This document shows, in pieces, positions 1 through 64,000 of a DNA stretch of 64,000 nt. Source of the stretch: Flavobacteriales bacterium. GTDB lineage: Bacteria; Bacteroidota; Bacteroidia; Flavobacteriales_E; Vicingaceae. A program made the translations under genes and the position numbers. The notes beneath the pieces are model-generated. The model made no database searches. It was given only the letters and a program-made list of their open reading frames with translations, and was not told the origin of the DNA. Numbering within the stretch: position 1 is the stretch's first letter; each line of letters starts with the position of its first letter. Location of the stretch: positions 186,001 to 250,000 of the forward strand of contig JABWCF010000008.1 in the NCBI GenBank assembly GCA_013359255.1. Reading direction: 5' to 3'.

Positions 1-2237
1 ATGTAAATAGAATCGGCTACTTTTACGGAATAATGATGAGAAGAGTCTTTACTGTAGATATTGGGGTCTAGTTTTCCATTTATTAGGGTACGCGTATAAA
101 AGGGTACCCAAGCAGGCAAACCCGCCTGATGAGCCAACATTTCTCTCATATTAATTTCTTTATACTCTTTATTTTTGATGTGTTTTCCAAGGTAATGACC
201 GAGATGGTCATTCAGGCTGAATTTTTTCTCGTCTTGCAACTTCATTACGGAGGGTAAGGTTGCCGTAATTTTTGTTACCGAAGCAATATCGTACACATCA
301 AATAGCTCCACTTTTTTTGAGGTGCTATCGTAAGTATGAGTACCAAAAGCTTTATGATATATAACGGCTCCATTTTTTGCCACTAATACCTGGCATCCCG
401 GATATGCCTTTTCGCGGATACCTTCCAATGCAATAGAATCTATTTGCGATAAGTGTGTAGATTCTATTCCTACTGCTTCGGGGTAGGTGTATCGCAAACG
501 GTGAATGGAATTTATATTTATACCGAATCCTTCTTTGTATTTTTTTGAGAGGCTAATAGGCAAAGTGCCTTCTGCTCCAATGGCTCCGTAAAGCAACTGA
601 GCTGATGCACGCTGCGATTCGGGTGTGTTTTGATAGGCTATTACGATTGCTTCAGATTTGTCTATACTTGTTAAATTAAGGGCTAAATAAGGATTAGCAA
701 ACCATACTAGAATAGTTCTATTAGACCCTATTATTTTTTCTAAAAGTTCTTTCTCTTTTGTATTTAATGGATTTCGTTTTATTGGGTTAGCTTCTGCTCT
801 GTGAAAGGCGAGTACTAAAGTAGACGCATTCGCTAATTCCTCTTTTATTTTTAAATAATTGGAGTCATTTAACGAAGGAATGTTTATATTTTTTATGTTG
901 CCGTATAAAGCTAATGTTTTTTGAAACTCCGACACGCTGTCGCTGCCAATGGAAAGACAAGTGATGTTTATTTTTTCTATATTCTTGAAAGGGATTATTT
1001 CGTCTGTATTTTTTAAAACGGTTAATGATTTTTCAAACAATTCCTGTATGCGGTAGTTGTATATGGGTTTCATTAGTTCATCTGTCAGGCTCTCTGTTTT
1101 TATGGGTTGATAATGATTTAAACCCATCCATTCTTTAGCAAATAAAATTTTTCGGCAGCGGGTATTTATTTCACTTTCAGAAACTAGGCCGCTATCTACA
1201 GCTTCCTTTATGCTTTTTATTGTTTTGGGTACATTTTCGCAATAAAGCATCACATCGTTACCAGCCATAAATGCTTTTAAATCTACTTCTCCGGGTTTGT
1301 TGTATTTGCTTACTCCTTTCATGTTAAGGGCATCGGTAAAAACCAATCCTTTAAAACCTAAAGAGTCTTTTAGAATTTTTGTAACTAAGTTATGGCTTAA
1401 GGTAGTGGCGGTATTTTCCGTTTTTTCTATGGAAGGAATAAATAAATGGGCAACCATAATACTTCCTAATCCCTCTTTAATTAATTGTGTAAAAGGATAC
1501 ATTTCTACACTGTCAATCCGCGAACGGTTATGTTTTAGAATAGGTAAAGTTTTGTGCGAATCGGTATCGGTATCTCCATGGCCAGGAAAGTGTTTTGCAT
1601 TGGCTAATACTCCTCCTGCTTGTAAGCCTTTCATATAGGCTATTCCTTTGTTAGATACGTTGTATTTATTTTCGCCAAAGGAACGGGCGTATATAATGGG
1701 GTTGTTTGGATTTACGTTTACATCTACCACCGGAGCAAAGTTGATGTGTATGCCTAATCGCTTGCATTGTTCGGCTATATCTTTCCCCATTTGATAGATG
1801 AGATCGTTATCTTGTATAGCTCCAAGAGTCATTTGCCAAGGGTATTTAAGGGTGCTGTCTAAACGCATGGCAAGGCCCCATTCTCCATCAATAGCAATAG
1901 CAAGAGGAACTTTGCTTTTGCTTTGGTAACGGTTGGTTAGTACAGCTTGACGTACAGGGCCTCCCTGAAAAAAAATAAGCCCGCCAATTTTATATTTTTC
2001 TACTAAAGAATCTATTTCTATGGCGTGTTTTTCGTCTTTATTCGACCATGCCGCTACCATAATCATTTGAGCAATTTTTTCTTCTAAACTTAAAGTAGAT
2101 AGCACCGAGTCTGCCCATTTACCTTCTGACTGAAGAGTAGGGGGTAATAGTGCTATATTGGATTTGTTTTTGCCGGCCCAAAATAACAATAACAGTAAAA
2201 TTAAAATCAGCGTTTCTTTTCTTTCTATTCTAATCAT
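1..2237 (-). CDS. GH3 beta-N-acetylglucosaminidase fused to serine beta-lactamase-like domain (3' end off window)
   Basis: 745 codons are visible and the reading frame is open to base 1, so the C-terminus is missing. Residues 5-20 are a hydrophobic signal peptide, so the protein should act in the periplasm. The N-terminal part is glycoside hydrolase family 3 of NagZ type: KHFPGHGDTDTDSH begins at K215 and the nucleophile Asp lies in FTDALNM (D302). From about residue 570 a serine-hydrolase domain of the class C beta-lactamase/esterase type begins; its SxxK motif is SVTK (S653, K656). This two-domain layout is familiar in Bacteroidota and suggests cell-wall sugar cleavage plus a second hydrolytic activity on peptidoglycan or an ester. 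The substrate is inferred. A weak -7-like box (TACCTTTA, complement of 2257-2264) precedes the ATG. Confidence 0.9.
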   Translation of the reverse strand, partial: MIRIERKETLILILLLLLFWAGKNKSNIALLPPTLQSEGKWADSVLSTLSLEEKIAQMIMVAAWSNKDEKHAIEIDSLVEKYKIGGLIFFQGGPVRQAVLTNRYQSKSKVPLAIAIDGEWGLAMRLDSTLKYPWQMTLGAIQDNDLIYQMGKDIAEQCKRLGIHINFAPVVDVNVNPNNPIIYARSFGENKYNVSNKGIAYMKGLQAGGVLANAKHFPGHGDTDTDSHKTLPILKHNRSRIDSVEMYPFTQLIKEGLGSIMVAHLFIPSIEKTENTATTLSHNLVTKILKDSLGFKGLVFTDALNMKGVSKYNKPGEVDLKAFMAGNDVMLYCENVPKTIKSIKEAVDSGLVSESEINTRCRKILFAKEWMGLNHYQPIKTESLTDELMKPIYNYRIQELFEKSLTVLKNTDEIIPFKNIEKINITCLSIGSDSVSEFQKTLALYGNIKNINIPSLNDSNYLKIKEELANASTLVLAFHRAEANPIKRNPLNTKEKELLEKIIGSNRTILVWFANPYLALNLTSIDKSEAIVIAYQNTPESQRASAQLLYGAIGAEGTLPISLSKKYKEGFGININSIHRLRYTYPEAVGIESTHLSQIDSIALEGIREKAYPGCQVLVAKNGAVIYHKAFGTHTYDSTSKKVELFDVYDIASVTKITATLPSVMKLQDEKKFSLNDHLGHYLGKHIKNKEYKEINMREMLAHQAGLPAWVPFYTRTLINGKLDPNIYSKDSSHHYSVKVADSIY

Positions 2238-2352
2238 CGGATTTTTTTTGAAAAAATAAAGGTATTGCTTAATCTATAGAGTAAGTGTAAAACGCATTTT
2301 TGTTTTTAACAAACTCCTTATTAATAACTATTATTCATTAGAAACATATTAT

Positions 2353-2360
2353 TAATTTTG
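2353..2360 (+). promoter_or_regulatory. -7 promoter box TAATTTTG of the small membrane protein gene
   Basis: Exact match to the Bacteroidota -7 consensus TAnnTTTG. No clear TTTG is seen 20 bases upstream. The last three bases are the TTG that would otherwise look like a start codon, so translation should begin at the ATG at 2376. Confidence 0.5.
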
Positions 2361-2375
2361 AAAAAATACAATTCA

Positions 2376-2687
2376 ATGATTGTGCCTAAAATTCCTTCAT
2401 TCTTTAAAACACGAAAACCTAAGGCATTTGAATATATTCCGCGTTATTATAATGAGAATAAAGAAAACATGGACGAGCGATATAAACGTATCGCATCAGA
2501 ACTTAATGTTAGTTGGGAAGGAAAAGAATTTTCTGAGAAATATGATATACATCGAGCTACAGCACTAAGGCATACCATTAAAAAAACTTGGAGAAACGAG
2601 GGTAAAAAGGTTAAAGGAAATACTACTTTTCGTTTGGTAATAATAATGGTTGGCTTATGCCTATTGGCATACTGGCTGCTCAAATAA
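2376..2687 (+). CDS. small C-terminally membrane-anchored protein of unknown function
   Basis: 103 residues from the ATG at 2376. An in-frame TTG at 2358 was rejected because it lies inside a -7 promoter box. The N-terminus is basic with the motif RKPKAFEYIPRYYN, followed by a charged segment rich in Lys, Glu and Arg, and one hydrophobic segment over the last ~20 residues ending in LLK. It is therefore probably a tail-anchored inner-membrane protein with a cytoplasmic domain. The KPKxFxYxPRYY signature recalls a small protein widespread in Bacteroidota; I know of no demonstrated function. It stands alone, convergent with the TPR protein gene, whose stop lies 2 bases after its own. Confidence 0.6.
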   Translation: MIVPKIPSFFKTRKPKAFEYIPRYYNENKENMDERYKRIASELNVSWEGKEFSEKYDIHRATALRHTIKKTWRNEGKKVKGNTTFRLVIIMVGLCLLAYWLLK

Positions 2688-2689
2688 AA

Positions 2690-3235
2690 TCAGATCTTTT
2701 CTTTTTCCTTTGCTTCAAATTCTCTGATGAGTTCTTCGGGCGATTTTCCTAAATTCTGCAAGGCCATTTCAGCATCTTTAGTCATTTCGTGTTGAGGATA
2801 TTTGGCTAAATATTCTTCATATTTTCTTTTGGCATTCTCTATATCGTTAAGGTAATTTTCAAAGATAAAACCTTGCAAAAAGATGGCTAAAGGCACTCGC
2901 TCGTTTTCCGGAAATTGGCTTGCAAATTTTTCAAAATATTCTACCGATTCCATAGGCCTTTCTATTCCCATACAAAGTTTAGCCGCTTCAAATAGGCAGT
3001 AAGGTGTTTTCTCGTGTTGCGGAAATTCTTTTTGAAATTTTATATAGTTATTTGCCAATGCATTTGCTGTAACCAAATCAAGTGATTCGGAACTCCCTTT
3101 TAATTTGGTTTCTAACTGGCTAATAAATTCGAGCATTTGTTCCGGAGTTTCCGTTTTGTTATTTTCTTCATTTTTATTGCTTCCGCAAAAACAGAAAACA
3201 AGAACGAATGCTGTACTGTAAAGTATTTTTTTCAT
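2690..3235 (-). CDS. TPR-repeat (lipo)protein, YbgF/BamD-like
   Basis: 181 residues. The N-terminus is a signal peptide with Cys15 and Cys17 (LVFCFCGSN); the lipobox is not canonical, so lipid attachment is likely but uncertain. The body contains tetratricopeptide-type helical repeats from about residue 55 to 165, with the pattern seen in periplasmic scaffolds such as CpoB/YbgF and BamD (for example YPQHEMTKDAEMALQNLGK near the end). It is the last gene of a ruvX-def-TPR operon and begins 16 bases after the def stop. A role in envelope assembly or peptidoglycan coordination is inferred from the fold only. Confidence 0.7.
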   Translation of the reverse strand: MKKILYSTAFVLVFCFCGSNKNEENNKTETPEQMLEFISQLETKLKGSSESLDLVTANALANNYIKFQKEFPQHEKTPYCLFEAAKLCMGIERPMESVEYFEKFASQFPENERVPLAIFLQGFIFENYLNDIENAKRKYEEYLAKYPQHEMTKDAEMALQNLGKSPEELIREFEAKEKEKI

Positions 3236-3251
3236 AATTTATCTTGAGTAT

Positions 3252-3815
3252 TTATTTCACTTTCAACGGAAATCTCATTTTGTACTTTACTTCTGCATTG
3301 CCTTTTGCAATTTCAGAAAGTTTTTTCTTCAGCAACTGTCGTTTCAGTGGGTTAATGCGGTCGGTAAACAATACGCCTTCAATATGGTCGTACTCGTGTT
3401 GAATAATGCGAGCTGCAATACCCTCGTATGTTTCTTCTTTCAGTTTAAATTTTTCGTCAAAATACTCGATGGTAATTTTAGGTTTTCTGCTTACATCTTC
3501 ACGAATTCCGGGAATACTTAAACACCCTTCGTTAAACTTCCACTCTTGGCCCTGCTCTTCTAGAATAATGGGATTGATAAATACTTTTTTAAAGTTTTTG
3601 AGTTGAGGTTCATCTTCTTCAAAAGGAGCGGCATCTACTACAAACAAACGTATGCTTTTGCCTACTTGTGGAGCAGCTAAACCAACCCCTCCGGCATTAT
3701 ACATGGTTTCGTACATGTTGGCAATAAACTCTTTTAAATCCGGATAGTCGACATCTATTTCTTCGGCCATCTTACGCAAAACAGGAGTTCCGTAAGCTAC
3801 AATTGGTAAAATCAT
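3252..3815 (-). CDS. def: peptide deformylase
   Basis: 187 residues; removes the N-formyl group from new polypeptides in the cytoplasm. All three signature motifs are present: GGVGLAAPQVG (residues ~42-52), EGCLSIPG with the metal-binding Cys, and QHEYDHIEG with the two metal-binding His and catalytic Glu. The start is the ATG giving MILPIVAYGTPVLR; an upstream in-frame extension of 19 residues does not resemble the family and was rejected. It lies 61 bases after ruvX and 16 before the TPR gene, so the three are probably cotranscribed. Confidence 0.95.
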   Translation of the reverse strand: MILPIVAYGTPVLRKMAEEIDVDYPDLKEFIANMYETMYNAGGVGLAAPQVGKSIRLFVVDAAPFEEDEPQLKNFKKVFINPIILEEQGQEWKFNEGCLSIPGIREDVSRKPKITIEYFDEKFKLKEETYEGIAARIIQHEYDHIEGVLFTDRINPLKRQLLKKKLSEIAKGNAEVKYKMRFPLKVK

Positions 3816-3876
3816 GAAAGCAAAGTTAGCTAAAAATGTTTTTTGTTTTAAAAGAAGCAAAACAGGGGGCAAGAAT

Positions 3877-4296
3877 TTATTTTTTATTCAGCATCTCTAA
3901 ATATTCTTGCAAAATAATAGTAGCAGAAATTTGGTCTATTAATTCTTTGTTTCTTCTTTGCTTTTTACTGGCTCCACCATCAATCATTGCTTGCAAAGCC
4001 ATCTTAGAGGTAAACCGCTCATCGAAACGTACTATTTTTAAGTATGGAATTTCTTTCTGAAGTTTTCGAACAAAGCCCACGATGTGTTTTTCTACCTCAG
4101 AGGGTGAGTTATCAGCTCTTTTAGGTTCTCCAACCACAATCGTTTCAACCTTTTCTTTTTGCGAATATTCTTTTATAAATTTTATGGCCTCGTTTGGGTG
4201 TACCGTTGTTAAGGCACTGGCAATAAGTTGTAATGTATCGGTTACTGCTATGCCCACCCGCTTTGTGCCATAATCTATCGCCATAATTCTTGCCAT
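3877..4296 (-). CDS. ruvX: Holliday junction resolvase-like nuclease YqgF/RuvX
   Basis: 139 residues with the RNase H-like fold of the YqgF family. The first acidic catalytic residue is in MAIDYGTKRVGIAVTD, the second in VVGEPKR, and the C-terminal FDERFTSKMA matches the family. Bacterial homologues act in pre-16S rRNA 5' end processing or Holliday junction resolution. The ATG at 4296 (MARIMAIDYG) was chosen over a TTG four codons upstream. It is the first gene of the ruvX-def-TPR operon, divergent from ribBA, with a -7 box at 4319-4326. Confidence 0.92.
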   Translation of the reverse strand: MARIMAIDYGTKRVGIAVTDTLQLIASALTTVHPNEAIKFIKEYSQKEKVETIVVGEPKRADNSPSEVEKHIVGFVRKLQKEIPYLKIVRFDERFTSKMALQAMIDGGASKKQRRNKELIDQISATIILQEYLEMLNKK

Positions 4297-4318
4297 TTGT
4301 ACATTCAATAATATTGCT

Positions 4319-4326
4319 CAAAAGTA
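4319..4326 (-). promoter_or_regulatory. -7 promoter box TACTTTTG of the ruvX operon
   Basis: On the minus strand this reads TACTTTTG, an exact TAnnTTTG match, 22 bases before the chosen ruvX ATG. It lies back to back with the ribBA box at 4348-4355. No -33 TTTG is evident. Confidence 0.55.
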
Positions 4327-4347
4327 CGATAAGCCGTATTAAAAAAG

Positions 4348-4355
4348 TAAATTTG
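4348..4355 (+). promoter_or_regulatory. -7 promoter box TAAATTTG of ribBA
   Basis: Exact TAnnTTTG match ending 24 bases before the ribBA ATG. The predicted leader is only about 20 bases, too short for an FMN riboswitch. Confidence 0.55.
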
Positions 4356-4379
4356 CCCCGTTGTTATTTTACTAAATAA

Positions 4380-5591
4380 ATGGAAAGCAAGTTAAATACT
4401 ATAGAAGAAGCCCTTATTGATTTAAAAGAAGGAAAAGTAATTATTGTGGTAGATGATGAAGACCGTGAAAATGAAGGTGATTTTTTAGCCGTAGCTCGTC
4501 ATACAACGCCCGAAATGATTAACTTTATGGCCACGCATGGGCGAGGGCTTATCTGTGCCCCCCTAGTAGAAGATCGATGTGATGAGTTGCAATTATACCC
4601 CATGGTTAGCTCCAATACTTCATTACACGAAACCGCTTTTACCGTTTCGGTAGATTTAATAGGGCAGGGTTGTACTACCGGCATTTCGGCTTCCGATAGG
4701 GCAAAAACAATATTGGCGTTAATAAACCCCAATACCAAACCAGAAGAGTTAGGTAAGCCGGGACATATTTTTCCGCTTAGAGCCAAACGAGGAGGCGTAT
4801 TAAGGCGAGCAGGGCATACCGAAGCAGCCATAGACCTTGCACGCCTTTGTGGTTATGAACCGGCCGGTGTAATTGTAGAAATAATGAACGAAGACGGTAG
4901 TATGGCTCGTTTACCTCAGCTTTTACAAATTGCACAAAAGTTTAATCTTAAAATTATTTCTATTGCCGACCTCATTGCTTACCGTTTAAAACACGAATCG
5001 TTGATAAAAAAAGAAGCGGAAGCTGAATTGCCCACGGTTTACGGAAACTTTGCTATAAAAGCATATACTCAAACTACCAACGATAAAGAACATCTTGCCC
5101 TAATAAAAGGTACTTGGAATAAAGATGAAGCAGTGTTGGTGCGTGTTCATTCATCGTGTATTACCGGAGATATTTTTGGCTCATGCAGGTGCGATTGTGG
5201 CCCGCAATTACACGCAGCCTTACAAATGATTGAAAAGGAAGGAAAAGGAGTATTAGTGTACATGAATCAGGAAGGAAGAGGGATTGGCCTGGTAAATAAA
5301 CTTAAAGCCTATAAATTACAAGAACAAGGACGCGATACGGTAGAAGCCAATTTAGAATTAGGATTTAAAATGGATGAAAGAGATTACGGAGTGGGAGCCC
5401 AAATATTAAGAGATTTGGGAATTTCTAAAATCAAACTCCTTACTAATAACCCTAAAAAAAGAACAGGATTAATAGGCTACGGATTAGAAATTGTTGAAAA
5501 TATTCCGATTGAAATTTCTGCGAATCCACACAACAAAAAATATCTTGAAACCAAGCGAGATAAAATGGGGCATAATTTAAAACTTAAATAA
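4380..5591 (+). CDS. ribBA: bifunctional 3,4-dihydroxy-2-butanone-4-phosphate synthase / GTP cyclohydrolase II
   Basis: 403 residues, full length for the fusion; supplies both precursors of riboflavin. The N-terminal RibB half has [11 protein letters not shown] (residues 25-35), [13 protein letters not shown] and RRAGHTEAA. The C-terminal RibA half has the zinc site C260-x10-C271-x-C273 ([15 protein letters not shown]) and the substrate loop [10 protein letters not shown]. The gene starts at the ATG at 4380 and is divergent from ruvX. A glycerophosphodiesterase follows 19 bases downstream and may share the transcript. Confidence 0.96.
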
Positions 5592-5610
5592 TTTTTCAGC
5601 TACTTATTTT

Positions 5611-6363
5611 ATGCGAAAACCCTTGCTTATAGGACATAGAGGAGCTGCAGGATTGGCTCCCGAAAATACTCTTGTTTCTATTAAAAAGGCAATGGAACTT
5701 AGGGTAAACCGCATTGAAATAGATGTACATCTTACAAAAGACAATGTACCCGTGGTGATACACGATAATACATTAAGTAGAACTACCAACGGAAGTGGTT
5801 TTATTAAACGCAAAGCATTTGAAGATTTACAAAAACTAAGTGCCGGTATAAAATTTTCTAGCGAGTTCAACGAAGAAAAAATTCCTTCACTGCAACAAGT
5901 GCTTGAATGTATTAACGGAAAAGTAGAATTGCAAATAGAAGTAAAACATGGCAGTAAACGCTATCCGGGTATAGAGAAAGCTGTGCTCGATTTAATAGAT
6001 CGCTTCAACGGAAAAAAATGGTGTTTTATAAACTCCTTCGATACTCGCGTTCTTAAAGAATTCTATTCTTTAGATAGTACATGTATTTTACACAAACTTT
6101 TTGTGCTTAGAATACCGGTTGTAAATGCACACATAGACCGTACTCTTAGCTCAGGCACGCTTAATCGCTACCATTATGTGAGTGAATTTGGTGTAAACTA
6201 CAAATACGTTACCCGCAGCCTAATAGAAGATATTCACAATATGGGAAAGAGAATTAATGTGTGGACACCCAATGATATAGATAGCTTTAAACGGCTAGCA
6301 GAGATGGGCGTTGACGGAATAATAACCGACCGCCCCGATGTTTTTAACTCTCTATTTTCTTAG
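5611..6363 (+). CDS. glycerophosphodiester phosphodiesterase
   Basis: 250 residues of the GDPD (TIM-barrel) family; hydrolyses glycerophosphodiesters to glycerol-3-phosphate and an alcohol. The N-terminus has the catalytic signature IGHRGAAGLAPENT, followed by EIDVHLTKDNVPVVIHD with metal-binding Glu and Asp and the second catalytic His. The C-terminus VDGIITDRPD is also typical. No signal peptide is visible, so it is probably cytoplasmic. It lies 19 bases after ribBA, and its last bases overlap the 3' end of the convergent glycosyltransferase gene. Confidence 0.9.
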   Translation: MRKPLLIGHRGAAGLAPENTLVSIKKAMELRVNRIEIDVHLTKDNVPVVIHDNTLSRTTNGSGFIKRKAFEDLQKLSAGIKFSSEFNEEKIPSLQQVLECINGKVELQIEVKHGSKRYPGIEKAVLDLIDRFNGKKWCFINSFDTRVLKEFYSLDSTCILHKLFVLRIPVVNAHIDRTLSSGTLNRYHYVSEFGVNYKYVTRSLIEDIHNMGKRINVWTPNDIDSFKRLAEMGVDGIITDRPDVFNSLFS

Positions 6364-7586
6364 GTTCGATCTAAATTTCTGTAAATACATAGCAATTCGG
6401 GAATCATTTTGCTTTCTGTTAAAACGCCTTTGCTCATAAGTAATTCTTTTGCTGCCGCACTTATCGGAACATCAGTAAAGAAAGATTCGCGTGCAAAATG
6501 CAGAAATTTTAATACCTTAAAAGCATCAAACCAAAGGTAAAATCGTTTTAAAAAGAGTTCTTGCGAACCCGAATTTTTTTCGAATTCATAGAGTTTATTT
6601 TGCCACTCTTTTTCCGGTATAAATTTTTGAACACTTATCGGTAATGTGGAAAAAGAAAAACAAGAGTCATTTACTTGTTTAAAGAAAAATTTTAAATCAG
6701 AAAAAGAAAGAAGGTTATAAGTACTTAGCTCATTTGGTTGCAATAATTGCCTGCCAATGGTTTTTCCGGTGCCAAAAGGAACCCTGTGTGAGGGGCGGGG
6801 AGAAGGGTATACGCATGTAGTATTTATTTCGCCAAAATTTCCGAGCGGAATGTGTTTGTGTAAAAAATAAAAATCTTCTCCTGCTTTTCTTTTGTTCATT
6901 CCGCCTTGTTGCATGTAAGCTTCTGCACGCACAGCCATGCACGAACCAATAGTGTGAAAAGCAAATGGAAATCCCGCCCACTTTAGTGCTTGTTTGTAAT
7001 ACCGTAAATGCAATTCATATTCTGCAATGACTTTATATATTCGATTTTCAAAATCGGTGCCATTTAACGGATGTTCGAAGTATAACGAGGCCGCATGGCA
7101 CTTAGGCTGTTCTTTAAAATATTGATAGATTTCTAAGAAGTAATTTTTTTTACAAGTACAATCGGCATCTAGGCAAACTATTAACCCACTTAAATTATGA
7201 ACAAATGCAAATCGGTAAGCCGCTTCGTCCATTCCTATTTTACGTGCTAAGCCTACTCCTGCATGTTTTTGTGGAAGGTTGTAATTTTCTATGAAATAAA
7301 ATCGAAGATGTGAATTTGAATATTTTTCCGAAAACTCTTTTGCAACAGAAAGCGACTTATTGTTTTGTTCTAATACCTCTTTTGTTGCATTTGCCGGAGC
7401 GTTTATTACCACCAGCACTTCTACAGCTACAGGAGGTAAAGTGCAAGATAGCAAACTAAATAATGTATTTTCTAAATGAGGTTCATCGTAGCATGGAATT
7501 ACCACAACGATTCCAATATTTTTAGTTGGGATATCCGTAATAACCGGAGGCAAAAAGCCAAATCGCTTAAAATAGTTTTCGAACAA
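6360..7586 (-). CDS. family 2 glycosyltransferase
   Basis: 408 residues. A GT-A type domain starts near residue 25 with GIVVVIPCYDEPHLENTLFS and has the metal-binding LDADCTC at about residue 140. No membrane helices follow, unlike many GT2 enzymes, so it is likely soluble or peripheral. The second half (about residues 230-408) has no motif I recognise. Donor and acceptor are unknown. It ends convergently against the GDPD gene with a 4-base overlap and starts 10 bases downstream of pdxH on the same strand, so it is probably cotranscribed with pdxH. Confidence 0.8.
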   Translation of the reverse strand: MFENYFKRFGFLPPVITDIPTKNIGIVVVIPCYDEPHLENTLFSLLSCTLPPVAVEVLVVINAPANATKEVLEQNNKSLSVAKEFSEKYSNSHLRFYFIENYNLPQKHAGVGLARKIGMDEAAYRFAFVHNLSGLIVCLDADCTCKKNYFLEIYQYFKEQPKCHAASLYFEHPLNGTDFENRIYKVIAEYELHLRYYKQALKWAGFPFAFHTIGSCMAVRAEAYMQQGGMNKRKAGEDFYFLHKHIPLGNFGEINTTCVYPSPRPSHRVPFGTGKTIGRQLLQPNELSTYNLLSFSDLKFFFKQVNDSCFSFSTLPISVQKFIPEKEWQNKLYEFEKNSGSQELFLKRFYLWFDAFKVLKFLHFARESFFTDVPISAAAKELLMSKGVLTESKMIPELLCIYRNLDRT

Positions 7587-7596
7587 TTAAATAAAA

Positions 7597-8247
7597 TCAA
7601 GGATTTAAACGATAAATCTCCCAAAGGGAGTGTTTTTTTTCGTACACAATACGATCGTGCAAACGGTTAGGTCTGCCTTGCCAAAACTCAAAATATTCGG
7701 GCTTTATAATGTATCCACCCCAGTGCGGAGGGCGAGGTACTTCTTTTCCTTCAAATTGTTGCGAGTATTCTTTTTGCTTCTTTTCTAATTCTTCTCTTGA
7801 TTTTATTTTTTCGCTTTGTTGCGATGCCCAAGCACCTATTTGGCTTTCTCTAGGTCGTGATGCGAAATACGCATCTGAAATTTCTTCAGCTACTTTTTCA
7901 GCCTTGCCCTCAATGCGTATTTGTCGCTCTACCTCTTCCCACAAAAACAAAACAGAGCAGTCAACATTTTCGGCAAGTTCTTTTCCTTTCCGACTGTTAA
8001 AATTGGTATAAAAAATGATTCCGCTCTCATTAAAATCTCTGATATAAACTGTACGAACCGATGGTTTTCCATTGCTGTTTGCCGTTGCAATTACCATTGC
8101 ATGCGGATCTAATATTTGTGCATCAACGGCTTCTGCCATCCATTGGGCAAATTGTTTTATTGGCATTTTCTCAACTGAACTTTCGTTTAGTTCGCGTTGC
8201 ATAAAATCTCTTCTGATGGAGTTTATGTAATTACGCAGTTCTTCCAT
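7597..8247 (-). CDS. pdxH: pyridoxine/pyridoxamine 5'-phosphate oxidase
   Basis: 216 residues, usual family length. FMN-dependent oxidation of PNP/PMP to pyridoxal 5'-phosphate. Diagnostic segments are the FMN-binding region RTVYIRDFNESGIIFYTNF, the QSEKIKSREEL motif, and the C-terminal block with RPPHWGGYIIKP, EFWQGRPNRLHDR and a terminal RLNP. The start at 8247 lies 22 bases downstream of a -7 box; the gene is divergent from yqgE and followed closely by a glycosyltransferase. Confidence 0.95.
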   Translation of the reverse strand: MEELRNYINSIRRDFMQRELNESSVEKMPIKQFAQWMAEAVDAQILDPHAMVIATANSNGKPSVRTVYIRDFNESGIIFYTNFNSRKGKELAENVDCSVLFLWEEVERQIRIEGKAEKVAEEISDAYFASRPRESQIGAWASQQSEKIKSREELEKKQKEYSQQFEGKEVPRPPHWGGYIIKPEYFEFWQGRPNRLHDRIVYEKKHSLWEIYRLNP

Positions 8248-8269
8248 ACTTTGAGTGCTATTAACGAAA

Positions 8270-8277
8270 CAAAGGTA
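8270..8277 (-). promoter_or_regulatory. -7 promoter box TACCTTTG of pdxH
   Basis: Exact TAnnTTTG on the minus strand, 22 bases before the pdxH ATG. It is back to back with the yqgE box at 8314-8321. Confidence 0.55.
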
Positions 8278-8313
8278 AGTGTTCCATAATGAATTACGAA
8301 TGAAAAAAATAGT

Positions 8314-8321
8314 TAACTTTG
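8314..8321 (+). promoter_or_regulatory. -7 promoter box TAACTTTG of yqgE
   Basis: Exact TAnnTTTG. Only nine bases separate it from the ATG at 8331, implying a leaderless or near-leaderless mRNA. An in-frame TTG at 8319 is part of this box and was rejected as a start. Confidence 0.55.
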
Positions 8322-8330
8322 GTAGAGTGT

Positions 8331-8921
8331 ATGCAAAACCCTTTAGAAATACGATTTTCGAAGCTAAATAAACTGGAACCGGATAAAGGCAGGCTGCTTA
8401 TTTCAGATCCTTACTTGCCAGACCCTAGCTTTAGAAGGGCTGTGGTACTTCTTTGTGAGCACAATCAAAAGGGTTCGTTTGGATTAATATTAAACAAGCC
8501 TCTTGGTATTTCAATAAACGATACCTTAATAGATTTCCCGGTTTTTAATGCAGAAGTATATATGGGTGGACCTGTAGAACCCGATAAATTATTTTTTATA
8601 CATACCTTGGGAAATATACTACCCGAGTCAATTCATATTACACATAATTTATATTGGTCGGGGAATTTCGATGCACTTAAAAATCTTATAAAAAAAGGAG
8701 AAGTAACGCAAAACAACATTCGTTTTTTTATTGGATACTCAGGTTGGGATAAAGGGCAGTTAGAAGAAGAACTGAAAGGTGACTCCTGGATAATATCCAA
8801 CACCGATGTTTCTGCCATTTTTGAATCTAAAGGAACTTTACTTTGGCATAATATTTTAAAAAAAATGGGAGGGCAGTTTGCGGTACTTGCTAATTTTCCG
8901 GAAGACCCAACAATGAACTAA
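8331..8921 (+). CDS. YqgE/AlgH family protein
   Basis: 196 residues. Family signature near the N-terminus: KGRLLISDPYLPDPSFRRAV, then VLLCEHNQKGSFGLILNKP, and VYMGGPVEPDKLFFIHT further on; FIGYSGWDKGQLEEEL is also typical. The structural family is well conserved; its biochemical role is not settled. The ATG at 8331 was chosen because the upstream TTG lies inside the promoter box. The gene is monocistronic, followed by a pseudogene. Confidence 0.9.
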   Translation: MQNPLEIRFSKLNKLEPDKGRLLISDPYLPDPSFRRAVVLLCEHNQKGSFGLILNKPLGISINDTLIDFPVFNAEVYMGGPVEPDKLFFIHTLGNILPESIHITHNLYWSGNFDALKNLIKKGEVTQNNIRFFIGYSGWDKGQLEEELKGDSWIISNTDVSAIFESKGTLLWHNILKKMGGQFAVLANFPEDPTMN

Positions 8922-8929
8922 AACCGTAG

Positions 8930-9539
8930 TCGTATTTACAAACCCAACAAGCAGGTAGCCGTATGCTGTTTAACACCAACGGAGCCATTAACTGCATGCT
9001 TATTGTAGATGGAAATACAGCATCAGCCGCAGGTCGCATAGCCATAGGCAACAACCTGCCCAATAACTTTGCTCCACAGGCACGCTTACATTTGCACCAA
9101 ACCGATTCGGTAAACACCATTCGGTTTACTACCGATAATATGCTTGGTGGCAATGGCTTTGAAATAGGCTACGATGCCTCCAGCAACATACAAAACCAAC
9201 AATATGCCGAAATACACAACAGAGAAAATACGGCTATTAAGTTTTTTACAATCGGTAACTCTCGAACATTTTTTTGGCTCAACGAATAGAAGCAGCACAA
9301 GAGCGTTCCTAGTCCTTTTGCCGAAAACACAAGTATAAACTACTATATTCCCGAAAACATTGGCTACGCCCAAATTATTTTTACCGACATGCAGGGGCAT
9401 CAAAACCCTTGATATTAAACAAAGCGGAAAAAGTCAATTAAAAGTATATGCTGTCCATCTTTCTCAGGGCATTTACCAATACAGCATTGTGGTAGATGGT
9501 AAAGTAATTGACACTAAAAAAATGGTAGTGGAGAAGTAA
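8930..9539 (+). pseudogene. decayed T9SS-secreted tail-fibre-like protein (5'-truncated, stop plus frameshift)
   Basis: One frame gives a 108-residue piece from 8963 with segments such as APQARLHLHQTDSVNTIRF and NGFEIGYDASSNIQNQQYA, typical of large secreted Bacteroidota proteins with endosialidase-chaperone-like regions. It stops at TAG 9287-9289, but the same frame continues with SPFAENTSINYYIPENIGYA, the start of a type A T9SS C-terminal domain. Near 9398 the frame slips by one, and the domain resumes with IKTLDIKQSGKSQLKVYA and GIYQYSIVVDGKVIDTKKM to a stop at 9537-9539. The N-terminus and the usual middle region are absent. The 5' limit is approximate; the frame is open only from 8930. 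No signal peptide or start is seen. Confidence 0.75.
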
Positions 9540-9550
9540 GTTTCTCTAAT

Positions 9551-9583
9551 AAAAAAGAGGCAGCTTAAAGCTGCCTCTTTTTT
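9551..9583. terminator. bidirectional Rho-independent terminator
   Basis: Perfect 16-base inverted repeat: left arm 9551-9566 starts with six A and contains GAGGCAGCTT; right arm 9568-9583 is its exact complement and ends in six T. It can therefore end transcription from the pseudogene side (+) and from the DUF3332 gene (-), whose stop lies 15 bases to the right. Confidence 0.85.
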
Positions 9584-9597
9584 GAGTGTTCTCTAAA

Positions 9598-10140
9598 TTA
9601 AGTGTTTTCCATATTTTCTTGCAACACTACTCCGTTGGGCAGATAAAAGTGAGCAGTAGTGGTCATTAACCCAAATTGTAAATCAGCTAGTTTGGTAATT
9701 TCACCTTTACAGTGCAAATACCAAGCATTTTGCTGCGGTTGCCAAACAAAGGTAAGCTCTTGCCCGGCATTTGCTCCTTGCAGTTGTTTTACATGCATTT
9801 GATTTTTAGTGGCAGTTAATTTGTATAACTCATTGTCTTTTCGTACCAATTGTATTTCTTGTTCGCCCTCTGCCATAGCAATTGGGTTAGAACCTGTCCA
9901 GAACTCAATAAGATTTAAAATAATAGAATCAATGAGTCCGGCCAATTCATAAACAGGTACAATTATCATAACCATATATAATAATTGTTTTACAAAGCGG
10001 CCGCCTAAATCTTTTCCACCCACACTATCGTTAAATTCATACACCTTTTTTACCAATGCAAAGCGACCAAAACAACCGGTTTGTACCATTAAAAACCACG
10101 ATGCTAAAAAGAGGGCTACTGTTACTTTTAAATTTTTCAT
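9598..10140 (-). CDS. DUF3332 family lipoprotein
   Basis: 180 residues. N-terminal hydrophobic signal ends at VQTGCFGRFALVKKVYEFND, with a probable lipidated Cys23; this block is characteristic of DUF3332. A hydrophobic stretch at about residues 50-75 (LLYMVMIIVPVYELAGLIDS) could be a membrane segment. The remainder is a small beta-rich domain. The function of the family is not known. It stands alone between a bidirectional terminator and the 210-base region upstream of parE. Confidence 0.75.
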   Translation of the reverse strand: MKNLKVTVALFLASWFLMVQTGCFGRFALVKKVYEFNDSVGGKDLGGRFVKQLLYMVMIIVPVYELAGLIDSIILNLIEFWTGSNPIAMAEGEQEIQLVRKDNELYKLTATKNQMHVKQLQGANAGQELTFVWQPQQNAWYLHCKGEITKLADLQFGLMTTTAHFYLPNGVVLQENMENT

Positions 10141-10323
10141 AATATTTCATATTTAAAGTTTATGCTGTAAAGATATAGTTTACAAGACTAATTCGTAATA
10201 CAAAAATTGCAAACAAATAAAATCTGTTTGTTTTTATTTAAAACACTAACATTCAGGCATAAATTTTTTTAAACTTGTTAATAAAACCAATATTTTCGAC
10301 ATAAACAGACATTTAGATTTTAG

Positions 10324-10331
10324 TAATTTCG
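10324..10331 (+). promoter_or_regulatory. possible variant -7 box TAATTTCG of parE
   Basis: Matches TAnnTTTG except for T to C at position 7, 19 bases before the parE ATG. The same TTCG variant occurs before pruA, the M16 peptidase pair and the T9SS plug gene. The 210-base intergenic region holds nothing else I can name. Confidence 0.3.
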
Positions 10332-10350
10332 CCACTTTAATAGTGGCATT

Positions 10351-12210
10351 ATGGCCAAAAAGACAGAAGAAGTAAGTTATACAGAAGAAAACATCCGATC
10401 GCTCGATTGGAAGGAACACATCCGTTTGCGGCCCGGAATGTACATAGGAAAGTTGGGCGATGGTTCTACTGCCGATGATGGTATATACATTTTACTGAAA
10501 GAAACCATAGATAATTCCATAGATGAATTTGTAATGGGCTACGGAAAAACTATAGATATCAGCATAAAAGACAATGTGGTAAAGGTTAGAGATTACGGAC
10601 GAGGCATTCCGTTGGGAAAAGTGGTAGATTGTGTTTCTCAAATAAATACCGGAGCCAAGTACGATAGCAAGGCATTCAAAAAATCAGTAGGGCTCAATGG
10701 AGTGGGAACAAAGGCCGTAAATGCTCTCTCTGGTTATTTTTGTGTAGAAAGCTACCGTGATGGGAAATGCAAAAAAGCTGAATTTGAAAAAGGTGTTCTT
10801 GTAAACGATGCTCCTATATTGCCCGATGATGCCTCAAGACACGGCACTAAAATTTCTTTTGTTCCCGATGATACTATTTTTTCTAAATATCAATTTCGTT
10901 CGCAGTTTATAGAACGCTTGTTATGGAATTATGCATTTTTAAACAGAGGCCTAACCATCCATTTTAATGGGCAGAAATTTTATTCCGAAAACGGACTCAA
11001 AGATTTACTAGAGCTAAATATTTCAGGCGAGCCTATTTACCCTATAATACATTTAAGAGACGAAGATATTGAGGTGGCCATTACTCATACCAATTCTTAC
11101 GGTGAAGAATATTATTCCTTTGTAAACGGACAACACACCACGCAAGGCGGAACACATCAAGGAGCTTTCCGCGAAGCATACGTAAAAGTAATTCGCGATT
11201 TTTATAAAAAAGAATACGATGCCTCTGACATACGCACTGCTATTTGTGCAGCCATTAGCGTTAAAGTAATAGAGCCTGTTTTTGAATCGCAAACCAAAAC
11301 AAAACTAGGCTCAAACGAAATAGAACCCAATGGGCAAAGTATGCGAGCTTTTGTATACGAATTTTTAAAAAAACATTTAGACAACTACCTACATAAAAAC
11401 CCAGAAACGGCACAAGAATTACAAAAAAGAATATTACAATCTGAACGCGAAAGAAAAGAATTATCGGGCATTAGGAAATTGGCAAAAGAAAGAGCTAAAA
11501 AAGCAAATCTGCACAACAAAAAACTACGAGATTGCAGAATAAAATTTACCGATAAAAACGAAAGAAACATTGAAACCACCCTTTTTATAACCGAGGGAGA
11601 TTCTGCTTCCGGATCTATCACAAAATCGCGAGATGTAAATACTCAAGCTGTTTTTAGCTTAAAAGGAAAACCCCTCAATTGTTTCGGCTTAACCAAAAAA
11701 ATAGTTTACGAAAACGAAGAATTTAACTTATTGCAATCAGCTCTGGGAGTAGAAGATGGTTTGGAAAATCTAAGATACAATAATATTGTTTTAGCTACCG
11801 ATGCCGATGTAGACGGCATGCATATTCGCTTGCTTCTCATTACCTTTTTTCTTCAGTTTTTTCCCGATTTGGTAAAAAATGGTCATTTGTATGTATTGCA
11901 AACGCCCTTGTTTCGAGTTAGAAATAAAAAGGAAACCATTTATTCATACAATGAAAACGAAAAGATGCAAGCTGTAAAAAAACTTGGCAGTAAGCCCGAA
12001 ATAACCCGTTTTAAAGGCTTAGGCGAAATATCGCCAGAAGAATTTAAAATGTTTATAGGAAAAGATATTCGCTTAGACCCCGTTGTAATTGGAAAAGACA
12101 CCCCAATTGCAGAGTTGTTGGAATATTACATGGGAAAAAATACCCCCGAACGACAAGATTTTATTATAGAAAACCTGAAAATAGAAAAAGACCTTTTAGA
12201 AGAAGCATAA
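10351..12210 (+). CDS. parE: DNA topoisomerase IV subunit B
   Basis: 619 residues. GHKL ATPase domain at the N-terminus ([33 protein letters not shown]), transducer domain, then TOPRIM with TEGDSASGS (catalytic E415) and DADVDGM (D484-D488). The short C-terminus and lack of the GyrB insert favour ParE over GyrB. With ParC it decatenates daughter chromosomes using ATP. Its TAA stop directly abuts the parC ATG at 12211, so the two subunits are translated from one message. Confidence 0.93.
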
Positions 12211-14874
12211 ATGGACGAAGAAAGCAATATAGAACACGATGCCGAATTTGAGGGTGAATCGGGAGGTATGGACGAAAATATTATTCGTGTTTCCGGTATG
12301 TACCGCGAATGGTTTCTAGATTATGCTTCGTACGTAATATTAGAAAGAGCAATTCCTCATTTAAACGATGGTTTAAAGCCGGTTCAAAGGCGCATTCTTC
12401 ATTCCATGTTCGACATGGAAGACGGACGTTACCATAAAGTAGCAAACATTATTGGTAATACCATGAAGTTTCACCCGCATGGCGATGCGGCTATTGGCGA
12501 TGCCCTAGTGCAATTGGGACAAAAAGATCTTTTAATTGATACCCAAGGTAACTGGGGAAATGTATACACGGGCGATAGTGCTGCCGCTCCTCGTTACATA
12601 GAAGCCCGTTTAAGCAAATTTGCTTTAGAGGTCGTATTTAATCCGAAAACTACCGAATGGCAATCCTCATACGATGGCAGATCCAAAGAGCCCGTAACCT
12701 TTCCTGTAAAATTTCCATTGCTTCTTGCACAAGGGGTAGAAGGTATTGCAGTAGGCATGGCCTGTAAAATATTGCCCCATAATTTCAATGAATTGATAGA
12801 AGCCTCTATTGCCGTTCTGAAAGGAAAAACTACTCATATATTACCCGATTTCCCTACCGGTGGCACGGCCGATTTTTCTAATTACAACGATGGTTTAAGA
12901 GGTGGAAGAATAAGGGTAAGAGCAAGAATTAAAAAAGCGGATACCAAAACTCTTTTAATTACCGAAATACCTTTTGGCACCAACACAGGTAGCCTAATCG
13001 ACTCTATTATCAAGGCAAACGATAAAGGCAAAATTAAAATTAAAAAGGTAGAAGATAATACGGCAGAGAACGTAGAAATAGCAATCTACCTTACTCCCGG
13101 AGTTTCGCCAGATAAAACCATAGATGCACTTTACGCATTTACCGATTGCGAAGTATCCATTTCTCCTAATGCAGCCGTAATAGAAAGTGACAAGCCAAGG
13201 TTTTTAGGAGTAAATGAATTACTGAAATACTCTACTCATCAAACGTTAAATCTGCTTCGTACAGAACTTGAAATAAAAAAAGCCGAGCTTCAGGAACAAT
13301 GGCACTTCTCATCACTTGAAAAAATATTTATAGAAAAACGAATTTATCGAAAAATTGAAGAGTGCGAAACATGGGAAGAAATTATAGATACCATTCACAA
13401 AGGATTAAAACCCTATGCTAAACAATTCTATAGAGCCATTACAGATGAAGATATAGCAAAACTTACCGAAATACGAATTAAGAGAATTTCAAAGTTTGAT
13501 AGCTTTAAAGCCGATGAACTGATTAAAAAGATAGAAGAAGACATTGCTCAGGTTCAGCACCATTTGGATTACCTAATCGATTACGCCATAGAATTTTTTA
13601 AAAACTTAAAGAAAAAATATGGCGAAGGCAGAGAACGCAAAACCGAAGTAAAATCGTTTGAAACGATTGATGCTGCAAAGGTGGCTGTTAATAATGTGAA
13701 ACTTTATGCAAATCTTACCGAAGGTTTTATTGGTTATGGAATGAGAAATGAAGGAGAGTTTGTATGCGATTGTTCCGACATAGACGATATTATTGTTTTT
13801 AGAAAAGATGGAACCATGCTGGTAAGTAAAATTAGTGCCAAAGCATTTCTGGGTAAAGACTTGCTCTATGTTTCCGTTTGGCGAAAAGGAGATAAACGCA
13901 CCATTTATCATTTGGTTTATCAAGATGGAAAAGCTGGAGCTTCTTATATTAAGAGATTTCCGGTTACGGCTATTACTCGCGATAAGGAGTATCCGATTAC
14001 CAAAGGAAGCGATGGTTCAAAAGTGCTCTATTTTACAGCTAACCCCAATGGAGAAGCCGAAATTATAACCATTATTCACAAGCCAAAACCTGGTTTAAAA
14101 AAACTGAAATTCGATTTCGATTTTTCTACTCTTGCCATAAAAGGCCGAGATGCGCAGGGAAATATTTTAACCAAAGTGCCGATACAAAAAATTATTCAAA
14201 AAGAAAAAGGAGCCTCAACACTTTCTGCCCGCAAAATATGGTTCGATGATTCGGTTCAGCGTTTAAATGCCGATGCCAGAGGCCTCTTTTTAGGAGAGTT
14301 TAAGGCGGACGATAAAATTTTAACCATTATGCAAACCGGAGAATACCTGCTAACCGGTTACGATTTATCTACGCATTTTGAAGAGGATATGATTTTAATT
14401 GAAAAATGGAATCCTCAGAAACCTTTGTCGGTAGTTTATTTTGAAGGAGAGAAAAAGCAATATTTTATAAAAAGATTTTTAATAGAACCTTCCGATAAGA
14501 AAGTAAAGTTTATTTCAGAGCAGCCCGAATCAAGAATTGAAGTTGTAACCACCGATTATATTCCAAAAATCAGTATTCATTTTTCTAAAGAAAAAGGAAA
14601 AGAAAAAGAGCCGGAAATCATTAATGTTACTGAATTTATTGCCGTAAAAGGATTAAAAGCTATTGGAAATCGTTTAAGTTCTTTTAAAATTAAACATATC
14701 GATTTACTTGAGCCTATACAAAAAGAACCGATTCTGGAAATTCAACAATCTTTAACCGCTCATTTTGAAGAGGAAGACGACCCTACTCAAGAAATAAAAT
14801 CTATTCTTAATAAAAGGAATTCTCCCAATAAAAATTCCGATGGGAATACACAAATTACATTAGATTTTGATTAA
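12211..14874 (+). CDS. parC: DNA topoisomerase IV subunit A
   Basis: 887 residues. Winged-helix breakage-reunion domain: LKPVQRRILHSMF, IIGNTMKFHPHGDAAIGDAL and the catalytic Tyr129 in APRYIEARLS. After a coiled-coil tower (about residues 330-470) comes a beta-pinwheel-like C-terminal region, then a low-complexity acidic and Asn-rich tail. The GyrA-box typical of gyrase was not recognised, and pairing with a parE-type partner supports topoisomerase IV. The start ATG is immediately after the parE stop; a rhomboid gene follows 36 bases downstream. Confidence 0.92.
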   Translation: MDEESNIEHDAEFEGESGGMDENIIRVSGMYREWFLDYASYVILERAIPHLNDGLKPVQRRILHSMFDMEDGRYHKVANIIGNTMKFHPHGDAAIGDALVQLGQKDLLIDTQGNWGNVYTGDSAAAPRYIEARLSKFALEVVFNPKTTEWQSSYDGRSKEPVTFPVKFPLLLAQGVEGIAVGMACKILPHNFNELIEASIAVLKGKTTHILPDFPTGGTADFSNYNDGLRGGRIRVRARIKKADTKTLLITEIPFGTNTGSLIDSIIKANDKGKIKIKKVEDNTAENVEIAIYLTPGVSPDKTIDALYAFTDCEVSISPNAAVIESDKPRFLGVNELLKYSTHQTLNLLRTELEIKKAELQEQWHFSSLEKIFIEKRIYRKIEECETWEEIIDTIHKGLKPYAKQFYRAITDEDIAKLTEIRIKRISKFDSFKADELIKKIEEDIAQVQHHLDYLIDYAIEFFKNLKKKYGEGRERKTEVKSFETIDAAKVAVNNVKLYANLTEGFIGYGMRNEGEFVCDCSDIDDIIVFRKDGTMLVSKISAKAFLGKDLLYVSVWRKGDKRTIYHLVYQDGKAGASYIKRFPVTAITRDKEYPITKGSDGSKVLYFTANPNGEAEIITIIHKPKPGLKKLKFDFDFSTLAIKGRDAQGNILTKVPIQKIIQKEKGASTLSARKIWFDDSVQRLNADARGLFLGEFKADDKILTIMQTGEYLLTGYDLSTHFEEDMILIEKWNPQKPLSVVYFEGEKKQYFIKRFLIEPSDKKVKFISEQPESRIEVVTTDYIPKISIHFSKEKGKEKEPEIINVTEFIAVKGLKAIGNRLSSFKIKHIDLLEPIQKEPILEIQQSLTAHFEEEDDPTQEIKSILNKRNSPNKNSDGNTQITLDFD

Positions 14875-14910
14875 GCTTTTTATCCTTTTACATTATACAA
14901 ATAAAAGCGT

Positions 14911-15525
14911 ATGCTTACCATTCTAATAATTGCAGTTACCATTATTGTTTCAGCTATATCTTTTAATAAAAGAGAACTTTTTCATAAACTGTTATTTAAT
15001 CCTTATCAGATTTATCAACGTAAAGAGTGGCACCGATTTGTTACGCACGGTTTTGTACATGCCGATTGGATGCACCTTATTGTAAATATGATGGTACTGT
15101 TTTTCTTTGGCGACCATGTAAATAAATACTTCGAACATTTTTTGGGCATAAAAGGAATTTTATTTTTTATTTTATTGTACATAGGAGGAATAGCCTTTGC
15201 CGTATTACCCAGCTACAAAAAGCACCGAGATAATTATTTATATAACGGAGTAGGAGCAAGTGGAGCGGTTTCGGCCATTCTGTTTTCGGCTATTGTTTTT
15301 GATCCAGCAAGTAAAATTTGTTTATACGGGGTGTTATGCTTTCCCGGAATATTGTGGGGAATTTTTTATTTAGCTTACGAATATTACATGGGCAAAAAGT
15401 CGAATGATAATATAAACCACGATGCACACTTTTGGGGAGCTTTATTTGGTGTAGTATTTACTGTAATAACAGTACCCGATTCGGTACTTCTTTTTTATAA
15501 CCGATTACTTGTATTGTTTCAATGA
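14911..15525 (+). CDS. rhomboid family intramembrane serine protease
   Basis: 204 residues, six likely membrane helices. The catalytic dyad is Ser117 in GVGASGAVSA and His173 in HDAHFWGALFG; the L1-loop region HGFVHADWMHLIVNMMVLF is also characteristic. It cleaves membrane proteins within or near the bilayer; substrates are unknown. It overlaps the following HAD phosphatase gene by four bases (ATGA), indicating translational coupling, and follows parC by 36 bases. Confidence 0.93.
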   Translation: MLTILIIAVTIIVSAISFNKRELFHKLLFNPYQIYQRKEWHRFVTHGFVHADWMHLIVNMMVLFFFGDHVNKYFEHFLGIKGILFFILLYIGGIAFAVLPSYKKHRDNYLYNGVGASGAVSAILFSAIVFDPASKICLYGVLCFPGILWGIFYLAYEYYMGKKSNDNINHDAHFWGALFGVVFTVITVPDSVLLFYNRLLVLFQ

Positions 15526-16019
15526 AAAAAGTTGTTTTTTTAGATAGAGATGGAGTTATAAACGTAGATGTTAATGACTACACTTGGGAATGGGGGAAAT
15601 TTATTTTTACGCCTCAATTATTTAATCATCTTAAATTACTTGTAAATAAAGGCTTCCATTTTATTATCATAACCAACCAGGGAGGAATATCAAAAAAGAT
15701 ATACACCAAAAATGATGTATTTGTACTACACAACCTCATGCAAAAGCAATTTGAATTTAACGGAATACCCTTACTAGATATCTACTTTTGCCCACATCAC
15801 TCGTCAATTGAAAAGTGCCTATGCAGAAAGCCAGAAAGCCTTTTGTTGGAAAAAGCCGTAGCAAAATATAACATTTCTTTAAAACATTCGTATTTTATAG
15901 GCGATAACGAGCGTGATATGCTTGCCGCAAAAGGTGCCGGAGTAGAAGGAATTAAAATAAATACAAACGAGGGGATAGAAAGAGCCGTTCGCCTTATACT
16001 GCAACAAAGCGCTGTATAA
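15522..16019 (+). CDS. HAD-IIIA phosphatase, GmhB/HisB-N-like
   Basis: 165 residues. The HAD nucleophile motif is FLDRDGVIN (D8, D10); the Thr motif is IIITNQGGI; the acidic motif is GDNERDMLAA. A zinc site of the form C90-x-H92-x6-C99-x-C101 is present, as in D-glycero-D-manno-heptose-1,7-bisphosphate 7-phosphatase and the histidinol-phosphatase domain of HisB. Substrate is not decided by sequence alone. The ATG overlaps the rhomboid stop (ATGA), and a class IV aminotransferase follows after 8 bases. Confidence 0.85.
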   Translation: MKKVVFLDRDGVINVDVNDYTWEWGKFIFTPQLFNHLKLLVNKGFHFIIITNQGGISKKIYTKNDVFVLHNLMQKQFEFNGIPLLDIYFCPHHSSIEKCLCRKPESLLLEKAVAKYNISLKHSYFIGDNERDMLAAKGAGVEGIKINTNEGIERAVRLILQQSAV

Positions 16020-16027
16020 GCAGGAAA

Positions 16028-16900
16028 TTGAAAAATCTATACATTAATTTAAACGGAGAGTTTTTCTTGGCAGATTCACCGGTTCTGCATGCTTCGAACC
16101 GAGCTTTCCGCTACGGAGATTCTGTATTCGAAAGCATTCGTATCATTAACGGGGAACCTGTTTTTGTCAACGAACATTTCGAACGTTTAAAAAACAGTAT
16201 GCACATATTAGGATTTGAGGCTTCTGCTCAATTTACATATCGGCATTTAGCCGAACAAATTGCCGCATTGATAGAAAGAAATAAAATAAAAGAGGGAGGG
16301 AGAATAAGGCTTACGGTTTTTAGAAATGACGGGGGGTACTATACACCAGATACCAATCAGAAATCATATTTAATAGAATGCACACCACTTTCGGAAAACG
16401 TATATACTTTAAATCAGACTGGATATCATATAGACCTATACACAAAAATTAAAAAGCACCAAAACGTTTACGCCTCTTTAAAAACAGGAAATGCCTTGAT
16501 GTATGTGATGGCTGCAAAATATAAAAAAGAAGCAAAGCTTGATGAATGTGTTATCCTTAATCAGAACGATAGAATTTGCGAAGCCATTAGTTCTAATATT
16601 TTTTTATATAAAAGTGGCTCTCTTTATACTCCGGCACTATCTGAAGGTTGCTTAGATGGTATTATGCGTTTAAAGATAATTGAGCTAGCCAAACAGCTTA
16701 ACATAAGAATTATTGAGGAGGCTTTTACACCCACTAATTTATTACAAGCCGATGAGGTTTTTTTAACCAATGCCGTAAGCGGTTTACGCTGGGTAATTTC
16801 TTATAAACAAAAGAGATATTTTAATACTTTTTCAAAAAAAATGATTGAAGAACTAAATAAACAAGTTGCAGAAAATGTAAGTTCGGAAACTAAATTCTAA
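16028..16900 (+). CDS. class IV PLP-dependent aminotransferase (IlvE/PabC-type)
   Basis: 290 residues, fold type IV. It has FRYGDSVFESIRI near the N-terminus, the PLP lysine in ASLKTGNALMYV, the cofactor-binding EAISSNIFLY, and LSEGCLDGIMR. Members are branched-chain aminotransferase, D-amino-acid aminotransferase or aminodeoxychorismate lyase; the LTNAVSGLRWV ending resembles Bacteroidota proteins annotated either way, so I leave it open. Translation must start at the TTG at 16028, because the next ATG (codon 59) would remove conserved sequence. It is the last gene of the parE-to-aminotransferase run, overlapping the convergent OmpA-like gene by four bases. Confidence 0.85.
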   Translation: MKNLYINLNGEFFLADSPVLHASNRAFRYGDSVFESIRIINGEPVFVNEHFERLKNSMHILGFEASAQFTYRHLAEQIAALIERNKIKEGGRIRLTVFRNDGGYYTPDTNQKSYLIECTPLSENVYTLNQTGYHIDLYTKIKKHQNVYASLKTGNALMYVMAAKYKKEAKLDECVILNQNDRICEAISSNIFLYKSGSLYTPALSEGCLDGIMRLKIIELAKQLNIRIIEEAFTPTNLLQADEVFLTNAVSGLRWVISYKQKRYFNTFSKKMIEELNKQVAENVSSETKF

Positions 16901-19164
16901 TTCTCTTTCTTTATTTCCAACCAGTGTGTGTTTGGATTGGCGTTGCTAAGCAGTTTTATTTTACTTCCAAGAAAGCCTTCTGGTAGAGAAGAAGGTAGCA
17001 ATACTTTTATTTTATCTTTTTGCATAGGCTCAATGGGCTGGTTGGGTAGAGTAATTTTTATCAACCCGTTATCCGGTTCGGCAGAAAATAATTTTAATGC
17101 ATTCTTGCCATTATTTTGAATAGTAAACTCAATTTCAGTATCTGTGTTTGGTGTTTTTTGGGGAAGTATGTAGATAGGATTTTCTATAAATAAAATGGGA
17201 TCTCTTGTTTCTGAACCATCTAAGCCTTTTGTTTCTTTCCCTTTTTCAGTTAGGCGAATGGCCATAATTTCTATTTTTCTTTCTAATGCAGCTTTGCGAC
17301 TGTAAACGGAATTTTTTAAATCGTTTATATTGTCGCTTACCTCTTCTTTTGACTGGTACTCTCCGAAAGGAATTTTTATAAAATTGAGTGATGCTCCATT
17401 GGTTGCAGTTCCATTTAAATAGGGTTTAAAGATGCCTTGATTATATTCTATGATAAAATTTATTAAACTAGAAATTCGCCTAAGGGTTAAATTTACGTTG
17501 TAGTCGGTTTTTGAAAGAGGGCTGGCGTACCCTTTTATCGTTAATTCTATTTTGCTGCCTTTTTCTAATTCTTTTATCAGCAACGGCATAAACTGGTTTA
17601 AATCAGAAACGCCCTTTTTTACATATTCTTCAAAGAAGTCTTCAATATCAAGTATAGCATCGTCTCGTTCTTCGCCTTTTAGTCCTGAGGAATATTCTTT
17701 TTTGTATTTGTCGGTCTGTTTTAAATATTCGGTGTATGTACTCAAATAGTTATACTGAGTTAGCGTATCTCTAGAGCGAGGATTCGGTTCATCGTTATGA
17801 AAGTATAGGGTTACAGGCAGATATTTTTGTAGTTCTTCTAACGAAGTATAAATTTTGGGTTTAATTACTTCGGGAAGTTTTATGGAATATAAATCGTTGC
17901 AACAAGTTGCTCCTTTTTTAGTAATAGAGCCTTTACGATTTGAGGTTACAAATGCGGTGCTTCCAAATTTGGAGAAGTAAGTTTCGTTAGTACTTGTGTT
18001 TATCGGAGATTTCATATTTTCGAGTTTCTGCCAAATACCGGGTTCTCCTTTGCTTTTAAAAACATCAAATCCGCCAAGTCCTTCATGCCAATTAGAACTA
18101 AAGTAAAGCGAGCTATCTTCTGGTGTATAAAAAGGTGTTATTTCATCTTCAATGGTATTGATATTGCTTCCGGCATTAATGGGCTCTGAAAATGTGAAAT
18201 CGCCTTTGTGCCAGGCAAACCAAATATCCATCATACCCATACTGCCCGCTCGGTTCGAAGAGAAAAATAAAATTTCCTTTCCATTATATTCTGTAAACAT
18301 TGGATGTGTTGTAGTGCTCGCTTCGTTATTAATGTTGGGAGGAAGTGCTTTTGCTTTTTGCCATTCATTATTTTTATAGGTTGAATAATAAATTTTACAG
18401 TTGTAGTTTAAATCACAGGCTGTAAAAAAAACACTTTTTTTGTCTTTGCTAAAACAAGCATTGGCTGCATGCATTTCGGACAAGTTAATTTGCTGAGGAA
18501 GTTCTAAGGGGGCTTTCCAATTTCCGTTTTGCTGCTTTGCTTTGTAAATTTTCACCACATACACACTATCTAATACCACATTATTTTCAGTAATAGCTTT
18601 TCCTCTAAGCGATGAAAAATAGAGCATAGAATCGTATACAAAGGCTCCAAATTCAGAGTCGGTGGTATTGATGTTGTTTCCTAAATTTTTTACTTCGAAA
18701 GGAAGAGTGTCTTTTTTTAAAATTTCTGCAACATCACATGATTTTTGCTCTTGTAAAACTTTCTTATAATGAAAGCCATTTTTGTCTTTCTTAAAATATC
18801 GTTCGCAGCGTTTAAAATTTTTCTTGGCATTTTTATAATCACCCATGTGTTTAAGCATTACAGATTGCCAATACAATGCAAGGGGATAAGTTGTGCCTCG
18901 GTCTAATTTATAAACGGCTGCATAATATTTTTCAGCTTTTGGATATTCGTTATAATTGCGAAGTGCCTCGGCATATTTGTATATTAAATCTACATTGTTA
19001 GAGTCGAGTAACATGGCTCTATGGTAATAGATGGCTGCTCCGTAAAAATCGCGATCTACAAAATAAGTGTCGGCTACTTTAATAAGTTGTTTTTGCGTTT
19101 GAGCAACCGAACTAAGGAAAGAAAATAGGCAAATAAAACCGATGAGTAAGCGAAATTTTTTCAT
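16897..19164 (-). CDS. TPR-PD40-OmpA-like envelope protein (T9SS/gliding-associated partner)
   Basis: 755 residues from the ATG at 19164. Signal peptide (about 1-21), TPR-like repeats (25-130), a PD40/WD40-like propeller (about 165-430; FSKDKKSVFFTACD, FFSSNRAGSMGMMDIW, SLYFSSNWHEGLGGFDVF), then a degenerate OmpA-type domain around residues 530-590 (IKGYASPLSKTDYNVNL), and a C-terminal Ig-like domain resembling DUF1573. The layout resembles PorE-type peptidoglycan-linked proteins that accompany PorP in T9SS loci. Its ATG overlaps the porP stop by one base (TAATG), so it is translationally coupled. Confidence 0.82.
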   Translation of the reverse strand: MKKFRLLIGFICLFSFLSSVAQTQKQLIKVADTYFVDRDFYGAAIYYHRAMLLDSNNVDLIYKYAEALRNYNEYPKAEKYYAAVYKLDRGTTYPLALYWQSVMLKHMGDYKNAKKNFKRCERYFKKDKNGFHYKKVLQEQKSCDVAEILKKDTLPFEVKNLGNNINTTDSEFGAFVYDSMLYFSSLRGKAITENNVVLDSVYVVKIYKAKQQNGNWKAPLELPQQINLSEMHAANACFSKDKKSVFFTACDLNYNCKIYYSTYKNNEWQKAKALPPNINNEASTTTHPMFTEYNGKEILFFSSNRAGSMGMMDIWFAWHKGDFTFSEPINAGSNINTIEDEITPFYTPEDSSLYFSSNWHEGLGGFDVFKSKGEPGIWQKLENMKSPINTSTNETYFSKFGSTAFVTSNRKGSITKKGATCCNDLYSIKLPEVIKPKIYTSLEELQKYLPVTLYFHNDEPNPRSRDTLTQYNYLSTYTEYLKQTDKYKKEYSSGLKGEERDDAILDIEDFFEEYVKKGVSDLNQFMPLLIKELEKGSKIELTIKGYASPLSKTDYNVNLTLRRISSLINFIIEYNQGIFKPYLNGTATNGASLNFIKIPFGEYQSKEEVSDNINDLKNSVYSRKAALERKIEIMAIRLTEKGKETKGLDGSETRDPILFIENPIYILPQKTPNTDTEIEFTIQNNGKNALKLFSAEPDNGLIKITLPNQPIEPMQKDKIKVLLPSSLPEGFLGSKIKLLSNANPNTHWLEIKKEN

Positions 19165-20162
19165 TAAATGTAGTTCGGGCAAATTTTATGTTTTACAAAT
19201 TTGGGGCGAAATTGTTTAAAAATGTACACTATTCCAACTTCAATTCCTCCCCTGCTGTTGCTTGCAGGGCGTAAAGAAGATGTATTAAAATCATAAGTAA
19301 CACTTGCGTGTATATTATCATAATCAACACCAACTCTTAAGTACCCGGCATCTTTATTTCTGTAGTAAAATCCTCCATAAAGGGCAAGATCAGAAGTATA
19401 AAAATAACGGGCTGCTCCTCCTAAATTCAACTCTCTGAACTTTCCTTGCAGTTGAAATTGAATAGCCGGCAATGCATCGAATTTTTGAGAAATAAAAATG
19501 CCCGCTTCTCCATGCAATAGAATTCTTCTGTCTAGTTTTATAGCATTATCGGTAAAAAAAGTTTGTTTAGGGGTCGTTAAATTACTAAAACTTAGCCCGC
19601 TTGTAATGGTATTTCGGCTCGAAATAAAATAAGTGTAAGCAATACCTGTATTTAGATTAAGCCAGGTTCTTCCGTCATTTGAAAATTCCTCAGCATTGGA
19701 TAAACTTGGGTCGTAGGCAATGCCGTTGTATTGTTTATCAAAATGGAGAGCAGAGTAATTGATGCTGCGTTGTGTAAATCCGGTTTGAATGCCGGCTGTT
19801 ATAAATTGGTTAGAATCGGACGATACAGAGATGCTATATGCCCCAGAAATATTCAAAAGAAATGTGCCAAAGCGAGAATCTCCTGTTTTATCATTGTAAA
19901 TTGCTATTCCGGAATGAATGTTATTTTTTTGAAAAAGATTATGAACATCAGCCGTTAGGCCGATAGTACGGTATGGGGTAGTTACTGATTGCCATTGATT
20001 TCTATAGTTACCAACAAAACGGTAGTCTCCATTAAACTGTCCGGTAAGAGCGGGGTTTAAGTTAATCGGACTGTTAAAAAATTGAGAAAAATGGATATCC
20101 TGAGCCGAACTTTTTAAGGCAATTAAAATGAGAGCGAGCAGTATAGCGGGTCGTACAAGCAA
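19164..20162 (-). CDS. PorP/SprF family type IX secretion system membrane protein
   Basis: 332 residues. Signal peptide followed by AQDIHFSQFFNSPINLNPAL, the hallmark of the PorP/SprF family, then an outer-membrane beta-barrel rich in aromatic residues ending in SRGGIEVGIVYIF and a short tail. Family members bind or help secrete T9SS cargo at the outer membrane. It starts with TTG, three bases after the stop of the giant upstream gene; an in-frame stop (TAG) lies just before, so no longer start exists. It sits between its presumed cargo and a TPR/OmpA-like partner. Confidence 0.9.
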   Translation of the reverse strand: MLVRPAILLALILIALKSSAQDIHFSQFFNSPINLNPALTGQFNGDYRFVGNYRNQWQSVTTPYRTIGLTADVHNLFQKNNIHSGIAIYNDKTGDSRFGTFLLNISGAYSISVSSDSNQFITAGIQTGFTQRSINYSALHFDKQYNGIAYDPSLSNAEEFSNDGRTWLNLNTGIAYTYFISSRNTITSGLSFSNLTTPKQTFFTDNAIKLDRRILLHGEAGIFISQKFDALPAIQFQLQGKFRELNLGGAARYFYTSDLALYGGFYYRNKDAGYLRVGVDYDNIHASVTYDFNTSSLRPASNSRGGIEVGIVYIFKQFRPKFVKHKICPNYI

Positions 20163-20165
20163 TGG

Positions 20166-23100
20166 CTATCGAATTACAGTTACATTTCCCTTTTTAAAAT
20201 ACTCTTGCCCATCGCCACACTTAACAGTTAGATGATAAACAAAAACAGCCGGATCTACTTCTTTTCCTTTAAAGGTTCCGTCCCATCCTGTTTTTTGGTC
20301 GGTGGTTTCAAATACTTTTTCACCCCAACGGTTAAACACCACAAAATGCATTTCAGTAATATTTCTTCCTCTTACAAATAAAATATCATTATTCCCGTCT
20401 TTATTGGGTGTAAAGGCATTCGGAATATAAACATTGGGTTCTCCGCAAACAAGTTCAAATACATAAATTATTTTTTCGCGAGTAATGGAACAACCGTTGG
20501 AGTCGGTAATCATTACAATAAAGGTAGTTGTTTGTGGCGGATTGGCGTATGTGTTGGGGAGGTTAGGGTGGGTTACATGTTGAGGAGGAATCCATTGGTA
20601 CGTATAATTTCCTGTTTGAGGGTAGGCATGCAAATAGGTTCCTTTTTGCCCGAATAAAGTGTCTTCATCGGCAATAATGTATCCATTGGCAGTATTAGCA
20701 CCAAAAGAGGCAAGGTATAAAGAATCGGTAGCTGAACAGCCGAATTGGTTGGTAACTGTAACATAAAACCATACAGAAGAGCTGCTGTTTACGGTTGGTG
20801 AGCTTGTTCCTTGCCCACTAATAATTAAGTTAGTTGGCGTCCATGTGTAAGTTAAAATTTGCCCGGGCATATTATTGTAAGCATGAATTTGAGCCTCGTT
20901 ACTGCCACAAACAATTGTGTCGTTTGTAGAAATTTTAACTCCTGCCATGGTAACCGTAATACTATCAATTTCAGAACAATCTCCATTGCTTATATTCACA
21001 TAATAAGTAGTGGTAGGTTGAGTAGGGTAAACCCAAACTTGCCCAATGTTTATATTCGGATTGATAGTATCGGTAAATTGATTGTTGGTAGACCATGTGT
21101 AGGTAATGTTCTGCCCTGGAGCAAATGCCCACAGAAAGGCACTATCGCACACAGTGGTGTCATTGCCAATAATTTGGTTAATGGGCGGGAACACCGTAAT
21201 TACTTTCATAGCGGTATCTTTTACGTTACAAATGGAATCGGTTACAATTAAATATACAACGTATGTTCCCGGATTGTTATATGTTTTAATAGGATTTACA
21301 ATTTGAGAGGTGGTATCGTTGTTCCCGAAGTCCCACAAATAATCGAAGGTGCTGCTACCATTTGTAAACTGAATGGTAAGGGGTGCACATCCGCTTAGAT
21401 GAGAAATGGTAAAATCAGCAATCGGAAAAATTTCAAAATCGAATTTAAATACACCCAAATTGCAATTATTGCTTCCATTTATTTGAGACCAAGACCCAGG
21501 GGTGGTGGGAAAATCATCATTACTTCCGCATCCGGCACATACGGCTTGGTAAACCACACCTTTTTTATCGAAACGACTAGTTCCTCCGTCAACGTGTTCC
21601 TGACTTTGCCCGCCCCCAAAGTATGAGCCATACAACAAGGATTGAACATCTCTTTCAAAAACAATTAAATAAAAGTCGTACCCATTAGCAGGGTTAGGTT
21701 GAAATGCATTAGGACTAACGGGCATTCCGCTAAGGGGTGTATTTTGCAAAATATTTGCTCCCCAGCCTGAAACATACACGTTTTCACAATCATCAATCAA
21801 AAAAGCAGAAGGTGAAATATTAATAGAGCCATTTCCATTTCCAAAAATGCTAGAATAATAAAAAGCACTTAAATTATTTTGCAACTTACATACAAATTGT
21901 TTACTGTTTGCATTGAAATATGGGGCATTTACGATTGGAAAATTTCCTAGTGATTGACCAACGACATAGACATTTTCAAACCGGTCTAATTCTACAAAAA
22001 AAGCTTGATCGTATAAGGTGGTTCCAAGAAATGTAGAAGCTAATAAATTGTTCCCGTTTGCACTTATCTTACAAACGTATGCATCAACTTTTCCTCCCTG
22101 ATAGGTCGTTTGTATGGTTCCTCCGGTAGTAGGGAAGTTTGATGAAGCTGTTCCTCCGGCCACATATACATTAAAATTGGAATCTACTTTTAGGGAGTAT
22201 CCTGCGTCTTTATCGTTTCCGCCAAGAAAGGTGCTCCACATTAGCGAAGTTAAATTGCTGTTGAGTTTAAATACCACCGCATCTTGCACCCCTTGAAAGA
22301 CGGGCTGAAATCCATTCACAATAGGAAAGTCGGCCGAACGGGTTGAGGTGGCTATATAGCAGTTTCCTAGAGTATCCAGCATAACTTCTCCTCTAAACTG
22401 ATCGCCATAATTTGATGTAAGCGAGTCATAGGCTCCCACATTATTATAATTACCCGACCAAATATTATAGTTTACCCCATCGTTACCACTGCCACCCATG
22501 TATGTTGAACCCAATAAGGCGGAACCTGTAGAATTGAATTTAGTAACATAAATGTCGGTGCCTCCGTTGAATGTAGTTCCGTTAAAATTAAAACTGAGTG
22601 TAGTGCCACCGTTAAAAGTGGGGTCATAAGCTCCTGGAGTAGTAGGAAAATCGGCCGAACTAGTGGCTCCGTATAAATAGAGTTCGTTGTTTTTATTTAC
22701 AATAAGGCTATGTGCCGTTTCGGTGCCTGCTCCTCCCAAATACGTAGAATAAATAAGGGTTGAACCAACAGCATTGAATTTACTAATGGTAACATCGGAA
22801 ATGCTGGGCCCGGGAGTACCGTTAAATGTCCCATCGTATGCTCCTAAAGTGACAGGATATCCGTTGTTATAACTGATGCCTCCACCATACAGATTGCCAT
22901 CGTTGTCGTAAGTGGCTGTCATACCAAAATTATCAGCAGTAGAACCTGAGTAGCTGGCAAAAATTAGTACAGGATCTATAATGAGGTTATATTTTTTATT
23001 GTATCCTTTTGGAAACACAAATTGAACATAGGAATCCATTACTTTAAAACGACATTCAACTTCTTTTTTAGTGCCATTTATTTCTTGATAGGCATAGGGT

Positions 23101-23702
23101 TTTTGTTCGGTAATTGTGTTAACTGAAGTTTTTACAATAAGATTACCTTCTTTATCAATAGAAATTCCATTGGTGCCTTCGTAAAAAAGCTTTATTTTAT
23201 AAGGAGAATTTCCGGGTGATATAACAAAATCGTATTTCATGTAGTTGCCTATAGAATAGGCTTTCAGTACTGTGCCCGGGTAAATATTGTGGTAGGTTAT
23301 TTCTCTGAAAGCATATACATTACTAGCCCATTTTTTAGGGTTGTTACCAATAAAATAATTGTAATAATGGGTGCTCTTGTGCCTGTGTTCTACCGTTAAA
23401 TCCGAATTAGCATTTATAAAATGCATTTTATAAGCATGAAAACGTATCAGTGTATCTAAGTTTTCTGCTGTATTGGCATAATGCAGGTTTTGGTGGTTGT
23501 ATTTGTAGGTATCTCTATTATAAAAATTGAATGTAAAACATGTTTTTTCTAAAAATAAAGCACCTCCGTGTAGGTCGGTTTTATAAAGTACCTGAACCGG
23601 CCATTGATTTTTGTTTTCTATAAACTGCAATGAGTTGTTTTCTATTGCAAATGAAGCAAAGTAAGCGAACAGAAAAAAGAGAAATAGATATAGAAATCTC
23701 AT
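20166..23702 (-). CDS. giant secreted SBBP/PKD protein with T9SS type B sorting domain
   Basis: 1178 residues. Signal peptide; an N-terminal DUF7948-like domain (about 25-235, starting FIENKNQWPVQVLYKT); an SBBP beta-propeller repeat region (about 240-740, repeats of STYLGGAGTETAHSL and DFPTTPGAYD type); a PKD domain near residue 770-850 (CAPLTIQF, YLWDFGNNDTTS); Ig-like segments; and a C-terminal gliding-motility-associated domain (about 1090-1178) with VYIPNAFTPNKDGNNDILFV, FNRWGEKVFET and GWDGTFKG. Such domains direct export by the T9SS. The gene is first in an operon with porP and the TPR/OmpA-like gene, so PorP is probably its dedicated partner, as with SprB/SprF. Adhesion or gliding is an inference. 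Confidence 0.88.
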   Translation of the reverse strand: MRFLYLFLFFLFAYFASFAIENNSLQFIENKNQWPVQVLYKTDLHGGALFLEKTCFTFNFYNRDTYKYNHQNLHYANTAENLDTLIRFHAYKMHFINANSDLTVEHRHKSTHYYNYFIGNNPKKWASNVYAFREITYHNIYPGTVLKAYSIGNYMKYDFVISPGNSPYKIKLFYEGTNGISIDKEGNLIVKTSVNTITEQKPYAYQEINGTKKEVECRFKVMDSYVQFVFPKGYNKKYNLIIDPVLIFASYSGSTADNFGMTATYDNDGNLYGGGISYNNGYPVTLGAYDGTFNGTPGPSISDVTISKFNAVGSTLIYSTYLGGAGTETAHSLIVNKNNELYLYGATSSADFPTTPGAYDPTFNGGTTLSFNFNGTTFNGGTDIYVTKFNSTGSALLGSTYMGGSGNDGVNYNIWSGNYNNVGAYDSLTSNYGDQFRGEVMLDTLGNCYIATSTRSADFPIVNGFQPVFQGVQDAVVFKLNSNLTSLMWSTFLGGNDKDAGYSLKVDSNFNVYVAGGTASSNFPTTGGTIQTTYQGGKVDAYVCKISANGNNLLASTFLGTTLYDQAFFVELDRFENVYVVGQSLGNFPIVNAPYFNANSKQFVCKLQNNLSAFYYSSIFGNGNGSINISPSAFLIDDCENVYVSGWGANILQNTPLSGMPVSPNAFQPNPANGYDFYLIVFERDVQSLLYGSYFGGGQSQEHVDGGTSRFDKKGVVYQAVCAGCGSNDDFPTTPGSWSQINGSNNCNLGVFKFDFEIFPIADFTISHLSGCAPLTIQFTNGSSTFDYLWDFGNNDTTSQIVNPIKTYNNPGTYVVYLIVTDSICNVKDTAMKVITVFPPINQIIGNDTTVCDSAFLWAFAPGQNITYTWSTNNQFTDTINPNINIGQVWVYPTQPTTTYYVNISNGDCSEIDSITVTMAGVKISTNDTIVCGSNEAQIHAYNNMPGQILTYTWTPTNLIISGQGTSSPTVNSSSSVWFYVTVTNQFGCSATDSLYLASFGANTANGYIIADEDTLFGQKGTYLHAYPQTGNYTYQWIPPQHVTHPNLPNTYANPPQTTTFIVMITDSNGCSITREKIIYVFELVCGEPNVYIPNAFTPNKDGNNDILFVRGRNITEMHFVVFNRWGEKVFETTDQKTGWDGTFKGKEVDPAVFVYHLTVKCGDGQEYFKKGNVTVIR

Positions 23703-23773
23703 TTACTTTATAGTTTGAATAGAAACGTAAATTTAAGCAAAACAGTTGAATATTTTTGTAAAAAAACATCACA

Positions 23774-23805
23774 TTTGGTTTTTTGACAATTTGTACATAG
23801 CTTTG
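23774..23805 (+). promoter_or_regulatory. complete -33/-7 promoter of the LuxR-type regulator gene
   Basis: TTTG at 23774-23777, a 20-base spacer, and TAGCTTTG at 23798-23805: an exact match to the Bacteroidota -33/-7 promoter layout. The start codon follows 30 bases downstream. Confidence 0.65.
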
Positions 23806-23835
23806 TTTTTATTTAGAATAATTCTAAATAGTAAT

Positions 23836-24477
23836 ATGAAAAAAATAAGAGTACTGATTGCTGATGGAAGCTATGTTTTTAGCGAGGGCCTGAAAAATAT
23901 TTTGAATGCCGAAAAAAATATTGAGGTACTAGCGTGTATCTCCGAATTTAATAAATTAGAAAACTTGCTTTCTGAAACTGAAGCAGAGTTGTTGATGATT
24001 GATTATTCATCGCGTTTTTTTGATGAGAACAAGCTTTCAGAAGTTTGTTTAAAATTTCCGAACATAAAAGTGATTGCCATTACTTCTGAACTTCCGCGTA
24101 TTCGAATCGTTACAGCTATCAGAAGTGGAATAACTGGTTATTTGTTAAAAGATTGTTGTAAAGAGGAAATTATAGAAGCGGTAAACGAAACAATAAACGG
24201 AAAGCAATTTTTTTGCGGCAATGTTTTTGGTATTTTACAAGAAACTGAAGAAGAAAAAACGGATAAATGTGAGGGAGTAGCTTTATCAAAACGTGAAATA
24301 GAAATTATTCAGCTTATAGCAGAAGGTTTAACCAACAGGGAAATTGCCGATAGGTTGTTTTTAAGTAGTCATACGGTAAATACACATCGCAAAAACATAA
24401 TGCATAAATTAAGACTGAAGAATACAGCCGGTATCGTTATTTATGCTTTAAAAGAAAATTTAATTCATGCGGATTAG
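23836..24477 (+). CDS. LuxR/NarL-type response regulator
   Basis: 213 residues from the ATG at 23836; the in-frame upstream TTG at 23746 precedes the promoter and was rejected. The N-terminal half is a receiver domain with phospho-acceptor D56 (LLMIDYSS), the Thr switch (VIAITSE) and K105 (YLLKD). The usual acidic pair near the N-terminus is reduced to one Asp (IADGSYVF, D10-G11), so metal binding and phosphorylation may be altered. The C-terminal HTH is canonical (LSKREIEIIQLIAEGLTNRE, LFLSSHTVNTHRKNIMHKL). No kinase is adjacent. The 3' end overlaps the convergent SET gene by 41 bases. Confidence 0.88.
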   Translation: MKKIRVLIADGSYVFSEGLKNILNAEKNIEVLACISEFNKLENLLSETEAELLMIDYSSRFFDENKLSEVCLKFPNIKVIAITSELPRIRIVTAIRSGITGYLLKDCCKEEIIEAVNETINGKQFFCGNVFGILQETEEEKTDKCEGVALSKREIEIIQLIAEGLTNREIADRLFLSSHTVNTHRKNIMHKLRLKNTAGIVIYALKENLIHAD

Positions 24478-25078
24478 CCAAACCGTTTAACTCTTTTTTT
24501 AATCGGAGGTTATACACGCTTTTATACGGTTTGCCTTCCAAAAGGTATTTGTCCAATTGTTCTTTTGTTTTTTGATCCATAAATGGAAGCAAGGGCTGTT
24601 CCACTTTCTTTAAAAAGGAAAGAGATTGTTTTATCCTGCTATCCCATTCTTTATAGAAAATATCAAAATCATTTTTTCTTATTGTTTTACGACAATTGGA
24701 TTCCCCGCACTCACAATGCATATCGGCTATCAGGTTAAAAATACCATATTCATCGGTAAGTTGCTCTCCCGCCTCAATATCTCTTAACGCAATTTCGAAA
24801 TCATATCCTGTACTCATTGTATTGGCATTGCAAGAATGGTTTACGTACTTAGATAAATCCCAGCTTAGAATTCGGTTTCCTTTATTATCGATATAAGAGA
24901 ATCGCTCTATGATATCGAAATACTTTTTATCTTGTAGGCGAACATCGGTAGGTTTAAAAACTAGTTCAAGTTCATCTTTAATGTAAGTTATTGTGCCTTT
25001 AGGAATACGTTTGCTGGTAAAAATGCCGTATCCAACAGTCTCGCTGATGATACGAAGTTCAGTGTGTGGGTGTATCAT
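24437..25078 (-). CDS. SET domain protein (lysine methyltransferase-like)
   Basis: 213 residues. Small SET domain with VGYGIFTSKRIPKGT near the N-terminus, YVNHSCNAN (N80-N86, S-adenosylmethionine-binding and pseudoknot motif), and LTDEYGIF with the catalytic Tyr. A post-SET-like zinc motif HCECGESNCR follows at about residue 118. The last 80 residues are helical and basic with no motif I know. SET proteins methylate lysines; bacterial members exist but their targets are mostly unknown. It stands alone, with a -7 box 19 bases upstream, and overlaps the LuxR gene tail to tail by 41 bases. Confidence 0.85.
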   Translation of the reverse strand: MIHPHTELRIISETVGYGIFTSKRIPKGTITYIKDELELVFKPTDVRLQDKKYFDIIERFSYIDNKGNRILSWDLSKYVNHSCNANTMSTGYDFEIALRDIEAGEQLTDEYGIFNLIADMHCECGESNCRKTIRKNDFDIFYKEWDSRIKQSLSFLKKVEQPLLPFMDQKTKEQLDKYLLEGKPYKSVYNLRLKKELNGLANPHELNFLLKHK

Positions 25079-25097
25079 TTAAAATGATTTGATGAAG

Positions 25098-25105
25098 CAA
25101 ATGTA
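25098..25105 (-). promoter_or_regulatory. -7 promoter box TACATTTG of the SET gene
   Basis: Exact TAnnTTTG on the minus strand, 19 bases before the ATG. No -33 element is evident. Confidence 0.5.
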
Positions 25106-25260
25106 TTTTTTAGTTTCAATGTTTTATTATTTCATTAAAAATAATTTTATGTGCTGTTAACAATCTTGTTTAAAAACCAAATCACACCTTGTATTAAAGC
25201 CTTTTAATATTGAGTATCATTGAAAAATTAAAAGAATTGGATATGCGTACATTTTTAAAC

Positions 25261-26919
25261 ATGAAGTACTTTTTGTTAGTCTGTGTATTATTTACAACAG
25301 CATGTGGGGGAGGCCATAAAGAAAAAAATGATGACGATTCTAAATTGTTTCGCTATAACGAATCATCTGGAATTACTTCTCTCGATCCCGCCTTTGCCAG
25401 AGGATTGGAAAATATATGGCCCGTAAACCAGTTATACAATGGCTTATTGCAAATGGATAATAACTTGTACGTGCAACCCTGCATCGCTAAAAAATGGGAA
25501 GTATCTGATGACGGTACTGTTTATACGTTTTATCTAAGAGATGATGTTTTTTTTCATGACTCTCCGGTTTTTCAAAATGGAAAAGGGCGGAAAGTGGTAG
25601 CCTCCGATTTTGTTCACAGTTTTTTACGCATTATAGACGATAAAGTGGCCTCTCCGGGCCGGTGGATATTTAACAATATTGACCGTTCCAAAAGAAGTAA
25701 TAACATAGGTTTTGTGGCTGAAAACGACACCCTTTTAAAAATATATTTAAAATTTCCGTTTCCTCCATTTCCTGGCTTACTTACCATGCAATATTGTTCG
25801 GTAGTACCCCACGAAGTAGTAGAAAAATATGGCGATGATTTTCGTAAAAATCCAATAGGTACCGGCCCTTTTGTCTTTAAAATGTGGGAAGAAAACGTAA
25901 AACTAATTTTAACTAAAAATGAGAAGTATTTTGAGAAAGATGATGAAGGTAATGCATTACCTTATTTAGACGCAATTTCTATAACTTTCGGAAAAGATGA
26001 AGAAGTGGAATTTTTTGAATTTATGAAAGGAAATTTAGATTTTATTTCAGGGTTAGATGGTAGCTATAAGCAACAAATACTCGATTCAAAAGGAAAGCTA
26101 AAACCGGATTACTCGGACAAAATAAAAATGCTAACACAACCTTTTCTAAATACCGAATATCTTGGTTTTTTGGTTGATGATGAGGTGGAAATTATGAAAA
26201 ATAGTCCTTTGCGTAAGAAAGAAGTTCGCCAAGCCATAAATTATGGATTCGACCGTAAACAAATGATTATGTATTTACGTAATAATGTGGGAACTCCGGC
26301 TACATCGGGATTTGTGCCAAAAGGAATGGCTTCGTTTAGCGAAGAGGAAGTGCCCGGTTATTCCTACAATCCGCAAAAAGCACACGAGTTGTTGGCAAAA
26401 GCTGGATATCCCAATGGTAAAGGAATGCCCGAGATTGTACTAAGTACCACCTCTCAATATCTAGACTTGTGTGAGTTTATTCAACATCAGTTACAAGAGT
26501 TAGGTATAAAAATGAAAATAGATTTAAATCCGGCCGCCACTCATTCCGAGTTAGTAGCCAGACAGGGAACCGTTTTTTTTAGAAAATCTTGGGTAGCTGA
26601 TTACCCTGATGCAGAAAATTATTTGGCTCTTTTTTACAGCAAAAATTTTGCACCCGATGGCCCCAATTATACTCATTTTAAAAATTCAGAGTACGATAGG
26701 CTTTATGAACTTGCCCACAAAACAAATTCTGAAAAAGAACGATACGAGATTTATCGAAAAATGGATAGAATTATTATAGAAGAAGCTCCTGTAGTTCCGC
26801 TGTACTACGATGAAGTAGTTCGATTTGTAAGTCCGCGTGTACAAAACTTAGGAGTTAATCCTATGAATTTATTAACCCTTAAGTATGTTAAGAAAATTTC
26901 TAAGGAAGAGAAAAAATAA
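25261..26919 (+). CDS. family 5 ABC transporter substrate-binding lipoprotein (peptide-type)
   Basis: 552 residues from the ATG at 25261, which gives a classic lipoprotein signal (MKYFLLVCVLFTTACGGG, lipidated Cys15). An ATG six codons upstream and a TTG at 25210 are possible alternatives. The SBP family 5 fold is shown by SSGITSLDPAFARGLENIWP, VYTFYLRDDVFFHDSP, RKNPIGTGPFVFKMW and REEVRQAINYG-like KKEVRQAINYGFDRKQM. Ligand is probably an oligopeptide. No permease or ATPase genes are adjacent, so the transporter partner must lie elsewhere, or the protein has another role. It is preceded by about 130 bases without other features. Confidence 0.9.
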   Translation: MKYFLLVCVLFTTACGGGHKEKNDDDSKLFRYNESSGITSLDPAFARGLENIWPVNQLYNGLLQMDNNLYVQPCIAKKWEVSDDGTVYTFYLRDDVFFHDSPVFQNGKGRKVVASDFVHSFLRIIDDKVASPGRWIFNNIDRSKRSNNIGFVAENDTLLKIYLKFPFPPFPGLLTMQYCSVVPHEVVEKYGDDFRKNPIGTGPFVFKMWEENVKLILTKNEKYFEKDDEGNALPYLDAISITFGKDEEVEFFEFMKGNLDFISGLDGSYKQQILDSKGKLKPDYSDKIKMLTQPFLNTEYLGFLVDDEVEIMKNSPLRKKEVRQAINYGFDRKQMIMYLRNNVGTPATSGFVPKGMASFSEEEVPGYSYNPQKAHELLAKAGYPNGKGMPEIVLSTTSQYLDLCEFIQHQLQELGIKMKIDLNPAATHSELVARQGTVFFRKSWVADYPDAENYLALFYSKNFAPDGPNYTHFKNSEYDRLYELAHKTNSEKERYEIYRKMDRIIIEEAPVVPLYYDEVVRFVSPRVQNLGVNPMNLLTLKYVKKISKEEKK

Positions 26920-26932
26920 CTTCGCTATAATT

Positions 26933-28564
26933 TTATTCTTCACTTAAAAAAGGATAACGGTAATCGGTAGGAGGTATAAAGGTTTCTTTTATTGTACGCG
27001 GAGAAACCCAACGCAATAAATTTATTTTAGCTCCGGCTTTATCGTTTGTGCCCGAACCTCTAGCTCCCCCAAAAGGTTGTTGTCCCACTACTGCACCTGT
27101 AGGTTTATCGTTTATATAAAAATTTCCGGCACAATTTTTAAGTTTTTTAGTAGCCAGTTCTATGGCATAACGGTCATGAGCTATGATAGCACCGGTTAAT
27201 GCATACGGAGAACTTTGGTCAACTAGATTTAGTGTTTCTTCAAATTTATTTTCATCATAAATGTAAACCGAAAGAATAGGACCAAAGAGCTCTTCGCACA
27301 TGGTTACATAATGAGGGTCTTTACAAAGCAGTACGGTGGGTTCAATAAAATAACCTTCCGATTTATCGTATTTTCCACCTGCAATAATTTCTACATTTGA
27401 GTCTTTTTTTGCATTTTCGATATAGGCAGATAATTTATCAAATGATTTTTCATCAATTACTGCGTTAATGAAATTCGAAAAATCCTCAGTAGTTCCCATT
27501 TTCATACTTTTTAAATCAGTTAAAACCAATTGTTTTACTTCACTCCATAAATTAGAAGGAATATAGGCTCTGGAAGCTGCGGAACATTTTTGCCCTTGGT
27601 ATTCAAAGGCTCCACGCGAAATGGCAGTAGCCACCACAGAGGCTTCGGCTGTAGGGTGTGCTACAATAAAGTCTTTTCCGCCTGTTTCGCCTACAATGCG
27701 GGGGTATGAACGGTAGGTGTGTATGTTATTTCCAATGGTTTTCCAAATGTTCTGAAATACTTCGGTAGAACCTGTAAAGTGTATTCCTGCAAAATGGGGA
27801 TGCGAAAAAATAACATCGGCCGCATCGGGCCCTGATGGGTAAATAAGATTTATTACTCCATCTGGTACCCCTGCCTTTCTAAAAATTTCCATTAACACAT
27901 TAGCAGAATATACTTGTGTATTGCTGGGTTTCCATACAACTGTATTTCCCATCATGGCACAAGAGGTAGGTAAATTTCCTGCGATGGCTGTAAAGTTAAA
28001 AGGGGTAAGAGCATATATAAAACCTTCTAAAGGCCTCCATTCTATGCGGTTCCATATCCCGGGCGATGAAATGGGTTGCTCGCTATAAATTTCCTGCATA
28101 AAATGAACATTAAAACGAAGGAAGTCTATTATTTCACAGGCACTGTCAATCTCGGCCTGAAAAGCACTTTTGCTTTGACCTAACATAGTAGCTGCATTTA
28201 ATTTAGCGCGGTATGGTCCTGCAATTAAATCGGCTGCTTTTAAAAAAATAGATGCTCTGTGTTCCCACGAAAGATTTGCCCATTTTTCTTTTGCCTCCAG
28301 TGCCGCATCAATGGCTTGTTTTACGTGTATTTTATCACTTTTATAAAAATATCCAAGGGTATGTTTGTGGTTATGCGGAGGGGCTAATCGTACTTTTTTA
28401 TCGCTGCGAATTTCCTTGCCTCCAATGTACATAGGAATATCGACTTCAGAACTGCGAAGCTGCAAAAGCATATTTTTAAGTTCTTTTTTTTCAGTAGTTC
28501 CGGGAGCGTACGTTTTTACGGGTTCGTTAATGGGGGTTGGTACTTTATATATTCCTTTAGGCAT
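26933..28564 (-). CDS. pruA: L-glutamate gamma-semialdehyde (1-pyrroline-5-carboxylate) dehydrogenase
   Basis: 543 residues of the aldehyde dehydrogenase superfamily, eukaryote-like P5CDH length. The NAD-binding and catalytic motifs are present: VVWKPSNTQVYSANV, HFTGSTEVF, GETGGKDFIVAH and the catalytic Cys327 in YQGQKCSAASRAY. It converts P5C/glutamate semialdehyde to glutamate. No proline dehydrogenase is adjacent; rocD, which makes the same intermediate from ornithine, lies at 49.2 kb. The gene is monocistronic and divergent from a DUF3108 gene, with a variant -7 box (TAACTTCG) at 28590-28597. Confidence 0.95.
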   Translation of the reverse strand: MPKGIYKVPTPINEPVKTYAPGTTEKKELKNMLLQLRSSEVDIPMYIGGKEIRSDKKVRLAPPHNHKHTLGYFYKSDKIHVKQAIDAALEAKEKWANLSWEHRASIFLKAADLIAGPYRAKLNAATMLGQSKSAFQAEIDSACEIIDFLRFNVHFMQEIYSEQPISSPGIWNRIEWRPLEGFIYALTPFNFTAIAGNLPTSCAMMGNTVVWKPSNTQVYSANVLMEIFRKAGVPDGVINLIYPSGPDAADVIFSHPHFAGIHFTGSTEVFQNIWKTIGNNIHTYRSYPRIVGETGGKDFIVAHPTAEASVVATAISRGAFEYQGQKCSAASRAYIPSNLWSEVKQLVLTDLKSMKMGTTEDFSNFINAVIDEKSFDKLSAYIENAKKDSNVEIIAGGKYDKSEGYFIEPTVLLCKDPHYVTMCEELFGPILSVYIYDENKFEETLNLVDQSSPYALTGAIIAHDRYAIELATKKLKNCAGNFYINDKPTGAVVGQQPFGGARGSGTNDKAGAKINLLRWVSPRTIKETFIPPTDYRYPFLSEE

Positions 28565-28589
28565 GGTTATTTGTTTTAAATTTGCTGGG

Positions 28590-28597
28590 CGAAGTTA
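28590..28597 (-). promoter_or_regulatory. variant -7 box TAACTTCG of pruA
   Basis: On the minus strand TAACTTCG, one base from TAnnTTTG, 25 bases before the pruA ATG. It almost abuts the oppositely oriented box at 28599-28606. Confidence 0.35.
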
Positions 28598-28598
28598 C

Positions 28599-28606
28599 TA
28601 AGTTTG
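28599..28606 (+). promoter_or_regulatory. -7 promoter box TAAGTTTG of the DUF3108 gene
   Basis: Exact TAnnTTTG, 34 bases before the ATG at 28641; one base separates it from the pruA box. Confidence 0.5.
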
Positions 28607-28640
28607 GAGAGAATGAAACAATGCTTTTTATTTTTAGGAA

Positions 28641-29468
28641 ATGTCTAATAGGGTTGCATTAAATAAGAAAAAGGTTTATTTAGCAGTTTGTGCAGTGCTG
28701 TTATGCAGTTTTAGTTTTGCACAGCAACATTGTTCTATAACCGATATTCCTTTTGAAGGAGGAGAAAAGATAACCTACGATATCTACTATAATTGGCATT
28801 TTGTATGGACCCATGCGGGCGAGGTTTATTTTAAAGCTGATTCCACTACATTTTATAAAAAAAAAGTTTTTCATTTTTACAGCTACGGTACTACGTATAA
28901 AAAATACGATTGGATTTTTAAGGTTCGCGATACTTACCAGTCCTATGCCGATTTTTATTCCTTAAAACCTTACTGGTTTAAGCGTGTGGTAAACGAAGGC
29001 TCCGATTATTTGTTTAATGAGTATTGGTTTAATTATTATAACGGGAAAGCATATACTTTTTCTAAAAAAAATAAATTGCCTTTGCAAAAAGATAGTTCAT
29101 CTTTTACGCCCTGCACCTTTGATGTACTAACTATGGTTTATTACGCCCGCACGATTGATTTTGAAAAATGTAAACACAATGATACAATCCCTATTAAGCT
29201 TTTTATAGAAGAGAAAGAATATCAAACATATATCCGTTATTTAGGAAAAGAAGAAATTAAAACCCGTTCTAAAGAAGTTTATTTATGCTACAAGTTTAAA
29301 CCATTATTAATAGAAGGTACATTGTTTAAAGGAGGAGAAGGAATGACCGTATGGGTTACGGCCGATAAAAATAAAATTCCGGTTTTGATAGAATCCGAAA
29401 TTTTAGTAGGCTCTATTAAGGCATACTTAAAACACACAGAGGGGTTGAAATATCAAATGGCACGTTAA
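28641..29468 (+). CDS. DUF3108 domain protein, secreted
   Basis: 275 residues. Signal peptide ending near SFSFAQQ, then the DUF3108 block beginning FEGGEKITYDIYYNWHFVWT and continuing through FHFYSYGTTYKKYDWIFKVRD and FTPCTFDVLTMVYYARTID. Members are periplasmic or outer-membrane-associated and beta-rich, with no confirmed function. The gene is divergent from pruA and ends two bases before the convergent TonB-dependent receptor gene. Confidence 0.85.
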   Translation: MSNRVALNKKKVYLAVCAVLLCSFSFAQQHCSITDIPFEGGEKITYDIYYNWHFVWTHAGEVYFKADSTTFYKKKVFHFYSYGTTYKKYDWIFKVRDTYQSYADFYSLKPYWFKRVVNEGSDYLFNEYWFNYYNGKAYTFSKKNKLPLQKDSSSFTPCTFDVLTMVYYARTIDFEKCKHNDTIPIKLFIEEKEYQTYIRYLGKEEIKTRSKEVYLCYKFKPLLIEGTLFKGGEGMTVWVTADKNKIPVLIESEILVGSIKAYLKHTEGLKYQMAR

Positions 29469-29470
29469 AA

Positions 29471-32017
29471 TTAAAATTCGAAATGGAGTTTTATATTGAG
29501 TTGGCGAGATGTAAGGTAATTAGGTACAGCATACGTGCGGTTAGAAATATCTTTTACCCATAAGTACGATATAGTATTATTAATTTGTAATAAATTAAAC
29601 ACCTCTACACTAGCCCATATCGATTTAAATTTTCTGAAGGGACTTTTGCTGCCTTCTTTCCACTTTTTGCCTTCTTTCAACAAATCGTACGAAAATCCTA
29701 AATCTACTCTGCGGTAAGGAGGCATACGCAATGTATCTTTATATCTTTCGTAGCTGGGAGGGCCAAAGGGTAATCCGCTGCCAAAGAAAAGGGTAAGATA
29801 CATTTTCAAACTAGGCAGGCCCGGTAAATAATCTTGAAAAAACAAACTAAAATTTACACGTTGGTCGGTGGGGCGTGGTATGTATCCAGGTTTGGTTATT
29901 ACGCTATCGGTTACAACATTGTTTAGTGTGTAACCTTTAATAATTTTTTCTCCATCGCTATTGTAGTAATCTACATAATAGTCATCGGTAATATCTTCTT
30001 GAGTTTTCATAACAGAAAGACTTGCCCAAGAATCAACCCCTTTCACAAACTCTCCGTTTATTTTAAAATCAATACCAGTAGCATATGCTTTGGCGTTATT
30101 TTTGGCGTAATATCGAATACGCACATTGTCTAACTCGTATGGTATAACATTGTTCAGTAATTTATAATAAAGTTCGGTGGTCCATTTAAAGGGGCGGTTC
30201 CACGCCTTAAAATTTTGATCGCTTCCCAATACAAAGTGAATGGATTGTTGTGCTTTTATTTCTTTGTTTAATGTGCCGTCAAAGTTTCGTAGTTCGCGGT
30301 AAAAAGGGGGTTGATAGTAAAATCCTGTAGAAAACCTGAAAAGAAAATCTTTTTTCCAGTTTGGTTTTAACGATAGAGTAGAGCGAGGACTAAATACGGC
30401 TTCGTTATTAAAATCCCAGTAATTAGCTCGCACACCGGCAGTGAGGGTTATTTTAGCCGAATCGGTAGTCTCCCACCACCAAGCCTGTTGAAGGTAAGCA
30501 ATAGCACGGTTGGATTGCATCGTAATATTGGTTTTTAAAACATAAGGGAAAATAATTTCTTGTTCGGGCTGTAATTCAGGCTTTGTGTATCCGGCCGAAT
30601 CGGGAGGATGTGGAATAGAAAACCCTGCCGAGTCGAGCATATTCCACTCGTTTAATTCATCGTGTATTTGCTCGTGCTGAAATTTTATTCCCCAATCGAG
30701 AGTGCGATTTCTTTTGTTTAGTTTCCCTTTGTGTTCTACATTGCCAACGCGGGCATCGAGGTAATTACGGGCATGTTGTAGAAAACCTCCTACTCCTCGG
30801 TTAAAGGCCACATCACCAAAGTTATCCTTACTTAAATCGCGTTCTAGTTCATCTATCAGATAATATCCATCAATGTCAAATGTTTCTTCTTCAAAAGAAA
30901 CAAAGGCCGATGTAATTAATTTTAGTGTAAGTTCTTTGTTGGGTTTCCAGGTGTTGGTTATAGCACCAAAATAGGTTTCAAAGCGGTCGAACTCTTGTCC
31001 TTCAAAGTAAATACTTAAACGCAAGGCCTGATTAATAGTACCAAACTCTGTTTGCCTGCTTTTAGGTATAAACTTGTAATGATTACGGGCAGCATTTCCT
31101 AAAAAAGAGATTTCCCATTTTTCGCTAATATCGTAGGTAAGGTAGGTTTGTAAATCGAAAAAAGAGGGTTTATAATCTCCATCGGTATCCAAGCTTTTTA
31201 AAATGTATTGGTTGCTTCGGTATCTTATTCCGGTAATGTGTGTAAAGCGGTGATTGCCTGGAGAACCTTCAAAGTGGAAACTTCCACCTTGCAGAGTAAG
31301 GGTTGCCGAACCTGCAGTTTCTAGTGGTTCTTTATATTTTACATCGAGAACAGAAGATAGCTTATCGCCATATTTTGCATCAAAACCTCCGGCCGAGAAA
31401 CTTACGGATTCTACCATGCCCGGATTAATAAAACTAAGGCCTTCTTGTTGTCCGGAGCGGACTAAAAAGGGCCGGTAAATTTCTACATCATTCACATAAA
31501 TCAGGTTTTCATCGAAATTTCCTCCACGCACCGAATATTGAGAACTAAGTTCGTTGTTAGAAGAAACTCCCGGAAGGGTTTTTAATATCGCTTCAAAACT
31601 ACCCGAAGGAGAAGCTATTTTATTTACCAACTTTGGATTGATGGTTTGCATATTGGTGCCACGATTTTTTTCTTCCTCAATGGTAAGTTCGGGCAGTATA
31701 ATATTTGATTTTTCCATTTCAAAAGTCAGTTGTTTTTTTGTGCCAGAGGGCAAATTAATAGTTTCTTTTATGGGGTTAAATCCTATAAAACTTAAAACAA
31801 TAGTAATATCGGTATTGGCCGGAATAGAAAGGCTGAAGTATCCATTGGCATCGCTTGTGGTGCCACCCGGTTTTCCGAATACTGAAACGGAAGCTCCTTC
31901 TATAGGTTCTCCACTTTTTGTTTTTATTGTTCCGCTAATGTTGGCCTTTTGCTGTGCCGATAAAACAGAGGGTAACAAAGCGAACAGTAAAATGTATTTT
32001 TGAAAAAAAACGGGCAT
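29471..32017 (-). CDS. TonB-dependent receptor with carboxypeptidase-regulatory-like N-terminus
   Basis: 848 residues. Signal peptide, then a CarboxypepD_reg-like Ig domain (about 22-105; ISGTIKTKSGEPIEGASVSV), a plug domain (about 115-230; FEAILKTLPGVSSNNELSSQ, YSVRGGNFDENLIYVNDVEI), and a 22-strand barrel finishing in LNIKLHFEF with a terminal Phe. This places it in the outer membrane as a ligand-gated importer; the ligand is unknown. No SusD partner is adjacent, so it is not a SusCD polysaccharide pair. The ATG at 32017 was chosen because an upstream TTG belongs to the -7 box. Confidence 0.92.
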   Translation of the reverse strand: MPVFFQKYILLFALLPSVLSAQQKANISGTIKTKSGEPIEGASVSVFGKPGGTTSDANGYFSLSIPANTDITIVLSFIGFNPIKETINLPSGTKKQLTFEMEKSNIILPELTIEEEKNRGTNMQTINPKLVNKIASPSGSFEAILKTLPGVSSNNELSSQYSVRGGNFDENLIYVNDVEIYRPFLVRSGQQEGLSFINPGMVESVSFSAGGFDAKYGDKLSSVLDVKYKEPLETAGSATLTLQGGSFHFEGSPGNHRFTHITGIRYRSNQYILKSLDTDGDYKPSFFDLQTYLTYDISEKWEISFLGNAARNHYKFIPKSRQTEFGTINQALRLSIYFEGQEFDRFETYFGAITNTWKPNKELTLKLITSAFVSFEEETFDIDGYYLIDELERDLSKDNFGDVAFNRGVGGFLQHARNYLDARVGNVEHKGKLNKRNRTLDWGIKFQHEQIHDELNEWNMLDSAGFSIPHPPDSAGYTKPELQPEQEIIFPYVLKTNITMQSNRAIAYLQQAWWWETTDSAKITLTAGVRANYWDFNNEAVFSPRSTLSLKPNWKKDFLFRFSTGFYYQPPFYRELRNFDGTLNKEIKAQQSIHFVLGSDQNFKAWNRPFKWTTELYYKLLNNVIPYELDNVRIRYYAKNNAKAYATGIDFKINGEFVKGVDSWASLSVMKTQEDITDDYYVDYYNSDGEKIIKGYTLNNVVTDSVITKPGYIPRPTDQRVNFSLFFQDYLPGLPSLKMYLTLFFGSGLPFGPPSYERYKDTLRMPPYRRVDLGFSYDLLKEGKKWKEGSKSPFRKFKSIWASVEVFNLLQINNTISYLWVKDISNRTYAVPNYLTSRQLNIKLHFEF

Positions 32018-32023
32018 GGCTGC

Positions 32024-32056
32024 CAAAAGTACCTAAATTTAAAAATGTATATGCAA
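32024..32056 (-). promoter_or_regulatory. promoter of the TonB-dependent receptor gene
   Basis: Minus-strand TACTTTTG at 32024-32031 (exact TAnnTTTG), with a TTG at 32054-32056 across a 22-base spacer. The box ends six bases before the ATG at 32017, so the message should be essentially leaderless. Confidence 0.5.
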
Positions 32057-32127
32057 TTAAAAAGAATAGTATATAAAACAACAAATGCATCGTATTATTG
32101 TGCTTGTAAACAATTAGCACTGATTAA

Positions 32128-32589
32128 ATGAGCGGAATTTTTAATGTAAGGGTGTACGCCATTATAATAAACAAGGCCAACGAAGTATTGCTTACCGATG
32201 AGCATCGTTTTGGTACATCTTTCACAAAATTTCCCGGAGGAGGTTTAGAATATGGTGAGGGATTAAAAGATGGATTAATTAGAGAAATAAGAGAGGAGTT
32301 GAATACAGAGGTTTGTTCTATGCAACATTTCTATACCACCGATTTTTTTCAGCCTTCGGCTTTTCACGAAAACCAACAAATAATAAGTGTATATTACCGT
32401 GTTAATTTGAATAATTATTCACATATTCAAACACAAGAAGAACCCTTTCATTTTCAACAAGGAACAAAAGAATTTGCACAAGAATTTCGCTGGAAAAAAA
32501 TAACGGAGTTTTCACCAAATGATGTAAGTTTTCCGATAGATAAGTATGTGGCAAATCTTATTGTAAAAAATAACATACACCGCCCGTAA
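32128..32589 (+). CDS. NUDIX hydrolase
   Basis: 153 residues. The Nudix box is complete: G-x5-E-x7-REIREEL in the stretch GGLEYGEGLKDGLIREIREE. The N-terminus FNVRVYAIIINKANEVLLTDE is the usual first strand pair of the fold. It hydrolyses a nucleoside diphosphate linked to another moiety; the substrate is not predictable. It stands alone between the divergent TonB receptor gene and the M16 peptidase pair. Confidence 0.9.
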   Translation: MSGIFNVRVYAIIINKANEVLLTDEHRFGTSFTKFPGGGLEYGEGLKDGLIREIREELNTEVCSMQHFYTTDFFQPSAFHENQQIISVYYRVNLNNYSHIQTQEEPFHFQQGTKEFAQEFRWKKITEFSPNDVSFPIDKYVANLIVKNNIHRP

Positions 32590-32596
32590 AAGAATA

Positions 32597-32609
32597 ACAC
32601 CATTGGTGT
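32597..32609 (+). terminator. weak hairpin after NUDIX gene
   Basis: ACACC / GGTGT stem with a 3-base loop, 8 bases after the NUDIX stop. A T-rich stretch follows only after some 12 bases, so termination is uncertain. Confidence 0.25.
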
Positions 32610-32639
32610 ATTATCTCTATCCGTTTTATTTTTATTTTA

Positions 32640-32647
32640 TATATTCG
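32640..32647 (+). promoter_or_regulatory. variant -7 box TATATTCG of the M16 peptidase pair
   Basis: One mismatch from TAnnTTTG, ten bases before the ATG at 32658. Same TTCG variant as ahead of parE, pruA and the T9SS plug gene. Confidence 0.35.
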
Positions 32648-32657
32648 CAGAAAACTA

Positions 32658-33986
32658 ATGAATATGTATAAAAACTCCGCACTGTTCTTTGCATTCTTTT
32701 TTTTAGGGCTTATTGCCTTTTCGCAAAAGAAGAATGAAATTAAATTTATTCGCTATAAACTAGATAATGGGTTACAGGTTATTTTACATCAGGATAATAC
32801 CACCCCGATTGTAGCTGTATCCATCATGTACCACGTAGGTTCTAAAAACGAAAATTCAAATAGGACCGGATTTGCTCATTTTTTTGAACATTTGCTTTTT
32901 GAAGGCTCAGAAAATATTGCCAGAGGCGAATTTTCTAAAATAGTGGAAAATGCAGGAGGTACTTTAAATGCGAACACTTCGAGCGACCGAACTTATTATT
33001 ATGAAATTCTTCCATCGAACCAGTTGGAATTAGGTTTGTGGCTGGAATCAGAAAGACTGATGCATGCTAAAGTAGAGAAAGAAGGTATAGAAACCCAACG
33101 TCAGGTAGTAAAAGAAGAAAAAAGAATGCGTGTAGATAACCAGCCCTACGGAAGTGTATTTGCCGAAGTAATGAAAAGAGCTTACACCGTACATTCGTAT
33201 CATTGGGTTCCCATTGGTTCTATGGAACACTTAGATGCTGCAGCCGAAGAAGACTATGTGAATTTTTACAAAACTTACTATGTACCCAATAACGCCATTC
33301 TTTCCATTGCCGGAGATATAAACATTGAAAATGCCCAAAAACTAATACAAGCCTATTTCGGACCAATACCTAAGGGGGGCGAAGTGCCCAGACCAAGTAT
33401 TGTTGAACCGGAAAAAACAGCGGAAGTGCGTGATGTGGTGCACGATAATATTCAACTCCCTGCTGTTATTCAAGCTTATCATATACCGGCTATGGGAACA
33501 AAAGATGCTTATGCAGTGGAAATGCTTAGTACACTTCTCGCTAATGGGCAAAGTTCTCGTTTACATAAATCGTTGGTAGACGAGCAGCAAAAAGCTCTTT
33601 ATGCCGCCAATTTTCCAATGAATTTAGAGCAACCCGGCTTAATGTTAAATATGGCAATCTGTAATATGGGAGTTACCCCCGAAGATTTGGAAGCTTCTTT
33701 AAATGCAGAAGTTGAAAAAGTGAAAAACGAATTAATTAGCGATTTGGAATTTCAGAAATTAAAAAATCAAATAGAAAATGATTTTGTTTCCGGGTATTCT
33801 ACCATGGCTGGCATTGCCGAAGCCCTTGCTAATTACCAAATGTATTATGGCGATGCCAATTTAATTAATACCGAAATAGAGCGGTATAACCAGGTTACCA
33901 AAGAAGATATTCAGAAAGTAGCTAAAAAATATCTAACAGAAAAAAATAGGGTAGTGCTTTATTATTTGCCACACCCCGCCAACTAA
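32658..33986 (+). CDS. M16 family zinc metallopeptidase (active subunit)
   Basis: 442 residues. Signal peptide (about 1-24) then a pitrilysin/insulinase-type domain with the inverted zinc motif HFFEH (H74, E77, H78) and the distal Glu in the helix around residue 150 (RQVVKEEKRMR). The second M16 half is present (IVEPEKTAEVRD, FPMNLEQPGLM). It is a periplasmic peptidase that works as a heterodimer: the next gene, 23 bases downstream, encodes an M16 homologue lacking the zinc ligands. An ATG two codons downstream is an alternative start. Confidence 0.92.
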   Translation: MNMYKNSALFFAFFFLGLIAFSQKKNEIKFIRYKLDNGLQVILHQDNTTPIVAVSIMYHVGSKNENSNRTGFAHFFEHLLFEGSENIARGEFSKIVENAGGTLNANTSSDRTYYYEILPSNQLELGLWLESERLMHAKVEKEGIETQRQVVKEEKRMRVDNQPYGSVFAEVMKRAYTVHSYHWVPIGSMEHLDAAAEEDYVNFYKTYYVPNNAILSIAGDINIENAQKLIQAYFGPIPKGGEVPRPSIVEPEKTAEVRDVVHDNIQLPAVIQAYHIPAMGTKDAYAVEMLSTLLANGQSSRLHKSLVDEQQKALYAANFPMNLEQPGLMLNMAICNMGVTPEDLEASLNAEVEKVKNELISDLEFQKLKNQIENDFVSGYSTMAGIAEALANYQMYYGDANLINTEIERYNQVTKEDIQKVAKKYLTEKNRVVLYYLPHPAN

Positions 33987-34009
33987 AATAATTTTTAAAA
34001 AGATAGTGT

Positions 34010-36130
34010 ATGAAAAATATATCAAAGATTGCATTCTTGTTTTTTCTTTTCATTTGTACAGCATACTCTTATAGCCAAAAGACAATATCTGCCGGCAAAA
34101 CAGGTGCATTAAAAATAGACCGAAGTAAAGCTCCCGCTCCGGGTTCAGCACCAAAAATTCAAATCGGAAACTATGAAACCTTTATGTTAGATAACGGCTT
34201 AAAAGTAATCGTAGTAGAAAATCATAAATTGCCAAAGGTTTCATTTCAGCTAAGTTTAGATATAGATCCTGTTAGGCAAGGCAATGCTGCCGGGTTATTA
34301 AGTGCAACCGGAGAGTTGCTTGCAACCGGAACTACTACCCGAACGAAGGAGCAGATAGATGAAGAAACCGATTTTATAGGAGCCAATTTTTCTACCAACA
34401 GCGAAGGTTTTTTTGCATCGGCTCTTTCTAAGCATACTGAAAAATTACTCGATTTAGTCTCTGATGTAATTTTAAATCCCGCTTTTTCGGCCGAACAATT
34501 AGAAAAAATAAATATGAGAACCCTTTCTGGTTTATCTACAGCAAAAACCGATGCCAGTGCTATGTCAGCCAATGTAGCTAAGGTGTTACGTTACGGAAAA
34601 CAGCATCCTTATGGGGAAATTACTACCGAAGAAACAGTGAAAAATATTACGGTTGAATTATGTAAGGAATACTATAAAAACTATTTTAAACCCAACGCAT
34701 CATACCTTGTAATAGTAGGAGATATCACTCCTTCCGAAGCAAAAAAAATGGTAGAAAAATATTTTGGAAAATGGCCCAAAGGCAGTGTGCCAAAAAATAA
34801 TTACGAAACACCCAATGTGCCTTCTTTAAGCAAGGCGGCATTTGTAAACAAGCCCGGAGCGGTTCAGTCTGTCATTACTATTACTTACCCTGTGGAGTAT
34901 AAAGTTGGTCAGGAAGATTATATTGCAGCCTCCGTTATGAATAGCATTTTAGGTGGAGGGGGTTTTTCGGCTCGTTTGTTTCAGAATATAAGAGAAGATA
35001 AAGGATATACTTACGGAGCATACTCACAATTATCCAACGATCCGGTAATTGGTTATTTCTCTGCTTCTGCCAGTGTGCGTAATGGAGTAACCGATAGTGC
35101 CATTGTAGAATTTTTAAAGGAAATGAAAAGAATGCGAGATGAACCTGTAACCGAAAAGGAATTGCAGTCTACCAAAAATTTTATAACTGGGAGTTTTGCC
35201 AGAGGCTTAGAGCAACCGCAAACGATTGCCCGATTTGCCTTGCAAACAGAAAAATATAAATTACCTAAAGATTATTACGCTACTTATTTAGAAAAACTAA
35301 ATGCATTAACAGTGGGGGATATACAAAGGATAGCACAAAAATATATGAAACCGGATAATGCCTATATCTTGGTAGTGGGTAATAAAGATGAGGTGGCAAC
35401 AAAGCTTAAACCATTCAGTGCTTCTGGTAAGATTGAGTATTTCGATCATTTTGGAAATGCTGTTTCCGATAGTAAACCTTTACCCAAAGAGGTAACCGCA
35501 CAATTTGTAATTGATAATTATATACGCTCTATCGGAGGTTTAAAAGCAATTAATAAAGTAAAAGATATAACAACCAAGTTAGAAGGTTCTGTACAAGGCA
35601 TGGATTTACAAATGACTGTGCAACGTAAACAACCCAACAAATCGCTTACTTCTATCACTGCCGGGGTAATGGTAATTCAAAAACAAGTTTTTGACGGAGC
35701 AAAAGCTTCTGCCAATGGTATGCAGGGAAACAGAGAAATTACGGGCGAAGAATTAGAAGAACTTCGCTTAGAGTCTCAAATGTTCTTAGAAACCAAGTAT
35801 AACACATTAGGGTATAAACTAAATTTAATTTCAATTGAAGAAGTGAATGGTGCCGATGCTTATAAATTGGAAGTTATATCGCCAAAGGGTAATAAAACAT
35901 ACGATTATTTTGATATGAAAACAGGCTTTAAAATAATGAGTGTAAAAACTAAAAATGTGCCGCAAGCCGGAGGCGAAATAACAGTGAATTCATATTTTTC
36001 CGAATATAAAGAGGTTAAAGGCATTAAATTCCCATATCAACTTTCACAAAGTATGGGTAAGCAAGATTTAAAGTGGCAGGTTACATCGATAGAATTAAAT
36101 ACAAAGTTAAAAGACGAAATTTTTAAGTAG
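34010..36130 (+). CDS. M16 family peptidase-like protein, inactive subunit with C-terminal extension
   Basis: 706 residues. Signal peptide, then two M16 halves (about 45-470). Where active enzymes have HxxEH this protein has AGLLSATGELLATGT, so the zinc ligands are lost; the second-half substrate-binding R/Y segment is kept (FSARLFQNIREDKGYTYGAY). About 210 further residues (FVIDNYIRSIGGLKAINKV onward) form a separate domain resembling periplasmic LolA-like lipoprotein-sorting folds. By analogy with known M16 pairs it would bind substrate for the upstream active subunit. The stop codon lies within a terminator hairpin. Confidence 0.88.
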   Translation: MKNISKIAFLFFLFICTAYSYSQKTISAGKTGALKIDRSKAPAPGSAPKIQIGNYETFMLDNGLKVIVVENHKLPKVSFQLSLDIDPVRQGNAAGLLSATGELLATGTTTRTKEQIDEETDFIGANFSTNSEGFFASALSKHTEKLLDLVSDVILNPAFSAEQLEKINMRTLSGLSTAKTDASAMSANVAKVLRYGKQHPYGEITTEETVKNITVELCKEYYKNYFKPNASYLVIVGDITPSEAKKMVEKYFGKWPKGSVPKNNYETPNVPSLSKAAFVNKPGAVQSVITITYPVEYKVGQEDYIAASVMNSILGGGGFSARLFQNIREDKGYTYGAYSQLSNDPVIGYFSASASVRNGVTDSAIVEFLKEMKRMRDEPVTEKELQSTKNFITGSFARGLEQPQTIARFALQTEKYKLPKDYYATYLEKLNALTVGDIQRIAQKYMKPDNAYILVVGNKDEVATKLKPFSASGKIEYFDHFGNAVSDSKPLPKEVTAQFVIDNYIRSIGGLKAINKVKDITTKLEGSVQGMDLQMTVQRKQPNKSLTSITAGVMVIQKQVFDGAKASANGMQGNREITGEELEELRLESQMFLETKYNTLGYKLNLISIEEVNGADAYKLEVISPKGNKTYDYFDMKTGFKIMSVKTKNVPQAGGEITVNSYFSEYKEVKGIKFPYQLSQSMGKQDLKWQVTSIELNTKLKDEIFK

Positions 36131-36155
36131 GTGCCTACTAAGCATCTACTTTTTT
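36125..36155 (+). terminator. Rho-independent terminator of the M16 pair
   Basis: Ten-base-pair stem (left arm 36125-36134, AAGTAGGTGC; right arm 36142-36151, GCATCTACTT; one G-U pair), a 7-base loop and a T run to 36155. It contains the stop codon of the + gene and the stop codon of the convergent - gene. Confidence 0.75.
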
Positions 36156-37630
36156 AATCGTTTTATTTTATTTTCTATTATTTTAATTCTAGGTAGCATA
36201 GCGTCCTGTATACGTTTGGCGTAGCGAATGCTATCTATAATTTCTTTTTGTTTCGCTTCAATTAACTCTTTTTGTTTTACAATTTCTTCGGTTCGTTCTT
36301 TTACCTGAGTTTCTAGTACGGTGTTTTGTTCTTCTAAAATCTTCTTTTTTTCAATTTCCTGCTTTATATTTTCAGCCGAAAGTTTTTCTACATTTTTAAT
36401 TTGTAGTTTCAAGTCTTTATTTACCAAAGAAAAATGATAGGCGAGGTAAACCGACATGGATATAGGAATACTAACCAAAGAAAATAAAACAAGCAAAATA
36501 ATGCTAATGCTTAACCATGTTCCCTCAATATGTAGGGTAGTTGTGTTTGATAAAATGGAAATAATAAAAATAGTAAGCAAAAGAGCTGCAAACACGAATA
36601 ATCCAAAACCCAAAATTTTTGCTCCGCGAATTCTCTTTTTTATGGCTAAATAAATAACTCGTAAACATTCTACTACAGATACCAATATGCAAACAATAAA
36701 AAAAGTTTTTGTAAATTCTGTGCTGAGGTTCAAGATATAGAGTATTCCGTAAAGGGTAAAAAGAAAAACGAGCAACTTAAAACGTTTAGGAAAAAAGTTA
36801 TTGTAGTATATAGAATAAAAGAAAGCATTAAGCGTAATAAAAAACGGAATAAGAAGCATTAATAAATATTCTTTTACAAAAAGAGTAATGGGGGTATAAG
36901 AAATAATCTCTGATAGGATAGAAAGTATTATAATGAGGCCATAAGAGAAAATATGTAAACTGTAGTACAAATTCGTTTTCTGCTCTTTATAAAAGAGAAA
37001 CAGCAACAGATGTATAAAACAAAGAGAAAAAAGAAAACTGCTTAACAGAGCCCCCAGTATTGAAAGCATATTTTGCTCACCCTCAACTATATCTGTTTGA
37101 GAGAAAGATGCCATAATTCCTTTTAAAGGTTGCTTTCTATAACAAGTATATTCATGGTAAAGATTGTTAGAGTACCTGATAGCTAACACATTTGTTTCGG
37201 CTTTTCGGTTGGGCATAATTGTTACTACTTTCTTATCTAAAAAAAAAGGAGTTTCATGGTTTGCGTTTGTGCCAATTCTTCCAAAAGTATAGATACGATT
37301 TCCGTTTAAGTAAATCTCTGAAGCTCCTAATTGAGAAAGGGTAAGATAACAGGGAATGTTCTTTATTAATTTTTCGGAAGAAAATACAAATCTAAACCAA
37401 CCAATTCCCTGGTAGCTAACTGTATCTGTTTTAACGTCTATCCAGCTACTGTCGTTGTAATTTGTTTGTGAATATTCGGGTTGGTCATCGAGGATAAATT
37501 TTGCTTTCGAAAAATCAAGAACCAAAACCGAGTCTTGCGTTACATCAACATGAAAAGCTACTCCTCTTCTTTGTGAGTACGAAATTAAGTAAGAGCAAAC
37601 GAAGAAGAGAATGAGCAGACGTTTTTGCAT
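36146..37630 (-). CDS. 7TM sensor with periplasmic jelly-roll and coiled coil, output domain absent
   Basis: 494 residues. Signal peptide; a periplasmic jelly-roll domain resembling GH2 sugar-binding or 7TMR-DISM extracellular domains (about 30-175; GIGWFRFVFSSEKL, LGASEIYLNGNRIYTFG); about seven membrane helices (about 190-400); then a coiled coil (about 405-470; EEQNTVLETQVKERTEEIV). It ends with IIDSIRYAKRIQDAMLP plus 14 basic residues. In many Bacteroidota proteins that linker leads directly into a SpoIIE/PP2C phosphatase domain, here missing. The stop is 15 bases from the 3' end of the convergent M16 gene, so no room for the domain remains. Truncation, or signalling through a partner, are both possible. 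Confidence 0.75.
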   Translation of the reverse strand: MQKRLLILFFVCSYLISYSQRRGVAFHVDVTQDSVLVLDFSKAKFILDDQPEYSQTNYNDSSWIDVKTDTVSYQGIGWFRFVFSSEKLIKNIPCYLTLSQLGASEIYLNGNRIYTFGRIGTNANHETPFFLDKKVVTIMPNRKAETNVLAIRYSNNLYHEYTCYRKQPLKGIMASFSQTDIVEGEQNMLSILGALLSSFLFSLCFIHLLLFLFYKEQKTNLYYSLHIFSYGLIIILSILSEIISYTPITLFVKEYLLMLLIPFFITLNAFFYSIYYNNFFPKRFKLLVFLFTLYGILYILNLSTEFTKTFFIVCILVSVVECLRVIYLAIKKRIRGAKILGFGLFVFAALLLTIFIISILSNTTTLHIEGTWLSISIILLVLFSLVSIPISMSVYLAYHFSLVNKDLKLQIKNVEKLSAENIKQEIEKKKILEEQNTVLETQVKERTEEIVKQKELIEAKQKEIIDSIRYAKRIQDAMLPRIKIIENKIKRLKK

Positions 37631-37666
37631 TTAATTTTTATTTACGTAAATGTAAACAGAAATCTA

Positions 37667-39184
37667 TTAATGCAGTAACACACCATTTTCATCAGCCTTT
37701 ATCTCTAAAGTATTGAGCAGTTGCAAAGCTTCTTTTATCAGTATGTGCATTTCGATATCCTGAGTTAAAAAAGGAATTTTTTCTCTAACTTTCAAAACAA
37801 AGTCCTCGATATATGCCGAACTTTTTAAAGGTTTTCTGTATCCGAGAGCTTGTGTAGAAACAAGAATTTCTATGGCTAAGAGTTTTTTAAAATTTTCTAA
37901 AATACGAAAAGCTTTGGTTGCGGCATTGGCACCCATACTCACATGGTCTTCTTGCCCGTTTGAAGAATCTATGGAATCAATACTTGCCGGTGTGCATAAT
38001 TGCTTGTTTTGGCTAACAATGGATGCTGCTGTGTATTGAAGAATCATCATACCACTATTTAAGCCCGGGTTAGTGGCAAGAAAGGGAGGCAGGCCTCTTT
38101 GTCCGGATATGAGTTTATATACTCTCCTTTCAGATATACTACCCAGTTCGGCCATGGCGAGGCATAAAAAATCTAATGCAAGAGCAAGGGGCTGACCATG
38201 AAAGTTTCCGCCCGAAATTATTTTTTCTTCATTTGCAAATAAGGTAGGGTTATCGGTAACAGAGTTAATTTCGGTTTCAAAAACTTTTTTTATATACATT
38301 ATGGCATCTTTGCTAGCACCGTGTACTTGCGGTATACAGCGAAAGCTATAGGGGTCCTGAACATGTTCTTTTTGTCGGTTAAAGAGAGCACTTCCGTTTA
38401 GTATTTTCTGAATATTTCTGGAGGTTATAAATTGCCCGTTGTGTGGACGTACTTTGTGTATTAAATCATCAAATGGTTCCGGTCTGGCATCGAATGCTTC
38501 AATAGAAATGCAGGAAATTACATCGGAAAATGCACTTAGTTTATTTAATTGCATTAGGAGGTAGGTGCCGTAAGCACTCATAAACTGTGTGCCATTTAAT
38601 AAGGCTAAGCCTTCTTTTGCTTGAAGTTCTACAGGGTTCCAACCCATGCGTTTGTTTAATTCGCTGCCACTTATTTTTTTATTTTGGTAATATACTTCCC
38701 CTATTCCAATAAGTGGAAGTGAAAGGTGTGCCAAGGGAGCCAAATCGCCCGATGCACCTAACGAACCTTGTTGATATACCAAGGGTGTAATGTCGTTATT
38801 GTAAAAGTCAATCAGGCGTTGTACGGTAGCTAATTGTACTCCAGAATGCCCTTGTGCCAAGCCTTTTATTTTTAAAAATAGCATGAGTTTTACAATTTCT
38901 TTGGGTACCTCTTCTCCGGTTCCGCAGGCATGCGACATGACTAAATTTTTTTGTAAAATAGCCAAATCCGATGCAGGAATACGCGTGTTGCACAAAGCTC
39001 CAAAGCCTGTATTCACTCCGTACACCGATATGTTTTCGTTTAGTTTTTTTTGTAAAAAACGATAACATCTTTCTGTTTTTTCTTTCGCAATTTCCGACAG
39101 TGTGAGGGCGGCATTATTCTCTACCATTTCTGTTAAATCAGAAATCTTTATCCAGTTGTGGTTTATTTCAATTTCTTTTTTCAT
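37667..39184 (-). CDS. hutH: histidine ammonia-lyase (aromatic amino acid lyase family)
   Basis: 505 residues. The MIO cofactor forms from Ala144-Ser145-Gly146 in QQGSLGASGDLAPLAHLSLP; YGVNTGFGALCNTRI, NLVMSHACGTGE and GGNFHGQPLALALD are characteristic, and SNGQEDHVSMGANAATKA matches histidine lyases. It should deaminate histidine to urocanate; tyrosine or phenylalanine lyase activity is a less likely alternative. No other hut genes lie in the window. Its ATG overlaps the hisS stop (ATGA), so it is translated in a unit with the histidyl-tRNA synthetase. Confidence 0.88.
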   Translation of the reverse strand: MKKEIEINHNWIKISDLTEMVENNAALTLSEIAKEKTERCYRFLQKKLNENISVYGVNTGFGALCNTRIPASDLAILQKNLVMSHACGTGEEVPKEIVKLMLFLKIKGLAQGHSGVQLATVQRLIDFYNNDITPLVYQQGSLGASGDLAPLAHLSLPLIGIGEVYYQNKKISGSELNKRMGWNPVELQAKEGLALLNGTQFMSAYGTYLLMQLNKLSAFSDVISCISIEAFDARPEPFDDLIHKVRPHNGQFITSRNIQKILNGSALFNRQKEHVQDPYSFRCIPQVHGASKDAIMYIKKVFETEINSVTDNPTLFANEEKIISGGNFHGQPLALALDFLCLAMAELGSISERRVYKLISGQRGLPPFLATNPGLNSGMMILQYTAASIVSQNKQLCTPASIDSIDSSNGQEDHVSMGANAATKAFRILENFKKLLAIEILVSTQALGYRKPLKSSAYIEDFVLKVREKIPFLTQDIEMHILIKEALQLLNTLEIKADENGVLLH

Positions 39185-40614
39185 ACTGTTGTGAACAGAT
39201 TTATCAATTCGGTTTCGCTAAGGGATTTTTGCTCTCCGGTGTCCATTTTTTTTAAAATGAATGCTTGTTCCTTCATTTCGTCTTCTCCGGCAATAACTAC
39301 ATAGGGGATGTTTTTATCATTAGCGTATTTCATTTGTTTTTTTAGCTTGGCTATATCTGGGTATATTTCGGAGTTAACCCCCTTTTCTCGCAATTTAAAT
39401 ACTGTTGGAAGACAATAGTTGGTTTCATTTTTGCCAAAATTGGTAAATAACACAAGGGTGCTTTCGCTGAGCAGGTTTGCTTTTTCGAAAAGTCCGAGTT
39501 CGTTCATTGCATCGTAAATACGGTCAATGCCAAAAGAGATACCTACGCCTGAAACATTCTTTAATCCAAATATTCCGGTTAAATCATCATAGCGACCTCC
39601 ACCGCAGATGCTTCCTATTTGCACATTTTTAGCTTTTACTTCAATGATAGCCCCTGTGTAGTAGTTTAATCCGCGGGCGAGGGTTATATCAAAATCTACT
39701 TCAGATTGAATGTTGGCAAGATGCTTTAATGTTTCAAAAACATATTCTATTTCTTTTATTCCTTTTTTTCCAATTTCGGACGATTCAAAAAGATTGGAAA
39801 GCAGGCTTATCTTTTCCTGAAAATCTCCTTTAAAATGAAGCAACGGCTTAATGGCCTGAATAGCTTCATCGGAGATTCCTTTACTTTGCATTTCTTCTAT
39901 CACTTTTTCTTGCCCAATTTTATCAAGTTTATCTATAGCTACAGTAATATCGGTTATTTTTTCTGGCTGACCGGCAATTTCTGCAATTCCTCCAAGTATT
40001 TTTCGGTTGTTTATTTTAATGGTAATAGGCATGGAGATTTTAGTAAAAACATCATCTATTAATTTTACCAATTCTACTTCGTTGAGTAATGCATCAGAGC
40101 CAATGATATCGGCATCGCACTGGTAAAATTCGCGGTATCGGCCTTTTTGTGGCCTATCGGCTCGCCATACAGGCTGTATTTGGTATCGTTTAAACGGAAA
40201 GGTAATTTCGTTTTGATGTTGCACAACGTATCTTGCAAAGGGTACGGTTAGATCGTAGCGAAGAGCTTTTTCGCTTATTTCGGAAAGGTGTTTGGTAAAG
40301 TCTACCTTATGATCGAATAAAAACCATTCGTTGGCAAGGCTTTTCTCTTTTGTAATTTCATCAATTTCTTTTTTTGATAAAGAGAATTTTTCGAGATAAT
40401 TGCCACTGTTCAGTATTTTAAAAATGAGGCGGTCGCCTTCTTCTCCATATTTACCCATCAGAGTATCCATATTTTCCATGGCAGGTGTTTCAATAGGAAG
40501 AAATCCGTAAAGTTTAAAAGTGTTTTTGATTATGGTAAAAAGATAATTTCTTCTGCTCATTTCGGTGGGGCCAAAATCTCGAGTACCTTTAGGAGTAGTT
40601 GGTTTGTAACTCAT
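39181..40614 (-). CDS. hisS: histidyl-tRNA synthetase
   Basis: 477 residues, class II aminoacyl-tRNA synthetase. Motif 1 region near KGTRDFGPTEMSRRNYLF, motif 2 around RRYQIQPVWRADRPQKGRYREF (here KRYQIQPVWRADRP), the histidine-specific LARGLNYYTGAIIEV and GGGRYDDLTGIF, and motif 3 SGVGISFGIDRIY. The C-terminal anticodon-binding domain is present. It overlaps hutH by four bases. The 237-base region upstream is shared with the divergent SBBP gene. Confidence 0.95.
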   Translation of the reverse strand: MSYKPTTPKGTRDFGPTEMSRRNYLFTIIKNTFKLYGFLPIETPAMENMDTLMGKYGEEGDRLIFKILNSGNYLEKFSLSKKEIDEITKEKSLANEWFLFDHKVDFTKHLSEISEKALRYDLTVPFARYVVQHQNEITFPFKRYQIQPVWRADRPQKGRYREFYQCDADIIGSDALLNEVELVKLIDDVFTKISMPITIKINNRKILGGIAEIAGQPEKITDITVAIDKLDKIGQEKVIEEMQSKGISDEAIQAIKPLLHFKGDFQEKISLLSNLFESSEIGKKGIKEIEYVFETLKHLANIQSEVDFDITLARGLNYYTGAIIEVKAKNVQIGSICGGGRYDDLTGIFGLKNVSGVGISFGIDRIYDAMNELGLFEKANLLSESTLVLFTNFGKNETNYCLPTVFKLREKGVNSEIYPDIAKLKKQMKYANDKNIPYVVIAGEDEMKEQAFILKKMDTGEQKSLSETELINLFTTV

Positions 40615-40761
40615 GCGTAAGATAATAAGCCGCTAAGTTATGAAATAGAATGAAACAGAAAGTAAACCAAAATGCTTGTTCGAAATAGTGGTTATTATAA
40701 TGTAACTTCGTATATGGGCAATAGGAAATATCCTTTTTCGCACCATATAGCTTAATCATCG

Positions 40762-40769
40762 TAACTTTG
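40762..40769 (+). promoter_or_regulatory. -7 promoter box TAACTTTG of the SBBP/type A protein gene
   Basis: Exact TAnnTTTG, 82 bases before the TTG start; a related TAACTTCG lies at 40703-40710. No exact -33 TTTG at 20 bases, but TTCG occurs at 40737-40740. Elsewhere in the 237-base hisS/SBBP intergenic region nothing more was recognised. Confidence 0.45.
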
Positions 40770-40851
40770 TGTAAACATTTATACAACCAAAATTGTTACA
40801 TCTTAAATACAATGCATAACTTTAGGAATTAACTTTAAAAAACATTTAACA

Positions 40852-43347
40852 TTGAAAAAGAAAAACAGTATACTCATTTTTGCTTTTTTTATTTCGTTGA
40901 ACTGTATTTTTGGTAATACGATGGTTAAAACAATTGGTTTTGTCGAAAACAAAGGGCAAATTTTAAATCAGTTTGAAACTCCAAACCAAGAAGTAAAATA
41001 TCTGCTGCATGGAAACGGAATGAATGTACAACTGAAAAAAAATAGCTTCAGTTATGATACATATAAAATTGAGAGAAAAAGTGCAGAATCAGCAATTTTA
41101 AATGAATTAGAAGATTCGGAAAAATTATATTATAAAGAGGCTGCTAATAACAATAGCTATCTCTTTAACCGAATAGATATAGCGTTTTTAGGAGCTAACC
41201 CTAATCCGGAAATTGTTTCAGCGCAAGTCTTAGAAGCGTATTATAACTTTTATACCTATAATACAAAAGAAGAGGGGGTAACACATGTAAGATCCTATTC
41301 CAAAATTACATACAAAAACATATATGATGGTATTGACATTGAGTTTGTGAGTCATCCATCAAAAAATAAATTTTTTGAATACAATTTTATAATTCATCCG
41401 GGTGCCGATTTATCACAAATTTCAATAAGATATAACGGGGTAGATTTTTCTGAAATTAAGAATAATAGTGTAAGACTATATGTGCACAATGGAACCATAG
41501 AAGAGCAAATTCCGTTTACGTATATCTCTGAATCGAAGAGACCATGCGTTGCACTATACGAGGAGAAAGGAATAAATACCTACGGAATAAAAGTAAAAGG
41601 TGTAGTAAAAGGTAAAACATTAGTAATAGACCCCATGCCTGTTTTAAGTTGGGGAACTTATTTTGGGCACACCGAGTACGATGAAATACTCAATGTACAT
41701 GCTGATAATTACGAAAATGTATATTCTGTAGGCCGAACTAAATCCTTAATGAATATTGCTACCAATAATGCTTTTAGTAGTGTTTACAATGGAGGAAGCA
41801 GTGATGCCCTGCTTGCAAAATTTAATTTAAGCGGGCAGCTTTTATGGTGTACATACTATGGTGGTTCTGAGTTTGACTATGGTTGGGATGTTACCACCGT
41901 AGATACGAATGTGTTTATTTTAGGAGAAACCCGTTCTGCTACCAATATTTCCACAATGGGTACTCATCAACCAGCATTTGCAGGAGGCAACAGTGATGCC
42001 TTTGTTTGCCGGTTTACCCAGTCTGGTTTGCGTATTTGGGGCACCTATTATGGTGGAGGGTCTACTGAATATACTAGAGGAATCGCAAGCAATGGAAATG
42101 CCCTTTTTATCACCGGAAGAACATCTTCTTTAAATAATATTTCCACACCAGGGGCTCATAAAACAACTTACTCGGATTTAAGCGATATGTTTTTAGCTTC
42201 TCTTTCTCTTAATGGAGGGCTTAATTGGGCTACCTATTTTGGTGGAAATGAAATGGACTTAGGTAGAGATATATTGGTAGATAATGCCGGAAGAATTGTT
42301 GTAATAGGTTCTACCAAATCGGCTACAGGAATAGCTACGGTGGGTTCTTATAAAACTTATTTATCAGGCATTATGGACGCATTTATAGCAAAATTCACAA
42401 GCTCGGGTAATCTTATTTGGGCAACCTACTACGGAGGTAACGATACAGATGATGCGGTTAGCATAAGCAGTGACTCCCAACAAAATATTTATATAGTAGG
42501 AAACACAGCTTCTTTAAACGGTATTAGCACTTCTACTGCTCACCAGTTTTTTTATGCAGGAGGAGGTACCGATGCTTTTTTGGCCAAGTTTTCAAAAAAT
42601 GGAAACCTTATGTTTGGAACTTACTACGGAGGAAGCAATAACGATAGAGGGTATGGAGTAACGACTAATTTAAACGATGATGTAATTATTGTAGGATCTA
42701 CAATTTCTACTAATAATATTTCTACCAGTGGTGCATTACAGCAAAATATAGCTGGCGGATACGATGCTTATTTGGCTATGTTTAATAAATTTGGGCAAAG
42801 GCTGTGGGGGTCATACTATGGTGGAGCAAACGATGATATTCCACATAGTATTTCGGTAGTTCCAATTGCTGCATTCTGCGATTTTTTTGTGGGAGGTTGG
42901 ACCTTTTCGTCTTCCGGAATATCCACTCCTTTTTCTCATCAACCTATTTTTTCGGGAGGGGCATTTTCCGATGCTTTTTTAACACATTTTAAAACTTGTG
43001 TTCCTAATAATATTTCTATTCCTCATTTTACTCATCAAAACATTATGCCCTCACAAGTTAAAAATAGCTTAGTAAGAGGCTTGCAAAATGAAGAAAAGAG
43101 TGCCGAAACAAATAAAATAGAAATTATAGAATACGCATCTTTTGTTGAGATTCAAGCAATCTCAACCATTCGCATGGTTCAGATAGTAGATTTAACAGGC
43201 AAAGTGCTTTCAGAATTTTTACCCTTGCAAGATAAAGCAATTGTGTCAACGCAATATATATCTACGGGAGTGTATCTTCTAAAGGTATATACCGAAGCGG
43301 AAATACCCCTAGTAAAAAAGATTTTTTTAAATTCTTCATCAAACTAG
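40852..43347 (+). CDS. secreted SBBP-repeat protein with T9SS type A sorting domain
   Basis: 831 residues, starting at TTG 40852: no ATG allows the signal peptide (KKKNSILIFAFFISLNCIFG) to be kept. After the DUF7948-like domain (about 28-260; GFVENKGQILNQFE, ITYKNIYDGIDIEFVSHPS) come about eight SBBP beta-propeller repeats (265-715) with GTYYGG...SDAFLAKF periodicity of roughly 55-60 residues. The last ~85 residues are a type A T9SS sorting domain (IRMVQIVDLTGKVLSEF, YISTGVYLLKVYTEA, VKKIFL). It is a paralogue of the giant 20.2-23.7 kb protein, which uses a type B domain. Probably cell-surface or released; function unknown. Confidence 0.87.
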   Translation: MKKKNSILIFAFFISLNCIFGNTMVKTIGFVENKGQILNQFETPNQEVKYLLHGNGMNVQLKKNSFSYDTYKIERKSAESAILNELEDSEKLYYKEAANNNSYLFNRIDIAFLGANPNPEIVSAQVLEAYYNFYTYNTKEEGVTHVRSYSKITYKNIYDGIDIEFVSHPSKNKFFEYNFIIHPGADLSQISIRYNGVDFSEIKNNSVRLYVHNGTIEEQIPFTYISESKRPCVALYEEKGINTYGIKVKGVVKGKTLVIDPMPVLSWGTYFGHTEYDEILNVHADNYENVYSVGRTKSLMNIATNNAFSSVYNGGSSDALLAKFNLSGQLLWCTYYGGSEFDYGWDVTTVDTNVFILGETRSATNISTMGTHQPAFAGGNSDAFVCRFTQSGLRIWGTYYGGGSTEYTRGIASNGNALFITGRTSSLNNISTPGAHKTTYSDLSDMFLASLSLNGGLNWATYFGGNEMDLGRDILVDNAGRIVVIGSTKSATGIATVGSYKTYLSGIMDAFIAKFTSSGNLIWATYYGGNDTDDAVSISSDSQQNIYIVGNTASLNGISTSTAHQFFYAGGGTDAFLAKFSKNGNLMFGTYYGGSNNDRGYGVTTNLNDDVIIVGSTISTNNISTSGALQQNIAGGYDAYLAMFNKFGQRLWGSYYGGANDDIPHSISVVPIAAFCDFFVGGWTFSSSGISTPFSHQPIFSGGAFSDAFLTHFKTCVPNNISIPHFTHQNIMPSQVKNSLVRGLQNEEKSAETNKIEIIEYASFVEIQAISTIRMVQIVDLTGKVLSEFLPLQDKAIVSTQYISTGVYLLKVYTEAEIPLVKKIFLNSSSN

Positions 43348-43361
43348 TCGGATATCTAGTA

Positions 43362-43868
43362 TTAGGTTAAATAAACCACACTTTTCCCTTTTTCTTTAAA
43401 CTCTACGTGCACCAAATCTTTGAGTGTGGTAGATAATGATAAACCAACGTATTCGGCCGAAACAGGGTACGAAGGGTGGTCTCGGTTAACTAACACGGCA
43501 CAAGCTAATTTTTTAAGTGGAGTGTTAAGAAAGAATTTACTTGTGTATGCTAATATTTTACCCGAGTTTAAAACATCATCAAAAATAATAACCACTTTGT
43601 TTTTGTATTCGCTTTCTTTTAAACTAAAATTCAATTCTTTCGATAGTGGATTTTTTTTGTCAATTTCAATTTTTCCCAGTGTAATTTTTAACTCAGATAT
43701 TTTCTTTAAAACCTGTGCTACTTTTTGGGCAAAAGTATATCCGGAGTTTGCAATGCCTGCAATAATAATTTCTTTTTCACCAATATTATTTTCTGTAATT
43801 TGGTACGCAATGCGGTTAATTTTTTGTTCAATTTGCTCCGCATTAAGTATAATAGATTTTGTGCTCAT
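43362..43868 (-). CDS. phosphoribosyltransferase (PyrR/HPRT-like)
   Basis: 168 residues of the type I PRTase fold. The PRPP-binding loop is VVIIFDDVLNSGKIL (two acidic residues then a small-residue turn), with IIAGIANSGYTFAQKV as the pyrophosphate-binding loop. The C-terminus (YVGLSLSTTLKDLVHVEF) resembles PyrR and xanthine/hypoxanthine-type enzymes. The substrate base is not predicted. Its ATG overlaps the stop of the preceding secreted-protein gene (ATGA), so it is last in a five-gene operon. Confidence 0.83.
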   Translation of the reverse strand: MSTKSIILNAEQIEQKINRIAYQITENNIGEKEIIIAGIANSGYTFAQKVAQVLKKISELKITLGKIEIDKKNPLSKELNFSLKESEYKNKVVIIFDDVLNSGKILAYTSKFFLNTPLKKLACAVLVNRDHPSYPVSAEYVGLSLSTTLKDLVHVEFKEKGKSVVYLT

Positions 43869-44242
43869 TTGTTCTTTCTTTTCATTGTATAAATATGGTA
43901 GTTGTATGTGTTTTCAATTTTAACTAATTCCCAATTATTATCGTAAAAGTAATTTAAAAATGCGGGGTGCGAATTGAATCTCATTTTTTTCCCTGCAATA
44001 GTTCTTAATTTTATTTTCTTTTGGAAAACATTTCGTCTAATGCCATAGTCTATTTCTAAATGAATCCCACCCCTTAAAAAAGGGCCTTTTGGTATTAATT
44101 CAATATACGTAATATCCATTTTATTTAAATCATCTAACTCGCATTGTTTTTTGCAACGCTGTGGTTTATTTACCCATACCTGCGATTGAGAGTATGCAAG
44201 AGTATAAACGAAGTAGATGAGTAAGAAAATACATTTTTTCAT
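43865..44242 (-). CDS. small secreted protein of unknown function
   Basis: 125 residues with a signal peptide (KKCIFLLIYFVYTLAYSQ). The mature part has two cysteines in CKKQCELDDLNKMD and is rich in beta-strand-forming and basic residues, ending in YNYHIYTMKRKNK. I do not recognise the family. It lies 31 bases after the NlpC/P60 gene and overlaps the phosphoribosyltransferase gene by four bases, so it is part of the rlmD operon. Confidence 0.6.
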   Translation of the reverse strand: MKKCIFLLIYFVYTLAYSQSQVWVNKPQRCKKQCELDDLNKMDITYIELIPKGPFLRGGIHLEIDYGIRRNVFQKKIKLRTIAGKKMRFNSHPAFLNYFYDNNWELVKIENTYNYHIYTMKRKNK

Positions 44243-44273
44243 TATGCCATGTTACGAAAAAATAGAAAAAAAG

Positions 44274-44825
44274 TTATGGCAATCGACCTGCTTTGTAGAA
44301 GTATTTTAGATAATAAGGTTCATTTAAATCGCTTATAATTACACCTAGTTTTACAGATGCATGAATAAACTTATTGTTCGAAAGGTAAATGCCTATATGT
44401 GAAATTCTGTTTTTTGCAATTTTAAAAAATACTAAATCACCTTCTTGCAGATTTGCTTTTTCAATAGGGGTGGTAAACAAGAAAAGGTTGGCAGAACCAC
44501 CGGAAAGAGACAAATTATAAATTTTGTAAAAGATACTTTTAACTAAGCCAGAACAATCAATTCCCTTTTCACTGTTTCCTGCATAATGGTAAGAAGTGCC
44601 CATCCATAAGCACATTTCGTGGTATAAAGGACTATAACTACAGGAGTCTATTTGCAAGCCCATTTGGTAAAAGTAGCGGATATCGTTGCTATCTAACAAA
44701 TATTCGATATGGAATTGTTTATATAGATTAGTTGTATCAGTTTGAGAAAATAAATGCATGGAAATAACGGAGAGAAAAAAAATACATACAATGTATTTTA
44801 TCCATATATGCCCATAAAAACTCAT
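44274..44825 (-). CDS. NlpC/P60 (C40) family cell-wall endopeptidase
   Basis: 183 residues. Signal/anchor segment at the N-terminus (WIKYIVCIFFLSVISMHLF), then the NlpC/P60 catalytic domain with Cys91 in GIDCSGLVKSIF and His143 in RISHIGIYLSNN; the third polar residue is probably in FIHASVKLG. It should cleave peptidoglycan stem peptides in the periplasm. Its ATG overlaps the stop of the methyltransferase gene (ATGA). Confidence 0.9.
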   Translation of the reverse strand: MSFYGHIWIKYIVCIFFLSVISMHLFSQTDTTNLYKQFHIEYLLDSNDIRYFYQMGLQIDSCSYSPLYHEMCLWMGTSYHYAGNSEKGIDCSGLVKSIFYKIYNLSLSGGSANLFLFTTPIEKANLQEGDLVFFKIAKNRISHIGIYLSNNKFIHASVKLGVIISDLNEPYYLKYFYKAGRLP

Positions 44826-45415
44826 TCTTTTTTTTCGAAAAGGATAAATAATTCTCTGTTTTGGCGTGGTTTAATTGAATTAAAGCTAGTTGCGAAAACC
44901 TTAAAATGAAAGTAGGGTAAAAAATATTTTTTATACTCCTCTTTGTTTCCACCAAAAGGAGGGTGGTTTGTATTTAACGTATCGTTAAATAATAATCCCA
45001 CCAATTTACCATTAGGGTTTAGTAACTTATGAGATTGCTTGGCGTAATTTTTTCGTAATTCAGGATTGATAGCACAAAAAAAAGTTTGTTCAATTATTAA
45101 ATCAAATGATAGGTTGGAGAGGGTAAAGAAATCTCCCGTTAAAAGGTGCTCTGAAGGGAAGTTCGGAACTCTTTTTTTTAAATTTTTTAAAGGAGCATTG
45201 GAAAGGTCGATAATATAAACATTTTCAAATCCTTTTTTATGAAGATACTCTGCTTCGTACGCATTACCACAACCGGGTATAAGTATTTTAATTTTTTTAT
45301 CGGATAATTGGTCGAAGTATTCTTTTAGAGGAGTACTTACACCACCAATATCCCAACCTGTTTCGCCTTTTAGCCAACGCTGGTGCCAATAATCGGTATT
45401 TAATTCAGGAATCAT
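44822..45415 (-). CDS. TPMT-like class I methyltransferase
   Basis: 197 residues. N-terminus DYWHQRWLKGETGWDIGGVS and SAM-binding IKILIPGCGNAYEAEYLHKK are the signature of the thiopurine S-methyltransferase family, followed by VYIIDLSNAPLKNLKK. Bacterial members methylate small nucleophiles, thiols or metalloid compounds; the physiological substrate is unknown here. It overlaps both neighbours by ATGA junctions (rlmD upstream, NlpC/P60 downstream). Confidence 0.87.
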   Translation of the reverse strand: MIPELNTDYWHQRWLKGETGWDIGGVSTPLKEYFDQLSDKKIKILIPGCGNAYEAEYLHKKGFENVYIIDLSNAPLKNLKKRVPNFPSEHLLTGDFFTLSNLSFDLIIEQTFFCAINPELRKNYAKQSHKLLNPNGKLVGLLFNDTLNTNHPPFGGNKEEYKKYFLPYFHFKVFATSFNSIKPRQNRELFILFEKKE

Positions 45416-46806
45416 TTTTTTTCGAGTAAAATTACGTTTTCTACATGATGGGTGTGAGGAAACATATCTACAGGCTGTACTTTTGCAACCTTGTAGGTGT
45501 TATCGAGCATGGCAATATCTCTGGCCTGTGAAGCCGGATTACAACTTACGTATACTATTTTTTCTGCACCACATGTAATAAGTTGTTGTACTACATCGGG
45601 GTGCATACCTGCACGCGGTGGATCGGTAATTATCACATCGGGTTTTCCATTGTTTTCTATAAAACTGGGCAGAAAAACATCTTTTAAATCTCCTGCAAAA
45701 AAGGACGTATTTTCAATCTGGTTTAGTTGGGCGTTTATGGTTGCATCGGTAATGGCATCTTCTATGTATTCTATTCCTATTACTTTTTTTGCCTTATGTG
45801 CAATATAGTTTGCTATAGTTCCTGTGCCGGTGTATAAATCGTACACGTTTTCAATACCCTTTAAATGGGCAAATTGCAGCACTATATCGTATAGTTTTTT
45901 TGCCTGCAACGTATTGGTTTGAAAAAACGACTTGGGAGAAATACGATAATGAAGCGTTCCTATTTTTTCGGTTATATACGGAGAGCCTTTAAAAACAATT
46001 ACTTCCTGATCGTAAATAGTATCATTTCGCTTTGTGTTGATAATATATAAAAGAGAATTTATTTGTGCAAAATGAATATGAATTTCATTCATTAAACGGA
46101 TTATTTCTTTTTCGTTTGCCTGAGCTACTACGAGCATTAGCATCCATTTGTTTTGAGTAGTATTTCGTATAATCAGGTTACGCAAAAAGCCGGTATGGTT
46201 GCGAACATCGTAGAAAGAGAGGTTGTTTTTAAGAGCGTATTCACGTATAAAATTTCGAATTTGGTTAGAAAAATCGGCCTGCAATAAACATTCATCAATA
46301 TTTAATATTTTATCGAATCTGCCAGGTATATGAAAACCAAGAGCATTGGGTTCATTGATGGGGTGGCCTTCTTGTACTTCTTTTTTGGTAATCCAACGCT
46401 TGTTCGAAAAAGTAAATTCTAATTTATTACGGTAAAAATATTCGTTATCGGAACCAATAATGGGGAATATTTCAGGTAAGGGTACTTTGGCCAGCCGGGT
46501 AAGGGTCTCTGTAACTTGTTTCTGCTTAAACCGTAGTTGCTCATTGTAGCTCATGTGCTGCCATTTGCAGCCTCCACATTCGCCAAAATGTTTGCATTTG
46601 GGTGCAGTGCGTAAGGAAGAGTAGGTACGTATATTTACCGGAAAAGCCTCGGCATAATTTTTTTTCTTTTTATATACCTGAACATCGGCTATATCTCCTG
46701 GAACAAGGTTTTCAACAAAATACACCTTCTCGTTTTTTTTACCAATGGCTTTGCCTTGCGAACCAATATCACATATTTCTAAATTTTCTATTACCACATT
46801 TGCCAT
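45412..46806 (-). CDS. rlmD: 23S rRNA (uracil-5-)-methyltransferase, RlmD-type
   Basis: 464 residues. N-terminal TRAM domain (about 1-58), then the [4Fe-4S] cysteines C71, C77, C80 (CKHFGECGGCKW), and a SAM domain with VYDLYTGTGTIANYIA, DPPRAGMHP and the catalytic Cys in VYVSCNPAS. It methylates uridine C5 in rRNA or tRNA; RlmD versus TrmA-type RlmC cannot be split safely by eye. It starts the operon rlmD-TPMT-NlpC-secreted-PRTase, with a -7 box 17 bases upstream. Confidence 0.88.
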   Translation of the reverse strand: MANVVIENLEICDIGSQGKAIGKKNEKVYFVENLVPGDIADVQVYKKKKNYAEAFPVNIRTYSSLRTAPKCKHFGECGGCKWQHMSYNEQLRFKQKQVTETLTRLAKVPLPEIFPIIGSDNEYFYRNKLEFTFSNKRWITKKEVQEGHPINEPNALGFHIPGRFDKILNIDECLLQADFSNQIRNFIREYALKNNLSFYDVRNHTGFLRNLIIRNTTQNKWMLMLVVAQANEKEIIRLMNEIHIHFAQINSLLYIINTKRNDTIYDQEVIVFKGSPYITEKIGTLHYRISPKSFFQTNTLQAKKLYDIVLQFAHLKGIENVYDLYTGTGTIANYIAHKAKKVIGIEYIEDAITDATINAQLNQIENTSFFAGDLKDVFLPSFIENNGKPDVIITDPPRAGMHPDVVQQLITCGAEKIVYVSCNPASQARDIAMLDNTYKVAKVQPVDMFPHTHHVENVILLEKK

Positions 46807-46823
46807 GCAAGGTTTATTTTTGC

Positions 46824-46831
46824 CAAAGTTA
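46824..46831 (-). promoter_or_regulatory. -7 promoter box TAACTTTG of the rlmD operon
   Basis: Exact TAnnTTTG on the minus strand, 17 bases before the rlmD ATG. It shares two bases with a plus-strand near-match TACTTTTA at 46830-46837 ahead of the divergent type B T9SS gene. Confidence 0.5.
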
Positions 46832-46840
46832 CTTTTAAGA

Positions 46841-49186
46841 ATGAATATAAAGAGGCATTTGCTTATAGGGTTATTTTTTCTGCTATTATTCTGTAATATC
46901 AGGGCTTCTCATATTACCGGTGGAGAAATTATACTAAAACAGGTGGGTATAAATACATATCAGGCCGAAGTAACTCTTTACCGAAGTTGCGGATGGTTAT
47001 CTTCGGCATTTGGAGATAGTATTCAGCTGGGTATTTACGAAAGAGGCACCTTATTACCCGTTTTATTCCCCTATTTAACATTGCAACATGAAACGAATGT
47101 ACAGTGGGCATCAACTGGTTGTACCCCTCCGAATAATGTATGTGGAAAAAGAGGATTGTATAAAGGCATATTTACCGTTCCGATAAACATTAGTGGATAT
47201 ATCGTTATGGCTGAGGGGTGTTGCAGAGAAGGAGGCATAAATAATATAAAAAATTCGGCTACAGAGGGAATCGTCATTTATTCTGAAATTTCTTCTCCGC
47301 TTATAGTCAATAGCACCCCCGAATTTTTAAGACCAAGTTTAATTTATGCTTGCCCAAACGATTCTCTTCAGTATAATTTTTCGGCTACTGATAGTGACGG
47401 AGATTCGCTGGTGTATTCATTGGTTACTCCTCTTGCAGGTGTTTCTAACGGATTTACAAATTGGTTTAATCCTTCTATACCGCCCTATGCATCTATTATT
47501 TGGGAAACGGGGTTTAGTTTACTTAACCCTTCGAACAGTAATTATCCTTTAAAAATAGATAGCTTGAGTGGTGTTTTGTTCGGGAGTTTTAATACTTCCG
47601 GAAACTATGCCATTGCCATTAAAGTAGATGAAATAAGAAACGGACTCGTTATTTCAAGCACTATAAAAGAAATTGAGGTAATTGTTCCCAACTCCTGCAC
47701 ACCTAATTATATTCCAACTGGAAATAATTTGCCTGCAGGAAAAACGTATACCATTAATGCCACTGATGAGATTTGTATAGAATTTGAAATAAGTGATCAA
47801 AATAATGATTCTATTTTTGTGCATTTTGAGAGTGAAACACTTCTGGGGGGTAATATCAATGCCCCTTATGCAGTAGCTCCTCCTGTAGCAGGAAAAACAA
47901 AAATAGAGGCTTCTTATTGTTGGAAAACTACCTGTGAACACGCCTCTCAAATTCCCTATAAAGTGAATTATTTTATAAGCGATAATGGTTGCCCTTATCC
48001 TAAAACCAATAATCATTCGTTTGAAATTATTGTAAATCCTGCTCCACTTGTATCTGCTCCCAATATGGTATGTTATGCACTTTTAAACAATCATGCGGTG
48101 CAAGTCAGCTGGAGGGATACAGCCAATCAAAAATATTTTTCGCACTATCAGATATATCGAGGGGTAAACGGAAACAATTATTTTCTTATAGACTCTATTA
48201 CAGATCGCAACCAACAAAACTATATCGATACACTGGCTTTTGGCTGCGATTCATTAAATTATTCTTATTTTATAATACCCGTAAATGTATGTGGAGTTGA
48301 GGGAAATTCGTCCGATACAATATCTGCCGATTTTCTTAAGCTGGTTTTTGAAAGTTATATAAAAACAGTAAGTGTCGAAGATGAAAATAAAATTTTGATT
48401 GACTGGGAAGATATGCCTGATGCTTATTTTTCTACTCATTATTTATACAAAACAGATAGGGGAAATAATCAGATAACTCTATTCAAAACACTTGCCCAGT
48501 ACGATTTGGGATATTACATAGACGAAGAAACTAATACGGCAGAGAATAGCAATTGTTATACTATAGAAATTGAAAACGCATGTGGCATTACAACACCCAA
48601 AAGCAACCTTTCGTGTAGTATATTGCTAAACGGCAATGATGATAATTCCGAAGTGCTTTTTTTTAATAGAGTAAATTGGTTGGAATACATTAATTGGCAG
48701 GGAAATGTAAAAGAATATCAACTTTGGCGAAAGCATAACCGAGATTCGGATTTTAGTTTTTATGCCACTTTTAAAAATAAACAATTAGCTTCTACCGATT
48801 CCTCCCTTCAAGTTGAAGGAGGAGAGTTTACATATTTGATAATTGCAGTTGAGGATACAGCCGGAAGAAATGCCATCAGTAAATCTAATCAATTAACCTT
48901 AAATCAGCATCCCTCTGTATACATTCCTAACTCTTTTACACCCAATAATGATGGGATTAACGATAGTTGGAAACCGGAATGGGCTTATGTTGAAAATTAT
49001 AAACTTGAAATTTTCGACCGTTGGGGAAATAAAATATTTATTACAGAAGACCCTTATGAAGGTTGGGATGGAACCTCTAATAACATTCCCTATAATAGCG
49101 GAGTATATGTGTATACTATTTATTATACTTCGTTTAAAAGTGAAAAAGTGTATATTCTCACAAACTCATTTGTATTAATCCGATAA
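46841..49186 (+). CDS. secreted protein with T9SS type B (gliding-associated) sorting domain
   Basis: 781 residues from the ATG at 46841; an upstream extension overlapping rlmD was rejected because a clean signal peptide starts here (MNIKRHLLIGLFFLLLF). The mature protein begins SHITGGEIILKQVG, contains cadherin/Ig-like segments (FSATDSDGDSLVYSLVTPLA, about 200-330) and fibronectin-III-like segments in the second half. The last ~90 residues are a type B T9SS domain: VYIPNSFTPNNDGINDSW, IFDRWGNKIFIT and GWDGTSN. It is cargo for export to the surface or medium; there is no PorP partner next to it. It is divergent from the rlmD operon. Confidence 0.86.
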   Translation: MNIKRHLLIGLFFLLLFCNIRASHITGGEIILKQVGINTYQAEVTLYRSCGWLSSAFGDSIQLGIYERGTLLPVLFPYLTLQHETNVQWASTGCTPPNNVCGKRGLYKGIFTVPINISGYIVMAEGCCREGGINNIKNSATEGIVIYSEISSPLIVNSTPEFLRPSLIYACPNDSLQYNFSATDSDGDSLVYSLVTPLAGVSNGFTNWFNPSIPPYASIIWETGFSLLNPSNSNYPLKIDSLSGVLFGSFNTSGNYAIAIKVDEIRNGLVISSTIKEIEVIVPNSCTPNYIPTGNNLPAGKTYTINATDEICIEFEISDQNNDSIFVHFESETLLGGNINAPYAVAPPVAGKTKIEASYCWKTTCEHASQIPYKVNYFISDNGCPYPKTNNHSFEIIVNPAPLVSAPNMVCYALLNNHAVQVSWRDTANQKYFSHYQIYRGVNGNNYFLIDSITDRNQQNYIDTLAFGCDSLNYSYFIIPVNVCGVEGNSSDTISADFLKLVFESYIKTVSVEDENKILIDWEDMPDAYFSTHYLYKTDRGNNQITLFKTLAQYDLGYYIDEETNTAENSNCYTIEIENACGITTPKSNLSCSILLNGNDDNSEVLFFNRVNWLEYINWQGNVKEYQLWRKHNRDSDFSFYATFKNKQLASTDSSLQVEGGEFTYLIIAVEDTAGRNAISKSNQLTLNQHPSVYIPNSFTPNNDGINDSWKPEWAYVENYKLEIFDRWGNKIFITEDPYEGWDGTSNNIPYNSGVYVYTIYYTSFKSEKVYILTNSFVLIR

Positions 49187-49192
49187 TCGTTA

Positions 49193-49224
49193 TTTGCTTA
49201 GCTGCTGCAATATAATTAACTTTG
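49193..49224 (+). promoter_or_regulatory. complete -33/-7 promoter of rocD
   Basis: TTTG at 49193-49196, a 20-base spacer and TAACTTTG at 49217-49224, identical in layout to the LuxR gene promoter. The ATG at 49238 is 13 bases downstream of the box, implying a very short leader. Confidence 0.65.
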
Positions 49225-49237
49225 CATCAAAAGTGCT

Positions 49238-50491
49238 ATGATGCAAAATAATGAAGTTTTATTAACCATGAACTCTGCCGAATACATTGCCTTAGAAGAA
49301 AAATACGGGGCACATAATTATCACCCCATTCCGGTTGTACTTACCAAAGGAAAAGGGGTATATGTATGGGATGTAGAGGGAAAAAAATATTTCGATTTTT
49401 TAAGTGCCTATTCTGCCGTAAACCAAGGGCATTGTCATCCGAAAATCATTGAAGCTTTGGTAGATCAGGCCAAGCAGTTAACACTCACTTCAAGAGCCTT
49501 TCATAACGATGTGCTAGGTGTATTTGAAAAATACATTACCAAGCTTTTCGGCTATGATAAACTATTGCCCATGAATACCGGTGCCGAGGCCGTAGAAACT
49601 GCTATTAAACTTTGCCGCAAATGGGCTTATGAAGTAAAAGGAATTAAAGCCAATAATGCAAAAATTGTGGTTTGCGAAAATAATTTTCATGGCAGAACCA
49701 CAACGATTGTTTCATTTTCGTCCGACCCCGAATCGTACGGAAACTTTGGCCCACAAACACCCGGGTTTATAAAAATACCTTATAACGACACAAATGCTTT
49801 AAAAAAAGCCTTAGAAGATATTGATGTAGCCGGATTTTTAGTGGAACCCATTCAAGGAGAGGCCGGAGTAATTGTGCCTAACGAAGGGTACCTTAAGCAG
49901 TGTGCCATACTTTGCAAAGAAAAAAATGTGCTGTTTATTGCCGATGAAATTCAAACCGGAATCGCCCGAACAGGAAAGATGTTGGCCTGCGACCATGAAG
50001 AGGTAAAACCTGATATTTTAATTTTAGGCAAGGCTTTATCAGGTGGAGTATTACCACTTTCTTTAGTGCTTGCCAATAACGAAATAATGTTGCGTATTAA
50101 GCCCGGTCAGCATGGTTCCACCTACGGAGGAAATCCTCTAGCCTGCAAGGTAGGTTTAGCAGCAATGCAGGTAGTTTTAGATGAAAATCTTTGCGAAAAT
50201 GCACACCGTTTAGGATTGCTATTTAGAGAAAGAATGCAACATCTTATCTCTAAAACAGAACATATTCAATTGGTAAGAGGGAAAGGATTACTCAATGCCA
50301 TTGTAGTAAATGATACTCCAGAAAGTACAACAGCATTCGATATTTGTGTGGTCTTAAAAGAAAACGGTTTACTCGCCAAACCCACTCACGGAAACATTAT
50401 TCGTTTTGCTCCACCATTAGTGATGAATGAAGTTCAGCTAATGCAATGTTGCGACATTATTGAAAAAACAATTCTTCATTTTTCAAAATAA
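49238..50491 (+). CDS. rocD: ornithine--oxo-acid transaminase
   Basis: 417 residues, class III PLP aminotransferase. It has the ornithine transaminase N-terminus ([20 protein letters not shown]), the phosphate-binding [20 protein letters not shown], and the PLP lysine in [14 protein letters not shown]. It converts ornithine to glutamate semialdehyde (P5C), which the pruA product at 27-28.6 kb oxidises to glutamate. The first ATG of an ATGATG pair was used; the second is equally possible. A methyltransferase gene begins 11 bases downstream. Confidence 0.93.
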
Positions 50492-50502
50492 AGGCAGAAT
50501 CA

Positions 50503-51372
50503 ATGCAACTGCTTACTCCCGCTAACTGGCAAGAATACGAACTTATTGATAGCGGAGAATTTCAAAAGTTAGAGCGATTCGGAAAATACTATACCATTCG
50601 TCCTGAACCACAGGCCGTTTGGGATAAGCAGCTGCCAGAAAAGGAATGGGGAAAATGGGCACATGTATCTTTTATTCAAAGCGGAAGTAATTCAGGTACA
50701 TGGAAAAAACACAAAGAAATGCCCGACCGATGGTATATACATTATACTTTACCCAATCAATCGAAAATACAATTTAAACTGGCTCTAACGGCTTTTAAAC
50801 ATGTAGGGGTTTTCCCAGAACAAGCTGTAAACTGGGATTATATTTTTCAATCTATAAAAAATTCCGGTACTCAAACGCCCCGGTTTTTAAATTTGTTTGC
50901 TTATACGGGAGGAGCATCGTTAGCGGCTAAAGCAGCAGGAGCCGATGTGGTACATGTTGATTCTATAAAACAAGTGGTTTCTTGGGCAAAAGAAAATATG
51001 GACAGAAGTAATTTGGCAAACATTCGATGGGTGGTAGAAGATGCCTTAAAATTTGTGAAGAGAGAAGTGGGCAGAGGAAACCATTATCAAGGAATAATAT
51101 TAGACCCTCCTGCCTTTGGGCATGGTCCTAACGGAGAGAAATGGAAACTCGAAGATAATATTAACGAAATGATGAAATATGTAGTGGATTTGCTGGATTC
51201 CAAACAGCATTTTTTGATTCTAAATGCCTATTCACTCGGTTTTTCTTCGTTAATTATTGAAAATTTGCTCTCTAAAAATAAAAAAAACTTAACAATAGGC
51301 GAACTGTTCTTAGAGTCTAAAACTCAACAAAAGTTGCCATTAGGCGTATTCGGTAGAATTCTAAAACAATAA
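50503..51372 (+). CDS. class I SAM-dependent rRNA methyltransferase-like protein
   Basis: 289 residues. N-terminal small domain, then a Rossmann methyltransferase with FLNLFAYTGGASLAAKAAGA, VVHVDSIKQVVSWAKENM and ILDPPAFGHGPNGEKWKLED, close in pattern to RlmI/RlmK-type m5C or m7G rRNA methyltransferases but lacking a PUA domain. It follows rocD by 11 bases and precedes a small PhnA-like gene by 12, suggesting one transcript. Target base is not determined. Confidence 0.85.
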   Translation: MQLLTPANWQEYELIDSGEFQKLERFGKYYTIRPEPQAVWDKQLPEKEWGKWAHVSFIQSGSNSGTWKKHKEMPDRWYIHYTLPNQSKIQFKLALTAFKHVGVFPEQAVNWDYIFQSIKNSGTQTPRFLNLFAYTGGASLAAKAAGADVVHVDSIKQVVSWAKENMDRSNLANIRWVVEDALKFVKREVGRGNHYQGIILDPPAFGHGPNGEKWKLEDNINEMMKYVVDLLDSKQHFLILNAYSLGFSSLIIENLLSKNKKNLTIGELFLESKTQQKLPLGVFGRILKQ

Positions 51373-51384
51373 AAATAAATAGAG

Positions 51385-51594
51385 ATGATTGTGAAAGATA
51401 GCAACGGCACATTATTAAATGAAGGCGATTCTGTAACTCTTATTAAGGACTTAAAGGTAAGAGGTAGTTCTGAAGTGCTTAAGCGAGGTACCATGGTTAA
51501 AAATATTCGCTTAAGCAACAATGAGGAAGAAATTGAGTGCAAAATTAATAAAGTGCAAATGGTTTTAAAAACCTGTTTTTTAAAGAAAGCCTAA
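51385..51594 (+). CDS. PhnA-like (YjdM C-terminal) small protein
   Basis: 69 residues, matching the C-terminal domain of YjdM/Phn[41 protein letters not shown] and [17 protein letters not shown]. The N-terminal zinc ribbon of the E. coli protein is absent. The database name 'alkylphosphonate utilization' is historical and not supported by activity. It is last after rocD and the methyltransferase, with its stop five bases from the convergent apaG stop. Confidence 0.8.
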
Positions 51595-51598
51595 CAAA

Positions 51599-51988
51599 CT
51601 AATTCATTACAAAAGGAGCTTCTAGGTGAAATTCTGGAATTTTAGCTTCTATCACCCGGTGGTCAGATTTGTTTTCAAAGGTATAAGTTCCCCACATTCT
51701 GCCAATAGGGGTAGTTAGTTCGCAATATGAGTGGTATTCGTATTCATCTCCCGGGGCAATAATAGGTTGTTCTCCCACTACACCGTTTCCTGCCACTTGG
51801 TTATATTCTCCCGATGAATCAAAAATATGCCAATGCCTTTTTAGCAGTTGTACCGCATCGGGTGTATTATTTTCGATTATAATATGGTAGGAGAAAATAA
51901 AGAAACCTTCCGAAGGTTTTGATTCTTCATCAAGATAACGTGCCTGTACGGTAATTCGAATTCCTTGTGTTGTTTCGGTAACTATCAT
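51599..51988 (-). CDS. apaG: ApaG domain protein
   Basis: 129 residues from the ATG at 51988; an upstream TTG was rejected. The FN3-like ApaG fold is shown by the series FIFSYHIIIENNTPDAVQLL, KRHWHIFDSSGEYNQVAGN, GVVGEQPIIAPGDEYEYHSY and the C-terminal MWGTYTFEN. ApaG proteins were linked to Co2+ and Mg2+ efflux and bind small ligands; the biochemical role is not settled. It is monocistronic, separated by about 150 bases from the glycan operon. Confidence 0.92.
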   Translation of the reverse strand: MIVTETTQGIRITVQARYLDEESKPSEGFFIFSYHIIIENNTPDAVQLLKRHWHIFDSSGEYNQVAGNGVVGEQPIIAPGDEYEYHSYCELTTPIGRMWGTYTFENKSDHRVIEAKIPEFHLEAPFVMN

Positions 51989-52146
51989 AATGGTTTGCCT
52001 ATACAATATTATACCAAAACTGCAATTTCAGTTTAAAATGTTAAAAACTTCTGCTTTAAAAAAATGTTAAATTATTTATAAAGCCTTTTTATTTAAAGGA
52101 ATTTATGAGTGTATGAGCTTATGAAAAGGACGTGTTATTAACAAGA

Positions 52147-53589
52147 TTACCAAAATTTTATTTTTCCGGCAGCATAAATACACATACGTAGCAATAGTAT
52201 GCCATGTTTAAATCTACTGATATTTGTATCTCCATAGGTGCGTTCGTGATAACGAATGGGTAAATCTGTAATTTTTAAGTTTAATTTATATGCTCCAAAA
52301 AGTAAGTCGAAGTCGCCAAAGGGGTCGAAATCTCCAAAGAACTTTCTGTTTTTTATAAGCCGTTGATAATCTTCCCTAAACATTACCTTAGTGCCACAAA
52401 GCGAGTCTTTAATAGGTTGTTCGAGCAACCAGCTAAACATCATACTGAAAAATTTATTTCCAAGGGTATTTAAAAATCGCATGGCATTTTTTTCCATAGG
52501 GTACACCAAGCGAGAACCATTAATGAAATCAGCTTTTCCGGAAGCTATCGCGTTGTAAAATTTTGGAATATCTTCCGGTGGTACGGTAAGATCGGCATCT
52601 AAAATCATTAGGATATCACCGGTGGCCATATCATATCCTTTACGAACGGCATCGCCTTTTCCTTTTCCGTTTTGTTTAGCAATTTTTATGTCGTGAGTAT
52701 GTTGGTATTTTTCCTGCACTTGCTGTATAGCTTCCCATGTATTATCTGTTGAATTTCCTTCAATAAAAATAATTTCCACGTGTTTACCAAATGTTGGTAA
52801 ACGTAAAATGGCGTTTTCAATGTTGCCGCTTTCGTTGCGTGCAGGAATTACTACAGAGGTAGAATAGCGGGTTTCGAAATTTTCTTTACTAAAAAAAACA
52901 GGGCGTGCAATGATAAACTGGTTAAGGCAAAATGTATTGAAAAGTGGCAGACGTGCGATGTATTTATTCAATAGCCACGAAAGCAAAGGAATATTGAAGG
53001 GTAGAAGTAACCTGCGGGTAGAACGATAAGCCTCGTAATCGGATAGGTAAAGTATGTTTTCTATGTCCTTCTTTGAAAGCCAGCTTTGTGGTGGTAGCTT
53101 ACGCTTTAGGCCTATGTGTTCGCCTAGTTTTATTATCGGCTCCCATAAGTAGTTGTAATACGAAATAATAATCCTTGTTTTTTCATGGCAAAGAGGTTTT
53201 AGCGAGTTTAATACATCGTTTACGTTATTGAAAAAACCAATTACATTAGAAAGAATAATTACATCATAAGTGGTGTTTAATGTAATATTCTCAGCCTCCA
53301 TCACATGAAATTCGAGCTGAGGATAGCGTTGCTTTGCCATTTCTATCATCGAAGGGCTGTAGTCTATTCCTATTTTTGTTTTTCCATTTAGTTTCGATAG
53401 TGTTTCGCCTGTTCCACATCCTATTTCTAATACTGACGAATCTTCATGAATGTAAAAATTGCAATATTTAATGATATCATTCCAATAGTAAGCAAAACGT
53501 TTTCTATAGGCAGGGTAGGTAGGAGCTGCTTTTTCAAAGTAGCTAAAAAAGCGTTGTTTACTTTTATTTTGAATGGAGTTATTGTGCAT
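52147..53589 (-). CDS. SAM methyltransferase fused to DPM1-like GT2 glycosyltransferase
   Basis: 480 residues in two enzymes. Residues ~1-230: class I methyltransferase with SSVLEIGCGTGETLSKLNGK and IGIDYSPSMIEMAKQRYPQ. Residues ~240-480: family 2 glycosyltransferase of the dolichyl-phosphate-mannose-synthase group, with TSVVIPARNESGNIENAI, DILMILDADLTVPPEDI and the conserved CGTKVMFREDY and RTYGDTNISRF blocks. GT2 enzymes of this group load a sugar on a polyprenyl phosphate. Last gene of a four-gene operon; its ATG overlaps the upstream methyltransferase stop by 11 bases. Such a fusion could couple methylation with lipid-linked sugar synthesis, but this is inferred. Confidence 0.88.
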   Translation of the reverse strand: MHNNSIQNKSKQRFFSYFEKAAPTYPAYRKRFAYYWNDIIKYCNFYIHEDSSVLEIGCGTGETLSKLNGKTKIGIDYSPSMIEMAKQRYPQLEFHVMEAENITLNTTYDVIILSNVIGFFNNVNDVLNSLKPLCHEKTRIIISYYNYLWEPIIKLGEHIGLKRKLPPQSWLSKKDIENILYLSDYEAYRSTRRLLLPFNIPLLSWLLNKYIARLPLFNTFCLNQFIIARPVFFSKENFETRYSTSVVIPARNESGNIENAILRLPTFGKHVEIIFIEGNSTDNTWEAIQQVQEKYQHTHDIKIAKQNGKGKGDAVRKGYDMATGDILMILDADLTVPPEDIPKFYNAIASGKADFINGSRLVYPMEKNAMRFLNTLGNKFFSMMFSWLLEQPIKDSLCGTKVMFREDYQRLIKNRKFFGDFDPFGDFDLLFGAYKLNLKITDLPIRYHERTYGDTNISRFKHGILLLRMCIYAAGKIKFW

Positions 53590-54334
53590 TGCTTTTAACC
53601 AACTTTATGGTTTGGAACATTCCTAATTTAGGAAACAAAGGTGTAAATAATTTTTCAAAGCTTGTTACGGGGCTGAACATAAAACCGGGAAACAGAGAGT
53701 AAAAACTTAATCCACCGCTCAGTAAATAACGAAAAGGGGTATGGGGTTTAAATAGTGTGAGTTTTAATAACGGGAAAAGATGTTCAAATTTTTTTATATC
53801 GCGTTTAAAAACTAACCAAGGAATTGCTCCATTGGCACCCGAAAGAGGGCCTGTGGTGGCAAAATGCCAGTCCTTTGCTTTGGTATTAAAAGGTTCGTGA
53901 TGAATGGTGGTATAAATAATTCGACTAAACCAAGTATTGGCTGGTTCTATCATGTATATGATGCCATTGGGTTTAAGAACTCGTTGTGCTTCTGAAAAAA
54001 ATAATTCAACATCGGGTATATGGTGTAGTACATTAAGCATAAAAATAGCCGAAACGGAATCGTTTGGAAATTCAATTTTATCGGCCGACATGCACATGTC
54101 GCAGGTAGAAAGGGGTAAAATATCGGAGGTAGTTACCTGAGGAACAACCTCTTTTAAAAAACCACCACCCGAGCCAATTTCAAGTATTACGCCTTCCGGT
54201 ATGTTAGATAAATCGTTTTTAAAATTAGAGTACCACTCGGTGTATAACTTTTTTAAAAAGGCTTTTCCGAGTATAATTTCTCTGTGTTTAAGAGTGGTTT
54301 CGGGGTCGTCTAAATCTTTACTTGTTTTCTTCAC
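53579..54334 (-). CDS. class I SAM-dependent methyltransferase in glycan operon
   Basis: 251 residues from a GTG at 54334; a TTG eight codons upstream is the alternative. SAM-binding motif is GVILEIGSGGGFLKEVVPQ, followed by MLNVLHHIPDVELFFSEAQR and VLKPNGIIYMIEPANTWFS, the pattern of small-molecule or sugar methyltransferases. It overlaps the GT-C gene upstream and the methyltransferase-GT2 gene downstream, so it is translationally embedded in the operon. Confidence 0.85.
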   Translation of the reverse strand: MKKTSKDLDDPETTLKHREIILGKAFLKKLYTEWYSNFKNDLSNIPEGVILEIGSGGGFLKEVVPQVTTSDILPLSTCDMCMSADKIEFPNDSVSAIFMLNVLHHIPDVELFFSEAQRVLKPNGIIYMIEPANTWFSRIIYTTIHHEPFNTKAKDWHFATTGPLSGANGAIPWLVFKRDIKKFEHLFPLLKLTLFKPHTPFRYLLSGGLSFYSLFPGFMFSPVTSFEKLFTPLFPKLGMFQTIKLVKSNAQ

Positions 54335-56075
54335 CTTGTATTTCCTCTTTTGTAGCAACCGAATCGGGCTTATTCGGTATTTCCGGATAGTTAATTTTGA
54401 ACAAGTTTACTTCTTCTGAATTTCCAATACGGTGTACAGGGGTTAAAAAATTGGGGTATTTCTGTTGAATAGTATTTAAATACCGATGAACTGTGTTAAT
54501 AATATAACCGTCTTTTTTATTAGGGTTTCTGCGAAGATTGGCAACCATAACATGTGTAACTTTTTTTTCGTGTAAGTTCATTACCAAACTGTCTGCATCT
54601 TCGGAGGGAATGGTATAGATACCTGCAAATAATTTCCCTCCGGAATGTACGAACGAAACAGGTGGTTTACGGCAGGCCACAAGAACAGAATCCGATTTTA
54701 AATTTTCGCCAATCCATTCACTCATTTTTATATAATTTTCCCAATCAGGCGTGTAGCCGGCATATTTATTTCCTTTAAAATTTTTAATAGTATTAGGAAA
54801 ATTGGCTGCTAAAAATTTAAAAGAGCGGTTTATGTTTACAATAATTAAAATAGCAAATATAAAGGTTAGTAAAAGTTGGAGTACGTAGTTGTTGCGAGAT
54901 TTAAAGAAGGAATACAGTCCGTAAAACGATAAGATAAGATAAAAAGGAAGGAATATTAAGATAATACGTAACTGATCCCAGTTTTTTTGGAGTGCTAAGA
55001 AAGATACTGCCGTTAGGCCCATGCTGTATAGAGCAATATGCCAAAGGTGTTTATTTTTGTTTTTAAACAGTGTGTAAAGAGTAAACAGAGAGAGTAATAG
55101 AAAGGCAAAGCCTAACATGTTTTTTGGCTCAGTGGCATCGGGTATTAATCCAATTATATCGAACCATCTTTTGGAAATATATAATTCGTAGTTATCAAAA
55201 AAACGTTGTATCAACTCACTAAAACTGTCGTTTCCAAGTTCAGGCTTATAGGGGTCTTTTCTGAGTAAAACGTCTAGCTGAGAGTATTCCAGCGTAGATA
55301 AGTATTTTCCCCAAATTGTTTTTTTAATAAGGTGAAAAAGACCAAAGCAAAACGCAAAACCGGCACCCACCGATAAACCTTCTTTCCATCTTTTAAAAAA
55401 GAGAGCGTAGAGTAATATGGCCGGAATAGCTCCTATAGCGGCAGTTTTAGCAAGTACCAGCAAAAAAATAAGAAAACCGCATAAGAGGCCTCCTTTCCAC
55501 GAAATGCCGCTTTCGTTTGCGGTATCTGTAAAGCGGAAAAGAGTAAAGAAAAAGATTCCTTGAAGCATAATGTAAAAGGCTTCGGTAAAAGAGTGATGAG
55601 AAAAATAAATGATATGCACATTAATCGCAAACATCAATGTGCAAAAAGCTAGGAAGAATGCAGAGATACGGCTTTGCATCGCTTTGTGTGTAAAGTAAAT
55701 GGCAAGAGCCGTAAATAGCACGGAAAAAGCCTTAAACAATATGAATTTAAACCCAAAAATCATGTATAAAAGAGAAAGAACAAATGGGTACAGTGGTGCG
55801 TTTGCGGTGTGAAAGAAATCGGGAAATTCTTTTACCATACGTAAACCTGATTCAATGTATAGAGCATCATCGTGAGCTATACTAAGCTTTGCATCGAAAC
55901 TGAATATGCTTAGAAATAAAAATAATCCGATAGAAAAATAAAGAATAGCATTATTTCTTTTTTCGCACCATGTATCAAGTGAGTTAAATAAAGAATCGGT
56001 CGTAGCTGCAGTAGGTTTAGTGGTACGGGAGGGCTCGCTATGTTCTTTATGAACGGTTTTGTTTTTTTTACTCAT
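54318..56075 (-). CDS. GT-C (family 39/ArnT-like) membrane glycosyltransferase
   Basis: 585 residues. A Lys/Thr-rich cytoplasmic N-terminus (1-40) precedes about ten membrane helices. The first periplasmic loop has AHDDALYIESGLRMVKEF and TANAPLYPFVLSLLY, typical of PMT_2/GT39 enzymes that take sugars from polyprenyl-phosphate donors. The C-terminal ~120 residues are soluble (LVACRKPPVSFVHSGGKLF). The preceding gene in the operon is FkbM-like and the following ones are methyltransferases plus a DPM1-like GT2, which would make its donor. Acceptor unknown. Confidence 0.85.
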   Translation of the reverse strand: MSKKNKTVHKEHSEPSRTTKPTAATTDSLFNSLDTWCEKRNNAILYFSIGLFLFLSIFSFDAKLSIAHDDALYIESGLRMVKEFPDFFHTANAPLYPFVLSLLYMIFGFKFILFKAFSVLFTALAIYFTHKAMQSRISAFFLAFCTLMFAINVHIIYFSHHSFTEAFYIMLQGIFFFTLFRFTDTANESGISWKGGLLCGFLIFLLVLAKTAAIGAIPAILLYALFFKRWKEGLSVGAGFAFCFGLFHLIKKTIWGKYLSTLEYSQLDVLLRKDPYKPELGNDSFSELIQRFFDNYELYISKRWFDIIGLIPDATEPKNMLGFAFLLLSLFTLYTLFKNKNKHLWHIALYSMGLTAVSFLALQKNWDQLRIILIFLPFYLILSFYGLYSFFKSRNNYVLQLLLTFIFAILIIVNINRSFKFLAANFPNTIKNFKGNKYAGYTPDWENYIKMSEWIGENLKSDSVLVACRKPPVSFVHSGGKLFAGIYTIPSEDADSLVMNLHEKKVTHVMVANLRRNPNKKDGYIINTVHRYLNTIQQKYPNFLTPVHRIGNSEEVNLFKINYPEIPNKPDSVATKEEIQGEENK

Positions 56076-56081
56076 GTTATA

Positions 56082-56828
56082 CTAATTCAACTTATTTTTA
56101 GATAAAACAAAGTTGCAAAATTTATTTTCAGGCCAAGAGTAATACTTAGATATTTCTTTCTCTGTAGTGAGAATAAGTTTGGAATGCTTAATGGTGTATA
56201 TTAAAAATTCTGATTGAATCCATAAAGAAATGAGTTCCTTAGCCGAGTATCCTGCTTTATTAAGGGCAAATGGCCAAAACTCTGTAAATACAATGAGATT
56301 AGGGTTATTCTTTATGGTATTTTCCATACCTACAAAGGCTTGATATTCGTATCCCTGAATGTCTATTTTAATAAAATTGGGCTTGAGTTGGTTTTGCATA
56401 ACATAATCGTCAATTGAAATACATTCAATTTCGGTAACAGAGGCATATTCATTAACCTTGTATGCCCTATGGTCAACATTTAAATGGGGCGATGTGTAAA
56501 ATGTTAAAACACCCGATTGGTTTGAGATGGCTTTATTTATTAGCGAAACATTTTTTAAATTCTTTTCTTCTACCAAGTTTTTTAGGTGTTTAAAATTAGT
56601 TGTATCTGGTTCGAATGAGATTGTTTTACCACTATAACCAACCTTTTTAGAGAATATCAAAGTGGTAAAACCAATGTTAGCTCCAATATCTAACACGGTA
56701 TTTCCTTCGTGTATGTAGTTTTTAAAGAAAAGGATATTTTCTTTATCGGTTACATTTTTATATATCCAATAGAGAGGTTGGTAAAGAGTGAAAAAATTTT
56801 TAAAAAGGAACTGGGCAATTCTTTGCAT
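56082..56828 (-). CDS. FkbM family methyltransferase
   Basis: 248 residues. The FkbM pattern is clear: VLDIGANIGFTTLIFSKKVG, ISFEPDTTNFKHLKNLVEE, VSLINKAISNQSGVLTFY and FIKIDIQGYEYQAFVGME. FkbM enzymes O-methylate sugars or polyketides. First gene of the glycan operon, six bases before the GT-C gene. Confidence 0.88.
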   Translation of the reverse strand: MQRIAQFLFKNFFTLYQPLYWIYKNVTDKENILFFKNYIHEGNTVLDIGANIGFTTLIFSKKVGYSGKTISFEPDTTNFKHLKNLVEEKNLKNVSLINKAISNQSGVLTFYTSPHLNVDHRAYKVNEYASVTEIECISIDDYVMQNQLKPNFIKIDIQGYEYQAFVGMENTIKNNPNLIVFTEFWPFALNKAGYSAKELISLWIQSEFLIYTIKHSKLILTTEKEISKYYSWPENKFCNFVLSKNKLN

Positions 56829-56896
56829 ATTGATGGCAAGATAAAAAGTTAGAACAATGAGTGCAAAGTAATAGATTTAATTAGTGTTTTAAAAAT

Positions 56897-58228
56897 TCAG
56901 TTCGATGGTAAAGTTTTTGAAAAAATCAGTTGATATTTGGTTTTATTAAAGTTCGGTACAAAATAGACATCTATTTGGTATTGATTGTTGGTTTGCCAGT
57001 GACTACCTTCAAAATAGGTAAAATCAAACTCTTTTTTATTATTTTCCAAAACTCCATACATATAGTTGTAATAACCTTGTTTTAAAAGAACAGTACACTC
57101 ATATTGCTGTTTATCGTAATTATATTTCATTTTAAAATCATCTTTAGCTTGCCAGTCGCTCAGCGTTCCTAGCACATACACTTGCCCGTTTGTAATAGGA
57201 AAGTCATTTTTTAGTATAAAATGTACATACGCATAATCTGCTTCGGTATTTTTATCTCTAAGGGCATTTTCTCGGTTTACTACAAAGTTTCCGTTTATAT
57301 CGGGCTTACTAGTGTATTTTAAAAAAGATCGGGAATATTGGGGTTTAAGAAATACGTGGTACAAACTCGAATCATCGAGAGATATTTTTTCTGTATAATC
57401 GTAATAGTTTCTATGATTTGTAATATTTAAATCCCTAAACTCATTGTTTCCCCAAAAAAGGTTTAATCGTTCTTGGTCGTAAACCAATTCATTACCTTTT
57501 ACAAATATGGGTTTTAGTTCCATTACCTTATTATCGGTTCTATTATTCTGTTGCACGGCAATTTTAAGTTCATTGTAAGGGTCGGTTACGTTTAGGTTTC
57601 CTAAAAAAAGAGAAAAGTCAACCTCTTGTTTAAAATCCATAAACTCTACGATGGTAGCTTGGTGGATATTTGCTTTTAAATCGGCTATAGGCTCACAAAT
57701 ACTGAATCTTCTGGTAAGAATAGGATTTTCTTTGTTTTTCTCATATACAATCAACACATAGTTTCCCGATAACTTCAACTGCATGTTTTCAGTTGGGAAT
57801 TTTAATTCGTAATGAGTGTATGGAATAGATGTATTAACCGAAAAAGAGTAATCGTAAATATAATCTTCGGTATAACCATTAAGGTATTCCATTGGCAATT
57901 GGTCTACCGGAAACCATTTCCAATCACAGCGAATAAGAGTATACGCATACTGGGTAAACTGGTGTTCTGCCTCATCAAAATGCAGGTGTAATTGTTCGCT
58001 GCTTCCAAGATGAATAACAGGAGCCCCTAGTTCGTTATTTACCGGAAATAATTGCACCGTTTTAATTTTATTGCTGTAGGTGTAATTATCGTACCTAAAA
58101 TAATCGGGATTATAATACTCCTCTTTGAAATCTAATGCCGCTTCTCGGGTTTTAAACTGAGCCCACAAATTGAGTTGTGTGGCAAGTACCGTAATCAAAG
58201 CGGGAAAGAAAATTTTTATTCCATTCAT
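56897..58228 (-). CDS. type IX secretion system plug protein (DUF5103)
   Basis: 443 residues. Signal peptide (about 1-23), then the DUF5103 architecture: NNELGAPVIHLGSSEQLHLH, FDEAEHQFTQYAYTLIRCDW, YLNGYTEDYIYDYSFSVNTS and LSGNYVLIVYEKNKENPIL in the N-terminal half, with a C-terminal half ending YQIDVYFVPNFNKTKY. In F. johnsoniae a protein of this family plugs the SprA translocon when cargo is absent. Here it lies alone, divergent from nqrA, with a variant -7 box at 58276-58283. Confidence 0.85.
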   Translation of the reverse strand: MNGIKIFFPALITVLATQLNLWAQFKTREAALDFKEEYYNPDYFRYDNYTYSNKIKTVQLFPVNNELGAPVIHLGSSEQLHLHFDEAEHQFTQYAYTLIRCDWKWFPVDQLPMEYLNGYTEDYIYDYSFSVNTSIPYTHYELKFPTENMQLKLSGNYVLIVYEKNKENPILTRRFSICEPIADLKANIHQATIVEFMDFKQEVDFSLFLGNLNVTDPYNELKIAVQQNNRTDNKVMELKPIFVKGNELVYDQERLNLFWGNNEFRDLNITNHRNYYDYTEKISLDDSSLYHVFLKPQYSRSFLKYTSKPDINGNFVVNRENALRDKNTEADYAYVHFILKNDFPITNGQVYVLGTLSDWQAKDDFKMKYNYDKQQYECTVLLKQGYYNYMYGVLENNKKEFDFTYFEGSHWQTNNQYQIDVYFVPNFNKTKYQLIFSKTLPSN

Positions 58229-58275
58229 CTAGCTAAAAGATTGATTTATCATAGAAAACAAAAAGCTTGCCGAAG

Positions 58276-58283
58276 CGAAAGTA
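58276..58283 (-). promoter_or_regulatory. variant -7 box TACTTTCG of the plug gene
   Basis: Minus-strand TACTTTCG, one base from TAnnTTTG, 47 bases before the ATG. Confidence 0.3.
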
Positions 58284-58334
58284 CGTAATAACTAAAAAAA
58301 TGAATAAAAAAAAAGGCTTATTACCACAAATTTA

Positions 58335-58342
58335 TATATTTG
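58335..58342 (+). promoter_or_regulatory. -7 promoter box TATATTTG of the nqr operon
   Basis: Exact TAnnTTTG, 24 bases before the nqrA ATG. No clear -33 TTTG. Confidence 0.5.
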
Positions 58343-58366
58343 CCAACTCATTGAACATTTAAAAAA

Positions 58367-59722
58367 ATGTCGAATCAAGTTAAAATTAAAAAAGGGATTG
58401 ATTTAAAATTAAAAGGCACTCCCGAAAAGGTACTGGCTACTGCTCATCAGCCTTCATCTGTAAGCCTTAAACCAACCGAATTTTTAGGAGTAACGCCAAA
58501 GTTGGTCGTAAAGCAAGGCGATAAAGTAAAAGCGGGTTCTCCTGTTTTTACAGATAAGCACAATGAAAGAATAACTTTTACTTCTCCTGTTAGCGGAGAA
58601 ATCATCGAAATTAAAAGAGGCGAAAAAAGGAAGTTGCTCGAAATTATTATAAAGACAGATACAGAAATGGTGTATGAAAACTTTTCAGTTTCTGATCCTA
58701 AAACCATTTCTAGAGAGCAAGTGATAGACGCCTTACTTAAAAGCGGAGTATGGCCCTTTATGAAACAAAGACCGTTCGATATTGTTGCCAATCCAACAGA
58801 CTTACCCAAAGCAATATTTATTTCTTCTTTCGATTCGGCACCATTGGCTCCGGACAATGATTTTGTATTGCACGGTCAGGGTGATGTTTTTCAAACCGGA
58901 TTAGATGCCATTTGTAAACTTACCGAAGGTAAAGTACACCTAAATGTACGAGGCGATGAAAAGCCAACGGGAGTATTTACTAATTCAAAAGGAGTACAAA
59001 TTAATAAAATATACGGTCCTCACCCTGCTGGTAATGTAGGAGTTCAAATACACCACATTGCTCCAATAAACAAAGGAGAGGTGGTGTGGACAATAAAGCC
59101 CCAAGATATATTAACCATTGGGCGTTTGTTTAAAACCGGAAAATATGATGCTTCCCGCATTGTTGCAGTTTCAGGAGCTTGTGTAAAAACACCTAAATAT
59201 TTTAAAACCATTCAAGGCGTTAAGCTATCGGACTTACTAAAAGATAATTGTAAATCCGAAGATGCTGCACGTTTTATAAGTGGCAATGTTCTTACCGGAT
59301 CAAACGTGGGATTAGAAGGCTACTTAGGTTTTTATGATTATCAAGTTACTCTAATTCCGGAAGGAGGCAACGATGAGTTTTTCGGGTGGTTAGCCCCCGG
59401 ATTTAATAAATTCAGTCTTTCCAGAACCTTTTTTTCATGGTTAACGCCATCAAAGGAATATAACCTCAACACCAATCTTAATGGTGAAGCAAGAGCCTTT
59501 GTAATGAGCGGAGAGTATGAAAAAGTATTTCCTATGGATGTGTACCCCGTACACCTTCTGAAGTCTATTCTTATAGAAGATGTGGAAGCCATGGAAAAAT
59601 TAGGTATTTACGAAGTAGCACCCGAAGATTTTGCCCTTTGCGAAGTAGTATGTACTTCAAAAATACCCGTACAATCTATTGTTCGCAAAGGATTAGATGT
59701 CGTTAAAAAAGAATGTAGTTAA
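58367..59722 (+). CDS. nqrA: Na+-translocating NADH:quinone reductase subunit A
   Basis: 451 residues, usual length. NqrA starts VKIKKGIDLKLKGTPEKVL and contains FISSFDSAPLAPDNDFVLHG, IYGPHPAGNVGVQIHHIAPI and FKTIQGVKLSDLLKDNC. It is the cytoplasmic subunit that binds quinone-side partners in the sodium pump. First gene of nqrABCDEF; nqrB follows after 19 bases. Confidence 0.95.
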   Translation: MSNQVKIKKGIDLKLKGTPEKVLATAHQPSSVSLKPTEFLGVTPKLVVKQGDKVKAGSPVFTDKHNERITFTSPVSGEIIEIKRGEKRKLLEIIIKTDTEMVYENFSVSDPKTISREQVIDALLKSGVWPFMKQRPFDIVANPTDLPKAIFISSFDSAPLAPDNDFVLHGQGDVFQTGLDAICKLTEGKVHLNVRGDEKPTGVFTNSKGVQINKIYGPHPAGNVGVQIHHIAPINKGEVVWTIKPQDILTIGRLFKTGKYDASRIVAVSGACVKTPKYFKTIQGVKLSDLLKDNCKSEDAARFISGNVLTGSNVGLEGYLGFYDYQVTLIPEGGNDEFFGWLAPGFNKFSLSRTFFSWLTPSKEYNLNTNLNGEARAFVMSGEYEKVFPMDVYPVHLLKSILIEDVEAMEKLGIYEVAPEDFALCEVVCTSKIPVQSIVRKGLDVVKKECS

Positions 59723-59741
59723 CCTATAAATTTTCAAAAAA

Positions 59742-60914
59742 TTGAAACCGCTAAGAAATATTTTAAACAGCATCAAGCCTCACTTCGAAAAGGGAGGAAA
59801 GCTCGAAAAGTTTTGGCCCGTATACGATGGTTTCGAAACATTCCTATTCGTGCCGGGGCATACCACACATTCGGGAGCTCATATCCGAGATGGTATAGAC
59901 TTAAAGAGAGTAATGATAACTGTTGTGTTTGCAATGATTCCTGCTTTGATTTTTGGAATGTGGAACACTGGATACCAACACTATTTAGCACAGGGAATAA
60001 CCGATAGCACACATATGCAAAACTTCTTATTCGGTTTGGTTAAAGTAATGCCCATAGTGGTGATTTCTTATGCTGTAGGACTGGGAGTAGAATTTTTATT
60101 TTGTATTATTAAGAAGCATACTATAAATGAAGGTTTCCTAGTTTCAGGAATGCTTATTCCGCTGGCGTTACCTGCCGATATTCCTTTGTGGATGGTTGCC
60201 GTTGCTACTGTATTTGCCGTAGTAATAGGAAAAGAGGTATTTGGAGGAACCGGAATGAACATATTAAATGTAGCATTAACCGCAAGAGCATTTTTGTTTT
60301 TTGCATACCCTACCATGATGTCAGGTAATTCTGTATGGCATGCCGATACCGCTTTTAGCGGAAAAGTAGATGCAGTTACCGGAGCAACTGCACTTGGCGA
60401 TGCCGCTTCAAAAATGCCAATAGAAGAGTTTACTTCCAAATATTCTACACTCGATTCCTTTATTGGCACGATACCCGGTTCTATTGGCGAAACTTCTACA
60501 TTAGCCTGTTTAATAGGAGCTGCGATTCTCCTTTATGCCGGAGTAGCCAGTTGGAGGGTAATGCTTTCTGTGTTTGCAGGGGGGTATGTTATGGGTGTTA
60601 TCTTTAATTTATTTGGAGTAAATACACTTATGCAAATTTCTCCTTTACAACACTTGTTTCTAGGAGGCTTTGCCTTTGGTGCCGTATTTATGGCAACAGA
60701 TCCTGTAACCGCTGCACAAACCAATACGGGAAAATATATTTACGGTTTTTTTGCCGGATTTTTTGCTATTCTTATTCGTGTGTTTAATCCTGCATATCCA
60801 GAGGGCGTAATGATGGCTATTTTATTCATGAATGTAATGGCACCATTGATAGATCACTACGTAATACAAGCCAACATAAGCCGAAGACTTAAAAGAGTAA
60901 ATATAAAAGCATAA
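59742..60914 (+). CDS. nqrB: Na+-translocating NADH:quinone reductase subunit B
   Basis: 390 residues, ten or so membrane helices. It starts with TTG at 59742; the family N-terminus (KPHFEKGGKLEKFWPVYDGF) requires it, as the next ATG is deep inside. The covalent FMN site follows the ApbE motif D-x-x-[ST]-G-A-T: DAVTGAT with Thr216 as acceptor. Other family segments are VGLGVEFLFCIIKKHTINEG and MATDPVTAAQTNTGKYIYG. Part of the sodium channel. Confidence 0.95.
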   Translation: MKPLRNILNSIKPHFEKGGKLEKFWPVYDGFETFLFVPGHTTHSGAHIRDGIDLKRVMITVVFAMIPALIFGMWNTGYQHYLAQGITDSTHMQNFLFGLVKVMPIVVISYAVGLGVEFLFCIIKKHTINEGFLVSGMLIPLALPADIPLWMVAVATVFAVVIGKEVFGGTGMNILNVALTARAFLFFAYPTMMSGNSVWHADTAFSGKVDAVTGATALGDAASKMPIEEFTSKYSTLDSFIGTIPGSIGETSTLACLIGAAILLYAGVASWRVMLSVFAGGYVMGVIFNLFGVNTLMQISPLQHLFLGGFAFGAVFMATDPVTAAQTNTGKYIYGFFAGFFAILIRVFNPAYPEGVMMAILFMNVMAPLIDHYVIQANISRRLKRVNIKA

Positions 60915-60927
60915 AAAAAATAACAGT

Positions 60928-61635
60928 ATGTCATTCGATGTAAATAGTAACAAATATACTTTCATATTCTCTGCCATAATGGTTGTGGTGGTAGCGGCTT
61001 TGCTTGCATTTGCCGCAGAAAGTTTAAAACCTATGCAGCAAAAGAATATCCGAAGTGAAAAAATGCAAAACATATTATCATCGGTAGGAATTGAAGTGGA
61101 AGCAGCACAAGCAGAAGAAACTTTTAATAAGTTTATTACCGAACAAGTTGTGTTAGATCATTCTGGAAATGAAAAAGCAGGTACCGTTGCATTTAATGTA
61201 GATATTCTAAAAGAGTATAAATCGGGTGGTCAGCAAAATTTTCCTATATTCATTTACACCGCAGAGTCGGGTGAAAAGAAATACATTATTCCCATGGTTG
61301 GAAAGGGCTTATGGGGACCTATTTGGGGGTATGTAGCACTTGATGGAGATTTAAATACGGTGGCCGGAGCATCATTCGACCACAAGTCGGAAACACCGGG
61401 CTTAGGAGCCGAAATAAAAGAAAAATGGTTTCAAACTCCATTTAAAGGTAAAAAAATATTCGATGCATCCGGAAACTATGTTTCAGTTAAAGTAATCAAA
61501 GGAGGGGCAGGAGAAAATAACGAACATGGAGTAGATGCCATTTCAGGAGGAACTATTACTAGTGTGGGCGTTTCCGAAATGGTTGAACGAACGTTGAAAA
61601 CATACGAGAACTATTTTAAAAGCAATAAAAATTAG
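60928..61635 (+). CDS. nqrC: Na+-translocating NADH:quinone reductase subunit C
   Basis: 235 residues. One N-terminal membrane helix ([19 protein letters not shown]), then a periplasmic FMN-binding domain. The flavinylation motif is DAISGGT with Thr209 as probable acceptor; the usual Ala is Gly here. [18 protein letters not shown] and [13 protein letters not shown]-like [17 protein letters not shown] are family blocks. It carries the covalent FMN in the pump's electron path. nqrD begins 5 bases after its stop. Confidence 0.94.
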
Positions 61636-61640
61636 GCAAC

Positions 61641-62288
61641 ATGAGTACAACAGCCGCAGAACCGCTTTTTTCCAAAAAAAATAAAAAACTATTAAGTGAT
61701 CCTTTAAATGACAACAACCCCATTACCGTGCAGGTATTGGGTATATGTTCGGCATTAGCAATTACAGTACAACTAAAGCAGGCTGTAGTGATGGCTCTAT
61801 CAGTAATTGCGGTAGTAGCTTGTTCAAATGTAATTATATCATTGATTAGAAATATGGTGCCCAATAGGGTACGTATCATTGTTCAACTGGTTATTGTGGC
61901 TGCATTAGTTATTTTGGTAGACCAAATTTTAAAAGCCTTTGTGTATGATGTAAGCAAGCAACTTTCCGTTTTTGTGGGTTTAATTATAACTAATTGCATA
62001 GTAATGGGACGTTTAGAAGCCTTTGCATTAGGCAATAAGCCATGGCCATCTTTTTTAGATGGAATAGGAAACGGACTTGGATACGGTGTTATTCTAGTAA
62101 TAGTGGCTTTTTTCAGAGAATTACTTGGTTCCGGAAAAATTTGGGGATTTAAATTAATTCCAAACTCATTCTACGAGGCAGGTTATTTTAACAATGGGTT
62201 AATGATATTACCTCCAATGGCTCTTATCACTGTGGGTATTATTATTTGGGTGCAACGCTCTCGGAATAAAAAATTAATTGAAAAGTAA
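61641..62288 (+). CDS. nqrD: Na+-translocating NADH:quinone reductase subunit D
   Basis: 215 residues, six membrane helices. Family motifs: [40 protein letters not shown] (which includes the Cys that ligates the intramembrane iron centre) and REALLGSGK-like [17 protein letters not shown]. Forms the core of the sodium channel with NqrE. Confidence 0.95.
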
Positions 62289-62307
62289 ACATCATTAAAA
62301 ATACAGT

Positions 62308-62922
62308 ATGGAATACATCAATATATTCGTAAAGGGCATATTTATAGAGAATATGATATTTGCCTATTTCTTAGGCATGTGTTCTTATTTAGCCGTATCA
62401 AAAACAGTTAAAACAGCTACAGGCTTGGGGGCTGCCGTTATCTTTGTGTTAGGAATTACAGTGCCTATAAATTATTTGTTAGAGAATTATATTTTAAAAG
62501 AGGGAGCTCTATCTTGGCTGGGATCTGAATATGCAACGATTGATTTGAGTTTTTTAAGTTTTATTATGTTCATTGCCGTTATTGCAGCCATTGTTCAGTT
62601 GGTAGAAATGAGTGTAGAAAAGTTTGCACCGGCTCTTTATGGAGCATTGGGAATATTTCTTCCACTTATAGCGGTAAATTGTGCCATTTTAGGTGGAGCC
62701 TTATTTATGCAGGAAAGACAGTATGCCAATGTTGGTGAAGCTACCGTATTTGGCTTAGGTTCCGGAGTGGGTTGGTTTTTAGCTATTGTAGCTATTGCAG
62801 CCATTCGCGAAAAAATTCGCTACTCTAATGTGCCAGCTCCCTTAAAAGGATTAGGAATTACATTTATTATTACCGGACTTATGGGCATTGCATTTATGAG
62901 TTTTATGGGAATTGAGTTATAA
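62308..62922 (+). CDS. nqrE: Na+-translocating NADH:quinone reductase subunit E
   Basis: 204 residues, six membrane helices, homologous to NqrD in inverted topology. [20 protein letters not shown] holds the first iron-ligating Cys and [19 protein letters not shown] the second. C-terminal [20 protein letters not shown] is characteristic. It lies 19 bases after nqrD and 18 before nqrF. Confidence 0.95.
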
Positions 62923-62940
62923 ACGAATAATTAAAGTAAA

Positions 62941-64000
62941 ATGATACTGTTGCTGAGCACAAAAATTGTACTAATCGCTATTGCGGTATTTTTAATAGTA
63001 ATACTACTTTTAGTAGCTATGTTACTTTGGGCTAAATCAAAACTTACCGCTTCAGGTTTGGTCAAAATTACCATCAATAAAGATAAAGTGATAGAAGTAG
63101 AGGCAGGAAGTTCTCTCCTTTCTACGTTGGGAAATCAGAAAATATTTTTACCTTCAGCATGTGGTGGTGGTGGAACATGTATTCAATGCAAGTGTCAGGT
63201 AATAAGTGGAGGAGGAAGCATTTTACCCACTGAAGAGCCTAATTTTACTCGTAAAGAAATTGCTGATAATTGGAGATTAGGCTGTCAGGTAAAAGTTAAA
63301 CAAGACATGGAAATTAAAATACACGATGAAATATTGGGTATTAAAGAATGGGAGGCAACAGTAGTATCTAATTACAATGTAGCTACTTTTATAAAAGAAT
63401 TTATTGTAGAAATACCGGAAGATATGGACTACAAGGCGGGTGGATATATACAAATAAAAATACCGGCTTGTACCATTAAATATTCCGATATGGATATTTC
63501 GGCACATCCTCAAGACCATCCCGGAGAACCAGATAAGTTTAAACCCGATTGGGATAAGTTTGGCTTGTGGCCTTTGGTTATGAAAAATGACGAAGAAGTG
63601 GTAAGAGCCTACTCAATGGCGTCTTATCCGGCCGAAGGCAGAAGAGTTATGTTAAATGTGCGTTGTGCAACTCCACCATTTGACAGAGCTAAAGGTGGCT
63701 GGATGGATGTAAATCCAGGTGTCGCTTCTTCGTACATTTTTAGCAGAAAACCGGGCGATAAGGTAATTGTTTCAGGCCCTTACGGAGAATTTTTTATTAA
63801 CGAATCGAATGCCGAAATGCTTTATATTGGTGGTGGAGCTGGTATGGCTCCGATGCGTTCTCATATTTACCACTTATTTAAAACATTAAGAACAGGAAGA
63901 AAGGTAACCTATTGGTATGGAGGTCGTTCTAGAGGAGAGTTGTTTTATATTCATTACTTCCGTGAAATTGAAAAAGAGTTTCCAAACTTTAAATTTTACA
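62941..64000 (+). CDS. nqrF: Na+-translocating NADH:quinone reductase subunit F (3' end off window)
   Basis: 353 codons are visible; the C-terminus is cut off by the window end. One N-terminal membrane helix, then a 2Fe-2S ferredoxin domain with C74, C80 and C83 in SACGGGGTCIQCKC plus C115 in RLGCQV, then an FAD domain (VRAYSMASYPAEG, VASSYIFS), and the start of the NADH domain (YIGGGAGMAPMRSHI). NqrF is the NADH dehydrogenase entry point. Start ATG at 62941. Confidence 0.95.
   Translation, partial: MILLLSTKIVLIAIAVFLIVILLLVAMLLWAKSKLTASGLVKITINKDKVIEVEAGSSLLSTLGNQKIFLPSACGGGGTCIQCKCQVISGGGSILPTEEPNFTRKEIADNWRLGCQVKVKQDMEIKIHDEILGIKEWEATVVSNYNVATFIKEFIVEIPEDMDYKAGGYIQIKIPACTIKYSDMDISAHPQDHPGEPDKFKPDWDKFGLWPLVMKNDEEVVRAYSMASYPAEGRRVMLNVRCATPPFDRAKGGWMDVNPGVASSYIFSRKPGDKVIVSGPYGEFFINESNAEMLYIGGGAGMAPMRSHIYHLFKTLRTGRKVTYWYGGRSRGELFYIHYFREIEKEFPNFKFY

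Follow-up and report, generated by a model that had tools for sequence, protein, structure and literature searches.

A seven-transmembrane sensor without an output domain as the probable sensor subunit of a split SpoIIE-type phosphatase in Bacteroidia

A gene encoding a seven-transmembrane (7TM) sensor was found in the window (the whole 64,000-nucleotide stretch of DNA that was analysed), and its product is fairly likely to be the sensing component of a split SpoIIE-type phosphatase whose partner acts in trans. For the class of short sensors as a whole, the split-partner reading is strongly supported by genetics and is held with more confidence than for the window gene. We incline slightly towards a split architecture spread across the Bacteroidia, in which arrays of TPR and 7TM sensors carry one standard docking helix and use a single soluble SpoIIE protein per genome, and which the window 7TM sensor joined by losing its own phosphatase.

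Architecture and genomic context of the sensor

The first-pass annotation had described a membrane sensor that lacks a SpoIIE domain and ends where this domain should begin, a description confirmed by the open reading frame, a Pfam search and an AlphaFold model. The following features were assigned:

36146..37630 (-), 7TM sensor open reading frame, 494 aa, without output domain
37571..37630 (-), signal peptide, about residues 1-20 (sequence and AlphaFold helix 2-16)
37100..37504 (-), extracytoplasmic beta-sandwich, residues 43-177 (AlphaFold, Foldseek)
36431..37081 (-), seven TM helices, residues 184 to about 400 (AlphaFold; weak PF07695 match)
36197..36430 (-), signalling helix/coiled coil, about residues 401-478, continuous with TM7 (AlphaFold)
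36191..36235 (-), SpoIIE-type linker DSIRYAKRIQDAMLP, residues 466-480 (DSIxYA[KR]RIQ motif)
36149..36190 (-), terminal 14-residue basic helix RIKIIENKIKRLKK, at the expected SpoIIE start (model, comparison with the sister species G001)
37667..39184 (-), aromatic amino acid lyase (PF00221), 36 bp upstream of the sensor (Pfam)
34010..36130 (+), convergent M16 peptidase (Pfam; conserved in G001)

The translated C-terminus reads ...KQKEIIDSIRYAKRIQDAMLP-RIKIIENKIKRLKK followed by the stop, with SIRYAKRIQDAMLP plus RIKIIENKIKRLKK as the last residues, and 7 of the 14 tail residues are basic. The Pfam search returned only 7TMR-DISM_7TM (PF07695) at residues 193-385, with 19.4 bits against a cut-off of 29, and detected neither SpoIIE/PP2C nor any other output domain in the chain. 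In the AlphaFold model (mean pLDDT 83, pTM 0.70), one unbroken helix (372-478) extends from TM7 through the coiled coil, breaks at LP and is followed by a separate short helix (482-493). Foldseek matched the beta-sandwich to the periplasmic domain of RetS (3jyb, E 0.003) and to GH2 sugar-binding jelly rolls. Homologues retain the signalling helix whether their output is SpoIIE, a cyclase or a kinase. Two further statements of the annotation held: the linker normally precedes SpoIIE, with about 28 SpoIIE domains encoded in the window genome (G000), most of them after this linker, and no SpoIIE remnant is present, the 15 bases (36131-36145) between the sensor stop and the M16 stop (36130) leaving no space for one.

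In the upstream region, genes for HisRS and the aromatic amino acid lyase form a tight cluster with the sensor gene (36146-40614, minus strand), an arrangement that is conserved in the sister species and that likely represents an operon. The lyase-sensor order is likewise retained in G001, and these two genes are probably co-transcribed. A tie between the sensor and the use of histidine or aromatic amino acids is possible.

A class of sensors ending just past the linker

Three TPR-TM proteins of the window genome (one encoded on contig C33, two on C24) also end just past the linker, and search profiles were built from these short proteins. The first short-form profile (A2) gave one match outside its own genome in the phylum sample at 1e-12, located in a 1060-aa frame, A2 being too narrow there; a broader profile (A3) gave many matches in the class. 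A set of 157 non-redundant Bacteroidia C-termini was obtained that stop 16-28 residues after RIQ (median 20, s.d. 1.9), a set that does not measure abundance, the profiles having been trained on short forms and favouring this tail; the stop codon played no part in the search. In a second sample, 26 proteins stop at 18-24 residues after RIQ, 9 continue beyond 230, and no intermediate lengths occur. Chance placement of the stop was rejected on the basis of the length distribution.

Short sensors are mostly TPR-TM proteins encoded in tandem arrays, and they match only generic TPR models. DSIxYA[KR]RIQ is near-invariant across the 157 short C-termini and is also present in cis SpoIIE sensors, and the class C-terminal pattern is xxEKYIxRxLxxLKK followed directly by the stop. 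As far as the literature was searched, the short sensors form a large, previously undescribed group in the Bacteroidota: among the papers covered, mostly those outside subscription, none joined 7TMR-DISM with SpoIIE or with Bacteroidetes and none combined SpoIIE, Bacteroidetes and tetratricopeptide, and the passages covered of a PP2C classification paper (PMC12088040) contain nothing on a split of sensor and phosphatase.

At two loci (L151:1118-7378, 2086 aa; L162:2576-5479, 967 aa), several TPR-short-sensor units follow each other head to tail within one frame, with a new signal-peptide-like stretch after each linker; these are either real fusions or assembly errors.

A stand-alone SpoIIE subfamily

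In genome G045, a 239-aa SpoIIE gene without a linker sits mid-array among short sensors. Nine such linker-free genes were found in the loci examined; their products align over the full length with invariant PP2C motifs and score 382-442 bits in left-one-out searches, compared to at most 366 for any linked SpoIIE domain. The first residue of this subfamily (about 240 aa) corresponds to the point at which short sensors end, and the split is complementary, with the sensors ending in ...YIxRxLxxLKK and a stop and the stand-alone proteins opening with MET..KNFFILYKPKDIVSGDFY. In a tree, the stand-alone proteins form one clade (support 0.98) comprising 45 stand-alone members and one fused member. 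Catalytic motifs are found in all 45 stand-alone proteins. The copy of the window genome (G000:C14:48730-49434; 426 bits, 241 aa) is under constraint (dN/dS 0.06) and has all PP2C metal-binding motifs, and its model (pLDDT 74) begins at the first strand of the phosphatase fold, with the SiaA PP2C domain (6k4e) as the best match.

The fused member is a 695-aa TPR-linker-SpoIIE protein (L246, in G649:C66), whose phosphatase domain is nested among those of the stand-alone clade, at the end of a long branch. It is possibly a re-fusion, in which case it would directly support the pairing of sensor and phosphatase.

Co-occurrence and adjacency

The co-occurrence search covered 80 genome handles, 47 of them chosen for short sensors and 33 serving as SpoIIE-rich controls, with genomes giving weak A3 matches kept outside the set. 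No short-profile match at 1e-14 was present in 31 of the 33 controls, and the matches in the remaining two (G042, G024) were taken as linked SpoIIE sensors (weaker scores, long open frames). A stand-alone SpoIIE protein was matched in 47/47 chosen handles and 0/33 controls. After removal of G793, which has no confirmed short sensor, and merging of G650 and G789, which are one genome entered twice, the clean count was 45/45 distinct genomes with confirmed short sensors vs 0/33 controls. A single gene of stand-alone length (232-277 aa; the copy in G781 is cut by the contig end) is present in each of the 45. The naive Fisher probability for the 47/33 comparison (about 3e-23) is not a fair test, the genomes being related and the co-occurrence not phylogenetically independent throughout; the contrast holds within two genera (G042 vs G043-G045; G571 vs G453, G490, G520 and G546). 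SpoIIE domains of any kind occur in 34/34 metagenome-assembled genomes examined and in 307/395 class genomes, so that the presence of SpoIIE in general is uninformative. The stand-alone enzyme is missing from the SpoIIE-rich controls and present in every genome with confirmed short sensors; what the class tracks is therefore the stand-alone clade. Since all 45 of these genomes carry one separate phosphatase gene, many sensors probably share one enzyme.

A short-sensor gene lies on the same strand within 100 bp at 21 of 46 stand-alone SpoIIE loci, far above chance if an expectation of about 1-3% is assumed. Among the 19 junctions examined, the phosphatase start codon is located 4-36 bp past the sensor stop in 17; for the other two the distances are 57 and 88 bp.

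Candidate partner of the window sensor

The window sensor ends 19 residues after RIQ, within the class range. Its tail has a spacing like that of the class pattern but a leave-out score of 4.5-6.9 bits vs a 5th percentile of 17.6-21.5 for the short class, a value that falls among those of cis SpoIIE linkers and that most short sensors exceed. Neither in the window genome nor in G001 is the stand-alone SpoIIE gene beside any short sensor, and in the window genome it is on a different contig from the window sensor. Because of the atypical tail and the lack of adjacency to the phosphatase gene, class membership of the window gene is less certain. Scoring like a cis linker, the tail could belong to a sensor that pairs with another SpoIIE protein, and judged by its sequence the window sensor may be an independent truncation.

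A specific, rather unlikely form of this idea is that the SpoIIE domain of the window protein disappeared in the g1 ancestor and that the linker now pairs with full-length SpoIIE sensors and not with the stand-alone enzyme, making the protein a decoy or regulator. It would be in line with the indistinguishability of the window tail from a cis linker, with the many cis sensors with similar linkers (about 28) in the same genome, and with the finding that C-terminally truncated RsbU heterodimerises with full-length RsbU (PMC12143880), but it sits badly with a short class that follows the stand-alone enzyme and not SpoIIE generally.

Less probable still is an unrelated partner that recognises the linker or tail helix, or a role of the short sensor as a mere ligand-binding membrane protein. 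Such a role would fit the 25 of 46 stand-alone loci that have no directly adjacent short sensor and the window itself, within which no partner genetically linked to the sensor was found; against it argue the occurrence of one stand-alone SpoIIE gene in each genome with short sensors, the adjacency of this gene to them, and the near-invariance of exactly the SpoIIE-type linker motif.

The first-pass annotation had proposed, as one option, a stand-alone sensor that binds a partner in order to signal. At the class level this proposal is favoured by the co-occurring, often adjacent stand-alone SpoIIE gene; physical binding between sensor and phosphatase is inferred. The linker on the sensor and the linker-free phosphatase together make up the usual single-chain protein, and the simplest reading is recruitment in trans, the sensor helix recruiting and activating a shared enzyme. 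In this mechanism, the beta-sandwich/7TM module would sense an external ligand and shift the conformation of the continuous helix, and the exposed helix end (DSIRYAKRIQ...LP plus the terminal helix) would engage the separate SpoIIE subunit. The candidate partner in the window genome is its single stand-alone SpoIIE protein, and the three short TPR-TM proteins would be further sensors acting on the same enzyme.

Comparison with known systems

The window sensor resembles 7TMR-DISM receptors (RetS; PF07695) in its extracytoplasmic beta-sandwich, its continuous helix and, going by the AlphaFold model, probably its seven TM helices, and its homologues, like members of that group, swap outputs (SpoIIE, class III cyclase, histidine kinase). 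It differs in that the chain has no output domain and that its PF07695 score is below the cut-off.

In SpoIIE/RsbU/SiaA PPM (PP2C) phosphatases, too, a coiled-coil linker leads straight into the phosphatase; the linker segment shows a weak match to positions 383-431 of the SiaA model NF038263, and the modelled stand-alone enzyme resembles the SiaA PP2C fold. In contrast to these proteins, one gene here encodes the sensor with its linker and another the catalytic domain, and a single enzyme would serve many sensors. In RsbU, an ordered coiled-coil linker dimerises and activates the phosphatase, and the partner protein RsbT activates RsbU through this linker (PMC12143880). The proposed system is similar in that a partner acting via the linker would activate the phosphatase, but the linker of RsbU is located on the phosphatase, whereas in the proposed system it is part of the membrane sensor and absent from the phosphatase.

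Many kinases acting on one regulator are known from two-component systems. The wiring proposed here is comparable in that separate sensor genes would feed into one common cytoplasmic protein, but phosphotransfer domains are absent and coupling would occur by contact of a helix with the phosphatase.

If sensor and phosphatase are separable, one enzyme could integrate many inputs, and the short sensors would gain a testable function. In that case, a PPM phosphatase would be under the control of a linker helix acting in trans from another protein, a point relevant to the model of activation by coiled-coil linkers. Bacteroidia carry dozens of SpoIIE sensors, whose wiring is addressed by this proposal.

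Constraint and origin of the window gene

The orthologue in G001 has 494 aa, is 89% identical, shows no frame damage and has an identical tail; as the first-pass annotation had suggested checking, the short form recurs there with the same neighbours in the same order. The dN/dS ratio between the two genes is 0.154. Residues 449-494 differ by 6 synonymous and 2 non-synonymous changes, and the last 14 residues by 3 synonymous and 0 non-synonymous changes, which are small numbers. The recent truncation considered in the annotation was rejected on the basis of the same form in the sister species and the dN/dS ratio.

That a SpoIIE domain was once attached is supported by a 36%-identical protein from G045 (sister genus g16), which continues into SpoIIE and is the only other relative from the same order at E<=1e-20 (46 genomes). 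In the class sample (395 genomes), members of the family mostly carry SpoIIE, and others a class III cyclase or histidine kinase, the latter two assigned by sequence motifs only. The short form of this 7TM family occurs in that sample only in g1 and in a distant genome of another family (G557), whose protein has a canonical short tail. The possibility that all orthologues end at this point, also raised in the annotation, thus holds for both g1 species and fails for the more distant relatives with their SpoIIE, cyclase or kinase outputs.

G713, with a SpoIIE gene broken inside the domain, illustrates how a truncation appears in sequence. Given the short form in both g1 species, the SpoIIE-bearing relatives elsewhere and this contrast with G713, loss of the domain probably predates the separation of the two g1 species, and the short protein has been retained since. 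A functionless relic of recent truncation, for which the SpoIIE-bearing relative in G045 and the broken gene in G713 could be cited, is very improbable and already largely refuted by the second species with its identical tail, the low dN/dS ratio and the undamaged frame.

In the broken gene (G713:C19, L200:7393-9564, minus strand), which encodes a 7TM sensor, SpoIIE is interrupted right after DFYWFTQY and the remainder forms a separate open frame, reflecting either a genuine recent break or an assembly error. Two SpoIIE sensor genes of the window genome also look broken, one by a frame shift (G000:C31:10200-11590, L249:1201-2591) and one by an internal TAG (G000:C16:236111-236926).
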